The notes under the pieces are model-generated. The model searched no databases. It was not told the origin of the DNA and worked only from the letters and a program-made list of their open reading frames with translations. Made by a program: the position numbers and the translations under genes. DNA of 64,000 nucleotides from assembly GCA_039583875.1 (NCBI GenBank), contig CM077151.1, positions 27,914,390-27,978,389 on the forward strand, in the 5' to 3' direction. Positions 1-64,000 of the stretch are shown here, piece by piece. The DNA comes from Platanthera guangdongensis. Lineage: Eukaryota; Streptophyta; Magnoliopsida; Asparagales; Orchidaceae. Position 1 is the first letter of the stretch, and each line of letters starts with the position of its first letter.

Positions 1-684
1 CGTCAACGAGAAACTTCTTCAGGACAGCCTTGTCGCTCTGACCGTCTTTCTCGGCATTGCCAAGTCTAAGAGGCCGTAGGAGGAAGACGTTGCCACCAAC
101 TTACCCCCCACGAAAAGAAGAAGTCCAAGAAGATACCCGCCTCCAAGGCGGTCGACCCGCTTCCACCACCTGAGCAAGTTGCGGCTTCGACCAATAATCT
201 CACGTGCTCTGCTAGCACCTTGAAGCTTCTCAGCAATCTTAGGCTAGACGACATCCCTAACATGGTCTCCCCTGACTCGAGCCTTCTCAACCCGCTGAAA
301 ATTCCGGAAGTCGTCAACGCGCCGGTACCCCAACAGATTGAAGTCATCTCCCTGCCAGGTCGCCATTTTACCAAGCTATTCTTCTAAAGCGGTTGGTCGT
401 CATTCATTTCTCGCTGACACGTTTTCTTTACTCGCAGACTCTCCACCAGATGTCGCCGACGCGGCTCTGAATGTCTCCCCTCTGAACTCTGCACCACTGC
501 TCGCCCTGGCAGCCGAGAAACCCCTCATGACCGCGCACATGGTTCAGATTAATCTCGGCACCAAGAAAGTGTCTGAAGCTTCAACTCCCACGACAAAGGA
601 GAATCCCCCGGCGAGCAAGGAACTACCGGTGAAGGAACTTCTGGTGAAGGAACCTCCCGGGGGTAAGGAACTTCTGGCGAAGAA

Positions 685-2993
685 TGTAACACCCCCTATC
701 TGTCACATAGCATATAGCAGTAGGTCCGGCCGGGGCCTGACGCCGTATGCCACAGACAGACCGGGTGGTTACTTATGGAAACCATCCAACCAATCTCAAC
801 GTTCTACACAGAGCATTCTAGCGGAAGCAGTTTATAAAAGTTATAACCAAGAACCCAGCATTAAAGCATGAATGTCCACTAACCAAAATAGGAATGTATA
901 CAGAATACCAACATAAGCCTTAAGGCCTTACAAAATGTTTCACTTGATATTACATGATTTACAAACCACGGCACGCAGGCCGGTCATACATGAATAAAAC
1001 AGTAAACACTTCCATTTGGGCCTTCGAGGGCCGGCTTCGCAAAAAGGGCTTTAGCCCGCTATTGACCGCTTGGTCCCGCAGCACCTGCAAGCAACAAACC
1101 ACCGCACGGTGGCAAAACAAGGCAACGGCCAGCAATGCTGACCAAATTATAACGATCCCGCCCCCAACTCGGGGCGGCGATGCTCCTTCCCTGCATTTCA
1201 TTAGCATAAGCGAGCAATATATATATAACCATTTCATCACAGACGTTGGCTCGCACGGCCACACGCCCCGTGCTCTCAGGTCACATTCTCGGTGAACCGG
1301 TCGATGTCACGTCAATTAAAGCCATAGACATTCCAGACTCACCACCACCACTTTGACGGCCAAACCTATGAGCAATTTGTCTTCCTGGCCTGGGTCACGA
1401 CAATTTAAGTCATTGACCGCCGAAGACCCTAATCTATGCCAACGGTAAGTGCCACGTGCCTCTAGGTCTCTTTAACCGAACGACATAGAACGGGTACGGT
1501 TCCATCCAACCCGTGCTCACATCGCAACGACAATTTAAGCCATATGCGCGAGTCAAACTTCCACCGAGTCTCATTTCCACCACAAGTCACATAACCCGGT
1601 TATGTTCAAGTTGGCTCTCAGGCCACCAAGTTGGCGAGATCTCGTATCCGCCCAGTTTTCCGGGTGCACCTTTGGGTTAGTCCCCAAGGCTCCCTGCTAC
1701 AATCTACCGCGTAGAAAACCCGAAAAACAACCAATAGCACGGAGTCTTCTCCGGCATTATGCAATGCAACATCACCGATCCAGACCAACATGTCCGGATA
1801 GGCTTCACACATCATGCCTATGTCCGTTCTCGCTTACAGACTCTAAACAACGGGGACTTCACATATATACCCGAAGGAACGCCTCCAACTCTCCGCAAAC
1901 TTGCGAGAGCGGGCTTCCTATGCAAAGAAAGAGAGCTACTCATGCTCAAGATGAGGATCGTTACCCTAGCGTTCCTCTTTGGCGCCATTGAAAAGTAATC
2001 GGATGAAAATCACCGCACTAGCTTTGCCTTCGTGGATCCGGAGTCGGCTCGCGATTCGGAGCTTCGAAGCTCCTCCAATGGCCGGATCTAGCTCATCCTT
2101 CCTTCCTTGGCTCTCCTCTCTCTCTAAGGTTTTAGAAAGATGAAAACTTATGAAAAGTGAGGGTTTCTAAGTCCAATCCCGGGTATATCCCTTCAGGAAC
2201 AACCCCCAGCCGTTGGATCTCAAAATAAGGAAACAAACGGCTTTGATTCGGGACTGAAATGCCCAATCTGGACCGAACACGGCCCGGCACACGCCCGTGT
2301 CCAGGGCCGTGTGCCTCATTCGCCGTCAAAATCGGCTCGCCTGGAACCTCACACGGGTATCGAACACGCCCGTGTTCGAGCTGACACGCCCGTGTCCCAT
2401 GTGACACGGCCGTGTGGCCGGCCGTGTGCCCCTATCATTTTTCCCTGAAATCAACCCGAGCACTGAACGGGTTCTAGGACACGCCCGTGTCCTTACCCGT
2501 GTCACCTCAACACGCCTGGACCCCAGGCCGTGTACACGGTCTCGACACTCGGCACTTCGTCGAGCGAAGATCGTCGACCTACTGACACGGCCTTGGACAC
2601 GCCCGTGTCCTAGGCCGTGTGCCTTGTCTCGACACAATGTCGACACCAAAGTGTCGACTCCCCGGGACGAGTGTCGACACGGGTTGACACGCCCTGCGAC
2701 ACGCCCGTGTCGCAGGCCGTGTGCCATGTCTCAACACTTCGTCGGACGCAGAGTGTCGACTTCGCGGCTAAGTGTCGACACGGGTCGACACGCCCTGCGA
2801 CACGCCCGTGTCGCAGGCCGTGTGCCCAGTCTCGACACAATGTCGAGACCAAAGTGTCGACTTCCCGTCTTAGTGTCGACACAGGCTTGACACGCCCTGG
2901 GACACGCCCGTGTCCCAGGCCGTGTGCCTGCAGCCAGAACCCAAACCGGCCCAAAACGTCCCCCTTCGCTCCTTTGAGTTTCGGGGCGTTACA
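685..2993 (+). mobile_element. Solo LTR (2309 bp), probably Tekay/Del-like gypsy, with TSD AAGAA
   Basis: The segment begins TGTAACACCCC and ends GGGGCGTTACA, so it has TG...CA ends and an 11-bp near-perfect inverted terminus. It is flanked by the 5-bp duplication AAGAA at 680-684 and 2994-2998. No coding domain lies inside; the open frames at 2132-2954 are by-products of the GC-rich repeats. Termini of this kind are typical of plant Ty3/gypsy chromovirus LTRs of the Tekay/Del type, so that assignment is from family knowledge. A single LTR with intact duplication indicates unequal recombination between the two LTRs of a former full element. Confidence 0.85.
2280..2930. repeat. Palindrome-rich tandem repeat within the solo LTR (about 101-bp period)
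   Basis: Short palindromes built on ACACGCCCGTGT and GGCCGTGTG recur through this stretch. In the right half a larger unit of about 101 bp repeats three times: the phrase TGTCGCAGGCCGTGTGCC recurs at 2709 and 2810, with a variant near 2910. Each unit also holds a GTCTCGACACaaTGTCGAC inverted motif. It is internal to the LTR and non-coding. Confidence 0.7.
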
Positions 2994-3989
2994 AAGAAGG
3001 CCGCTCCGATGAGAAAGGACCTTCCGGCGCGCAAGGTCCCGCCCGCTCCTATGCGAGATTTTGTGCCGCCATTTGCGAGTTCCCTATTGTCGCCGCCGCC
3101 TCCTCTGAACGCTCAGCAACAAGCTGACATGCCGCGAGCTCCCCTGCCTCCTCCACTAAAGACCCCGCATCAGCCGGCGGGTTTGTCGCAGCCTCCGCCG
3201 CCTCCGTCGAAGACTTTGGCCCGAAAACAGGATAAGCCGCGACCGAGCTACTTCCCGCCGAGAGTCGGGGACCCCAATCATGGAGGTCGCAGGCAGGGTA
3301 AATCTGCCGAGCATGCGGGTGGCCCATCTTCTGGCCGGCGAGATGCCCTAGGTCACGACTCTTCTCCTCGTCGATCACGGTCTCCTCGTCGCGGTAACCT
3401 CCGTCACTGTGGCTTCGTTTGATGGGTTAGGCGTTCATTTCTGATCTGGCGACTTTCCATCTATTTTGACAGATCGCCCGACGACTCTAGGGCCGGCCTT
3501 TATCGACGTCATCGGGTTATCCGGGAGCAAATATCGTCACGCTGCTGTTCACGCCTACCTGGAGCTGCAGAGCAAGTTTGATCAGCTCGTGATCTGCTAG
3601 CCTCATCGCCGGATCTCCGCCCTGGAGGTGCGGGTGGCGAAGATAGAAGAACTTCATACCACCCTGGAGAGCTACGAAGCTCGCTTCCACATGGTGAAGG
3701 AGAATGATCGCCAACTGGCGATAAACAACCATCGCCTCCAGCTTGTTCTCGACGAGATGGCCGACATTCGGGTGAGTATGGGTTCCGTGGGGCGACTGAC
3801 GAGGATGGAGGAGCAGCTACGCCTTGGTGACGATGCGATGGCGGTGGCGACGTAGACTTACCGGCGAGCGCGAGAGATGGGCTGGGCCGAGCGACATCCC
3901 CATCCTCCAGAGCGACCACCTAGAACTTAGGTTTTTTCTTTTTCTTTATTTGAACTCGCTGTAGGCGACTATTTGTAATAAACAATACT

Positions 3990-4573
3990 ATATTATAATA
4001 AGCGAGTTTGCATCTCGCCCTTAATTTCTATCTCCTCTTTGCTGTTTTGCTCGCTGTTATTCTGTGATATGCCGAGTTTATCATGCAAGTTCTGACAACG
4101 TCGCGACATTCTCTGCAACGCTATGCGAGAAAGGGCTGATGTCGGGATCTGTTTGCTCGCCTAAACCGCGTCTTAGTTTGATACTCGCCAGACCGAATAT
4201 ATACCCCCTCCCCTTTGCATTCACCTATAAATAGATGGGGTAGGTAGGACATAAGTACGCTGCTGCGATTTTCCAACCCCAGCTCACAAGTATCTTCTTC
4301 TACTCGCGTGTTCCTGTCTTTCTTCTCTTCTCGTCTTACTTCTTCTTCAACCCGCTAACTCGCTAGCTCGCTAGTATCTTTGAAGTTTCTCATTGGCGTT
4401 CGACATAATGTGCGAGCTCTGGAGATCCGCCTCAAAAATCAGGCCCCTATTTATAGAGATCGGCAGACAATCGTCAAGGGAGAGCAACTCTGATACCCGG
4501 CATAGCAGCTCGCCAAATAAGTGTTGGATGATTCTTTTCGAGCTCCTACGTCGCTCGAAAAGAGCGGGGATTG
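3990..4573 (+). promoter_or_regulatory. LTR-like promoter region with TATA box, ending in a polypurine tract
   Basis: A CCTATAAATAG TATA-type motif lies near 4224-4240, followed by a pyrimidine-rich leader. The stretch ends at 4556-4573 in CGAAAAGAGCGGGGATTG, immediately before TGTACAACC. The same tract-plus-TGTACAACC junction occurs, inverted, at 51281-51310 in the complete element at 50101-56160. Inference: this is the 3' end of the internal region of a related plus-strand LTR element. No coding sequence is visible here. Confidence 0.4.
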
Positions 4574-4998
4574 TGTACAACCTGTATTCGTCGAGGATGG
4601 GTCCTACCACAGCCAGATCAGCAGAAGTCAAGGTCAACAAGTCAAAACAAAAGTCAAAATTAGCACGCAAGGCCACAGATGGCTTGGACGAGTATGGAGA
4701 GCTCCCCTCGCATACTCGCTAGGTAGGCGAGTAGGCGAGATCCTCGCCCAGCCCGTGCGAGTTTCCCTTGGAAGCCGCCTAGTCGCCAGAGGGTGGGATA
4801 TAAATATGACCCCCCCTCCTTGGATTTACCTATAAATAGGACCCCAGGAGTATGAGGTGAGGGACGAAAAATCCTTTGCAGGATACTCGCGTGCTCTCCT
4901 TTCAAGATACTAGCCAAGTCTTTGAATTCCTTTTCCTTAGAGATCAGGTCGCGTCCTTGCGACTTATTCATCAGCTAGTCTTCCTCGTACCTAGTTTG
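4574..4998 (+). mobile_element. Probable LTR related to the 50101-56160 family
   Basis: The segment starts TGTACAACC directly after a polypurine tract. It carries a second CCTATAAATAGG promoter motif near 4832 and ends near GACCA, followed by TTTTTGGTTGAGAAGG, which sits where a primer-binding site would be. The start and tract match the LTR junction of the element at 50101-56160 seen on the opposite strand. The 3' boundary is approximate and no target duplication was identified. Confidence 0.4.
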
Positions 4999-5228
4999 AC
5001 CATTTTTGGTTGAGAAGGGGCTGCTTCTTTCGAGCATCCGGGTACGTAGTGGGACCATCCTGCCGCACGTTCTGTGGTCATGTTTGGCTTCGTTCTTCAT
5101 CCTAGTCATCCTAGCATCTGATCTTGCCCCTGAACTGGTAACCTTAGGCGGCATTGGTCCGAATTCTGAGGTTGAGAATTTTCCTGGCTTCAACACTGAC
5201 GCTGAACCAAAGAGGAAGGCATAGCTGC

Positions 5229-6010
5229 TTAATCTAATACACACAGATGTGTGGTCCAATTGAACCCATGTCTCAAGGGGGAGCAACCTACTTTGTCGCC
5301 TTTATTGATGACCACTCTAGGAAGGTATGAGCTTACTTCCTGAAGCACAAGAGTGAGGTTTTGACAAAGTTTGTTGAGTTCAGGGCAATGACTGAGAAGA
5401 TGACCGAGAAGGTTATAAAACGAGTTAGATCTGATAACGGGGGAGAATTTATTGGACCGCTTGATGCATATTACAAGCAGCACAATATTGTTCATGAGAA
5501 GACTATTCCGAGGACACCACAATAGAATGAGTTGGTAGAGAGGATGAACAGAACTATAATGGAGAGGGTTAAGTGTATGATTTCTCAGGCCGCAATTGAG
5601 AAGCAGTTCTTGGCAGAGGCAGCTAGGACTGCTGTGCATCTGATCAATATGTCCCCCTCAGCACCATTAGATGGAGATGTTCCTGAACGGGTGTGGTCTG
5701 GTAAGGAGGTGTCTTATGGACATGTACGTGTGTTCGGTTGTCGGGTACATGTTCATATCCCCAAGGAGGAAAGAAGAAGATCGATGTGAAGTCCCGGGAG
5801 TGCATCCTGTTTGGATACCCATCTGAGAAGTTTGTCTATTGACTTTGGGATGCAAAGCAAAAGAAGATCATCAGGAGCAGGGATGTGATCTTTATTGAAG
5901 ATCAAGTTACTAGTGAGCAGGAGACTGAAAAGCCGCAGAGTCCATTTATTGTGGAAGTTCTTGATGTAGATCTTGGTGCATGGTAGTGGTCTCCTCTTGT
6001 TGTGGTGCGT
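5229..6010 (+). pseudogene. Ty1/copia integrase fragment (degenerate)
   Basis: Translating with frame changes gives Copia integrase landmarks in order: HTDVW, YFVAFIDDHSRK, VKRVRSDNGGEFIGP, then NELVERMNRTIMERVKCM, the hydrophobic VHLINMSPSAPLDGDVPERVW, VFGCRVHVHIP, and the post-integrase SRECILFGYPSEKFVY and KKIIRSRDVIFIEDQ. The D-D-E catalytic region is therefore recognisable but contains stops, for example at the expected PQQNG site and after SRK. Protease upstream and reverse transcriptase downstream are absent. It is a remnant, not an active gene. Confidence 0.8.
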
Positions 6011-6189
6011 TGATAATGGAACGAGAAAGACTAGTGTTGCCAAGCCCCTGTCTGGCAGACCCTTGGGTTGTGCGAGTGTTTCTCCTCCTCATCATTATTA
6101 GTCATGAGTATCGCTGTGCAGATGATACTGTCTTCAAGGTCTTCTTAAAGCTTTGGTAAACTCATTTCCCACAGACGACGCCAAATTAT

Positions 6190-7520
6190 TGCTGTCAACT
6201 CAACCCTCCTAGTAGACCAGACTAAACTAGGCTACAATAGCCCGTGTAGTGGTCTAGCACGCACATAGTCATGGAATAAGAAGAGCATAACACAAGCGAT
6301 TTTAAAGTGCAAAAACCTCTCAATTGGGTAAAAAACCATGTGTTTGTAACGGTGCCAACTAAACTTCACTACTGACTGCGGTTTACAGATTGTTGGTGGA
6401 ATCGAGGGTGACAAGCCGCTCCTCGTTATAACTTTGAGATGAGAGAGATTATAAGTGCTCTTGGTGGGCGACAGACCGCCTCATACGAAGCTCAATTTCT
6501 GTCACTTTCGGGTGAAGACAGGCATTCTCGGACGATGCTTGGCTGGCGAACTTCATGGCCTGACACTTAGAGAAGCGTTGGTGTGAACTTGAAGTGCGTC
6601 GCGCACGTAGGAGACTTCATAGAGCAGCGAACAAAACGTCTTATTCTCAGGAGCGTCGTGGACTTAAGCGAATTTTCAGGTAGCTCAACGGGAGGAGGCT
6701 CGTAGGAGAATTTTGGCAGCACTCCGAACAGAGGAAGAAGAAAGCTGGAGGATGAAAAGTTAGAAATGAGAGGGTCCTAGGGCCTTTTTATAGGCTTGAG
6801 GAGGTGATTATGATAGTTATGTGGCTATTCGCACACCGTAACCCCCCAAATTAATGAGTGCAGATCACATAACGTATAGTTTCGACTATACATTATTTAC
6901 ATAATATTCCTTGCATGAAGACCACCACTAAATGAATAATCTTCCCACAAACCATAGTGGTTACGTGGGCGTTTACGTGAGTAGTTACCCGCACAACGGA
7001 CAACGATGATCGTGACAGGACGATCAGACGATGAAAAGGGGTCACCATTGACGGCTCACGGGTGGCCGGCCCACCGCCCATAGCGCGGGCGTCGGCGGCC
7101 GACCCTAGCGAGGGCTGCGTCGGCCGGCCCTTGCGGGGGCGACGGATGCCGCCCGTTGCGGGGGCGACGGCTGCCGCCCGTTGCGGGGGCGACGGCTGTC
7201 GCCCCTTGCGGGGGAAACACTGGCTGCTCATAACGGGGGCGACAATGGCCCCTTGCCAGGGCGGCGGGGCGGCGACCGCTCCTAGCGGGGGATCGGTCGC
7301 TCTTAACGAGGGCGGGGGTGGGGACGGCGGCAGCTCCTAGCGGGGGCGGCGACGCCGGCCGCTCCTAATGGGGCGACAACGACGACCGCGTGCGGTTGCT
7401 TGGGTGGTGCGTGTAGTGGGACCACGTGCACAGAGCGCACAAGGATCGGGCGTGCCGATTGTGTGCACCGTGATTAGCCTCATGATCCCACCATGATTAG
7501 TGGGGTTCATGAGTAAATGG
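6190..7520 (-). mobile_element. Probable solo LTR, same family as 46960-47853 and 56496-57802
   Basis: From TGCTGTCAACTC the order of landmarks matches the other two copies: AACTCAACC..TCCTAG, AATTGGGTAAAAAACCA, a short purine-rich leader, a GGCTATTCGCACACCGTAACC segment, then a very GC-rich core (7060-7380) and CATGATCCCACC. ATTAT occurs at 6185-6189 and 7521-7525, giving a candidate target duplication and a length of 1331 bp, close to the 1307 bp of the 56496 copy. The right end reads ..TGG rather than ..CA, so that border is uncertain. No protein is encoded. Confidence 0.5.
7060..7385. repeat. GC-rich GCGGGGGCGAC tandem repeat in the LTR core
   Basis: The motif TTGCGGGGGCGACGGC and close variants recur many times. 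Open frames here arise from the repeat and are not taken as genes. The equivalent GC-rich block of the 56496-57802 copy lies at 56680-57000 but differs in sequence, so this core changes fast between copies. Confidence 0.6.
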
Positions 7521-7945
7521 ATTATTGACAACCCAATTTCCTTATATATTTTATCTTGTGCTCGTCAAGAACATGAAACCGTTTCACAAAAGAGCGGTGA
7601 AGTTTTATAAATATTTTTATCATAAAATATTTTTTATTATATAAATTTTTTCAATTATTTTTCTCCAAAATATATATACCCCCGCCCTGCCCTGTGCGGC
7701 TCCGCCGTTGACGGCCTCCCCAGAGCTCGCCGGACCCCGTCGGTAGGCTCCGTGCAGGCGGTTGCCTGCTCTCTGCCGCCGGCCGACGACAATACAAAAA
7801 CTAGTTTGGGGCGGGATTTCTTTAGGGGCGGGATTTCTTCCACCTCCCTAAATGCTGGCAACCGGAGCTCTAACACTGGTTTCGTCCCACAAAATTTGGA
7901 GCATAAAATGCCGGACCGTTCTAGCGTTGCGTTTTTATAACGGCC
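7521..7945. other. AT-rich spacer and GC-rich fragment, no gene
   Basis: An AT-rich stretch (7540-7670) is followed by a GC-rich piece (7680-7770) with CGGCTCCGCC and CGCCGG runs resembling the GC-rich part of the Helitron at 30330-30550. No convincing coding sequence was seen. Confidence 0.4.
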
Positions 7946-8782
<837 letters not shown>

Positions 8783-9103
8783 TCAGTTTTTGTTTTGGTC
8801 TAAAACGGACATGAAAAATATTCTCCAAACGAATATAAGTTTTTGTTTTGCCACAAAAAAAAAAAACTCATGATTTTTTTCATTTTAGGTCAAAATGAAA
8901 AACTTGCAAAAGAAGGGGTCCTAAAATAAAACGATGCGAAATGGTTAAAGAAATGAAGCCGGAAGATTATTTACTTCAGTTTCCACCATTATAAACTACA
9001 AGCTCGGTCTTTTTGTGCCGCCGGCGATATCTCTCGCTTTTACTCTCCGACGACGGCCCCGATGACCATCGATCTCACTTCATTGCTCATACTCCCCATG
9101 CAG

Positions 9104-9434
9104 AGCAGGAAAGAGACCCAAAACGGATCCCCACGAAGGAGAACATTCGAGCCGCGATGCGGTGGCTCGTGCAAGGCAACGAGGCAGGCGACTCGCTCGT
9201 CTTCCACTTCTCCGGCCATGGATCGCAGAAGCTCGATGCCTCTGGCGACGAACTAGACGGCTACGCGGAGACACTCTGCCCGGTGGATTACGAGGAGAAA
9301 GGCGTCATCCTCGACGACGAGCTTAACGCCGCTCTTGTCCGCCCGCTTCGCACGGGCACGAAGCTCCACGCGTTCATCGATGCTTGCCACAGCGGCACCG
9401 TGCTCGATCTCCCCTACCTCTGCCGGACGACCAG
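9104..9434 (+). CDS. Metacaspase exon with catalytic His and Cys
   Basis: The upstream border is placed at the acceptor CCCCATGCAG because similarity to metacaspases begins at [16 protein letters not shown]; the open frame back to an ATG at 9013 shows none. The 3' border is the donor CCAG|GTAATT. The exon ends two bases into the Arg codon completed by the next exon. No in-frame stop or frameshift occurs. Confidence 0.85.
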
Positions 9435-12400
9435 GTAATTTGTTATATATCTTATTTTATCAAGGAATGAGGTTTGCATTACTTAGGGCTAAAAATTTTG
9501 TTCGGGGGCTGTTAAGTTTGGATTGCAGATGTTAGATGAGATGATATTTTAAGAACAATTATACCACAATGGCATTATATCTACACTGACTGAGCCAACA
9601 CAATTCTTCAATCAGATCCAGCACAAACAAATGAAGAGTAATTAGTAGGAGGAAATTCAGAATTCTTATATTTTTAAAAAGACTAATACAACACTTGTTT
9701 ATTTATAATGCAGCATTGTTAGAATCGGCGCTGGTGGCTTTTGCTTCTTCTCCATGCTACCTTCTTTCTTCTTTTCGTTTCTTCTTTGCACCCATTCATT
9801 TTAATGTCTATCTTTTAGGTTGAGCTGCTACCTCAGCTGGACTGAATCTCTTCATCTTATACTTTCACTCCCTCTTAAGCTGAGAGATGAATCACTTGCA
9901 CTACGCTGGTAGTTTCGCTGGGTTAAGTAAGAATCAATGTTTGAATGCCAGACCCTCGGTGCCTGTTTCAAGCCACAAAGAGTCTTCTGTAATTTATATT
10001 CTTTATGTTCTTCTCCCTTTAAGACATGTTAAATGGGGGAAGGATAGACCAATAAAGACTTGGGAATGAAACTATAAGGAAGGACATGATGCACTTAGGC
10101 ATTGGTAAGATTATGACTATAATATAAAGCCCAATGGAGACAAATGATTCATATAGCCGACCCCACTATAGTGGTAGAAAGGCTTGAGTGTTGTTGTTGT
10201 ATGTTCTTATCCCTCTATCTCATAACCTCTTGGTTGTTGAACATACACATCTTCATCGATTTCACCATTTAGAAATGCAGATTTGACATCGAGTTGGTAT
10301 ATTTGAAACTTGTTTTGTGTGCAAAAGATATAAGAGTTCAAATAGTTCCCAATCATGCCATTGGAGCAAAAGTTTCTTTGAAGTCCAGTCCTAGAATTTG
10401 GGAGTATCCCTTGGCCACAATCCGAGCTTTATATTCATAAATAGATCCATCTTCATTTTCCTTTATCTTATAGATCCATTTTAGACCTATAATGTCTTTA
10501 TGTGGTGGTGGGTCAACTAGCTTCTGTGTTAGTCTTCTCTGCCATCTTTATATCTTCATCCATAGCTGATCTCTAGACATACTTTGCTGTCACTTCTTCA
10601 AATGTTGCAGGAGTTATTACTGACAAAGATACATCACATGTTTGATAAATATCATTCAATAATCTCATTCTCTTGGGCGATGATCATTCAGAACTACCAA
10701 AACCAAAAGAACTAGTTGAATCCAGGTATGTAGCTATATCTTGATTTGATTCTGGAAATGTAGTATCATTTGATTCAACCTCTAATGGTTCCTTGGAAAG
10801 AATGGAATCAATGAAAACTCCAAATGTTATAGACTTTTCAGAATATGATGCCCAATCCCTTCTCTCTTCTTCATGAAACAATACATCTTTGGAAATAATG
10901 AGTTTGTGTAGATTAGGTTGATAAATTCTGCAATCTTTTGACTCATCATTATAGCCCCCAAAATTTCCTTATTTCACTTTTCTTTTCTAATTTAGTTCTT
11001 TCATCACTAGATGTATGAGTAGGTTATGCATCCGAATCTTTTCTAATTCCGCTGCCTCATTTTCTATGTTGGGGCCCTGTAGATCGTCTGGCCCTTCTGA
11101 ACCAATGAGTACAGTATGTTGCTGAAATTCCCCTTGATGAAGAGGAACCGATCATTCCAGTGGTGAACTTTGTTGGCAGTCTTGCAGGCCTTTAGTTGCG
11201 AGCTGGTTAGATAGGCGACTCTGTCCGAGGTCGCCTGAAAGATGAACAGTTTGCGGAATGCAGTGAGGTAGAACTCCACCTTCTCCTCGCACAAATAGCA
11301 CACGAACGCGACCAACATGACGATCGCATTCGTGTTGATCTGTGCGGGCACCATGCTGAAGTACTTGAGGAATTGCTTTATCTCAGGCCATAGTGGGAGG
11401 TGGAGTCCAACGTCGAAGTGAGGCAGGGGAAATCGAGCTCATCCCGATTAAATGTGTTGATGGACTCATCGGCTTCGAGGCGGCGAGCTATATACCCTGG
11501 TGGAAGAAGCACGACCTTGAACGCCATGTAGTCCTCCGACACCTTCCCATCAGGGAATAGATGGTCCATGAAGTTTTCTACTCACTTCCTGTGCCCATCA
11601 GAATACTCCGCGTTGCCAGTCATTGTGCAACAAGGGTAGCGAGTGGAGGTCGCGAGATCAAGGAGAAGGAAGAGAAAAAGAAAGGAGGGCTGGGGGAACA
11701 GTTATTGCAGTAGGTAAGAGAGGGGGGGGGGGTATTTATAGAAAAATTTTGGCGGGGGGGGGGGGGGGGCGCAGTTATTGACATGACCCTGTTATGCCCC
11801 TTGCACTTGGATCATGTCACCGACGGAGGAGCTATGGTGGCGGAGGGAGACGCTGGGCGATCAGCGAAGTTGGCGACGATGCTGTGTCAGCTCGGGCAAC
11901 ACGGGAAAAGAAACCCGTGAGGTTTAGAGAGAGAGAGGAAGAGAGAAATAATAGAGAGAGAGATTTTAGTTTTAATTTTCTTCTTAACAAAACAATGCAC
12001 AACCGGCCACTTAAGTAGGTTCCAACGTGCCCCCCATTTGGGCTTACTATATATGGGTAAAATACTGCTAAAAATTAACACAACATAAACAACATAAGTT
12101 TAAGATAACTGACGTCGTCACGCCTCATAACATTGTCGCCCCCGTCCGAAGACAGCTTGTCCCCAAGCTGGATCAAAGGGAAATGCAGTGGCCTCTCCTG
12201 CTGTCGCGTCATCATCGGGAGGATCATCCACTTCGAGCCAAAATAAGCGTTTGCATCGATGTTTCGGTATGAAATGGTCATCACAATTGTAGCACAAGCC
12301 TTTCTCGCGACGCTCGACCATCTCGGTGCGGGACAAACAACGGTGAACTGTAGGCCGCAGTGTATCGTCCCGGGTTGGAGCCCTGTCTGGCAAGCTGGCT

Positions 12401-15400
12401 TGAGAATAAGAGCCCTGATAGTTCCGACGTCCCAAAGGCGGAAAATCTAGTAGCAGTCGCCGTTCACAAGCCCTGGCGAGGCTCATAGCTGTGTTGAGAT
12501 CACGAGGCAAAAGGAACTCCACATCCCAACGTGATCGCTCGTGGAGGTCGGCGGTGAAGAGGGGAACCTGCTGCTCTGGTAAGATGGATGTTGCCCTAGA
12601 CAGTAGCATTTGGAATTATTCCAGGTAGGTGTCGATGGAGCCATCCTATTTGAGGTTTGCCAGATCGCCGAGTGGGTTGCCCTGTAGGGCCGGGCTGAAC
12701 CGAAGGGTGCAAGCTGTGCTGAAATTTGCCGAGGAAATGTTGGGATGTTCCCACAGAAGTTGAGTGAACCATAATTGTGTGGGGCCGAGTAAATGGAAGG
12801 AAGCGATGTCGAGGCGTTCTTCATCTGGGGTGCGGTGGTTTGCGAAAAAAATATCGCAACGCGTAAGCCCCAAAAGGTGGTCTTCGTGGCCCTCGTAGAT
12901 GGGAAAATCCATTCGAATAATACGTACGTAGGAGGGATAGTCCACGCCCGGAGGAGCGGCGGAGTCCACCCGGCTTGCCGAAGGGTGGTCGGCCGTAGTC
13001 AGAGGCGTAGGAGATGGCATGCCTTGTAGGGCATCCAAACGGGTGTTCAGGGCATCCATCTTGGCGTTCTGAGTCGCAAACATAGAGTGGAAAAGAGCCA
13101 TAAGCTCGGCGAGGGAGGGAGGAGCATCTGCCATCGGAGATAGGGCAGTACGGTTGACGGTTGGTGTTGGAAGGAGGCCGGCGGAAGAAAAGAGACGCGG
13201 AGATGTAGGGACGGGGCTGGAAGACCGGGCCGCAACCGCCAAATCGGCCAGAGCGAGGTCGTCGGTGCTGGACGACGGGCCAGTGAGAGGGTTGGGCTGG
13301 TCGTGGGTTGCCGATGGACTGGAGGAGTGTTCCCGTGCTCAGGAGGAAAAGCCCGCGGGATCGGCGGAACGCGCGACACAGTCGCGCGATTGCGGGTGCG
13401 AGCGAGCGGAGGAGAGGCCCTCTGATACCAAGTTGTTATGTCCCTTGCACTTGGATCGTGTCACCGGCGGAGGAGCTATGGTGGCGGAGGGAGACGCTGG
13501 GCGATCGATGAAGTTGGCAGCGATGAGGTGTCGGCTATGGCAACACGGGAAAAGAAACCCGTGGGGTTTGGAGAGAGAGAAAGAGGAAGAGGGAAATAAG
13601 AGAGAGAGAGATTTTAGTTCTAATTTTCTTCTTAACAAAACAAGGCACAACCGACCACTTAAGTAGGTTCCAACGTGCCCTCCATTTGGGCTTACTACAT
13701 ATGGGTAAAATACTACTAAAAATTAACACAACATAAACAACATAAGTTTACGATAACTGATGTCGTCATGGCTCATAACAGACCCACTCACCCTCAACCC
13801 CGCCCGCACAGCGAGGTTCACTGGTTTACCAATAAGAGGCAAGCACGAGCACCCCTTTCACTCAAGTCCAAACATCAAAAATTTGAAATAAAAATGATGA
13901 AACATGACATGCGAGTCATTCCAAATAAAAACATAAATCCCCGCAAGGCAGGGTTAAACAACAACAACACTCAAGCCTTTATCCCACTATAATGGGGTGA
14001 GCTATATGGATCCTTTGTCACCATTGTGCCCTATCTTGTGTCACAATCTCACTAATGCCTAAGTACATCACGTCTTTCCTTATAGTTTCATTCCAACTCT
14101 TTATTGGTGTACCCCTCCCTCGTTTAACATGCCCAATGACTAGACTCTCACAACGCCTAACAGGTGACTCTAATGGTCTCCTTTGTACGTGTCCAAACCA
14201 TCTTAGTCGAGCTTCTTGCATCTTCTCTGCAATTGGTTCTACTCCTGTGTTATCCCTGATACATTCATTCCTAATTCTATCCAGTCTCATGTGTCCACAC
14301 ATCCACCTAAGCATTCTCATCCCCGCAATTCCCATTTTTTGCTAATGTACACAATTCATTGCCCAACACTCAGAATCATAGAGCATCACGGGTCTAATTG
14401 TAGTACGGTAGAACTTGCCCTTAAGTTTTAATGGTATTTTACGATCACACGAGATCCCTGACGCGCCTATCTACTTCAACCAACTCGCTTGGATTCTGTG
14501 TCACATCTTTATCAATACCTTCGACCTTTTGAATTATCGATCCGAGATATTTAAAACATTCAATACGGGAAATATCTTGATCCCCCAACTTAATAACAAA
14601 GTCATTCGTCCTTCTTGCACTGCTAAATTTAAGGTCCATATACTCTGTCTTTACCCTGCTCAACCTAAAACCTTTCTTTTCTAAAGTGTCCTGTCAAGAT
14701 TCAAGTTTTGCGTTTACACCCTTGCGTGTCTGATCGACCAAAACGATATCATCCGCAAATAATAAACACCAAGTTATTACTTGCTGGATATGTTCGGCGA
14801 GCTCATCAAAGATAAGGGTAGAAAGATAATGGTTTAAAACTGAACCTTGATGTAAGCCAACATTGATAGAGAATTCATGTGTTAATCCTCCAGATGTCCT
14901 CACCCTTATCACTGAATTTGTATACATATCTTTGATTATGTCAATGTATGATACATTTACACCTTTCTTTTCTAAAACTCTCCATAAGATCTCTCTTGAA
15001 ACTCTATCGTAAGCCTTCTCAAGGTCAATAGACAACATATGCAAATCTTGTTTTCTTTCTTGGCAGTTGTTAATGAGTCTCCTCAAGAGATATATAACTT
15101 TCATGGTTGACCGCCCTGGCATGAATCCAAATTGATTCTTCAAGATGTTAGTTTCTCATCTTATTCTTTTTTCTATTACTCGTTCTTATAATTTTATTGT
15201 ATGACTCATCCATTTAATTCCTCTGTAATTAACACAATTTTGTATATCTCCTTTTTTATACAAAGGTACTAAGATAGTTTCTCTCTATGAGTCTGACATT
15301 CTCATTGACTTTAATATCTTATTAAAAATATGTAAGCCATAAAATTTCTTCATTCTCTAGATATTTTCATATTTCGATGGGTATATCGTCTGACCCAACC

Positions 15401-18400
15401 GTCTTTCCAATTTTCATCTTCTTTAGAGCATCATTTACCTCTGATAATTGAATTTTGCGATAAAACATTAAATTATTATACTTCTCCAATTTACTTAAAT
15501 TTTCCTAGTTTAATTCATTGTCTTTGTTTCATTATAAAGTCGATAAAAGTATCTTTTTCATCGCTTTTTAATATGCACATCATCCAATAAAATTGTATCT
15601 GTCTCTTGTTTTCCTTTCTCTAATTCAAGCAATTTTATATATGTCTCGCTCTCTATCCTTGTTATCTAATCGCTTATAAATTTTTCATAAGCTTGATTTT
15701 TTGATTTACTTACTACATGTTTAACTTATTTTTTGACGACTTTATACGAGACTAAGTTTTCATCATTTCTACAAGTGTAAATTGATTTATAGCTAATCCT
15801 CTTTGCCTCACTTTATCTTACACTTGTTTTTTCCACCACTAATATTCTTTATTTGAGGGCTCACAACCTTTTGATACTCCAAGTACGTTCTTTTCAGTTG
15901 TCCTTAAATGTGAAGACATAACTTACTATGAGACACTAGGATCAGCATAAGGGTCATCAGCTAGTTGTTTCATTGCTAATGTTTTGAAAACAATCCGCTT
16001 TTTCATCTTCAAGTTCCACCATCGAATTTTTGACAATATTTTCGTTCTTGTCTTAAATTTATTATATTTAATTTGTACGTCTAGCACTACTAACTTATGT
16101 TGTGTTGTCAAACTTTCTCTTGTTATGACTTTGCAATTCTTTCAAATCATTTTATTCATTTTTTGAGTTATAAAATAATCAATTTGTGAGTTTTTTGGTC
16201 TGCTTTTAAACGTAATTAAATGTTTTTTTCTATTTATGAAAATCGTATTTGTCACAATTAACTCATGTGTTTCGACAAAGTCTAAAATGGTTCGATATTT
16301 TTCATTTCTTTCTCCATATCCAAATCCTACATGAACGGCTGTATAATTTATATTTTCTTCCCTATATTTTCATTTAAGTCTACTCCTATGAAAATCTTCT
16401 CCCTTTGTATGATTTCTCTTGCAAAATCATCTAAGTTCTCCCAAAATTGTACTTTAATAACTTCACTTAATCATACTTAAGACATGTAAGCACTGATCAC
16501 ATTAATAGTTTCTTTTTCTATGACCAATTTAAAAGCTATGATTCTATCTCTTTTTCTACTTACACTAACAACTTCATCCCTCCAAATACTATCCACAATA
16601 ATACCGACTTCACTGCTTGTTTTATTTCTTTCTATGTACCATAATTTAAAATTTGAATTATCTAAAAAATTAGTTTTCTTACCCACCCATCTAGTATCTT
16701 GCAAACATAAAATATTTATTCTTCTCTCAATCATCGTATCCACTACTTCTATCGTTTTTCCCATTAGCGTATCTATATTTCAATTTCCAAACCTAAGCCG
16801 GTCACAATTCCTACGACATACTTTCATAAGATGTCTAATATGAGAATAAAATAATAATGTTCGAGTACCAAAAATAAAGAATAAAAATATTTGCAACACC
16901 CAATAAGAGAGGAGGTTTCGAACGGGCTCATTGAGGGAGCCACTTCAAGACACCCCGGCCTCGTGTCCGCACCCTTGGACTTCGTCTGGTGCTGGCACAC
17001 TCGCGGATGACATCGTCCTCTTGCTGCATGGTCCGCGTGCAGTCCTCAGTTTGCTTGAGATGATCCTCCAGTGACGTGGTGTCGCCTCCTGCGCTCCGCT
17101 GCACCTCTTTCACAAGCAGTGCACAATTCCCCTCCAGAGCACTCATTTGCTGCTCCAGGGCAAAGATGAGAGGGAAAGGGTCAGTCTCGCCCGAAGCCCT
17201 CTCCTCCCAGAGCTCGCGAAGCATGTATCCATATTTTTTAAGCACCCCTGCCATGCGGCTTTTTAGCTCGGCAATGGTGGATGGGTTTGCCAAGGTACTC
17301 GTTAATCATGTCAGGGGAGGCAACGCCGAGTAGATCCCTGCATAATCTAACTCGTCAGCCCCTGAAATCTCATTTTGATTAGAAATATCTAGGGAAAGGT
17401 CAGTGTTAGCTCCAGGAATGATAAAGGAAAAGGCGAACATAGGTCACTTACTGCACGAAGACTCAACACCCTTCCCCTGGCAATAGGGGTAGGGCTTGCG
17501 GCGACGACGGCTTGGGGCTAACTTCGGCGACACGCCAAAAGGGTTGGGTGGGGGGGGGAGTACCGGGGACTTCCCCGAACCCGCTCGCGGAGGAGCTTTG
17601 TCAGGGCCCTGCACTACGAGGGCCACAACGAGGTTAGAAGCATTGCTCACTGAGGTGAGGACTGTGTCGACAAGCTCCTGGGCAAGGTCGCGAGCATGCA
17701 ACTTCAGTGGAGGGGGTGTCTCGGCATGGTTAGCGAAAGGATGCATTGCAAAAGTAAACATTGAGTTTATTGCACTCACTAAAGCGCGGTTCGAGCGCAA
17801 TGGGGTGGTTGGTTACTTACCAGACACCTGGGGGTGAGCGTCGGGATTCACTTGGATGCTCGAGCCGTCCTGGTCAACGTTCACCCGAGCTCTCACGTCT
17901 TCCTCAACGACGAGGTTGGGCTGCGAGTTTTTTGGCTATGAGATGACAGGAATACTGTAAAAGAAAATTAGTAAGCGGTCAGTGGGAGAGGGGGACTCGC
18001 ACCTGATCAGATGTTTCAAGACCCAGGCTAAACCCGGGTTGTTGTAGCCAGGGCGAGGTTTTCACCTCTCCCATAGGCTCGCACCTAACTTTTTTTGCGA
18101 TTCTTTTTTCCACGTTCCTCTAAGGAGTGCGCGAGTGCTCGACAACAATGGCTATGATGCCAGAGGAGGCCAACTTGTTCTTCTCCTTCAGAGCGGCAAG
18201 GCGAGCTAGAATTTCCTTGGAGGGTGGCATGATGGCAAGGAAGTGCCCGACTAAGGGAAAACAAGGAGGGGATGTGGGAGGGGGTCCTTGAAGTTGCCTC
18301 CATCTCCCCCTTGGTATATATGACCCCTGGTGGGACCCACCAAAAGATTCACTGTAGTTTAGGCACTCGCTAAATACTTGGAGTTGAACTATCTTTCCGA

Positions 18401-21400
18401 GCTTGAGGCAAACTCGCAAAGTGCGGGGTTTGTGTGCGACGTCGTATTTATCGAGTGGATTCAATATACCAGCAGCTAGAAGGGGCATGCCATTTTGGAA
18501 GAGGGGCGAGTATGGCCAGGAGGACTAGTGCACTTGCCAACCATGGGAGAGTGCATCCCTGGCAGCTTGCACCTGGCCCCGGTACTGGGCGAGTGCGAGT
18601 ACCCAGCCTCACCGGGTACTCGCCACTCCCTGGCAAGCACGCCTCAAGTTGTGTGTACGCCCTAGTGGTGATCCATTTTTTTCAAGGAATCTCATTTTGG
18701 CCTGCAATTAGCTTTACCAAACAACGAGATTCCGCTGTTGGCAGACCAATTTGGGCTGCAAATAGTAATACCAAAAGGCGGGATTCCGCTATCCACTGAT
18801 CATTTTCAAAAAACTATGAATAGACCCCCAAAGGGCACCTTTGGAGAGGGACTTTTTGGCTTCTTCTCTTCTTTGGCTGGTTCTGGTTGATGAGAGCCCG
18901 AGCACTTTGTTCACCCAGGTTTCCCAATGGACGATATGGTACTCTCAAGTCCCCTTCAGAGTGCTCGAATCAGCTTTGGTTTGGGAGGGGAAGCTCTCTT
19001 TGATCTTTCTGGTTTGTGGGTGGACCTGCTCGCTGCAACTCACGGTGTCTTTTTCTAGTTACCCACAATAGAGAGTGGGGTTTTTTGCTTCGAATGCCCG
19101 ACCTAGTGTTCCTATTCAGGAGAAGTAAACGCAAGCTACTCCCAGTCGGTCCGAACTCCTCTTGAACCCAGGTTTCCGGGTTCAACAAATATGGCGCGGG
19201 ATTGAGAGATCGGGTGGTAGTTTCTTGAGTAGATGGACAAATTCTTTTGTCGGCCTTGTGGTAAAGTTGAGTGTGAGAAGTATCAAAACTGAATAATGTT
19301 TGGTGCCTTTGTGGTAGAAGGGCGTACAATTTCTTACTAGAAAAATAGTTGGATCATTAATCTGCCTATGAGGATACTCGATCGTGAAAGGTCAGAGTAA
19401 GGATGAGATATTTTTTGAAGGTGGGAAGTGGTGACAACCCTGATGACGAAGGTGAGGTACTACGGAAAATTGATCACTAGATGGGATAAACATAATCATC
19501 AACTGAGAAGATCTATGCAGAGAAACTGTGATATGCGAGGAGATTATGATTTGTGGTCCGTTGTTTACAGAGAAGAGTGTCTATTGACATTGGATTGGAT
19601 TCACGGAGACAAGCACATATAAAAGATGCATGCATATATGGATGTTGATGAGAATTGAGAGAATGTGAGGGTTGAAAATTTGTATTTAAACATGTCGTGG
19701 AATTGGTAGGCGTCAGAGTCCAATGTGGTTGTTGGCACATAAATGCTGGTGTATGGGCTATGAAGCATAAATACTTAAAGCGGCCTTACTTATCATATCA
19801 TAAACGTTTAGGAGTCAATAAATTCCCCAAAACTCTAAAAAATCTGTGCCCGAAACTCTCAAAAATATTCTTTTATTTTTAGATAAAAAATTTCGATACT
19901 CACGCATACAATCCGATACTACCGAATATGCCTGAGCATGCTCGAAAAAAAGGGCAACCCGGTGCACAAAGCATCCCCGCACAACAAGTGTCAGGGGAAG
20001 GGTCCCTCCAAAAGGGTGAAATGTAGGCAAACCTTACCGTGCATTTTTGCAAGAGGATGTTTCCGGGACTCGAACACGTGACCTTAAGGTCACATGATGA
20101 CACCTTTTCCGGTGTGCCATGGCTCGAAAATGCCTAAAAATGATGTGTTTTATGAGAGTGACATGAACAATGACATGTGAAAGAAGGTGATGAGTATATG
20201 CAGGCCGACTTCAGCTATGTGCAAGTCGCACAATTTTATAACGGTCATGTGCAGGCCAAGCCTTTAAGGGTTCACAGCTTCCTATTGTTTTTTAGTTTGA
20301 CCTGCATTTATAAGCTGCACATAGCCGAAAATAACCTGCGTATAACAATACCCATGAAAGAAAATTGTTGAATGATAAGTGATGTGATTCGGTTAATTAC
20401 ATACTTTCATGTATGACCCCTATTTTGATTATGATACATTTTTTGGGCACATAAAGTCTATCTTCATTTAAAATATGATATGTGCGATACAATGATGAAA
20501 AAAACTATGAATACGTGAATGTCACACCTACCTTCATATTTATTTGAACTTATATTTAAATAATTAAAATGTTCAAAAATTCTAAACCTTTCGAATTGCC
20601 GTTGAATCCATGGGCAAGCAAGAGACAACCCAATGAACTGAAACATATTAGTAGCCAGAGGAAAAAAACAAAGTGAGTCCCGTATTAGTGACGAGCGAAA
20701 TGGGAGCAGCCTAAACCGTAAAAATGGGATTGTGGTAGAGCAATACAAGCGTTGTGATGCTAGGCGAAGCGGTGGAGTGTTGCACCTTAGATGGTGAGAA
20801 TGCAGTAGCCGTAAAAATCACTACCTTACGCTCTGATCCGAGTAGCATGGGGCATGTTGAATCCCATGTGAACCAACAAGAACAACATTCCATATCCGGT
20901 ATTCTAGGTTTTTGAAAATCATGTATCCCGTATTTGTATGGTTTCGTATCTCGTATCCCGTCTCCATCCCTGTGCAACATAGGATAAGTTGTGGATGATG
21001 GAACATGAATGCGTTGGAGGTGGGATGTGGTTGATGGAATGAGGATATGTTGGATGTGGAATGGTGATAATGGAATGAAAATTGCATTGGAAGGCTCCTT
21101 TAAAAGATTTCATCTTGCTTACTTTCATTCCACCAAAAGGTTCTTTAAGCACAACATACACGAGACACATTTTGCGCAATGTTCCATGCAAAATGATAAA
21201 CTGTAGAAACACTCAAATATAAAAATATAAAGTGCAAACATAAAATAAGATAGGTTATGCAATCTGCGCATCTCAACTATGGCCATACATCCATAATATT
21301 GATTAATAAATTTTTTTAGTTATTTCTTTATACAGAGGGACTTTCTACTACCAGTGGGAAGATCATAATCCAAAATCAGGTGAATTCAAAGGCACTTCTG

Positions 21401-24400
21401 GTGGGTTGGCTATTTGTATAAGCGGCTGTGATGATAGTCAATCAGCTCTAGACACTCCGGTAAGAACTGAAGTTATCTATAACCATGGTTATATGGACGT
21501 ACAATTGAGATCTGGCATCATGATAAATTATCCTTCATACTTACCTTCATACATATTGTACAACTTAATGTGGCGAAGAACTTTTTTTTTACATGTATTT
21601 TTCCGGCACGACCTTTTCAAATTGGTGCTTCTTTAACTGTCTTCATAAATCATGCTGGTGTCTCCTCCGCAGGCCTCTTCCTCATGAAGTAGACTCGTCA
21701 CACCGTCGATGCCCCTTCGAGCTTCATTCCGCCGTCCGCTTCCATAACATCTTCATAGTAAACAGATTACTCATTGAGCATAATACATGTTTTTCCTATC
21801 CTAGCTTCTATAGAAGCATCAAACCCTTTGTTCTTTTAATATCACGTCTCTTACTTCCACTCTTTACAAATTGCAAAATGTAATGCGAATGTCAGTGATC
21901 TTTTCATATTGTAAGAATCACTCAATTATATATTTGCTATGCATATAAAGATTGTTATGGTATTAGGCACCTCGTAAACTGGCTAATAAGGGTGTTGCGA
22001 TAGTAAATCCTATCATTTTAATTCTCCCTGCGTTCATGGGAAACAAGAGAGGGTATTGGAGGACTCATACCTGCAAAACTAACACTCGTCATATATAACA
22101 CAGCAGGTTAATTATTTGCACAACTAAGTTTTAATGTTGATGAAATAAAATGATTTGGCGAAACATGTATTGGTAACTTTTGGATTCAAAGATAAAACTT
22201 GTTCCTATAGTATTATTATTCTTTATTGTTATAATATTGTTTTTACTATTACTTGTAGGGTGCAATAGTTATTAAATTTTCAACATTTATGAAAAAAAGT
22301 AAAAGGACACCATGTTATTGCAAAATCAACGCATTATCAACTTTGTTGAATATCTCTATTGATATATTTAACCGTGCAATCATTCATCCAATGATCACCA
22401 TGTTATTTCACATATGAATTTTGATGATATTCATTTTATAAACCTTTCTATGTTTATGTTAATGACCAATGAGATATGTAGAGAAAAGTTGAACCTTGTC
22501 TATTACTTCTTCATTATTAAATACAATGTATGAATACATATATATAGGAGGGAGAAAGAGAGAAGAGTCTCCTATACAAGGTGTGAGACTAATGTATAAA
22601 GAGAAAAAACAAAAGACTAAATGAGCCACAAACATGAGTCTTTACATGGACTTTTCTAACACTCCCCCGCAAGCTGGAGCGTACAAGTCGTAGGCACCTA
22701 ACTTGGATAGGAACTGAAAAATAGGGTACTCGGTAGGGCTTTAGTGAGAAGATCAACAACTTGTTCAGTGCCTGAAACATGCTTCAATTCTAGCTTCTTC
22801 ATTTGAACTATCCCTAACGAAGTCGCAACCCACTTCAATTTGTTTCGTTCTTTCGTGGAAGACTAGATTCGTAGCTATGTGTATAACAGCTTGACTATCA
22901 CATAGTAAGGTAGCAGGTGAAGGGAGTTTTACTCCTAGATCATGGAGGAGACTTTCAAGCTATGTAAGCTCAGAGACAACTGACGTAATCGACCGGTATT
23001 CAGCTTCAGTTGAAGATCGAGAAATCACATCTTGTTTCTTACTGCGCTCTTGTGACCTCCAAAGTAGGTACAGAATCCACTGGTGGACCGTCGATCGTCC
23101 AGAGAACCAACATAATCTGCATCTGAATATGCAACCAATGTGGGAGTAGAAGAAGCGGTTTTGTATACCAGCACTTGACCAAGGGCTGTTTTTAGATATC
23201 TCAAGATTCGCTCGACGGCCTGTAAATGAGGCTTCCGAGGAGCATGCATAAACCGGCTGACCACCCCAACAACAAAGGATATGTCTGGTCTCGTGACCGT
23301 TAGATAAATAAGTTTTCCAACGAGTCAACAATAATATTCTGGATTTGGAAGAAGAAGATTTGCATCAGAAGCATGTGCACATAGCTTGTGATTGACATCC
23401 ATCGAGGTGTTAATCGGCTTTCATCCAGAATAGCCAGCATCCTGAAGAAGGTCGAGACAGTATTTCCGTTGAGAGATGACAAGTCCATCAGGACGTCTTG
23501 CGATCTCAAGACCAAGGAAGTATCGAAGGTTCCCCAGATCTTTTGTTTGAAAACGGAACTAAGATGTTGTTTGACCGTTTGTATTCCCTTTGAATCGTCT
23601 CATGTAATTAGGATGTTATCGACATATACCAAAAGAAGAACCGTTCTTTTAGTTCAATGTCGAGTGAACAGAGAGAAGTCTGCCGAGCTCCGAGTAAAGC
23701 CAACCTCCCGAACAACCTTACTGAACTTATCAAACTATGCCTGAGAGGATTGTTTGAGAGCATAAATAGACTTTTTAAGATGACAAACTCGGGACTTCCC
23801 CGTGGTCTCAAACCCGGGCGACTGTTGCATGTAAACCGTTCCTTATAGGTCACCATTTAGAAATGCATTCTTGATTTCCAGTTGATGCAAGGGCCAGTGG
23901 CGATGCACAAGAACAGAGAGAAGGACACGAACTGTGTTGAGCTTGACCACTGGAGAGAATGTTTTCTCATAATCGAGACATTGTTGTTGAATAAAGCCAC
24001 GAGCCACCAGTCGGGCTTTAAGACTGTCAATTGTACCATTAGGAGCATGCCTGATGACAAAGATCCATTTACAACCAACAGTAGTATGACGTGGAGGAAG
24101 GGGAACCAGATCCCATGTCTGGTTAGCCCAGAGGGCTGTCATTTCTTCGTCCATGGTTGTCCTCTAGCCTGGATGTTGGAGAGCCTCCTGCAATAGAGGA
24201 TAAAGAAGTTGCAAAGGTGTGAAGCGACATGGACATGCGATGTAACGATACATAGTTCGCTATGGGATGAGCGGTGGAGGCCGGTGCCAAATCAACAGGC
24301 CGCAGAGTGTCAGAGGTCGAAGATGACTGCATCGGGGCGACGGATCAAGGAGGGCGACGAGTATAGATACAGATAAGAGGTGGCTTGTGGAGAACGAGAT

Positions 24401-25549
24401 CCGGGTCAGGGAGGAGCAGTGGTGGAGGAGAGGTAACTGGGATGACAGGTCTTGGGACAGATTGTGGTGGAAGAGGTGGGTTTGAGGCGGAGAAGAACAG
24501 TTGATCTTCCCGAAAGGTAACATCAGCAGAAACTGTCACCTTGCGGGTAGTCGAAGAGTAACAAACATACCCTTTCTGAGTACGAAAATAACCGACGAAC
24601 ATGTGTTTGGCTGCCCGAGAATCCAACTTATCCGTAGACGGACCAAATAGGTGAATGTAGCAGGTACAACCAAAGATATGAGGGGTGAGAGAGAATGACA
24701 GAGTAGAGGAGAAGATGAGACTAAACGGAGTAGCATTTTGGAGGACGGAGGAAGGAAGACGGTTAATGAGATAGCATGCCGTCGACATCGCAAAATTCCA
24801 GTAAGCCTTGAGGATCTGCATTTGAATCATGAGGAGCGAGCAACGTCGAGAAGATGTCGATTTTTACGTTCAACAATTCCATTTTGTTGGGGGGTATAGG
24901 CACACGACGTCTGGTGAATAATTCCAAATTCATAGCATAAATTAGTAAATTCATGGCTAGTGTACTCTCAAGCATTATCCGTCCGGAGAGTTTTTATTGG
25001 TTCAAAAAACTGTGTGTGGATTTCAAGAACGAAAGTCCGAAACACACGGGGAAGCTCAGAGCGATCCCGAAGTAAGTATAACCATGTCATTCAAGAATAA
25101 TCATCAATAAATGTGATAAAATAACGATAACCAGATATACTAGTAATTTTGTACGGGCCCCAAACATCAGAATGTACTAAAACAAAAGGAGCAGAACTCC
25201 AAGTTCAATGAAGAGGAAAAGAAAAACAGTGTTGTTTGCCCAAAATACATGAATCACACTTAAAAATTGGAAGAGAGATCTCTGAAAGAGCCTTCTGGAG
25301 GACGGGAAGAGGAGCATGCCCAAGACGATGATGCCAATTAACGGAGATGATGGATGAGAGGATGGTAGAAGGAACATCAAGAAGGTAGAGCTCATTTTGC
25401 AGTCGTCCTTTACCAATGATACTCCACGTCCGTCGATCCTGCATCAGAAAAGAAGAATGTGTGAATGTGACAGAGCAATCCAAATCGGCAGTAAGGTGAC
25501 TGACATAAAGTAAGTTAAACGGGGAGCCCGGGACATGAGGAGCCGACCG

Positions 25550-25590
<41 letters not shown>

Positions 25591-28500
25591 GAATTGAGGA
25601 GGATATCAGCGGAGCCAGAAACAGGAACGATGTCGTCATTGGCCACTGTGATACACTTAGGATGCGGAGAATCCAAGTATTGACGTGGCTTCAGCGAGGT
25701 GATATGGTGAGTAGCACCTGAATCCACTATCCAGCGTAGACTAGTGGAGAGACAAGCAATACATTCATTGGAGATGGAGGCAGCGGAGGCAGGCGGGCAA
25801 CTGAGCTTGTCGTGAAATTGTTGGTGCTGAAGGCGGACTTCTTCAAAGTCAGCTCGAGTGGCAGAGGGGCTGTCGGCCGCAACAGACGCAATCAGACGAA
25901 GAGGAAGACCATGTTTGCGGTAGCAGGTCGCCTCAAGTTGTCCATCCTTACTGCAGTAGGAACACTTAGGACATGGTCGGCCACCACAGCCCCTTCCTCG
26001 AAAGCCTGAACGCCCTCCACGGGCAGGAGGAGGGGGAGGTAGTAATGGCGTAGAAGTTTGCTAAAGGAGGGCCGACGAGGGGGGTCCAGTAGTATCAGGA
26101 GGTGGTGATACTTTGAGCAACATGGAGCACACATCAAAGAGTGAAGGGATAGAAGCAGACGAGAGGATCTGAGCCCGAACGATCTGAAGAGGAGGCGGGA
26201 TACAAGCCATCATCATGGCAATACAGACGGCTTCCTTCTGAGCACGCTGTGCACCGAGATCCATAGTAGGGGTTGGTGGCGGATCCAGACTTTAGCCAAT
26301 GTCTTAATCAGAGCAACAAAAGAGGTCAAGTTAGCAGCACCACCAGTGTCAAGAGTGTGAAGATTTGTGATGATGTCATATAGGTGCTGAAGACTGTCCT
26401 TGCCGAAGTATAGGGAATGAAGTTCTTCCCACATCGCCTTGGCCGTCTCGTGATACATGGTCATGCGGTAAGGTTCATTATCAAGGGAGTTGGGGAGCCA
26501 CGTTTGAACACGTCCATCATGACGAAGCCAATCATCGGTGGGTAGAGGCATCGACATTCGGCGGGGGCAGTCCATAAAAAAATAAATATGATATCTAAGG
26601 CTTTAAATAAATTTGAGAATAAACTTTTCATAGTTGAGGGTGGATTAAAAATGTACCAAGCAAAAATAAGGAATCATAAATAGAGGCCCATACAAAAATA
26701 TCTAGAGCCACATTTCTTAACTAAAACTAAGAAATCCTCAAAGTTCGCCACATTCTGCGACTTCAGAAAATGAAACAAATGCTTTGAAATAACATAAGTG
26801 TCTACCTTTGATCAATAACTGAAGCATTAATCTACTAAATAAATTGATGTAGACTATATTGAGCACCAATAAAAATCCTAGGAGTGATTGATGCAATGAC
26901 AAAAAATTGTTGCAGATTAAAATGTTCAATGCTTTAAAGCAAATAGCTAAGAGACCTACTGATTAGAGTTGTTGCAGCTTAGCTTGAAATCAACCAATGA
27001 AATCTTCACAATCTCAACCATTGTTGCGCCTGCATCGAGCGGGTTGCACCCGCATTTGTGCGGGCTGCGCACACCTATGAGCGGGTTGCGCCCGCATATG
27101 AGCAACATATACGTGACCGTAAAAATGAAGCATTAACAATACACATGCTTTTGATTATCTTATCAACATAACATGTAAGAAATATAAAGTCGCTGGTAGA
27201 CTAAGGAAATGCCAAAATTTAAAAATAATGCAAGTGCAATAATATCTTTGGCTAATGGAAGTGAATCGCAGCCCCAAATAAAACTCAGGAAAAAGAAAGA
27301 AATGTTTCAGCACAACTTACCTGCATTACTTGGGAATCTCTAAAAAAGGCTATTTTCAAGTTCTTGTCACCTGCAATATCAGCTTGATTTTAAGGTAATT
27401 TATGTCATTACTCTGAATTCTGGAAATGAGCGGGTTGCACCCGCATAAGAGCAACATATACGTATGAGTACTTAAAATGACCGTAAAAATGAAGCATTAA
27501 CAATACGCATGTTTTTGATTATCTTATCAACAAAACATGTAAGAAATATAAAGTTGCTGGTAGACTAAGGAAATGCCAAAATTTAAAAATAATGCAAGTG
27601 CAATAATATCTTTGGCTAATGGAAGTGAACGCAGCCCCAAATAAAACTCAGGAAAAAGAAAGAAATGTTTCAGCACAACTTACCTGCATTACTTGGGAAT
27701 CTCTAAAAAAAGGCTATTTTCAAGTTCTTGTCACCTGTAATATCAGCTTGATTTTAAGTTAATTTATGTCATTACTCTGAATTCTGGAATTAAAAAGGGA
27801 AAGAACACAACTCAAGAGCAACGGTTCAAAATATTAAATGAAATCTGATGGTTCAGAATATTAAATGAAATCTGATGGTTCAGAATATTAAATGAAATCT
27901 GATGGTTCAGAATATTAAATGAAATCTGATGGTTCAGAATATTAAATGAAATCTGATGGTTCAGAATATTAAAAGAAATCACCAAAACATAAGAAATAAA
28001 GCTATTTGTCACCTGATTTGTTTGCTTATGTAGACAGTAATATAAAATTCATTTCATGAACTTACTATATCACCGGATATGTATTTTCTACTATGAATAA
28101 CATATATGCCATGATAATTTTATTGGAACTATCGTCACTGCATACCCATAATCTTATTGGAACCTCCATCTAGCACTGAGAACAAAATGCTACAACATTA
28201 ATAAAATCAAACAACAAATAAATGTATTGACTTAGGTCCAGTTGGCTACAAAGACAGAGAAATCGGCTCAATGAAAAAAATCTTGCTTTATAACTTATTA
28301 AGGCAAAATATATGCATTGAAGAAGAAAGCTAGTAGTCTATGACTCCGTTTGGGGGGACTTATTTTCACTGGTCAAGCGGCTGCGACCGCATAAACCGGA
28401 CCTTACCTTAATTAAGGTTTGGTTCAATGAAAAAAATCTTGCTTTATAAGTAATTAAGGCAAAATATATGCATTGAAGAAGAAATCTAGTAGTCTATGGC

Positions 28501-30778
28501 TCCGTTTGGGGTGACTTATTTTCACCGGTCAAGCGGTTACGACCGCATAAACCGGACCTTACCTTAATTAAGGTCCGGTTCATGTGATAAGGTCCGGTTC
28601 ATGTGGTCGTAACTGCTTGACCGGTGAAAATAAGTCCCCCCCAAATGGAGACTATATTTATAAAAAGTGTTTATAAGAAAAGTGAGATTCATAATGGTAC
28701 AACTTTATGTAAATTTCTAAATATATATATTTAGAGGGTCCATTCAAAGTTTTGATTAAAAATATGTATTTGGTACACTACGAAAAATGAGATTCAACAT
28801 TAAGATTTATCATCTCCTACCTGATACCATTCTTACCTGAATGCGCCCACTTGAAGAATATCACTATGGATCGATGTGAATGTGGTAAACCTAGACTGAT
28901 TGTGCAAATAACCTGATCGAAGTGGCCACAATTTGCGGAGGTGACACTACTGTCGAGGGTCGCTGTGGGCTTTGAGGTTGAAGATTTAAGAAGATTCCAA
29001 ACAGTAGAGTCTACGGGCTAATTAAAAATAAACATAAATAGACAAAAAAATCAACAGACATAATAGCTAAACACTTGATATAGAACAGTTAAAATGTCAT
29101 TTTTGCACTCTGTCAAGCCACAAATCTTACAATTTCCTCAACACAATTGAAAAATAGGCACTGAGAAAGAAACTGGTTTATCTTTTGTAAATGTCCACCC
29201 AATTGAAGAGTCGTAGACAAAAAAAATCAAGATTGCATTAGGATGTAATTAGTTGTGCCATTAGAAAAAGAAGATGAAGGTTGTAAGTGCGTGAAAATGA
29301 TTTGAGTCAGAACATAGCAAGAAAAGAGATTTGAAAACAACTAAGTATGAACTTAAAACTTAACCAAAAATTGTAGGGTTTACCACTAAAACCTGTAGGT
29401 GCGTGGTTGTAGGCGGAGTAGAAACACATTAGGATTTACCTCTGAAACCTGTAGGTGGAGCAAAAACGCATTAGGGTTTACCTCTGAAAATGCCTGTTGG
29501 CGTCGACGACATTGTGGAAACCTCCCATGCTTGCTCTGTTTTTATACACAGGCGAGAGATCGAAGAGGATAACGATCTCCGATGAAGAGATCTGCTTCAT
29601 GTTGGTGAGGGAGAGACAGATAACTGTTGGGAAAGAGGGGAAAAGTGGGGTAACCTGTTGGCAAAGAATAGGGCTCAACGCTCTGTTTTCTTTCCCGTGG
29701 ATGTTGTCCCGTCGCTGGACGTCGACTGAGGCGAGGGAGGAGACAAGAGTGAAGAGGCACGATGAGCTTTGAAGAGGCACGATGAAGCACAGCAGAATAG
29801 CCTAGGCGAGTTCTGTCGGCGAGACAAAGTTGCATACCTGGAGACGCGGATGATGAGGAGTGGTGAAGCGGCGTGGGGACGGAAGCGGCGCGGGGACGGA
29901 AGCAACGCTCGGGGGACGAAAGCGGCGCGGGGACGGAAGTGCCGCAGAGAAGAGGCACGCGATGCCCTATCAGACTGATTTTATCGGGTTTGAGGGAAGG
30001 GCCAGCGGCTTCTATCGGCGATTGAGAGAGAAAAATACTGATATATTGGAGAGTTTGAAATCCAACAGCTGAAAACTAATGTTTTGATGATCCAACGGTT
30101 GAAAGTAAAAGGTTAGTGTGCTTTAAAGATATGTATATTGTTTTATATAATAAAGAATTAAAGATATATGCATATATCTTTATTATATAATACAATAGAC
30201 ATATCTCAAAGCACACCATGAAACTCATCTGGACTATCCGATCTCCAGGCAATAGTTTCTGGTCATTGGATCTAAACAAGGCGGCCTGCTAATATCCACA
30301 TCTCAGGATTCATCACTGTTCATCCTCCAATAATGCCCGATACCCCTCCCGCCCCCTCACGCACTCAACGCCGGCGGCGGCGGCGGCCTGCCCGGCGCCC
30401 AACGGCGGGTTCGCCGGCCTGCGGTGGCCCTGACCGCTCGCCGCCGGACAACCCCCGGCGGGTTCGCCGGAGGCCGGCGAACCTGCCGGTGGGCGCCGGG
30501 CAGGCCGCCGGCGGCTCCGCCGACGGCGGCGGGGGTGAGTCCGTCAGGGGGCGGGATCGGTTTTTTTTCTTTTTTTATTTAATAATTATTTTAATAATTT
30601 ATATGTTTTTCTGATTAATAAAATTATTAAAATTCTTTTAAATACTTTTATAATTAGGCTTCGCGCACCGGGGGGCGGGCGAAGCCCGCCGGGGGGTGGA
30701 CGAAGCCCGCCGGGGGGTCAAGCGGGCGAAGCCCGCAGCGACGCATCGAGAACGGGTGAAGCCCGTTCGAAGATGCTA

Positions 30779-30813
<35 letters not shown>

Positions 30814-33800
30814 AGGGAGAAAGAGAGAAGAGTCCACTATACAAGGTGTGTGACTAATGTATAAAGAGAAAAAATAAAAGATTAAATGAGCCACAAACAT
30901 GGACCTTTACATGGACTTTTCTAACAAGATAAATACTGTTTTGTATTATATGTCCATTGTGCGGGATCCAACAACAATTCACTACGTATAAACAATCAAG
31001 CACCCTATCTCCTCAATAGACCGCGACACGGTCTTTTCATGATACGATTACGACTCCTCGAACCACATTTATTATTGCACATGCTTTTCTATTTATTTAT
31101 GTTGCCTTGGTAACTTTTTGGTAATAACATTGTATGACCACTCACTTTATATAAGAGAGTGGAAGGGAGTCTTATGACTATCTTTGAATCTTCTACATTT
31201 GGACTCTCATTTGCAAAGGGGCTTCAAGTATGAACCATCCATCCAAAATTACGTGCGAGCATACATCATGAATTGTATCCTTGCTTTTTTTACTTAATGA
31301 AATTTTGGTTTGATAGCTCGTGTTATCAATTGGTCCCACCCGCCTCTTTTCACTTAGGGTTTAATCCAAAGCGCTACTATGCTTTTCTCTCTCGTTGCAA
31401 TGCCAATCTACGACCCTCACACAATCCCAAAAATTCGCGAAATCCTGCTCCCGCTCAACTTCACGCGGATTGAAATAGACCGTGATCCACTCATTTTACA
31501 TACTCTAGCTTCACGTTCGGCTGTCCACCCACACCGTTATCATCCAAAGTCGGTCATGATCATCTCCCCTTGTCGTTGGTCGACTCCATAGTCACTTTAC
31601 ATTCTCCAGCAACTATGATCGTCTTCCAAAGTTTCAGGACTTCCAACATTTATTTTTGCGAGTGTTGTCTGACTCGCCATTTCTTACTACATCACACCTT
31701 CTAGGCTCTGTCGTAGCCTGCCGCTGGCACGATATCCAATGCAGTATCCCCAACCAGCGTCCGGTTCTCCACCCCAGGCTGTGCTCGTATTGTTCACGCC
31801 CATGACCTACTCCATGATAATTAGCATTGACGAGGATGCTTCCCCTTTGGCCTCCACCAATTCCATTCACATGGATCAACTTGAAGCTCGAGTAGAAAAT
31901 CTCGCACTCCTCTTCCACGAGTTTGTGGGCACCCTCGCCCACCGTCAGTTGGCTCCTCCATCCAGCCGAGGACCTTCACTGAGCTTCCCCTCCCCCTCTC
32001 AATATTGAGATCTCGTTGCTCGACATCATTGTTACCCTCGGCTGGATCGTCCACGCCGAACAATTCTTTAACCTTCAATTGACTCCCGGAAACCAGAAAG
32101 TCCCAATAGTGTCTGGGACCTATGCTCTACTAGGTGTGTTGGACGTGCCAGAACCTTCTTGATATCCCCCCAAGAAGAAACTCCATCGATACGACACTCA
32201 TCAAGGAGTCAACACATATGAGTGCATCAGCACCATCCATCAGTCTGACTTCGTCACGGCCTACATTACGAAATTTATTGTGGTCGCTACTCACGTGACA
32301 TGCCTCATCGAATCATTACATAGGATACTTCCTAGCTAGTCTGCAACCCCATATGCATGCCTCCTTCATATCCACCACCCATCCACCTCCCGAGGTTTAG
32401 GAAGGTTCTTTGTCTTGACAAGAAACTCTATGAGGCCCCGCTACAATGCTACCCGCCTCTCCTTGGCTACCTCCAAACTCTGTGTACTACCCCATCAACT
32501 AGATTCTCCACACCTAGTCGGACTTCCGTTGATCAGCCCGCCATCAGTACCTCTGTTGGGAATTGTGCCCTACAATGTTCCTTAGGATTTGAAGGGGCAT
32601 CACCATTCATGCTAAGGAGCATAATGTATTTGATGTGTGCTTTAGTTCATGCATGCAGGTTATCCATGATTGGACAAGTGAAGAAAATGAGTTTTGGTAG
32701 TAAAATCAAATTTCGTCGAGCTCAGCTCGAAGGTCGTCGAGCTCAGCACGCTGGTCGTCGAGCTCAACTCAACATTCAGTGGGATAAGCACAAGAGTTCA
32801 GGTTTCAACTTTCGTCGAGCTCAGTTTGAAGTTCGTCGAGCTCAGCTTACAATTCGTCGAACTCAGCTCAACACTTGTTAAGCTAAAGCCAGAGAATTTG
32901 TCTAAGGCAAAAGCGCTGAGACCGCTGAGAAGAATACGTTGAGACCGCTGAGATAGGTGAGAAGATAGCGTTGAGACCGCTGAGAAGATAGCGTTGAGAC
33001 CGCTAACACAGCAAAGACAAAACTGGTTGGATTTCTCTAAGTGCAGAAGCGTTGAGTGAAGCAGATTCACTCAAGTGCTTCTAAAAAAGCAGGAAGCGCT
33101 GAGACAGTTAAGAGTTAAACAGCTGAGACAAAACCAGCTGGATTTTTTCTAAGTCCAGAAGCGTTGAGTGAAGAAGGTTCACTCAACGCTTCTAATAATA
33201 AGGAAGCGCTGAGACAGTTAAAAGCAAGAAACTTTTGAGACAGCTGTGAAGATACCGCTGAGACAAAAACATGACACAGCTAAGAAGAAGAAAGAGCTGA
33301 GACAAAGACATGTCTCAGCTAATAATGAAAAACCGCTGAGACAAAACCGCTGAAACAAAGCCAGAGAAATTTTTAAGTCCAGAAGCGCTGAGAGCAAAGC
33401 TAATGGCGTTGAGTGTCTTAACATCACTCAACGCTTGATGGAATTCTGCAAAATTTTCTAAGTCCAGATGTTGATGACCACTGCTGACGTCATCAAAGTC
33501 AAAATTGCAGGAAGCCGTTGCGGGAAAGCTGCTGCAGCGCCGAAAGATGTTTTGTACCTTTCTGATGGAGATGACGCTCACCAATCCTTGGTGGACCCAC
33601 ATTCTATTGTGTCGTTGATTCAAATCAATGCATATAAAAAGAAAACTGTAAAGTGATTAGGGTTAACGAATACACGAGGATCAAACGCAAAAAATATAGA
33701 AAGAGAAATTGAAAGAGGCGGCTGAACATTTTCTTCCCATCAAACTTGAAAGCTAAAGTCCAGCCAAGTTAGCCTGAAGGCAAAGAAAGATAGCTCAAGC

Positions 33801-36800
33801 ACTTCAAAGTTCAGCAACTTTGTTCTCATCAGAACAATGTAGCTGATTCATCTCTTCAGCAAATTGGTAGCTGCTTATCTGTGCAGCAGAAAAGTGTGAG
33901 TTGTAGGAGAAGACTGATTTCTTCTACAACAAGTGGGCTGTATTGATATCTGCTCAGTCCAGCAAAGTTGACTCAGAGATACTTCTCTGAGTCAGTTGTT
34001 TTTGTTTTTCTTAAACAATTTGTATTAACTTCCTGTTGGATTCAGTAGATCTGAATCTGTGTGTAGGGCACTTTGTGCCTGAGGTAGGTGATAAATTTGT
34101 CACTGAGGTAGGTGCCCTGTTGGGGCACTGAGGTAGGATCCAAGTGAGGATCTGAGCTGTAGGGCTTAAGTGTCTGAGGTAGGAGAGTGTTGCTCTCTGA
34201 GGTAGGATCCAAGTGTGGATCTGAGGTAGGGCTGTCCTCCCAGCCTGAGTGTGAGGCCTTGTGTCTGAGGTAGGTGACTGGAGAGTCACTGAGCTGTAGG
34301 TGACAAGTTTGTCACTGAGTTGTAGGCCTTGGAGGAGGCTGAGTTGTAGGTACCTGAAAGGGTACTGAGTTGTAGGAGTGTTGCAGCACTCTGAGAGTAG
34401 GGCTGTGTGCCTGAAGCTGTAGGGCTGAAGAGCCTGAGTGTAGGCCTTAGAAATAAGGCTGAGGTAGGTGATCAGTGGATTACTGAGCTGTAGGAGTCCT
34501 GCAGGGCTCTGAGGTAGGAACCCTTGTAGTTCTGAGTTGGATTCTGTGAAGAATCTGTGTGTAAGGCTGAAGGCCTGAGGTGTAAGCTTTGAGAAGCATA
34601 GTGGAGTAGTTTGTGCCGAGTCCAATAAATAAGTTGGATAGGTGGGAGGGAAAGTAGATGTACCCAATTGGGGAACCACTATAAATTCTTGTGTTTGTTG
34701 TGTGCTTGCTTTTCTTTGTTATTGCAGGATTTAAGGACAAACTCTAGCTAGAACAACTTGAAAACAACAAAAAAATAAGAAAAATTCAAAGACCTATTCA
34801 CCCCCTCTCTAAGTGATTAGCTAACCTTGAATTAAATAACTTTCAAGTGGTATCAGAGGCAGATTACTCAAAAAAAGATTTAACACTCTGAGTATACCTA
34901 CAAGGTTAGCTATAAGATAATATTATGGGGTCTGGAATGAACTATAAGGAGATAGGGACCATGAAGTTGCTCATTTGCAGGAAAGAAGGATTTGGCCTTT
35001 GGAAGCAAATGATCAGACTGTTCATGGAAACATCTGACCCTAGGATCTATGTAACAATAGTGGAAGACCCTTTTATCCCCACAAAGGCTTCCACCATAGA
35101 TCCTACTGTGAGAGTGCCTAAGCATATTCAAAAATGGACAGAGATGAAGTGATTCTGTCCACCATGGACAAAAGTGCACAAAATATCATAGCTAGTGTCA
35201 TTGATGACTCAGCCTTCCAAAATCTTGTACACTGCAAAACCTCCAAGGAAATGTGGGACACCCTTGTTGTCTACATGGAAGGCTCCGAGGAAGTTAGAGA
35301 TGATAGAAAGTCCATGCTCAATCAAGAGTACGAGGCCTTCAGGCAAAGCAAGTTTGAAAAAGTTGCTGATTGTTTTGAAAGGTTCTTTATGACAGTCAAT
35401 GAACTAAGAACCTATGGTAGGGTTTTCAACAACTATGAGTTGAATGACAAGTTCCTTATATCTCTCACTAGAGATTGAGACACCAAGATTTGTGTCATTA
35501 GGGAAATGACTAAGCTAGCAGACACTCATCCACCAACACTCTTTGGAAAGCTGCAGTACTATGAAATGCAGCTGACTGCTAGACAAGAAGAGAAGAAGAG
35601 CAGCCAATTCAAGTCCAAGGACAAGTTTGTGACATTCAGGGTAGAAACCCCAAGAAGACGTAAAAGAAAGACTCTTTCACCACCAAGGAAGGAAGCTTAA
35701 TCTAGCTCAGAAGATTCTGAGCCAAGCTCATCAGACAACCACATGTCTGATAAAGATCTAACTGCCTTCTCCAGACAATTTCAGAAGTTTATAAAGAAGA
35801 AGGACTGGAGGAGCAGGCCATCTTCATCCTCTCATCACAGGAAGTCATCCAAGGATGATAGGTATGTCCCTAAAACTAGTAAACAGATTTCTTCTAATGT
35901 CATCTGTTATTGTTGCAGCAAATCTGGGCATGTCATTGCTGATTGTCCAGTCAAAAAAAAGGAAGAAGATGAGAATAAGAAGAAAAAGCATCACCATCAG
36001 CACAAGGGCAAGAAGAAGGAAAAGTCATTTATGCCTAAGAAGGAGAGAAACTGGACAGATTCTCCATCCTCAGATTCTGAAGATAAAGAGGAAGAAGTCT
36101 ATTTAGGGCTGATATATGTTGCTGCAGATCCAGGAGAAGAGGAGGAATATCCTGCTGCCAGGATAGGAATCAGAGCCCCTCTGTCACACTCAGACAGTGA
36201 CAATGAGGAGGATGAAGAAAACTATGGATGTCATGGGTTGATGACAATGCCTGCGGAAGAAAGAAGTTAGGAAGAATCAGAATCAATCAAGGTACAATCT
36301 CTCTCCAATTCTGCATCTTTCTCTGACTATGAATCCAGTCCAGATACTGGTGCATCTTCATCCTGTGATGAAGATTGATATGAATCTGTGACTGATGTCA
36401 ATCAATTGATTGACAAGTTTGAACTACTCCTAATTGCTCTAAAGAAGAGCAGAATATTTGCTAAAAGGCAAGTCAAGAAAATAGAGGTCCTAAAGCCTTA
36501 TAAAACTCTCTATAACAATAAATCTATTGAGTTTTATAAGAAAAGTCATGAGGTGTCTGAACTCAAAAAAAATATTGAGTGTCAGACCATGCTTCTAGAA
36601 GAAAAGAAGAAGCACATTAGATATCTAGAACAAGAGTTCACAGAGAAATTGAGGATTGCGATTAACCCTTCTCAGACACAGGGTCAGCTTCCAAAAGTTG
36701 CAACTTGCCAAGTCCCTGAGAAGGTGGGTATTAACCACATTAATCATCATTTCAAATCTGAATTCCCTGATAAGAGGACGGTGTTTCAGAAGGCGAATTC

Positions 36801-39800
36801 ACCTTCTAAAACTGTCAAGTTTGTGCCACTCCAGAAGGATCAATCAAATGTGTGCTCCACCACTGGGGTGAAGGCACATAATCCAAGAAAGAGTGATACT
36901 ATCCACTCTAGCCACAAAGTTCATGAGAAGTTTTTTAAATTTGGATTCAAATATCCTCTATCTAAGGAAATGAGAGTGTCCACTAGATGACAGACTCAAA
37001 AAATACATCAGGCCCATTTTTGACCAGCTGTATTTAGTTCCTCAGCACCTTCACTCAGGAAGAAGGGGGCAGCATCATACAATGCTCATCCAGCAAAGTC
37101 TGGTGTTGCTCACATCTCTCATGAACATCAATTCTGTGTTGTCCTAAAGAGAAGATACAACATTCATAAATATTGGTGTTGTGGAAAAGTGAGTCACTTT
37201 GCCATTCATTGTTGACATAAACTGAATGTGACTAGTGGACAGAAAGGTGCTCAGCCCAGACAGAGAGTGGGGCAGATGTTTTATGATGCTAAAAAGAACC
37301 TAGGATCCAATTATCATTGGGTGCCTAAGGATAAATGAATTCTGTTTTGCAGGATAGTCCAAGTACCTATCAAATTAAGACTTGGTATTTGGACAATGAG
37401 TGTTCTAGGCAAATGACTGGGACAAGATAGTTGCTTTTGGAACATGCTTCAGAAAAAGCAAGAAATTAAGGTTGAGGCTGTCAAGTTAGTAATCCTCAAA
37501 AGCTAGAGGAAGCAAACCTCAAGGTATGTCTCTCCCTCTTATATAGAGATTAAGTTCGTCATTTGATTAAGTTATGTTAGTTGTGCTCGAGATGAATCTA
37601 ATCTAACACATCAAATAGAAAAACAGTGATTCAATTATTCACACTGTTAATTTTTGTAGGCTTTACAGAAAAAAATTCAAATAACTTATTAGCAAGTTTT
37701 ACGGCAAAACAATGCACAAATTGGGTGCCAATAAAACTGGCCCATTGACATGTTAGGTCTCATTCTATTTAACTTGACAAAATTTTTACTAAGACAAATA
37801 AAATATACAACCAATTGGTAAGGGAAACCACAAATTAAACATGCATGGAACTAATAGAAGAAAAGTTGAGAGATATAGTAAAATCACTAAGTGCCCTGTA
37901 TCATAACAGGATTCGTCGAGCAATCTGTCAAGTCAAAAATGCGTAATTTAATAGTCAAATGAACAAAAAAAATAATTAAATTAATTAAATCTTTTCATTA
38001 AATATATAAAGGCGCCAATAAACGAAAAACCACATCACTCTCCAAAGCCTTAACCCTAACCGTCGAGACCGAAACCTTCTCAGCGTCTTGTCGTACTGTT
38101 TCGATGGCGCCAAATGTCATTAAGGAGGTTCATGATGGATACAACATTGTGAGGGATGGATTCAATCATGTCTCTCCTGAGATTAAAGCTGTATTAAGGA
38201 TGATTGAGGTCGCATGCTTGAAATACACCCTTTTCGAACCCTCCACCATTCTTAGAAAAGCGGTAGTGGAATTCTTCTCAAACATCAAAATGTCCCCTTC
38301 TCAAATCTCTCTTAGGTCTAAGATTGACGATATCAAAATAAAGGTGTTTGAAACCTTAAGAGACTAGGAAAGACCCTTCATATACCCTCCGTCAACCCTA
38401 TCGAGGAAGATGAGCTCGCCGACATAGACAAAGACAATGCTCTCACATGGTGTGGATACAATGAGATCAAATCTGGGTCTCTGAAAAGGAAATTCTTCAA
38501 TCAGAGAGGAAAACTGCTAGCAGACATTGTAGGGAAAGCCCTTATCTGCAAACCTAGATCACATGACACCATCTCCAGGTTCATGTTTGAAGTTATGACC
38601 AGAATTATCCTGAACAGAAAGACCTCATGGTCTTCTCTCATCTATTAGAGAATAGTAGACTGCATATCCTCTCCAAACATAGGCAGAATTATTTTCTTAT
38701 ACCTAGTGAACATATATCCTGACACTTTCACACAGGAACATGGGGTGAAGATTCACTACCTAAAAAAATGGACATAAAGACTTTGGACAGATTCACTAGA
38801 GTCTTACCAATGAGCCAAACTTCAGGAATAAAGAACTCCTCTAAGGATACAATGAAGAAACCTACTGAGAAAGAAAGAACTTCCAGCTCTGAACCAGTGC
38901 TTGGATCATCCTCTCCAGCTGATGCTGGTCTGCAGGTTGACTTATCACTCAGTCAATCCTCTGCAAATATTCAACTCCAGGATGCTGCTGTGCATGTTGA
39001 TAAAATCCATGCCAGCGCAAGGTCAGGACAAGTGTCAAAGAATGTTGCTGAAGAAGAGGTTACTGCAGAAGATGAGGCAGACATGGGTGATACTGATGGT
39101 ATTACAGCAAGTGAAGATATCACTGATGCAGAAGATAACAGGGAGCCTCCTGAGACTTTAGATACTTATCTTAATAGGTCAAGCCCAGAGAAGGATGCTC
39201 AGTCTGAGGGAGAGCATGATCAGATGAAGTTGACAGACTTGGATCAAGTTGTCAATAGAATAGTTGAGTCTGCACACACGACAGGTAAAACTCATTCCCT
39301 CTTAATTAATAATGTTAAAACAGCTTTAGCTAAGGAAATATTTCCTTCTATAAGTGTTGTAGTTGAGAGGGAGCCTTCTCAGATCTCTGCCCAGAATGCT
39401 GCACCTTCTCCTATGAGTCATACTTCATCTACCCCCATCTTCAATGAGAAATTTTTAAAACAAACTAAAGCACTCATGGATGCTCAGACCACAACCCTCA
39501 AAGAGTATGTTGATCAATCAGTTGCCAAACTGAGGGATGAATTGTCAGCTAAAGTAAATGAAACTAAAGAAGAAATATCTCACTTAAACAAACAAGTCAC
39601 CACCTGGTTTGACAAGGCTGGAACTGATGGACTCAAGTTGACCACCCTCATAGAATCTTTGGACACAAGCCAAAATTCACTGCAGCTGACATAGGATATG
39701 TCAAGAATTATGTTAGTACAACTGATGAGATGATTAAGGGTGCAGTAGATCATGTAAATCAGCATGTCACCAATGTTGTCTTTCAATCAGTGAAGGAGGC

Positions 39801-42800
39801 ACTACTCCTAAAAGATGAGCTGCTTGCTGACAATGAAAGAATACTCAAATTTATATCAAGCATGACTGAAGCCAACACCACCTTACTACAAAAGTCTATA
39901 TCTGAAGAAGACAGAAAGGGAGAGAGTAGCCATGCTAAGGCAGCAACACTCATTGAAGATCAAGCCTTCAATGTAATTCAAGGCACTAGGGTGACACTAC
40001 ACCTGCCCCTCCTGGATAGAAAAAGGCCAGAGGACTTGGACTTCCCAGCACAAGCTAGAATTGCACAGGATGCACAGCTTGCTGTCAGAAGAAAGAGGGA
40101 AGGAACTCAAATGACTGAACAGTTCATGACAAAGAGGAGAGCTGAGAACAGAGATAATTCAGACTATGAACAACTTAGTGATGCCTCTGAATCCATCATT
40201 ATCAATGTTTGGGTAAGCCATAGACAAATCCTGAAAAATATTGATAGTGTATATCCTTCTGAGGAATGGATAAAACATTTGGAAAAAAATTTCCTAAGGG
40301 AAAGAGTATACAAGGAGAATCTGGTAAGGAAGAGCAACCCCAAGAAAATACCTTCCAGATATATTCCAAAGTCATTCCTTTACTTCAAGAGGCAGAAGAA
40401 CAGAACTGAAAACTTGAAGAAGACTGATGTAACCAAGGATGCTGGTGAAAGTTCTTCAAAGACTAATTGATGAAAGACTGTAAGACTTAAGTTTCTTTTA
40501 TTCTGTCTGATTTATGCCTTGTAATGATCATCAACAGTGTAAAAAAATTTCAAATCTTTATCAATAAAATTAATATGTTTTGGCCCTGACCATATTGAGG
40601 CGATAAATCTATAATGTAACTCTCTGTGTATATCAGTGATTGATAAATATGTTATTCGTTCATAAAAATCCTATAATCACAAGTATGCTGTTATTGTTTG
40701 GCTAAGTTAATGATTAGGTTCATCTTGATCATAATGTTTATTTTGTTAATGATTAATAAAGCTTGTGTTGTTAATCATACCATCACATTGTAAATAATTG
40801 TCAATTAACCTGTACCATTGATTTGTCAATCATAATGTTAAGACATCTCATCTAGAGGGAGTTTTCCTGTTTTGGTATGGCTAATTGTCATGATAATGTT
40901 TCTTTGACCTATCATGATATTTCTTATATTGTTGCACTTTAGCATGAATGTGTGTTCTGCCTTCTTCAAATAGGGAGAGATTGTTGGGAATTGTGTCCTA
41001 CAATGTTCCTCAGGATTTAAAGGGGCATCACCAATCATGCTAAAGAGCATAATGTATTTGATGTATGCTTTAGTTCATGCATGTAGGTAGTCCATGATTG
41101 GACAGATGAAGTTCGTCGAGCTCAGCTCGAAGTTCGTCGAGCTCAGCACGCTGGTCGTCGAGCTCAACTCAACATTCAGTGGGATAAGCACAAGAGTTCA
41201 GGTTTCAACTTTCGTCGAGCTCAGCTTGAAGTTCGTCGAGCTCAGCTTACAAATCGTCAAACTCAGCTCAACACTTGTTAAGCTAAAGACAGAAAATCCG
41301 TCTAAGACAAAAGCGCTGAGACTGCTGAGAAGAAGACGTTGAGACCGCTATGACAGCTGAGACAGCTGAGAAGATAGCGTTGAGACCGCTGAGACAGCTG
41401 AGAAGATAACGTGGAGACCGCTGAGACAGCAGAGACAAAACTGGCTGGATTTCTCTAAGTCCAGAAGCGTTGAGTGCAGCAGATTCACTCAACGCTTCTA
41501 ATAAAGCAGGAAGCACTGAGACAGTTAAGAGATAAACAGCTGAGACAAAACTAGCTGGATTTTTTCTAAGTCCAGAAGCGTTGAGTGAAACAGGTTCACT
41601 CAACACTTCTAATGAAGAAGGAGACGTTGAGACAGTTAAAAACAAGAAACCACTGAGACAACTGTGAAGATACCGCTGAGACAGAAACTTGACACAGCTA
41701 AGAAGAAGAAAGCGCTGAGATAAAGGCATGTCTTAGTTAATAATGAAAAACCACTGAGACCGCTGAGACAAAGCCAGAGAAATTTCTAAGTACAGAAGCG
41801 CTGAGTGCCAAGGCTTAAGGCGTTGAGTGTCTTAACATCACTCAACGCTTGATGAGATTCTGGAAAATTTTCTAAGTCCAGATGCTGATGACCACTGCTG
41901 ACGTCATCAAAGTCAAAATTGCAGGAAACCGTTTGCGGGAAAGCTGTTGCAGCGCCGAAAGATGTTTTGTCCCTTTCTGATGGAGATGACGCTCACCAAT
42001 TCTTGGTAGACCCACATTTTATTGTGCCGTTGATTCAAAACAACGCATATAGAAAGGAAACTGTAAAAGGATTAGGGTTAACGAATACACAAGGATCAAA
42101 CACAAAAAATATAGAAAGAGAAATTGAAAGGGGCGGCTGGACATTTTCTTTCCATCAAGCTTGAAAGCTAAAGTCCAGCCAAGTTAGCCTGAAGGCAAAG
42201 AAAAATAGCTGAAGCACTTCAAAGTTCAACAAGTTTGTTCTCATCAGAACAATGTAGCCTATTCATCTCTTCAACAAATTGGTAGTTCCTTATCTGTGCA
42301 GCAGAAAAGTGTGAGCTGTAGAAGAAGATTGATTTCTTCTATAGCAAATGGGCTGAACTGATATCTGCTTAATCCAACAAAGTTGACTCAGAGATACTTC
42401 TCTGAGTCAGTTGTTTTTGTTTTTCTTAAACAAATTGTATTAACTTCCTGTAGGATTCAGTAGATCTGAATCTGTGTAGGGCACTTTGTGCCTGAGGTAG
42501 GTGACAAATTTGTCACTGAGGTAGGTGCCCTGTTGGGGCACTGAGGTAGGATCCAAGTGAGGATCTGAGATGTAGAGCTTAAGTGCCTGAGGTAGGAGAG
42601 TGTTGCTCTCTGAGGTAGGATCCAAGTGTGGATCTGAGGTAGAGCTGTCCTCCCAGCCTGAGTGTGGGGCCTTGTGCCTGAGGTAGGTGACTGGAGAGTC
42701 ACTGAGCTGTAGGTGACAAGTTTGTCACTGAGTTGTAGGCTTTGGAGGAGGCTGAGCTGTAGGTACCTGAAAGGGTACTGAGTTGTAGCAGTGCTGCAGC

Positions 42801-45800
42801 ACTCTGAGAGTAAGGATGTGTGCCTGAAGCTGTAGGACTGAAGAGCCTGAGTGTAGGCCTTAGAAATAAGGCTGAGGTAGATGATAAGTGGATCACTAAG
42901 CTGTAGGAGTCCTGCAGGGCTCTGAGGTAGGAACCCTTATGGTTCTGAGTTGTATTCTGTGAAGAATCTTTGTGTAAGGCTGAGAGCCTGAGGTGTAAGC
43001 TCTGAGGAGCATAGTGGATGAGTTTGTGCCGAGTCCAACAAATAAGTTGGATAGGTGGGAGAGAAAGTGGATGTACCCAATTGGGGAACCACTATAAATT
43101 CTTGTGTTTGCTGTGTGCTTGCTTTTTTTGTTATTGCAGGATTTAAGGACAAGTTCTAGCTAGAACAAACTTGAAAACAACAAAAGAATTAAGAAAAATT
43201 AAAAGACCTATTCACCTCCCACTCTAAGTGATTAGCTAACTTTGAATTAAATAACTTTCAACCTCCACCAACAGTACCTCTACCACCCCAACGCTTGACT
43301 CACCACGTACAAAGACCTCCGTCATAGTATTTGTATTCTCCAACCTATAAATGCCCTCTTAAGGAACTGTATTTGTTGATTAGTGCTGAAGATGATGACC
43401 CTTACTTTGTAGGCTTGGATCCTCTTACACTTAGTGACGAACCCTTCAAACCTCAACCTTGGTGACAAGGTCGATTTCGAAGAGGGAAATATTTATATGA
43501 TTACTATTTCACGGACCCACCGCCTCCTCGCCAAAATTCCACAATCCTAGTATCATACATGTTTTTTTTATCTACATAGCCCTAGACATTTTGGTAATAA
43601 AGTTGTGTGACCACTCTGGTCTATATAAGAGAGTGGAAGTGGGTCTTAGGACTATCTTTGGATTTCCAAGATTTGGACTCTCATTTGGAGAGGGGCTTGA
43701 AGAAGGAACCAACCCTCGGAAGTTAGGTGCCAACATACCTCACGAGTTGTTTCCCTACATTTTTTCTAATGAAATTCTAATTTGATAGCTCATACCACCC
43801 TGTCATCTAGCCCTTGCTAACAAGCTGCAGTCACTGAGATTGCTTGAGTCGTTAGTTATCACGCAATGACTACTCTACCCTCGGATTTTTCCCTACATAT
43901 TGCTCACGAGGTCCTCGGCAAACAGACGTCATACTCGCCATGTACGCTCTCTATATAGTTTTCGCTTGTAGAGTGTAGTTCTTGCAACCTATGGCATTGT
44001 GGTAGTGCGACACTGAGATTGCTTGAGTAGTTAGTTATCACGCAATGACTACTCTACCCGTATAGTCCTAGGAACTAGCTTGTGACACAAAGATCGTGCA
44101 TAGGGAACATGGAGGCGTGACATAAAGGTGTGACAACAACTTTGTCAGTTTCGATGGGTATGTGCCCGTTATTGTACCCCTGTAGCTGAGCAGTAATAAT
44201 CATAACTTTTTACGGGACATTCACTGTGCGTCAACATCTTGAGCATGCTTTACACGTGACCATCACCTTCTCAGATAGATGGACTGTATAAGCCTCTTTC
44301 CAAAGGAGAGAGTGGTTTGAAATTCTGGAGAGGAGCAATACAGAGAGGAGGTTAAGAGTGAACTCTTGAGGTTCCTGGGTTAGCGGTGGGTTCTCTAAAC
44401 TCTTTTTTTGCACTCTTGAGTATGGTAAAAGGCGCGAGACCTGGCCTCAACAACACTCAACACCACATGAAATATGAGTGCTGAGAGCTGGTTGGGGTGT
44501 GCGGACTGCAACTATATTGTTGGGAATAACAAAGAGCCCACAACAAAACAATTTAGTGTTCAACAACATAAATGGTGTGGTGAGTGTGGAGCTGAACAGA
44601 ACTCAAAACTAGAGGCCATGACAGTCAACTGTAACCCTGAAATGGCGTCTAACTTGGAGCCTATGATCAGACAAGAGCTTACTATCATCGAACAAACACT
44701 GGCCAGCCTGGTTCAGGTATAGCAATTTCTCACCAATCTTCCCGATCAAACCTTATCCCCATTCCCCCAACTCCCTTCTTCTCCAACTCCTCTCCGCGCA
44801 AATCCCTCTGCATCCCCCAATATCGCTCATCCTCCTTCCGTTAATCCTTCAACATTCCCCAAAATCAACCTGCCGCCTTCAAGGCCAACACACGGGGGTG
44901 TTCTGCGGCCAGAACAGTAGGCCCTAGCGGCCCTGGTACTAGACACCCGGCTTGTGGGCCAGGATTGGAGTTTCACGCCCCATATGAGGCAGAAACTAAC
45001 ACATACAGTGACAACGATGACGAGTTGTCACCCTTTGGTTATCACATTTGCGCGAAGCAATTTCCGCAGGATTTTCGCTAGCCAAAACTCCCCACCTTAA
45101 ACGGGAATAGCGTCGCGAGGAACCATATTAGAAGGTTCGAGTCCTCGCTGACAGTGAGGACACTCATCAGTAGCCTGAACTGTCGCCTCCTCTTCGCGAT
45201 CTTAGAGGGAGCAGCAATTAATCTTTTTATTGTCAATTTGAAGAGTCCTTCATATTAATCGTATTAGTCATTCATACTTGTTCACAGTCGTATTTCTTTT
45301 ATTCCTTTTTTTTCGTCCTCCCACTTTGTAATAATTCTTTAATCTCTTGCACAAGCATGATTCTTTCCTATCTGTTTTAGTATGGTATTTTTGATAATGT
45401 CATTTAACACTGTACAGGCTCTATCTGGTTCTGTGATAACTGGAGCGATGATATACAGTTTAATCTATGCCGTCGAAACCGATCCTGGAACGACATACGG
45501 CCGCTTGCTCTCTAACATGCGCTCTATTATTCGAGGGGCCGATACTGGTGTCCGGTTGAGTGGTCCAATTGCTTCTTTTATGAAACATGTTCTCAGTTTT
45601 GGATTCAAACAGGTATTTTATTCGTCTATCCTACTACCAATTTATTTCACAGTTTTATCAACTTCACATTCTGTTATCATCTTGGTAAATTTTGGCTCCG
45701 TTTGGGGGGACTTATTTTCACCGGTGAAGCGGTTACGAGTCCTGTTCATGCGGTCGTAACCGCTTGACCGGTGAAAATAAGTCAAGGTCCAGTTCATGCG

Positions 45801-46477
45801 GTCGTAACCACTTGACCGGTGAAAATAAGTCCCCCCAAACGGAGCCTTTGGTTCCGTTTAGGTGGACTTATTTTCACCGGTCAAGCGGTTACGACCATGA
45901 ACCGGACCTTAATTAAGACCCGATTCTTGCGGTCGTAACCGCTTGACCGGTGAAAATAAGTCCCTCCCAAACGGAACCTTTGTCTTCAAACTTTGCATGA
46001 TATTTTTAATGGAAATTTTCATTTTAGATTCAGGTAAGATTTATGTGTTATTTCATGATGAATTATAGTGTATTAAGTCCATAATTTATATACATCCAGC
46101 TTACAATCAAATAACTCACGGTGCCACGGTGGTGGCGGTTATGAACATGGGGGTTAAATTGTCATTTGTTAACTCCCATCTAAGCAACTTCATTCATTTT
46201 TTATGTTCAAACGGATGATGTTTGTTAGGTGATCCTTAACGATTGACGTTTCAACCCGTGCGTTTACGACCGCCACTACCATGCCAAACGGAGCCAAAGC
46301 CTCATCCTTTTTTGCCCTTATCCAAGTTTTTCCCTTTATCAGAAGTATTTGTGGTTGACTTTATAAATCTTTATTTTGCATTTGTTTCTCACTTTACAAA
46401 TTTCATTGACTTTTCAGGAACCTCAACTTTCAGCATCGGAGATGTTTGACATTTACCGAAAGCCTTTTCTCCTCTAA
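9104..46477 (+). CDS. Type I metacaspase (caspase-like cysteine protease), 5'-partial, four exons
   Basis: Exons 9104-9434, 21336-21459, 45418-45612 and 46418-46477 join without breaking frame (phases 1, 2, 0, 0), and all visible introns are GT-AG. The product has the p20 catalytic His in FHFSGHGSQ (His codon 9217-9219) and Cys in [17 protein letters not shown] (Cys codon 9385-9387). It continues through [32 protein letters not shown] and [14 protein letters not shown] to the C-terminal [17 protein letters not shown] and a stop. Metacaspases are Arg/Lys-specific proteases involved in plant cell death and proteostasis. The introns are about 11.9, 24.0 and 0.8 kb. The N-terminal exons (zinc finger and start of p20) were not found. 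They may lie left of the window or be lost, so expression is unproven. Confidence 0.85.
9540..10030. other. Intron sequence, nothing recognised
   Basis: AT-rich sequence following the metacaspase donor. Short open frames show no known domain and no LTR ends or repeats were noticed. Confidence 0.4.
10030..10206 (+). mobile_element. 3' end of an RTE-type LINE (truncated)
   Basis: With frame changes, this reads like [21 protein letters not shown]..DRAQWRxxIHxADP, the conserved C-terminal tail seen intact at 14018-14335 on the other strand. It finishes GAGTGTTGTTGTTGT, the short TTG-type tail typical of RTE elements. Only about 180 bp remain, which fits 5' truncation on insertion. Confidence 0.75.
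10210..10990 (-). pseudogene. Ty1/copia pol fragment (integrase-RT linker and reverse transcriptase start)
   Basis: The minus strand reads the linker acidic region (10684-10881) and then reverse transcriptase landmarks: [46 protein letters not shown], and a final [15 protein letters not shown] remnant of the AFLNG..EEVYM region. Stops and frameshifts interrupt it and the YVDD box is missing. It abuts the LINE tail at 10206. Confidence 0.7.
11064..11640 (-). pseudogene. Gypsy-type transposon N-terminal domain (PF04195-like)
   Basis: Two open segments, 11569-11378 then 11354-11064, read [20 protein letters not shown] and [20 protein letters not shown], then [16 protein letters not shown]. The pattern 'xxP.Q..PN......F..LC......L..F...F' followed by 'WK.RFFFV' is that of the uncharacterised plant gypsy-type transposon domain. 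One stop separates the segments. It is cut on its 5' side by the poly-G tract and the element at 11790. Confidence 0.5.
11724..11771. repeat. Poly-G tracts
   Basis: Two long G runs (about 11725-11738 and 11753-11770) flank a short TATTTATAGAAAA segment just before the LTR element at 11790. They are simple-sequence tracts. Confidence 0.7.
11790..13780 (-). mobile_element. Complete small gag-only LTR retrotransposon (TR-GAG type), TSD GACCC
   Basis: LTRs at 11790-12132 and 13434-13780 (343 and 347 bp) start TGTTATG and end CATAACA, and GACCC duplicates flank the element at 11785-11789 and 13781-13785. Beside the right LTR, on the minus strand, is TTGGTATCAGAG, the initiator-Met tRNA primer-binding site. 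Beside the left LTR is the purine tract GGACGGGGGCGACAA. The 1.3 kb interior encodes only a Gag-like protein. No protease, integrase or reverse transcriptase is present, so it must depend on enzymes from other elements. This matches the published TR-GAG class of plant non-autonomous elements. Confidence 0.85.
12118..13242 (-). pseudogene. Gag of the TR-GAG element (two in-frame stops)
   Basis: One minus-strand frame runs from 13242 to 12118, broken by two stops near 12645 and 12615. It contains a coiled-coil start ([20 protein letters not shown]), the capsid core ([40 protein letters not shown], ..[20 protein letters not shown]), and the zinc knuckle [20 protein letters not shown], typical of plant Ty3/gypsy Gag. 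It would assemble particles around the element RNA. The stops suggest this copy is dead. Confidence 0.8.
14018..14663 (-). pseudogene. LINE C-terminal region
   Basis: Two segments, 14663-14445 and 14335-14018, read [20 protein letters not shown], then [40 protein letters not shown] and [18 protein letters not shown]. This is the conserved tail downstream of RTE reverse transcriptases. A frame break separates the halves. Confidence 0.8.
14694..15143 (-). pseudogene. LINE reverse transcriptase fragment
   Basis: Reverse transcriptase blocks appear in order: [58 protein letters not shown], and the catalytic [13 protein letters not shown]. All are intact over 149 residues, after which frameshifts follow. 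The FADD box with AYDRV and GLHQGS identifies a non-LTR reverse transcriptase of RTE type. Confidence 0.85.
16477..16764 (-). pseudogene. LINE AP-endonuclease fragment
   Basis: The frame reads [20 protein letters not shown], then [17 protein letters not shown] and [20 protein letters not shown]. This is the first half of the endonuclease that nicks target DNA for target-primed reverse transcription. The ILCLQDTRW motif (normally Q/E-E-T/K-W) and the GIIV and NVISAY strands are in the expected order. The second half, with the catalytic D and H, is decayed. Confidence 0.75.
16920..18320 (-). pseudogene. Gypsy-type transposon protein remnants (N-terminus to coiled coil)
   Basis: Minus-strand pieces in order are [20 protein letters not shown] (about 18230), a middle piece at 17800-17444 with [20 protein letters not shown] and a Pro/Arg-rich end, and a C-terminal coiled coil at 17293-16928 ([20 protein letters not shown], then [20 protein letters not shown]). 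Gaps between the pieces may be introns. The product has no recognised enzyme motif and resembles, in layout only, the split protein at 1-3855. Confidence 0.4.
18330..19940. other. Intron sequence, no recognised gene
   Basis: Possibly includes the LTR of the transposon above: the cytosine/guanine-rich CTCGCC and GAGTACCC phrases of 18500-18640 are promoter-like. Short open frames lack domains. A fragment near 18710-18790 repeats ..ACCAAAmRaCGrGATTCCGCT twice. Confidence 0.35.
19945..20121 (-). mobile_element. Au-type tRNA-derived SINE
   Basis: Read on the minus strand, it starts with a tRNA-like head, CCATGGCACACCGGAAAAGG, and has a B-box-like GGTCACGTGTTCGAGTCC. The body is GGAAACATCCTCTTGCAAAAATGC ..GGTAAGG.. 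with GACCCTTCCCC and GTGCACCGGGTTGCCCTTTTTTT, ending in a short T run. This order is the hallmark of the angiosperm Au SINE. GCTCG flanks both sides (19940-19944 and 20122-20126). It is transcribed by RNA polymerase III and moved by LINE enzymes. Confidence 0.85.
20130..21335. other. Intron sequence before metacaspase exon, nothing firm
   Basis: Contains TATCCCGTATTTGTATGG..TCTCGTATCCCGTCTCC phrases (20920-20970), similar to sequence seen in decayed DNA transposons, and a GGAATG-rich stretch near 21000-21120. No complete element ends or protein domains were identified. Confidence 0.3.
21336..21459 (+). CDS. Metacaspase exon ([17 protein letters not shown] region)
   Basis: The acceptor is TTTATACAG and the donor is CCG|GTAAGA. 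The 124-bp exon completes the Arg codon begun at 9433 and ends in phase 0. It encodes the p20-p10 linker and start of p10: [19 protein letters not shown], then [16 protein letters not shown]. The SGCDD motif is a conserved metacaspase feature. Confidence 0.88.
21460..22471. other. Start of the 24-kb intron, no gene
   Basis: AT-rich sequence with no recognised domain. Open frames at 21593-21883 show no family signature. Confidence 0.4.
22960..26575 (-). pseudogene. Copia gag-pol remnant (gag, protease, integrase, RT, RNase H)
   Basis: Going down the minus strand: Gag from 26575 ([20 protein letters not shown]); a [14 protein letters not shown] knuckle with the usual His replaced by Gln near 25960; protease [12 protein letters not shown] near 25720; the pre-integrase WHHRLGHAP and CDSCILGKQ; integrase pieces with MLLRLVSSS in other frames; reverse transcriptase ([44 protein letters not shown]) at 24154-23843; and RNase H ([30 protein letters not shown]) ending near 22960. 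Several frameshifts and stops break it. The N-terminal part of Gag (roughly 70 residues in relatives) is absent. Confidence 0.85.
25553..25591. repeat. (GA)n microsatellite inside the Copia protease region
   Basis: GAGAGA runs interrupted once by AAAG. On the coding (minus) strand this inserts a serine-leucine run downstream of the protease motif. Confidence 0.8.
27079..27790. repeat. Tandem duplication, two copies of about 350 bp
   Basis: The phrase GAGCGGGTTGC-CCCGCATA.GAGCAACATATACGT begins both copies, at 27079 and 27428. They then stay nearly identical through GACCGTAAAAATGAAGCATT and TTACCTGCATTACTTGGGAA to CTGAATTCTGGAA. No coding function is seen. Confidence 0.8.
27822..27981. repeat. 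27-bp tandem repeat, about six copies
   Basis: The unit is GGTTCAGAATATTAAATGAA plus ATCTGAT, repeated nearly perfectly. Because 27 is a multiple of three, the minus strand is open as a nine-residue repeat, but there is no other sign of a gene. Confidence 0.9.
28269..28660. repeat. Foldback MITE, one full copy (28499-28653) and one half copy
   Basis: The full copy starts GGCTCCGTTTGGGGTGACTT and ends with its inverted partner ..AAGTCCCCCCAAATGGAGAC. TAT flanks both sides, so a 3-bp target duplication is possible. Each arm holds TTCACCGGTCAAGCGGTTAC. A first half copy starts at 28342, and the whole stretch CAATGAAAAAAATCTTGC.. is duplicated with a period of about 155 bp (28269 and 28424). Confidence 0.75.
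28660..29480. other. AT-rich Helitron body, no gene
   Basis: Nothing recognised apart from a short direct repeat of GTTTACCWCTRAAACCTGTAGG at about 29378 and 29437, with a further partial copy at 29475. Confidence 0.4.
30780..30926 (-). repeat. Distal part of the Copia 5' LTR
   Basis: A (TA)n run to 30811 is followed by AGAGGGAGAAAGAGAGAAGA, which matches 22543-22661 with few differences, and ends ..GACTTTTCTAACA. It begins exactly after the Helitron CTAG end. Confidence 0.8.
31739..32200 (+). pseudogene. Gag-like remnant of the small LTR element
   Basis: The frame [20 protein letters not shown] is followed, after a stop and shift, by [20 protein letters not shown] and [13 protein letters not shown]. 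The W..AE.FF..Q pattern is that of plant Ty3/gypsy Gag (W.xxAExxF). It is interrupted by stops and, further on, by the SIRE-like insertion at 32554. Confidence 0.45.
32700..33470. repeat. U3 repeat field of the SIRE-like left LTR
   Basis: First come five to six copies of TCGTCGAGCTCAGCTCGAAG-type repeats (32714-32880). Then come many GCGTTGAGACCGCTGAGA-type units. Three hairpins follow the scheme AAGCGTTGAGTGAA..TTCACTCAACGCTT, at about 33046-33081, 33160-33195 and 33407-33436. The right LTR carries the same order at 41107-41860. Confidence 0.75.
33633..33640 (+). promoter_or_regulatory. Candidate TATA box of the SIRE-like left LTR
   Basis: TATAAAAA stands downstream of the U3 repeats. In the right LTR the same place reads TATAGAAA. 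If this is the promoter, the hairpin array at 34039-34597 would lie in the transcribed leader. An AATAAA-like signal occurs at 34624. Confidence 0.35.
34039..34597. repeat. Array of about 24 different mini-hairpins with a constant linker (left LTR)
   Basis: Consecutive modules of 11-19 bp are each an inverted repeat, with different sequences: GATTCAG-tagat-CTGAATC, GGCAC-ttt-GTGCC, GTGCCC-tgttg-GGGCAC, GAGAG-tgttg-CTCTC, GTGACT-ggag-AGTCAC, GTACC-tgaaag-GGTAC, GCCTTA-gaaa-TAAGGC, GATTC-tgtgaa-GAATC and so on. Between them stands TGAGGTAGG, TGAGCTGTAGG or TGAGTTGTAGG. A minus-strand open frame of 222 codons exists here only in this LTR and is not thought real. Confidence 0.85.
34925..37339 (+). 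pseudogene. SIRE-type Gag with zinc knuckle and coiled coil, several stops
   Basis: After a first piece (34925-35152, [20 protein letters not shown]) a shift leads into one frame from 35134 to about 37339, broken by stops at 35478, 35700, 36270 and 36990. Domains in order: the UBN2-like capsid core (ALWDT-equivalent [39 protein letters not shown]), a CCHC knuckle [15 protein letters not shown] near 35905-35950, a Lys/His-rich and acidic stretch, and a long coiled coil (36540-36650). A second, degenerate knuckle, [13 protein letters not shown], stands near 37170-37215. This order is that of SIRE/Maximus Gag. Nonsense mutations outnumber frameshifts. Confidence 0.8.
37360..37500 (+). pseudogene. 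Trace of Copia protease start
   Basis: [17 protein letters not shown] at about 37377-37427 corresponds to the usual WYLDSGCSRHMTGD of SIRE protease, with the catalytic DSG changed to DNE. No further pol domain follows; 37500-38100 is AT-rich with no coding. Confidence 0.65.
38104..40470 (+). pseudogene. Extra long coiled-coil reading region of the SIRE-like element
   Basis: Pieces at 38104-38367, 38365-38760 (shifted), 38768-39694 and 39730-40470 read as one protein with frameshifts. The start [20 protein letters not shown] is followed by an alpha-helical region ([38 protein letters not shown]) reminiscent of plant transposon PMD/Transposase_32-type domains. Next is a Ser/Glu-rich acidic linker, then coiled coils ([40 protein letters not shown]) and a basic C-terminus. 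There is no signal peptide or membrane span, so it is not an envelope-like protein although it occupies that position. Function unknown. Confidence 0.6.
42454..43010. repeat. Mini-hairpin array, right LTR copy
   Basis: The same module order and linkers as 34039-34597. The last module is GCTC-tgag-GAGC here against GCTT-tgag-AAGC on the left, a paired change. The next-to-last is AGGCT-gag-AGCCT here, where the left has a T-G wobble pair. Confidence 0.85.
43830..44062. repeat. Two direct repeats of about 48 bp
   Basis: ACTGAGATTGCTTGAGTCGT and then TAGTTATCACGCAATGACTA occur from 43835 and again from 44011 with one difference, about 176 bp apart. The role is unknown. 44070-44470 has no recognised gene. 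Confidence 0.75.
44474..45240 (+). pseudogene. Ty3/gypsy Gag fragment
   Basis: The open part 44474-44722 ([15 protein letters not shown]) leads into a Pro/Ser-rich stretch and then, after stops, [20 protein letters not shown] and [17 protein letters not shown]. That matches the 'F..I....P..FK.P....YDG..DP..H...F' start of gypsy capsid. It is truncated at the capsid and ends about 180 bp before the metacaspase exon. Confidence 0.45.
45418..45612 (+). CDS. Metacaspase exon (p10 subunit core)
   Basis: Bounded by the acceptor CTGTACAG and the donor AACAG|GTATTT; 195 bp, phase 0 at both ends. It encodes [37 protein letters not shown] and [12 protein letters not shown], equivalent to the TGAMTYSFIQAIE..TYGSLLNAMR part of other metacaspases. 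No stops. Confidence 0.9.
45694..45978. mobile_element. Two adjacent foldback MITEs in the last metacaspase intron
   Basis: The first (45694-45846) runs from GGCTCCGTTTGGGGGGACTT to its inverted partner ending ..CCAAACGGAGCC. The second (45850-45978) runs from GGTTCCGTTTAGGTGGACTT to ..CAAACGGAACC. TTT stands before, between and after them (45691-45693, 45847-45849, 45979-45981), fitting a 3-bp target duplication as in PIF/Harbinger-type elements. The family is the same as 28499-28653. Confidence 0.8.
46118..46295. mobile_element. Second MITE family, copy in the last metacaspase intron
   Basis: A left arm GTGCCACGGTGGTGGCGGTT and a right arm CGCCACTACCATGCCAAACG followed by GAGCC enclose TTTGTTAGGTGATCCTTAACG. 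The same body is found at 57889-58073 and in decayed form at about 49150-49308. No coding capacity. Confidence 0.7.
46418..46477 (+). CDS. Last metacaspase exon with stop codon
   Basis: The acceptor TTTTCAG is followed by [19 protein letters not shown] and TAA at 46475-46477. The sequence EPQLxAxExFDVYxKPFSL is the conserved C-terminus of type I plant metacaspases, which supports a complete 3' end. Confidence 0.92.
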   Translation, partial: EPQLSASEMFDIYRKPFLL

Positions 46478-46742
46478 AAAGGCTGTTGCCTTGCATATAG
46501 TTCGAAGACCTCCCCTCAAAGTTTGCGTAGTTACAACTTACACCTCTCTAACTTTAAAAATTACCAAAGTCTCCCATCACTGCTTACATTTCATAACATT
46601 CATGCACAAAAGTATCGCTTAAATAAATCTTCAAGGGACTTTTTTGTGCATGTAAGTATTGAAGGGGGTAACTGTCATTTCGAAAGTTTGAGGTGTGCAT
46701 GTTGTAATTACACAAACTTCGAGGGGAGGTCCGAATAAATAA

Positions 46743-46747
<5 letters not shown>

Positions 46748-46813
<66 letters not shown>
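46748..46813. repeat. (AT)n microsatellite
   Basis: An uninterrupted AT dinucleotide run of about 65 bp, with a shorter second run at 46894-46914. It lies downstream of the metacaspase stop; 46480-46740 shows nothing else. Confidence 0.9.
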
Positions 46814-46815
<2 letters not shown>

Positions 46816-46959
46816 CGAAATATATTTCATAGCAAATTACCACACCATTGAGTAACTATTAATTGTTATTGATGTTATGTTACACCTGTTTGCATATATA
46901 TATATATATATATAGTGATGATGATGATGTCTATTAAAATGATATTATTATTATATCAT

Positions 46960-47853
46960 TGTTGGGGATCAGCTCGATGTCCCGGTCGAGACATTCTTGG
47001 ACTGTCTTAGTTTTCTTCGAGCGCGCACACCAAAATAATAGGTTAATTGTACACAAGCAGTTTTAACGTGAAAAAATCAACTGGGTAAAAAACCACTTAG
47101 TCAAAATTCTCTATTTCCTGGGGGTTACCACCACCTCTCGTTACAATTATTGAGAGAGCACTGTGCATGCCTCAGACGACAGACCGTCGCGCCGGGAGTT
47201 GTTACAGATTGCGCTTTGCTCCGTTGGTCTTCAGATAGCGACTTGCTGATTCTGGATGGGAGGCGGCGCACTTGGTCTTGCAATTGTTGGGGTCGCTTGG
47301 AACTTGGACGATTCCGCTTCGCCGAGTGGTTGCGACTTGATGTGCCTCAGATGTGGCTCGAAGGTGGCTCGTAGGAGGAAATTGATAGATGTTCGACCTG
47401 AGGAAGAAGAAAACTCGAAGAGAGATCAGAAGATGAGAAATGAGGAGACACTTCCTTTTATAACGGTGGTTACGCGGCTATCCGCACACTGCATAAATGT
47501 TTTACCATAGTTTTTGATACGCGCAATTTGGATATCGCCATGAATAAATAATAAAATACTAATTAAAGCTAACCTGATGGTTAGTGGGTGGTTATGCGTG
47601 GATCGAATGGCCGAGTACGATCCCCCTTGATATGGCGGGAGCGGGCCTCCACGGGCGGTACTTGCCGCCAATTATTTTGGCCGCATTCCGGGTAGGATAG
47701 GCGTGTTTTCTCATCATGTGCATAGGATCGGCGCGCGGGTGATCGAGCGCGGTGATCGTGTCAAATTAATGATCCCATTAATTTTAGTGGAGATCATGGG
47801 GGAGGTGGCTATGTGCACACCCATCACATATAAAATGAGATTCATCCCTAACA
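46960..47853 (-). mobile_element. Solo LTR (894 bp), TSD ATCAT
   Basis: Termini TGTTGGGGATCA and ATCCCTAACA are inverted matches. ATCAT lies on both sides (46955-46959 and 47854-47858). Its inner landmarks (TTTTAACGTGAAAAAATCAA, CTGGGTAAAAAACCA, GTTACGCGGCTATCCGCACA, GATCGAGCGCGGTGATCGTG) recur in 56496-57802 on the opposite strand. Confidence 0.88.
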
Positions 47854-47859
47854 ATCATT

Positions 47860-48600
47860 ATCATAAGCGAGCAGCATCTTAGTCATTATTTGGCATAACG
47901 CGAGGAGAATTAGCTACTGTTTTTTGAGTAAATGTATAAGCATGAACAACTATAAAGAGAATTACATTTAGAATTAAAACCAATTAATAAACTATTATGT
48001 AAATAGACATGCTTACACTGGTGAGAATAGAATTCATGATTTTCATGTCACGGGGATTTAGCTTAGCCAGTTGGTCCAAATCTCATTGGCGAGCTAAGAT
48101 TAGCTACTTTTAATTATTTATTTCATTGACCAATATCTGCATGCTTCATAATAAGTTGAATAGATGAGAAGCCTAAAATACCCTGGAAGACATGAATTGT
48201 ATTGAATATCTAACTCAAGGTATCAACTAGCCAGAAAATGTAAATGGAGCTTGATTCACTCACTTGAAGAAAAAAGTATGTATGAGAAATCCATCCAAAA
48301 AAATAATGTCACATGAAGTGAAATTTCATAGAAATAAGTCTTGCAATAAGCTGCTATCTTATTATTAAAATCCTTAGGGGTGGTGGTGGTGCCTTTGTGG
48401 CATTGGGTGAGTCTGTTTCCCAACACAACAATCCCATAGCTTAACAAATTCCATGGTCCAATGGAGAATCGCTTGGCTTTCTGAGAAGATGAAAACTAAA
48501 CTACTTGATAGTGAGAGATCCTATGGAGGGTCTTAAGCAGGAATCATCGGCGCCTCCCTTGAAGATGGCCTTGGCCTATGTATATATAAAAATAATATAA
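47860..48600. other. Spacer, no gene
   Basis: AT-rich, no domain or complete element recognised. Confidence 0.4.
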
Positions 48601-48612
48601 AGAGTAGGCTGG

Positions 48613-49053
48613 TTACATAGGGCTACAGTCCCGAGATAGAATAAAAGAGAGGGGCTGGGTTAGGGGCATTCTCCTTTCCCACAAAATCTCAACACATGCA
48701 ATGTTGGCGATGTAGTCAGCTGCCGAGTTGGCTCTTCCATCAATTTGCAAAACAACGAGTCTTGGGCAATCCTTCATGGCCTTAGCAAGCGAGTATTCAA
48801 CCGTCCCTTCTTGAAAGCCCGTGAGAATTCGGTTTAAGGTAGAGCATGCATAGGCCGAATCCCCCACAAGTATAACTCCAAGCACTCCATCAATGTAGTC
48901 CTTGGCGAGAGTGACGCCCAAGAGGGCACTCCTGAGCTCGGCCATGTTTACAGATCGGCTACTAATTTGCAAGTTTGACATCAATGGACAAAGACACTGG
49001 ATATACTTGAAGTCAAATCCATCGACTACATGTTGCACTTCTCCAACTATCAA
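48613..49053 (-). pseudogene. RNase H-like domain fragment
   Basis: The minus frame reads NMAELRSALLGVTLAKDYID, VILVGDSAYACSTLNRIL, and LVVLQIDGRANSAADYIANI. The spacing AE(x)L...GDS...R..N..AD..A is that of plant RNase H-like (RVT_3) domains found at the C-terminus of LINE proteins and in host copies. The carboxylates E, D and the last D are all present. No reverse transcriptase precedes it, so it may be an orphan domain or a decayed LINE end. Confidence 0.45.
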
Positions 49054-49309
49054 ATGTTCCGCCTACATTAACACCAATTTTATGAAAATATGACCGTATT
49101 TGTAGGGACTAGGGATGCACCAAAGAATTGTGGTTCTTGAAGACGTGAACGCCCAACCTCACCTAAGAAACTTCATCCACTTTTATGCTCAAAACTAGCA
49201 ATGTTTTCTTAGAGACGATCATAGCCGTTGTCATGTCAAACATGCATTCTAGGATGATGGAGTTTTTCTCCAAATTCGTCGGAGCAAAAACGTAATGCCA
49301 AACAGAGCC

Positions 49310-50100
49310 CTAATCTTATCCACTTAACTAACTCCGGTCAACAACCCCGAGTCCTTCCAATCATTGATGGCCGGCCTGCTAAACAAATGCCACAAAGAAA
49401 ATGACTACTTGGTTGAATAATAATAATAATAATATATAAACAAAGATTTGATTAATAAATTGACCGTTGTGTTGAAGGTGTAAGCACGAGCTTCAAACCT
49501 TTGCGCATGATTCGGCTCTTTGCTTTGAATCTTGAAGAAGTCATAAGTGATGAAGCACAGATCGTAAAGGGGAAGAAACAACATCATTTTCTTGGATGGA
49601 GTCTCATTCCGTTGAAAATCTACAGTGATTCTTCTTTATGCAGCCCAGTGTGTCTCGATGCGGCCGACAGTGGCTTTCAGTAATGACTGCAGGGCTTCAA
49701 TGTCTAAGTGTTAGAAATGAAATCAAGTTGGTGATGGAGGGGATGGTTTGAAGGCGATTTCAACAATTGAAATCCACGTGTGGGTGAGATTGTAATCCGT
49801 CGCAAGATCGATTTTGTGGAATAATTTCATTGATATTTTCCAACAAAAACTAGTTCATACAATTGCATATACTGTTTTTTTGTTGAAATTAGGAGCGGAT
49901 CCAACTTGGGGCGAGTGTTGGGCAGCCACCCTTAATTTTTTTTTAAAAAGTATTAATAGTATTAGCTACGGTTTAAATTGTAACTAATATCTTATTCCTG
50001 TGACCGTAGCAAATAACATTTCTACTAAAACCCTATTCATGTGACCGTGAGGCCCCGTCAAAACCCCAGGTGGCGAAAGGCGAGATCCTATTCTCGCGCG
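49310..50100. other. Spacer, no gene
   Basis: Short frames (for example 49501-49683) show no family. A phrase TATTCATGTGACCGT..TATTCcTGTGACCGT repeats near 49995 and 50035. Confidence 0.35.
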
Positions 50101-50539
50101 TGTTGAAAGCAAAAACTTGGTCCCTGTGGAGTTCGGGGTCCCTAGAAAGGGGTGACCTCACACCTACTACACTCAATAGAACGTCACGGACCAAAGGACC
50201 AAGAAACTAGAAACAGACCCTCGGCTCTAGCGCGGAGGTCCCACCTCACACCCGGAAGGCTACCTGAGCACTTCCCCTCCCTAGCCAATGCTCGAGCTAG
50301 GGTGCCTTGGAGAGCTCTCTCCACTCTACCAAGAAGAAGCTAAGGGAGGAGGAAACTAGGAAAGGGGGTCCCCTCCAAGGCACCCAAGGGGGACTATTTA
50401 TAGTTTTTCCAAGTTCTGGGGGTAAAATGACCAAAATACCCTTACGCCCAATATACCTTGGGCCAATAGAAAACAGTCACGCCGGGGGGCAGAGGGGTAA
50501 TCCCCCCCCCCCCCCCCCGAGGGCAAGACGGTAAAAGCA

Positions 50540-51130
50540 GGGGGGCAAGGGCGAGAAGGCTGGGCGAGCTGGCGGCCTGCGAGCTGGGGCGGCCTGCGAG
50601 CTGGGGCGGCCTGCGAGCTGGGGCGGCCTGGGCGCTGGGGCGGCCTGCGAGCTGGGGCGGCCTGCGAGCTGCGACGACCTGCGAGCTGGGGCGGCCTGCG
50701 AGCTGGGGCGGCCTGTGAGCTGGGGCGGCCTGCCAGCTGGGGCGGCCTGCGAGCTGGGGCGGCCTGCGAGCTGCGGCGACCTGCGAGCTGGGGCGGCCGG
50801 ACGAGCTGGGGCGGCCTGCGAGCTGGGGCGGCCTGCGAGCTGCGGCCTGGCGAGCTGGCCTATTTGGCGAGACGGCGGCCTGGGCGAAGCGGCGGTCTGC
50901 TTGCGGGCTGGGGCGGCCTGGCTGGGCGAGCTTGGCGGCCTGGGACCGGGCTGAGGCGGCTTGGGAGGCCTGGCCGGGTGAGCTTGGCGGCCTGGGACCG
51001 GGCCGAGGCGGCTTGGGAGGCCTGGCCGGGTGAGCATGGCGGCCTGCGACCGGGCTGAGGCATCTTGGGCGGCCTGGCCGGGTGAGCTTAGCGGCCTGGG
51101 ACCGGGTTGAGGCGGCTTGACCGACTTCTC
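50540..51130. repeat. GC-rich LTR minisatellites (17-bp and about 52-bp units)
   Basis: GCGAGCTGGGGCGGCCT repeats many times from 50565 to 50850, then a unit GGCGGCCTGGGACCGGGCTG.. repeats with a period of about 52 bp. The other LTR has the same blocks (55540-55990) with a different copy number, which explains the length gap between LTRs. Confidence 0.85.
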
Positions 51131-51364
51131 CAGAGTGCCTTGGGGGGGGGGGGAGAAATAGTTTCTCCCCCTACTAGTATGTTCTACATGTTCACCCAAA
51201 ATTGGCCCCTAGGAGTTCAAAATCCCCAAAAAGCTTAAAAACGTGCATGCCTTGTTTGGGGTCCACTCTTCGCGAATATGGGGTTGTACACAATCCCTGC
51301 TCTTTTCGAGGTTGGCACAAGCTCGGAAAGAAACATCCAACCCAACGTATTCGCGGAGTGGCCT

Positions 51365-53430
51365 TGAGCCGGAAAGTACCTGGCCCCTCCCAGGAGAGTC
51401 AACCTGTCAAGCCAGCTAATGGGAGCCTGGGTGACGAGACGGCCTCGGGGTAAAAAACACTTGGCCTCCCCGAGGGGTCGACCTGTCAAGCCAGCTAATG
51501 GGAGCCTGGGTGACGAGACGGCCTCGGGGTAAAAAACACTTGGCCTCCATGAGAGATCAACCCGCCCTGTCAGTTAGTGAGAGCATGACAGCGGACTCCA
51601 TCTCGGAGCTAAAAGGAATTAGCCTTCACGAGAGATCAACCTGCCCTGCCAGCTAGTGAGAGCCTGACAGCGGAATCCATCTCGGAGCTAAAAGGACTTA
51701 GCCTCCACGAGAGATCAACCTGCCCTGCCAGCTAGTGAGAGCCTGGCAGCGGAATCCATCTCGGAGCTAAAAGGACTTAGCCTCCACGAGAGATCAACCT
51801 ACCCTGCCAGCTAGTGAGAGCCTGACAGCGGAATCCATCTCGGAGCTAAAAGGACTTAGCCTCCACGAGAGATCAACCTGCCCTGCCAGCTAGTGAGAGC
51901 CTGGCAGCGGAATCCATCTCGGAGCTAAAAGGACTTAGCCTCCACGAGAGATCAACCTGCCCTGCCAGCTAGTGAGAGCCTGGACAGCGGAATCCATCTC
52001 GGAGCTAAAAGGACTTAGCCTCCACGAGAGATCAACCTACCCTGCCAGCTAGTGAGAGCCTGACAGCGGAATCCATCTCGGAGCTAAAAGGACTTAGCCT
52101 CTACAAGAGATCAACCTGCCCTGCGAGCTAGTGAGAGCCTGACAGCGGAATCCATCTCGGAGCTAAAATGACTTAGCCTCCACGAGAGATCAACCTACCC
52201 TGCCAGCTTGTGAGAACCTAACAACGGAATCCATCTCGGAGCTAAAAGGACTTAGCCTCCACGAGAGATCAACCTGCCCTGCCAGCTAGTGAGAGCCTGG
52301 CAGCGGAATCCATCTCAGAGCTAAAAGGACTTAGCCTCCACGAGAGATCAACCTGCCCTGCCAGCTAGTGAGAGCCTGGCAGCGGAATCCATCTCGGAGC
52401 TAAAAGGACTTAGCCTCCACGAGAGATCAACCTACCCTGCCAGCTTGTGAGAACCTGGCAGCGGAATCCATATCGGAGCTAAAAGGACTTAGCCTCCACG
52501 AGAGATCAACCTACCCTGCCAGCTAGTGAGAGCCTGACAGCGGAATCCATCTCGGTGCTAAAAGGACTTAGCCTCCACGAGAGATCAACCTGCCCTGCCA
52601 GCTAGTGAGAGCCTGACAGCGGAATCCATCTCGGTGCTAAAAGGACTTAGCCTCCACGAGAGATCAACCTGCCCTGCCAGCTTGTGAGAACCTGGCAGCA
52701 GAATCCATCTCGGAGCTAAAAGGACTTAGCATCCACGAGAGATCAACCTACCCTGCCAGCTAGTAAGAGCCTGACAGCGGAATCCATCTCGGAGCTAAAA
52801 GGACTTAGCCTCCATGAGAGATCAACCTGCCCTGCCAGCTTGTGAGAGCCTACCAGCGGAATCCATCTCGGAGCTAAAAGGAGTTAGCCTCCACGAGAGA
52901 TCAACCTGCCCTGCCAGCTTGTGAGAACCTGGCAGCGGAATCCATCTCGGAGCTAAAAGGACTTAGCCTCCAGGAGAGATCAACCTGCCCTGCCAGCTTG
53001 TGAGAGCCTGGCAGCGGAATCCATCTCAGAGCTAAAAGGACTTAGCCTCCACGAGAGATCAACTTGCCCTGCCAGCTAGTGAGAGCCTGACAGCGGAATC
53101 CATCTCGGAGCTAAAAGGACTTAGTCTCCACGAGAGATCAACCTGTCCTGCCAGCTAGTGAGAGCCTGACAGCGGAATCCATCTCGGAGCTAAAAGGACT
53201 TAGCCTCCACGAGAGATAAACCTGTCCTACCGCTCGTGAGAACCTGGCAGCGGAATCCATCTCGGAGCTAAAAGGACTTAGCCTCCACGAGAGATCAACC
53301 TGCCCTGTCATCTAGTGAGAGCCTGACAGCGGAATCCATCTCGGAGCTAAAAGGACTTAGCCTCCACGAGAGATCAACCTGCCCTGCCAGATTGTTGGAG
53401 CCTATCAGCGGAATCCATCTCGGGGGGAGA
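51365..53430. repeat. 79-bp minisatellite, about 26 units
   Basis: The unit begins CTCGGAGCTAAAAGGACTTA and continues GCCTCCACGAGAGATCAACC, TGCCCTGCCAGCTAGTGAGA, GCCTGACAGCGGAATCCAT. Starts at 51444, 51523, 51602, 51681 and 51760 are each 79 bp apart, and 53419 is exactly 23 units beyond 51602. The first units are diverged. Since 79 is not a multiple of three, it is not a coding repeat. Confidence 0.95.
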
Positions 53431-53619
53431 CCTTTCATGGAGCATAAATATTTTTCGGTGGTTTCTAGCATTAATTATAGCTGATACTACGCAAGCTAAG
53501 TTCATTACAAAGAGATGAATCACTTCTCTCCTACCTCCCTCTTCCCTCGTGAATCATCCGATCCTTCCCCGGTTGCCCACATCAACCCTGTCCTCACATC
53601 TCTCCTCTGCCGCCTCGGG

Positions 53620-55057
53620 TCAGACTTCTTCAATCCTCACCGGGTCTTGCGCTTGTTGAGGCTGATGAGGTTGCGGTGCTGGAGCTCTTGTCCTTCTCAA
53701 CTCCAGAAATTTGGGGCAAGTAGATGTTGTGTGGCCTTCCTCCTGGTGGAACTCACAGTAGGGTAACTCTACTCTGACTCTTCTCCTTCCCGTGCGGTTC
53801 CTCCTCTCCCTTCGACCAATTTCCATCGCTTGCTGTGGTGGGAGTAGGAGCTGCCTAGGGGCTTGCCTTTGGAAGTTGAACCTCCCTCGGCCTTCATGAA
53901 AATCCCCCCACCTTGGTTGTGACCTCTTCCTGGACCCTGAATGGGTCCTCCCTGCTGCCTCCAACCTGGTTATGGACCCTCCTGTCCCTGGAACCCCTGA
54001 GCTCTCTGCTCCTCTCCCCTTCTTCCTTCCTGATGTCTCGAGCCTCCTTGCTCCTTCGACTCCGCCTCTGTTAGCCTTGCCAACTTTTTGACAAATGACC
54101 GGTTGGCCGCCTCCATGGCTATCTCCTCTGCCACCCTTTCCATCAGCTCTTCGAAGGAAAGGGGGGCCTTCCGGGTCAAGCTCATCTTGAAGAAGCCCTC
54201 CTTCAGCCCAACAGTGAAGGCCATCTAGAGAGCATACCCGGGCATCTCCTGGACCTCCAAGATCTCTTCTTGGAACCTGTCAACGTAGCGGGCCAGCGAC
54301 TCCTCGACCCCCTGCCTTATCAGGAAGATGGACTCAGGACTCCTCTTTCTCTTCTTGGAGGTGGAGAAGCGGAGCTGGAAGCTCCGGCTCAAGTCCTTGA
54401 ACCCGTAGATCGACCTTGGAGGGAGTTGATGGAACCAGTCTCTTGCCTTCTCCTTCAACATGATCGCAAAGAGGCAACACTTGAAGGCATCTGTCATCGG
54501 CCTGATGGAGACCGCATCCTCGAACCATTGCAAGTGCTGGACGGGATCATCCTTCCCGGTATAGTAAGCCATGTTTGGCTCTCTGAACCCCTCGGGAACG
54601 AGAGCTGAGATGATCAGCTCGCTGAAGGGTGACCCCCTAAGGGGTGGTCTCGCCACCTCCACTCGTGCGACCTGCTCGCCTTGAAGGTTGGCACTCGCCG
54701 GGCTGGAGAACAGCTCCCGGCCAGTGAGGTCTCGCTCGACCCCATCTCCCATCCTTTCCTTCCCTTGCCTTCTTCCTAGTGCACTTCCTTTTTCCCCCGC
54801 TGGGGTCATCTCGCCTAGACCCCTAGGAGTCGGCTCGTCGAGAAGGGGAGCTAACTCCTGTGGGGTTGGAGTGGAGCTTCCACCCTGAGGAGCAATGCTG
54901 CGCAGCATTCCATGATGCCTTGGATGGAGGCCATGAACTCTTGCCTTCCCACAAAGGGTCCTGAGCTAGGGAGCTCGCCGAGATCATCACTACCTCCCTG
55001 ACCTCCAGTCATGACACTCTCCCGAGATCTTCTGTGTTGGTCACTCTCCTCGCTCAC
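53620..55057 (-). pseudogene. Gypsy-type Gag (broken)
   Basis: From 55057 the frame reads MSEESDQHRRSRESVMTGGQ and shifts near 54900. It then runs 54908-53970 with a single in-frame TAG at 54225-54227, and a further shift leads into 53964-53620. Capsid landmarks: PFSELIISALVPEGFREPNM, YYTGKDDPVQHLQWFEDAV, CCLFAIMLKEKARDWFHQLP, PESIFLIRQGVEESLARYVD, AFTVGLKEGFFKMSL. The knuckle-like end is PYCEFHQEEGHTTSTCPKFL. This order is typical of plant Tat/Ogre-like Gag. Function would be particle assembly and RNA packaging. Confidence 0.85.
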
Positions 55058-56165
55058 TGCACCAAAATGTTGAAACCAAAAACTTGGTCCCTGTGGAGTT
55101 CGGGGTCCCTAGAAAGGGGTGACCTCACACCTACTACACTCAAGAGAACGTCACGGACCAAAGCACCAAGAAACTAGAAACAGACCCTCGGCTCTAGCGC
55201 GGAGGTCCCACCTCACACCCGGAAGGCTACCTGAGCACTTCACCTCCCTAGCCAATGCTCGAGCTAGGGTGCCTTGGAGAGCTCTCTCCACTCTACCAAG
55301 AAGAAGTTAAGGGAGGAGGAAACTAGTAAAGGGGGTCCCCTCCAAGGCACCCAAGGGGGACTATTTATAGTTTTTCCAAGTCCTGGGGGTAAAATGACCA
55401 AAATCCCCTTACGCCCAATATACCTTGGGCCAATAGAAAACAGCCACGTCGGGGGGGGGGGGGGGGGGGCAGAGGGGTAATCCCCTCCACCCCGAGGGCA
55501 AGACGGTAAAAGAAGGGGGGCAAGGGCGAGAAGGCTGGGCGAGCTGGCGGCCTGCGAGCTGGGGCGGCCTGCGAGCTGGGGCGGCCTGCGAGCTGGGGCG
55601 GCCTGCGAGCTGGGGCGGCTTGGGCGCTGGGGCGGCTTGGGCGCTGAGGCGGCCTGCAAGCTGCGGCGACCTATGAGCTGGGGCGGCCTGCGAGCTGGGG
55701 CGACCTGCAAGCTGGGGCGCCCTGCGAGCTGGGGCGGCCCTGCGAGCTGCGGCGGCCTGCGAGCTGCGGCCTGGCGAGCTGGCCTATTTGGCGAGACGGC
55801 AGCCTGGGCGAAGCGGCGGTCTGCTTGCGGGCTGGGGCGGCCTGGCTGGGTGAGCTTGGCGGCCTGGGACCGGGCTGAGGCGGCTTGGGCAGCCTGGCCG
55901 GGTGAGCATGGTGGCCTGCGATCGGGCTGAGGCGGCTTGGGCGGCCTGGCCGGGTGAGCTTGGCGGCCTGGGACCGGGCTGTGGCGGCTTGACCGACTTC
56001 TCAAGAGTGCCTTGGGGTGGGGGGAGAAATATTTTCTCCCCCTACTAGTATGTTCTACATGTTCACCCAAAATTGCCCCCTAGGAGTGCAAAATCCCAAA
56101 AAACTTAAAAACGTGCATGCCTTGTTTGGGGTCCACTCTTCGCGAATACGGGGTTGTACAACGCG

Positions 56166-56490
56166 AATAGGTCTCGATGACACGCCTCCGCGAATGAGAC
56201 TTTGCTTGCAGTCAGAGCCTCTTCTCGACGGCTCCACGATCGAGAAACCATCACAATGAAAATTATCAAGTCATCATTACGTAATCGAATGAGGGATGGA
56301 TAAATCAATATTTGTTTATTGACATATATTGAAAAAGACATATTTTCTACTATTGTAGGTGTATTTTTTATATAATTTTTATCATATTAATGCGGTTGTT
56401 TAATATTTTTCAATTTATGATTTTTGTAATTTTGAAGTCTACTCGCACTGAAACAAATTCATGTATCCACCACTAATTTAAGCATATATT
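56166..56490. other. Spacer, no gene
   Basis: AT-rich with no domain or complete element recognised. Confidence 0.35.
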
Positions 56491-56495
56491 ACTCT

Positions 56496-57802
56496 TGTTG
56501 TGGATGACTTCCATTTTATAAAGGTTGGGTGTGCACATAACCACACACCCATGATCTCCACCCCAAAAAAGATGAGATCATGGGATTGACCGCGCACACG
56601 ATCACCGCGCTCGATCCCCGCGCGCCGATCTCATCATGCGTAATGGGCAAACCGCCGCGAGCACCACCTTGCCGGCAGCGGGCGGCCGACCTCCTCCCCG
56701 GCCGCTGGCCGCCCGCCCTCTCTCGCCACGCCGACCCCGGTCGCGGCTGAGGAAGCGGCCCCCCGGGTCGCGCCACCCGCGGCCGCCGGCGCGGCCCGGG
56801 GGGCGGCCGCGCAGGCCTCCCCCACGCTCGACCGCCGGCGCGGCCCAGGAGGACGGCCACCCAGGCCGCCCCCTCCCTCGGTCGCCGGCACGCGGCCAAA
56901 GGGAGCGGCTCGGGGCCCTCCCCGGCCACCGTCGGCTGTCCTCCCCACGCCGAAGAATTTGGCGGCGAGTTCGTCGGCCACCCGCGGAGTCCTGCTCCCG
57001 TTATCCGATCGATGGGGGCCGCTCCCGGCCGTCTGATCCACGCGTAACCACCTACTAACCACCGGGTTAGTGGGAGGCATTTGATTAATATTTTGTAATT
57101 TATTTAAATGGTCTCCGAATAGCGAAATACGCACATTTAAACTATACTAAAAAATAATCGTGATTGTGGTTATGATGTGCGGATAGCCGCGTAACCAGCA
57201 TAACCACCACCCGGAGCTTATAAAAGAAGGCACATGCCTCCTCATTTCTTACATTTTTCCTCTGAGTCTTCTTCTTCATCAGGTTGGAGCTCTGTCGAAT
57301 TCCTCCTACGAGCAGCACCCGAGCCACACCAGAGCTGCACCCGAGTCACGAGCGAGTCAAGCTGAAGCCACCCGACGAAGTCAAGTCTCTCAAGTTCCAG
57401 GTAGCCCCCACAAGCTCAAGTCCAGGTGCTCCGCTCCACGTCCCGAATAAGCAATCCGCTAACCAAAGACCACCAGCGCGAAGAGCAATTTGTAACAACT
57501 CACGGCGCGACGGCTTGCCGTCCGCCGGGTGCCAAGTGTTCTCTCACCCCAAAAGTTGTAGCGAGAGGTGGTCTGTCACCCTCAAATTCCCTAAACAAGC
57601 TGTAACAACTATAAAATAGTGGACTTTGACCTGCACAAATCCGGTCATGTGATTTTTTACCCAGTTGAGAAGTTTTTCCACGTTAAAACTGTTTGTGTAC
57701 AATCGACCTACTATATTAACTGTGTGCGCGCTCGACCGCCCCGAGAGTTAAGACGGTTCAGGTTATTTTGGTCCAACTAGGACGTCGAGTTAGACCGCAA
57801 CA
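56496..57802 (+). mobile_element. Solo LTR (about 1307 bp), same family as 46960-47853
   Basis: It starts TGTTGTGGATGACTTCC and ends TTAGACCGCAACA. ACTCT precedes it and ACTTCT follows, a target duplication with one extra base. The middle is very GC-rich (56640-57000). The promoter half contains GGAGCTTATAAAAGAAGGC near 57214 (TATA box), and the 3' half repeats TACCCAGTTGAGAAG and CGTTAAAACTG seen in the sister copies. Confidence 0.75.
57214..57232 (+). promoter_or_regulatory. TATA box of the solo LTR
   Basis: CTTATAAAAGAAGGCAC fits a strong plant TATA box. The sister LTRs have CTTTTATAACGG (minus, near 47455) and CCTTTTTATAGGC (minus, near 6785) at the same place. Confidence 0.55.
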
Positions 57803-57888
57803 ACTTCTAAAATATTTAGGTTGGATATAAAGTTTCATAAATGAAATAGATACAATAAGGTACACAAGTTTAATTATCTAAAGATTAC

Positions 57889-58073
57889 GGCTCCGCTTAG
57901 CACGATGGTGGCGATCATGAACATAGAAGTTAAATTGTCATTCGTTAACGCTCACCCAAGGAATTTCATCCACTTTTATGTTCAAACAGATGATGTTTGT
58001 TAGGTGATCCTTAACGAATGACAGTTTAACTCGTACATTTACGACCATCACCACCACCATGCCAAACGGAGCC
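57889..58073. mobile_element. MITE, second family
   Basis: GGCTCCGCTTAGCACGATGG at one end and CACCATGCCAAACGGAGCC at the other form terminal inverted repeats over 185 bp. The body shares TTTGTTAGGTGATCCTTAACG and TTCATCCACTTTTATGTTCA with 46118-46295. The target duplication is unclear. Confidence 0.8.
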
Positions 58074-58428
58074 AATATCTATATACTATTTCAAAAAGTG
58101 AAAACTTCATGAATTTCATGGGTGCATCAAAGCAATTGCGGCCGTCCATCTAAAATCTTATTTACCCTAAAATCGAGCACTCCTAAGTCCTACTTCTCAT
58201 TCTTATTTTTCCGATCCATGTCTTCTTCACCTCCAAATTTTTTTTCCGCCGCCTTCTTCCCGTATACCAATTCAGAAAAGACAAAAAGATATTAAATGTA
58301 TAAAAAGATATTATACAAGACAACTCAGCTCTGTCTAGTGCTCGACAAAAAGATATACATTCAAGAAACTGGACGGATGTGATCAAAAATAAATTATATA
58401 TATATATATATATATCTTTATTATATTA

Positions 58429-59100
58429 CGAGTATCTTCGCACGGGCTACGCTCGTGCTCGATGCTCTCGGGCGGCCTTCGGCCGCATCAGGCAGGCTTC
58501 GCCCGCCTACGAAAGGGCTTCGCTTGTGCTTGATGCTTCGCGTGGTGTTCGGCTGCATAGATCCACCATCTCGGCGCCCCACCCGCCACTCGCAGTTTCC
58601 GGAGCCATATGGTTATTTGATTTTGCTCTGGCGTAGCACGTGCGAAAATGCTCGTTTTATTACAAGAATATGTTACTGGGTACAGATTTTATCTGATATG
58701 AATATATAATTAATGTTATTTTGTATAGGAATATATAATTGATTTTGCTGCTAATCGCCTCCACCATGCTTCTGCCGTCCCCCGCCCGCGAGCTTTCCGC
58801 CGTGCTTCCCCGCCCTCAAGCTTTCCGCCGTGTTTTTCCGCCAGTGAGCTGCAGTTTTTATGTGATCTAAAATATCTGCGTTGTATATTGGAGGAGACGC
58901 CGTCGAGATGTCGAGATAAGTGGCGGCAAGTTTGATCGGCCAAACCAGAGGATAGTTGTTAATGTGCATCATAAAACATACATTATCTGATAATAATAAT
59001 AATAATATTTACAGTGATGAGAGAGATAAAGCTGAGGATTGAGAATAAGGAAAATATAAGAATAAGTACATATTATAAAATTAACCGAAGGGGCTGCGAC
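58429..59100 (-). mobile_element. Helitron 3' end on the minus strand (extent to the right unknown)
   Basis: Read on the minus strand, GCACGAGC-gta-GCCCGTGC (stem with one wobble) is followed by GAAGATA and CTCG, then TAATATAAT. The end at 30779 reads CCCGTTC-GAAGATG-CTAG-T, so the two share the hairpin-GAAGATR-CTMG layout. CTCG is a changed CTAG. Neighbouring GCCTTCGGCC and GGCTTCGCCC blocks also match the GC-rich tail before 30779. The 5' limit is a guess. Confidence 0.5.
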
Positions 59101-59135
59101 TCCAGAGAAGAGAGCTGTCGGGGGAAGGCTCGACA

Positions 59136-61463
59136 ATGGGAAGAGCTCGCCATGAGATATCTCAATATGTAAACGGTCGATGGATATGTCCGCAGGAGAG
59201 AGATGGGAAAAAATTCAAGTTCAATATGTACCAAACATATCCTTCGGTAATTCGTTTACAAATACATCTGCCAAACAAACATCAAGTTCAGTTCCGCAGT
59301 ACTGATGTACTTACTAACATTCTTGCAAATGAGCGCAACACTCGTACAATGTTAACTGAATTTTTCAGTATTAATGACAGTAACCAAGAGCAACACGTGT
59401 ACTTTTACACTGAATTTCCAAAACACTACACATGAAATTCGAGTTTAAGAACTTGGCATAAACGAAGGCGCCGTCAAAAGGCTATTACTCGAATGTACTC
59501 TGTACATCCTTCAGAAGGAGAAAGATTTTACCTGCGCATGCTTCTAAATCATATTCGAGCACCACGATCTTTTGAACATTTGATGACAGTTGGTGCTGTT
59601 ACCCATCAAACATTTAAATCCGCAGCTGAACATTATGGTCTATTAGAACGAGACAACGGTCTACATATTTGTATGTTTGATGTTAATGAGTTTCAGATGT
59701 CCGCAGCACTGCGTACTTTATTTACAACAATTTTGTTATTCTGCAATCCCACAGATGTTAGAGAGCTTTGGAATGCCAACTACACAGCAATGACAGAAGA
59801 TTTCCTTACATTGTCATCTACCAACGACGTATACGTCCTCAACAAACTACTTCGTGAAATCGACAACATTCTTCAACAACACAACAAATCCATTACACAA
59901 TTTGATATCCCGAAAATGTCTTCAACCTTCGAAAATATTACAGACTTCTCCATCTTAATTGCGGATGAACTGTCAATGCATATTTCAAATACAGATCTTG
60001 CTTCTGTTTTATCATTAAATCAACGTCAAGCATATATCTTCCATATTATTACTGAATGTGTTCGACAAGGCACTGCCGATATTTTCTTCATTGACGGACC
60101 TGCTGACACTGGAAAAACCTTTTTATACAAATCCATTCTTGCCCACCTACGCAAAAATGATCATATTATACTTGCCACTGCATCATCAGACATTGTTACA
60201 ACTCTTCTTCCAGGAGGAAATACAACACATCTGAGATTCAAGATTCCTATTCCTATTGAAGCAGAGTAATACTGTAAATTCGTCAAAACATCAGATATGC
60301 AACAACTCTTACAACATTGTTCCGCTATTCTGTGGGATGAAGCACCTATGTCGCACAAACATATTTTCGAAGCTGTTGACCGCTCATTACGAGATGTTCT
60401 GAACACAAACCTACCTTTTGGTACTAAAGTTGTAATCATGGGCAGTGATTTTCGTCAAATTCCACCAGTTGTGATTAATGGAACAATGTCACAAATTATT
60501 AATGCCAGTATTGTTACATCGCCATTGTGGTTAGCTGTCAAACTACTATCACTAACTGAAAATATGTGTGCACTCAATGATCAGCATTTCTCAGAGTTTC
60601 TTCTTCAAATTGGAAATGGTACTGAATCTACATATGGTGATGATATGATACGCATTCCTGATTCAATGATTATTCCCTAGGATGGCGATCATTCACTCAA
60701 TATACTTATCAACATCATATTCTCTAATATTACATGTAATATTAGTAACTATGATTACTGGGAGAATAGGGTGTTATTGAGTCCGTTAAATGAAGATGTT
60801 GCGCATTTAAATGAGAAATGTCTGAATATTTTCCCTGGTGATGAGATAACATATTACTCTTTTGATTCTGTTGATGATGACAAACGTAATTTATACACAC
60901 CAGAATTTTTAAATAACATCTCAGCAAGTAATCTTCCGCCCCACAAACTGTCTTTAAAGATAGGTGCCCCTATTATGCTTCTGCGGAATTTAAACCCGCG
61001 TATTGGTCTTTGCAATGGTTCACGACTCATATGCCGATAATTTTCAAGAAATGTTATTACAACAAAAAATCTTACTGGTCAACATAAAGGCAAACCAGTT
61101 TTTTTACCGCGCATACCTCTAAAAAATACTGGAGATCAACATCTGCCTTTTGAACTCACCAGAAAACAATTTCCAATTCGATTGAGCTTTGCACTGACCA
61201 TAAACAAATCTCAAGGACAGACAATCGAACATGTTGGCCTTTATCTACCATCTCCTGTTTTCACTCACGGTCAACTCTACATTGCTCTATCCAGAGGCAC
61301 TACTGTTACAAACACAAATGTATTAGTTAAAGATAGTATTGTACCTGGACTTCCTGGCACGTACACCAAAAATATTGTTTACAAAGAAATACTATCAAAA
61401 GTAAACATACATGTACATTATATTGTTTATATTTCCTTTCAAATTTCACATACCGTGATATGA
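59136..61463 (+). pseudogene. Helitron Pif1-like helicase, one frame with four stop codons
   Basis: A single frame, without any frameshift, spans 59136-61463 and is broken by TGA 59433, TAA 60267, TAG 60678 and TAA 61038. Landmarks in order: a middle-region match (HEISQYVNGRWI), MYSVHPSEGERFYLRMLLNH, Walker A DGPADTGKTFLYKSIL, Walker B AILWDEAPMSHKH, VVIMGSDFRQIPPVV, MLLRNLNPRIGLCNGSRLIC, and motif VI FALTINKSQGQTIEHVGLYL with LYIALSRGT. This is the helicase half of a Helitron RepHel, which unwinds DNA during rolling-circle transposition. The Rep nuclease domain is absent upstream, so the copy is 5'-truncated. The position of 59136 is the first ATG after similarity begins. Confidence 0.88.
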
Positions 61464-63213
61464 TCGTAGCATGTTCAATTATTTCTTACTTTTATATTAC
61501 CTGCACAGCCAACTCATTCGTAATCGTTCGCATTTACAACAATAAAAATTTATTTCTCTTCTTCCAGGTACACTCGAAAAACACAAATTACATAATACCT
61601 ACATCTATGCTTTTCTTATGTACTACAATTACTGTTACCACTCTCAGAATAAAAAAACCTTCCCACATAAAAAATGTCTCATGTTACGTAGTGCATGTGA
61701 AATTATGTCATATTTTACTGACTACAAAACACCCACATATGCTCAATTTATTTTCAAAGTCAAAACTTATATTATTTTATTACGTAGCTTTCTGGATTTA
61801 AAACTCTTACCTCTAATACTCAATGAATCTTATCATAAATAAATATTCTTTTTATATGATTACTCTATCAAATTCTCAAGACTCAATATTGTAAATATTG
61901 TTATTACTTACATTAAAATATACATTTTTTACATTTAAATAGCACAGTAACTGTTTACTTATAACTCAAAAGTCATACATTATAAATTAATAACTTCAGC
62001 AATTACACATAACAAAACCAATATGACTTGCACTATCCAAATCAACTATAAAATTTGTATTTTTTGTAGTATGACAAAGATAGAACATATCAATGTTCTT
62101 CCCTCTAATAAACAACATATTTGATAACTGTTATGCACAACAACGTAAATACTCCTGCTTAAATAATCATCACCTACCAAAAAACATTAATAAAATTAAT
62201 TCAACATGTTCGACAATTAATGTGATAAAAAAAATATAAAAAAAACTGATTGTTAATATTGTTTTAAAGAACATAATATTGAAGTCATTTACTTTTCTAA
62301 GCATCGCAGAAATGTGCAAACAACATTTTAAAAAGAAATGAATTTCCTATGCGTAATTTAAAATATATTCCTGCGTAAACTTGCAATCATCAATTACTAT
62401 TTCTCCATCTTTTGAGATTAGAAAATCCTTTCATTTAGTTCTGCATTTGATAGCATGAATACACAACAGTACCCGTAAGACCTCCACTATAAGCGTATTT
62501 GTAGGCATGCTATGAAATATAAGCACACATTCTTTTGTTCAACCAATACAGAGTTCCATGCTTACTTGATGATGTAGTCACACTCAAATGCCAATGCCTG
62601 CCAACCACCATTATATTAACTTTCGTTACTATGTCATTTTTATTTTTTATAATATCGTTTGTCGAACTTTGACGACATGTCAAAAATATTCTCATGCTTT
62701 AGATTTTTATAAATAAAAAAATTATTTTTTGCGTTTACCAAATATAATTATATGTTCTAATAGTATAAAATAGTAACATATTAATTAAAGAAATAATAAT
62801 TTCTCTTGCTGCTATTGCTTCTACAACAGAATGCACTGAATCTTTTACTTTAATATACATCGTGCTTTTAAATGAAAAATTATCAACCAAAATATTCTTA
62901 CGTTCATGTGATTGTCATTAAATAACCACAGTCGTACCTGTATCGACAGCAATGCTCAATATGCTTGATGAAATCAGCAGAAATACTTATGATCAATATT
63001 AGTCGAACCTCAAATACGCATTTACATTTATGCTACTATACATTTCACTACTTGATTCTTTTCCATCAAATTTCAACATATCACTTTTTTAACTCTTTCT
63101 CAAATTGCATTTTTTCTGTCACCATTGAAATAAATTTTCTATATAAAATCATTACCTATTCCATCTCAGAGTTTCATTTGTCATTTGATACAGTACATAC
63201 ACATATATTCGCA
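61464..63213. other. AT-rich spacer between helicase and RRM-like gene
   Basis: Low-complexity AT-rich sequence. The open frames at 61460-61842 have no domain. No clear hairpin-CTRR Helitron end was found, so it is unknown whether the first helicase and the next gene belong to one element. Confidence 0.4.
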
Positions 63214-63688
63214 ATGTCTGAATACAGCTCCTCAGCAACCGTGACGCAAGAGAATACCGTGTCATCCGCAGTTGAGGTTGTTGACTCCTACAACAATATG
63301 CCAGCAGATATGCGAGATTACTATTACTTCGCTGTATTACTCAGCAACTTTACTCATGCTACAACCGCTGATTTCTTACAATCGCTCTTCCAAAATCTTC
63401 CAGGCTTTCTACACGCCAGCGTATGCAGTCCTACTTCAAATTGCACTATAAATCATTGCACCATTTTTTTAATAAGTAAACCATATTGAACATTTATTAA
63501 TGCAGGTCGACATCAACACATCAAGCAATCAAACTGTGATAGGAGAACTGATCTTTACAGATGAAGTGTCGATGCATGCTGTTGCAAACGTGATAGACGG
63601 ACAAATAATTGATGGGAGACCAATATCAACCGAGGAACTACGGCTGTTTGATATTAAACCAGAATACTATCACCAACGTATGAATTAA
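63214..63688 (+). CDS. Small two-exon RRM-fold-like protein in Helitron context
   Basis: Exon 1 is 63214-63420 (69 codons) and exon 2 is 63506-63688. The 85-bp AT-rich intron has donor GCC AGC|GTATGC and acceptor TTAATGCAG and sits in phase 0, giving 129 residues. The pattern YFAVLLSNFTHATTADFLQS, LFQNLPG, IGELIFTDEVSMHAVANVID and GQIIDGRPIS follows the beta-alpha-beta-beta-alpha-beta order of an RRM, with RNP2-like VLLSNF and a much altered RNP1 (TVIGELIF, aromatic residues lost). RNA or DNA binding is thus possible but not shown. It lies between two helicase sequences on the same strand. RPA-type proteins are known Helitron passengers; an RRM-like one would be unusual. The start ATG (MSEYSSS) is chosen because sequence before it is non-coding in character. 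Confidence 0.5.
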
Positions 63689-63874
63689 AGCTCATTACGA
63701 AAGACAGTATATATAAATACTCTATAGAGAATTTCTCCACTCTCACTTCTGCTGAATATATACATCACATATACCACTACTGACATATTATGCTAATATG
63801 CCTTCAACTACTGTGTCATTTACCTATTGTGTACTATCATTTGCTCTGCTATGTACTGTATATACCATTGTTAA

Positions 63875-63908
63875 CATATCGTTGATAAAAATGTTTATCA
63901 ACGATATG
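63875..63908. repeat. Perfect 15-bp hairpin with AATG loop
   Basis: CATATCGTTGATAAA (63875-63889) is followed by AATG and its exact inverse TTTATCAACGATATG (63894-63908). It lies just upstream of the second helicase similarity. Confidence 0.9.
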
Positions 63909-63924
63909 CATATTATCTCATTAC

Positions 63925-64000
63925 TGAAACAATACATCGTAATGAATGTGCTCTTTTCTTTGTTGATGGCCCTGGAGGCAGTGTTAAAACATTTTTATAT
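63925..64000 (+). pseudogene. Second Helitron helicase, start of ATPase domain, cut by the window edge
   Basis: The frame reads TETIHRNECALFFVDGPGGS followed by VKTFLY at the edge. This is the FFIDGPGGTGKTFLY Walker A region of Helitron helicase, with the key Gly before Lys changed to Val, which would harm ATP binding. What follows lies outside the window. It aligns with the Walker A part of the first helicase near 60093 and so is a separate copy. Confidence 0.75.

Follow-up and report, generated by a model that had tools for sequence, protein, structure and literature searches.

Host element and its LTRs

The window analyzed here is a stretch of 64,000 nt from the genome of Platanthera guangdongensis (assembly GCA_039583875.1, CM077151.1, positions 27,914,390 to 27,978,389, forward strand). 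It carries a retrotransposon bounded by a 5′ LTR of 2,292 bp (32554..34845, + strand; TGTTGGG...TTTCA) and a 3′ LTR of 2,279 bp (40982..43260, + strand), and each LTR contains the hairpin array that is the subject of this report. The sequence ACCTC lies directly before the 5′ LTR and directly after the 3′ LTR and is a target-site duplication. The two LTRs are separated by a K2P distance of 0.069, which gives an element age of ~2.7 million years at a substitution rate of 1.3e-8 per site per year.

Between the LTRs, gag is present as pieces in separate frames (35122..36990, + strand): a copia-type gag domain, a zinc-knuckle-like piece, and a third piece without a family. These pieces include a match to Pfam Retrotran_gag_2, the zinc-knuckle-like piece scores below the Pfam cut-off, and a protein search with a 118-aa gag piece returned seven candidates, none at E <= 0.001. 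Three more open frames without a family follow at 38002..40470 (+ strand). The first matches a region 3′ of pol in a related locus (L041, 30% identity), and a relative of the last one lies 5′ of the array in another locus (L039, 48% identity). A pol query from a third locus (L045) had no match between the window LTRs, and the element was therefore taken to be non-autonomous. Judged by its sequence features, the array-bearing element is a pol-less, Sirevirus-like member of Ty1/copia. Outside the element, the window also holds a 79-bp tandem repeat of ~24 copies (51538 to 53423).

The TATA box CATATAAAAAG (33631..33641, + strand) is a likely promoter, as judged from its sequence and from the onset of ATG depletion nearby; the same position is degenerate in the 3′ LTR (CATATAGAAAG). 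According to the available part of PMC2829016, Sireviruses have their TATA box at about the middle of the LTR with palindromic repeated motifs (RMs) upstream, and the core CGG-CCG occurs in 12 of 13 RM-bearing elements. The window TATA box is found at 47% of the LTR with dyad repeats upstream, but these have a GAGCTC centre instead of CGG-CCG. The U3 repeats with dyad symmetry, of the TCGTCGAGCTCAGC and GCTGAGACA types (32713..33360, + strand), occupy the place that the same part of that article gives for Sirevirus RMs.

Other Sirevirus signals given there were also looked for. The Sirevirus LTR/PBS junction CA/A(T or G)TGG-TATCAGAGC appears in the window as CA/AGTGG-TATCAGAGG (34844..34859, + strand), with one change at the last base. 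The polypurine tract is described in that portion of PMC2829016 as AGGGGGAG followed by AT/TG at the 3′ LTR, with several identical copies per element; the window has AGGGAGAG-AT/TG, an octamer that is one change off with the attachment site intact. An exact tract (AGGGGGAGATTG) is found at position 1413 of locus L032, a sequence that contains 500 N. A C-rich integrase signal near the LTR end, likewise reported in the available text of PMC2829016, is present in the window LTR as the similar stretch CTATTCACCCCC (34792..34809, + strand), and a U5 core motif, GAACCACTATAAA, is located at 34650..34690 (+ strand).

Architecture and predicted folding of the array

The array is located at 34039..34597 (+ strand) in the 5′ LTR and recurs in the mate LTR at 42452..43008 (+ strand). 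A preliminary description of this DNA had placed ~24 mini-hairpins joined by a near-constant linker in the first of these intervals. Its coordinates were right, and local folding with a span of 30 closes 23 hairpin loops there. The predicted hairpins have variable stems of ~6 bp and loops of 4 nt and are joined by TGAG(N0-2)GTAGG, such that each unit can be written as G-stem-loop-stem-C followed by this linker, with a commonest length of 16 nt plus the linker. The linker itself is indeed nearly constant, taking the form TGAGGTAGG or TGAGYTGTAGG, plus variants. The prediction also pairs the two final G residues of a linker with the C and U located about where the following linker begins, and these G-U and G-C closing pairs lengthen the helix.

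When at most one substitution is allowed in the linker, the 5′ LTR parses into 15 units and the 3′ LTR into 16. In each LTR, 14 units are 13 nt or longer, and 56 of 56 arm pairs tested in them are standard, whereas 2000 arm swaps gave on average 28.2 and 27.1 such pairs for the two LTRs and at most 43 and 42. Units of all lengths have their first three arm pairs intact in 14 of 15 (5′ LTR) and 14 of 16 (3′ LTR) cases. Some short units are weak, and no structure forms in 2 of 19 (5′ LTR) and 3 of 18 (3′ LTR) segments from a looser parse when these are folded alone.

The preliminary description had named excess folding energy over shuffled sequence as a check. Local folding of the array gave z scores of −5.85 (+ strand) and −6.25 (− strand), and 0 of 200 dinucleotide shuffles are as low for either strand. 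Other arrays in the genome fold less strongly: for the 46 arrays that span 150 nt or more, z has a median of −2.1, is below −2 in 24, and reaches +0.32 in the weakest. GNRA tetraloops occur 21 times in 173 loops, whereas column shuffles predict 5.9; because loops are shared among related units, we did not count this excess as evidence. A search of 32500 to 35000 with Rfam cmscan (E <= 1) gave three matches, none inside 34039 to 34597 and none near its gathering score.

We also considered a reading of the linker as a 5′ splice site (GAG|GTAGG) with TTGCAG at ~34727 as the acceptor. This reading was set aside on two sequence observations: the motif is interrupted by two bases in linkers of the second class, and some families (e.g., L034, L058, and L059) lack the acceptor-like site.

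Occurrence of the array in the genome

Arrays of this type are abundant in the 4.25-Gb host genome. Pairs of TGAGGTAGG no more than 20 nt apart occur 17,373 times, compared to 42 times for the reversed pattern, and pairs of TGAGYTGTAGG spaced 9 to 18 nt apart occur 30,807 times, compared to 0 for the reversed-pattern control. For further analysis, we assembled 62 arrays (645 units, 458 distinct) consisting of the two window LTRs and 60 arrays from contig C1. The latter were drawn from ~70 distinct places among the 100 matches listed, which cover the first 39 Mb of this contig. Sampled arrays were picked by exact linker pairs and not by hairpins, and eight loci that were extracted first were left out of the counts. 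Because the sample includes mate LTRs of single elements as well as copies that are related to each other, the counts are not independent.

The downstream signals of the window LTR are enriched after these arrays. Among the 48 of 62 sources with at least 330 nt after the array, the U5 core motif is found downstream of 43 and the C-rich stretch 3′ of 42, each within two substitutions, and the PBS junction follows 17 within three substitutions. In 198 control windows, the corresponding numbers are 6, 11, and 2. When 20 loci of 10 kb were inspected, two (L041 and L047) had an array, a PBS-like site, gag, and pol on one strand. Their pol homology covers the RT part in L041 and the first 490 of 801 residues in L047, where it ends before RT. 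The remaining loci have gag only, pol pieces with weaker similarity, or a coding part on the opposite strand. Within positions 3766 to 9999 of L045, downstream of an array-bearing LTR, there is another Sirevirus-like element, in which domains of both gag and pol are present. It has U3 dyad repeats of the TCGTCGAGCTCAGC type, the core motif, and an ATG-poor leader, and it has no match to the linker.

Viral contigs were scanned as well. The array pattern matched 19 stretches, in which the best LTR match had E = 0.029, and a gag search yielded two pattern stretches, neither of which was confirmed. One viral contig carries at positions 1 to 81 a 22-bp tandem repeat containing TGAGGTAGG; there is no LTR match in this contig, and we took the repeat to be a chance match.

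Pairing and covariation of the stems

Pair statistics were computed for 359 distinct units after exclusion of those shorter than 13 nt (99 of 458). Their 1436 arm pairs comprise 1158 Watson-Crick, 96 G-T, 56 A-C, and 126 other pairs. By comparison, 500 arm swaps gave a mean of 446 Watson-Crick pairs (sd 20) and a maximum of 506. Standard pairing of own arms is 87% and falls to 23 to 43% when one arm is slid by 1 to 3 bases (359 units, 62 arrays). The sequences involved are diverse: among 257 units from the first 42 sources there are 110 different 5-nt arms, and all 5 bp are paired in 98 of these units versus 6.8 by swapping. The preliminary claim that the sequence varies while pairing is kept is borne out by these controls. 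The shuffled, swapped, and slid controls correspondingly reject the view that the inverted repeats arose by chance as an ordinary tandem repeat decayed; the array is indeed a tandem repeat, but its pairing is so far outside these controls that we assign this explanation practically no chance of being correct. Orthogonality of the arms is no greater inside single arrays than across different ones, with perfect cross-pairs at 2.55% and 2.67%, respectively.

Compensatory changes, also proposed as a check at the outset, were detected by comparing 312 distinct units of 14 to 17 nt with each other. Exactly two positions differ in 263 unit pairs, and in 28 of these both changes fall on one stem pair, whereas ~9 such cases are expected at random. 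Pairing is kept in both units in 14 of these 28 (13 of which change Watson-Crick to Watson-Crick) and is not kept in the other 14. At the sequence level, the double changes show covariation and are not independent events, as the unit pairs are related. One-sided changes at 2, 3, and 4 differences produced 48, 98, and 164 G-U versus 44, 100, and 152 A-C pairs, and this near-even distribution is as expected if most such changes reflect decay. At 5 differences, the numbers are 213 and 152.

Units found in at least two loci differ in composition from those seen once. The former have 248 Watson-Crick, 9 G-T, 0 A-C, and 11 other pairs (268 in total), compared to 910, 87, 56, and 115 for the latter.

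Inheritance and decay of stems

To separate inherited changes from recent ones, we used 22 copies of the subfamily to which the window element belongs (both window LTRs plus 20 copies from 13 contigs). In these copies, 113 pairs of 21 hairpins were followed, and 1 of 22 hairpin strings was not located in the window copy. Variants private to one copy occur at 0.0213 per cell in stems, 0.0196 in loops, and 0.0208 in linkers and other positions. After insertion, then, stems are seen to decay at the same rate as loops and linkers. Private stem variants keep pairing in 24 of 106 cases and create 21 G-T and 28 A-C pairs.

The pattern is different for variants common to at least three copies, in which pairing is kept in 10 of 14 cases and there are 8 G-T versus 2 A-C pairs. 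Fisher tests of this class against private variants gave p = 0.0005 for pairing and p = 0.04 for G-T versus A-C, although the inherited variants are few and the copies are related. Variants in exactly two copies, which were excluded from these tests, kept pairing in 15 of 29 cases (12 G-T, 9 A-C). Per site, variants in at least two copies are fewest in linker and other positions (0.13), compared to 0.20 in stems and 0.23 in loops. Stems are thus left unrepaired in the genome, and pairing looks to be filtered during the activity of the element, on the strand in which G and U can pair, namely that of the sense RNA.

ATG depletion and the putative leader

Trinucleotide counts were compared with a Markov expectation in 22 loci with long flanks. 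The observed/expected ratio for ATG is 0.89 to 1.13 in U3, from 2200 to 600 nt before the array. Nearer to the array it declines to 0.72 and 0.64 and then to 0.41, 0.28, 0.26, and 0.22 over the last 400 nt upstream. It is 0.37 in the array, 0.42 to 0.52 over the 300 nt after it, 0.72 in the next 100 nt, and 1.03 to 1.10 beyond 400 nt. CAT, the complement of ATG, remains at 0.64 to 1.13 throughout, except for one bin at 1.49 with 8 expected. From 400 nt before to 300 nt after the array, CAT is at 0.73 to 1.49, where ATG is at 0.22 to 0.52. In the last 400 nt before the array, the 22 loci have 38 ATG versus 133 expected and 118 CAT versus 140 expected. Other trinucleotides also deviate in the same loci, such as ATC with ratios of 0.40 to 2.10, and the array row of this test is not clean in that the linker fixes CTG.

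Within the array, a shuffle that keeps stem pairs gave 37 ATG versus 87.3 expected (sd 7.7) and 36 CAT versus 52.4 for the 359 units, a depletion that CpG trinucleotides, GTC, and GAC show to about the same extent. For 112 less related units, ATG is at 13 versus 27.7 (sd 4.1) and CAT at 12 versus 15.1. In the window, the interval from 33660 to 34924 has 2 ATG versus 20.3 expected and 5 CAT versus 9.7 (14 of 300 shuffles). A TATA-like box is present 350 to 650 nt upstream of the array in 11 of the 22 loci, and another occurs in the last 100 nt in 8 of 22.

We read the ATG footprint as that of a sense 5′ leader scanned by ribosomes, which would begin close to the TATA box (33633) and reach as far as gag. 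The preliminary description had proposed that the array is transcribed in the RNA leader if this box is the promoter, and the beginning of ATG depletion near the box agrees with this proposal. The second element in L045 lacks an array and is also ATG-poor (1 ATG versus 11.1 expected; 13 CAT versus 15.7), so ATG avoidance marks the leader and not the function of the array. ATG is otherwise rare in the leader, and the U5 core (window 34658 to 34684) contains one, which opens a very short upstream frame. The sequence there is GTGGATGTACCC in many relatives and GTAGATGTACCC in the window 5′ LTR.

Possible functions and alternative explanations

The architecture of the array, the pairing and covariation of its stems, its location in a sense-strand leader, and its neutral decay after insertion are all supported by the comparisons above. 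On balance, we think it probable, though far from assured, that short RNA hairpins strung together in the sense 5′ leader make the array a multivalent linker platform, with Gag as the leading candidate ligand. In this Sirevirus-like Ty1/copia lineage, the array would sit in the R/U5 part of the genomic RNA 5′ leader. Each segment would be kept self-folding by selection acting while the element is active, and stem letters could change freely as long as their partners change to match. The near-constant linker would leave GAG..GUA single-stranded, closed by the fixed G-U and G-C pairs, and the stems would act as spacers that hold 15 to 23 linker copies exposed and evenly spaced for multivalent binding. 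The leading candidate for the ligand would be the element’s own Gag/nucleocapsid, which would bind for packaging. We infer protein binding, the identity of Gag, and the packaging role, and the last two are a first guess because of the leader location and the zinc-knuckle-like Gag piece that scores below the Pfam cut-off. Several findings count against the platform reading: both strands fold equally well, the G-T excess over all distinct units is modest (96 versus 56 A-C), one-sided changes at 2 to 4 differences are nearly even, variants in exactly two copies are mixed, and the arms show no orthogonality within arrays. The low CAT count in the window leader, the deviations of other trinucleotides, the ATG-poor leader of the array-less element in L045, and the TATA-like boxes upstream in only 11 of 22 loci weigh in the same direction. 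Somewhat doubtful, yet possible, is the broader proposal that a sequence-free hairpin array whose stems space constant single-stranded linkers represents a new RNA architecture, maintained by selection in the genomic RNA leader of a large lineage of plant retrotransposons and used as a multi-copy assembly or packaging signal.

The main rival to packaging is a role in translation, in which weak local hairpins block long stable folds and thereby keep an AUG-poor leader of ~1.2 kb open to scanning ribosomes, or slow them, and the linker binds a translation factor or nothing. The leader is ATG-depleted, the stems are short, and TGA and TAG are found within linkers (892 TGA and 765 TAG in 17,391 array bases), all of which agree with such a role. 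We nonetheless regard it as unlikely, given that it does not by itself explain a near-constant linker and that the leader of the array-less element in L045 is ATG-poor as well. The array could instead be the product of a functionless copying error, with snap-back template switching by reverse transcriptase or polymerase converting near-palindromes into palindromes. Neighboring units differing in whole stems would fit this origin, as would the finding that 13 of the 14 double changes that keep pairing at distance 2 go from Watson-Crick to Watson-Crick. We give it little credence, since private stem changes stay unrepaired after insertion at a rate like that of loops and linkers, inherited G-U exceeds A-C, and neither the near-constant linker nor the geometry is accounted for. 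The preliminary description had offered selection on structure or a stem-making copying mechanism. Selection is favored by our data, whereas ongoing copying or repair at the DNA level is disfavored because new stem mutations are not repaired and inherited changes favor G-U. Template switching during reverse transcription may be a source of the stems.

An explanation at the level of DNA is that the palindromes are regulatory protein sites or siRNA hot spots, as in the published Sirevirus LTR palindromes. Sirevirus RMs are palindromic in the available part of PMC2829016, and maize small RNAs are in excess on palindrome-rich LTR parts in the available portions of PMC5311732 and PMC10760457. However, the stem letters of the array vary to an extent (110 distinct 5-nt arms in 257 units) that argues against a common DNA site in the stems, the G-U and ATG signals are strand-asymmetric, and the array is downstream of the TATA box, which together make this explanation improbable in our view. 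The linker itself may contain a DNA site. Returning to the platform reading, numerous related elements of this genome likewise keep the pairing, which suggests that the element depends on an RNA structure.

Comparison with known systems

Retroviral packaging signals consist of a few specific stem-loops in the 5′ leader that are bound by Gag. Like them, the array would place hairpins with exposed purine-rich pieces in the 5′ leader of an element copied by reverse transcription, but it has ~20 units with interchangeable stems instead of a few specific hairpins. In CRISPR arrays, constant units alternate with variable ones. The likeness is architectural only and implies no relation, as the variable part is self-complementary here and the constant part is the linker. 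To our knowledge, RNA selection and packaging by plant LTR retrotransposons are largely unknown, and the leaders of these elements have rarely been examined for structure. In this one genome, natural linker pairs that enclose a structured unit number in the tens of thousands, and post-insertion decay provides an internal neutral control, such that pairing rules, the linker, and the limits of the leader could be read from sequence.

The preliminary description knew of no feature of this kind. This stands for arrays in a leader whose stems vary while the linker is constant, of which we found no description in the open-licence literature among the matches listed; the string TGAGGTAGG appears, among the matches listed, in one paper, on bean SSR markers. 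It does not extend to LTR palindromes, which have already been published for Sireviruses, mostly upstream of the TATA box and with one palindrome per element. In the available part of PMC2829016, Sirevirus RMs are copies of one palindrome per element with 66 to 100% identity (Table 3 therein), and 92% of RM copies in LTRs are in the upper half, upstream of the TATA box. Maize Sirevirus palindromes are predicted to fold and are matched by many small RNAs, according to the available portions of PMC5311732 and PMC10760457. The array shares with these RMs and palindromes that it is a high-copy, dyad-symmetric repeat within LTRs. Unlike RMs, its stems differ from unit to unit, its linker is near-constant, and it is positioned 3′ of the TATA box. 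The array is thus neither one copied palindrome nor upstream of the TATA box, and we have not classified it as an RM. These differences suggest that some palindromes of Sirevirus-like LTRs form a class that acts at the level of RNA and is separate from the motifs published for the promoter side.

The window LTRs do have dyad repeats at the RM place in U3. This region also holds two tandem copies of a ~111-bp unit, at 33008 to 33224 in the 5′ LTR and at 41426 to 41639 in the 3′ LTR. Each unit contains a long inverted repeat, which in one copy is perfect over 14 bp (AAGCGTTGAGTGAA...TTCACTCAACGCTT).
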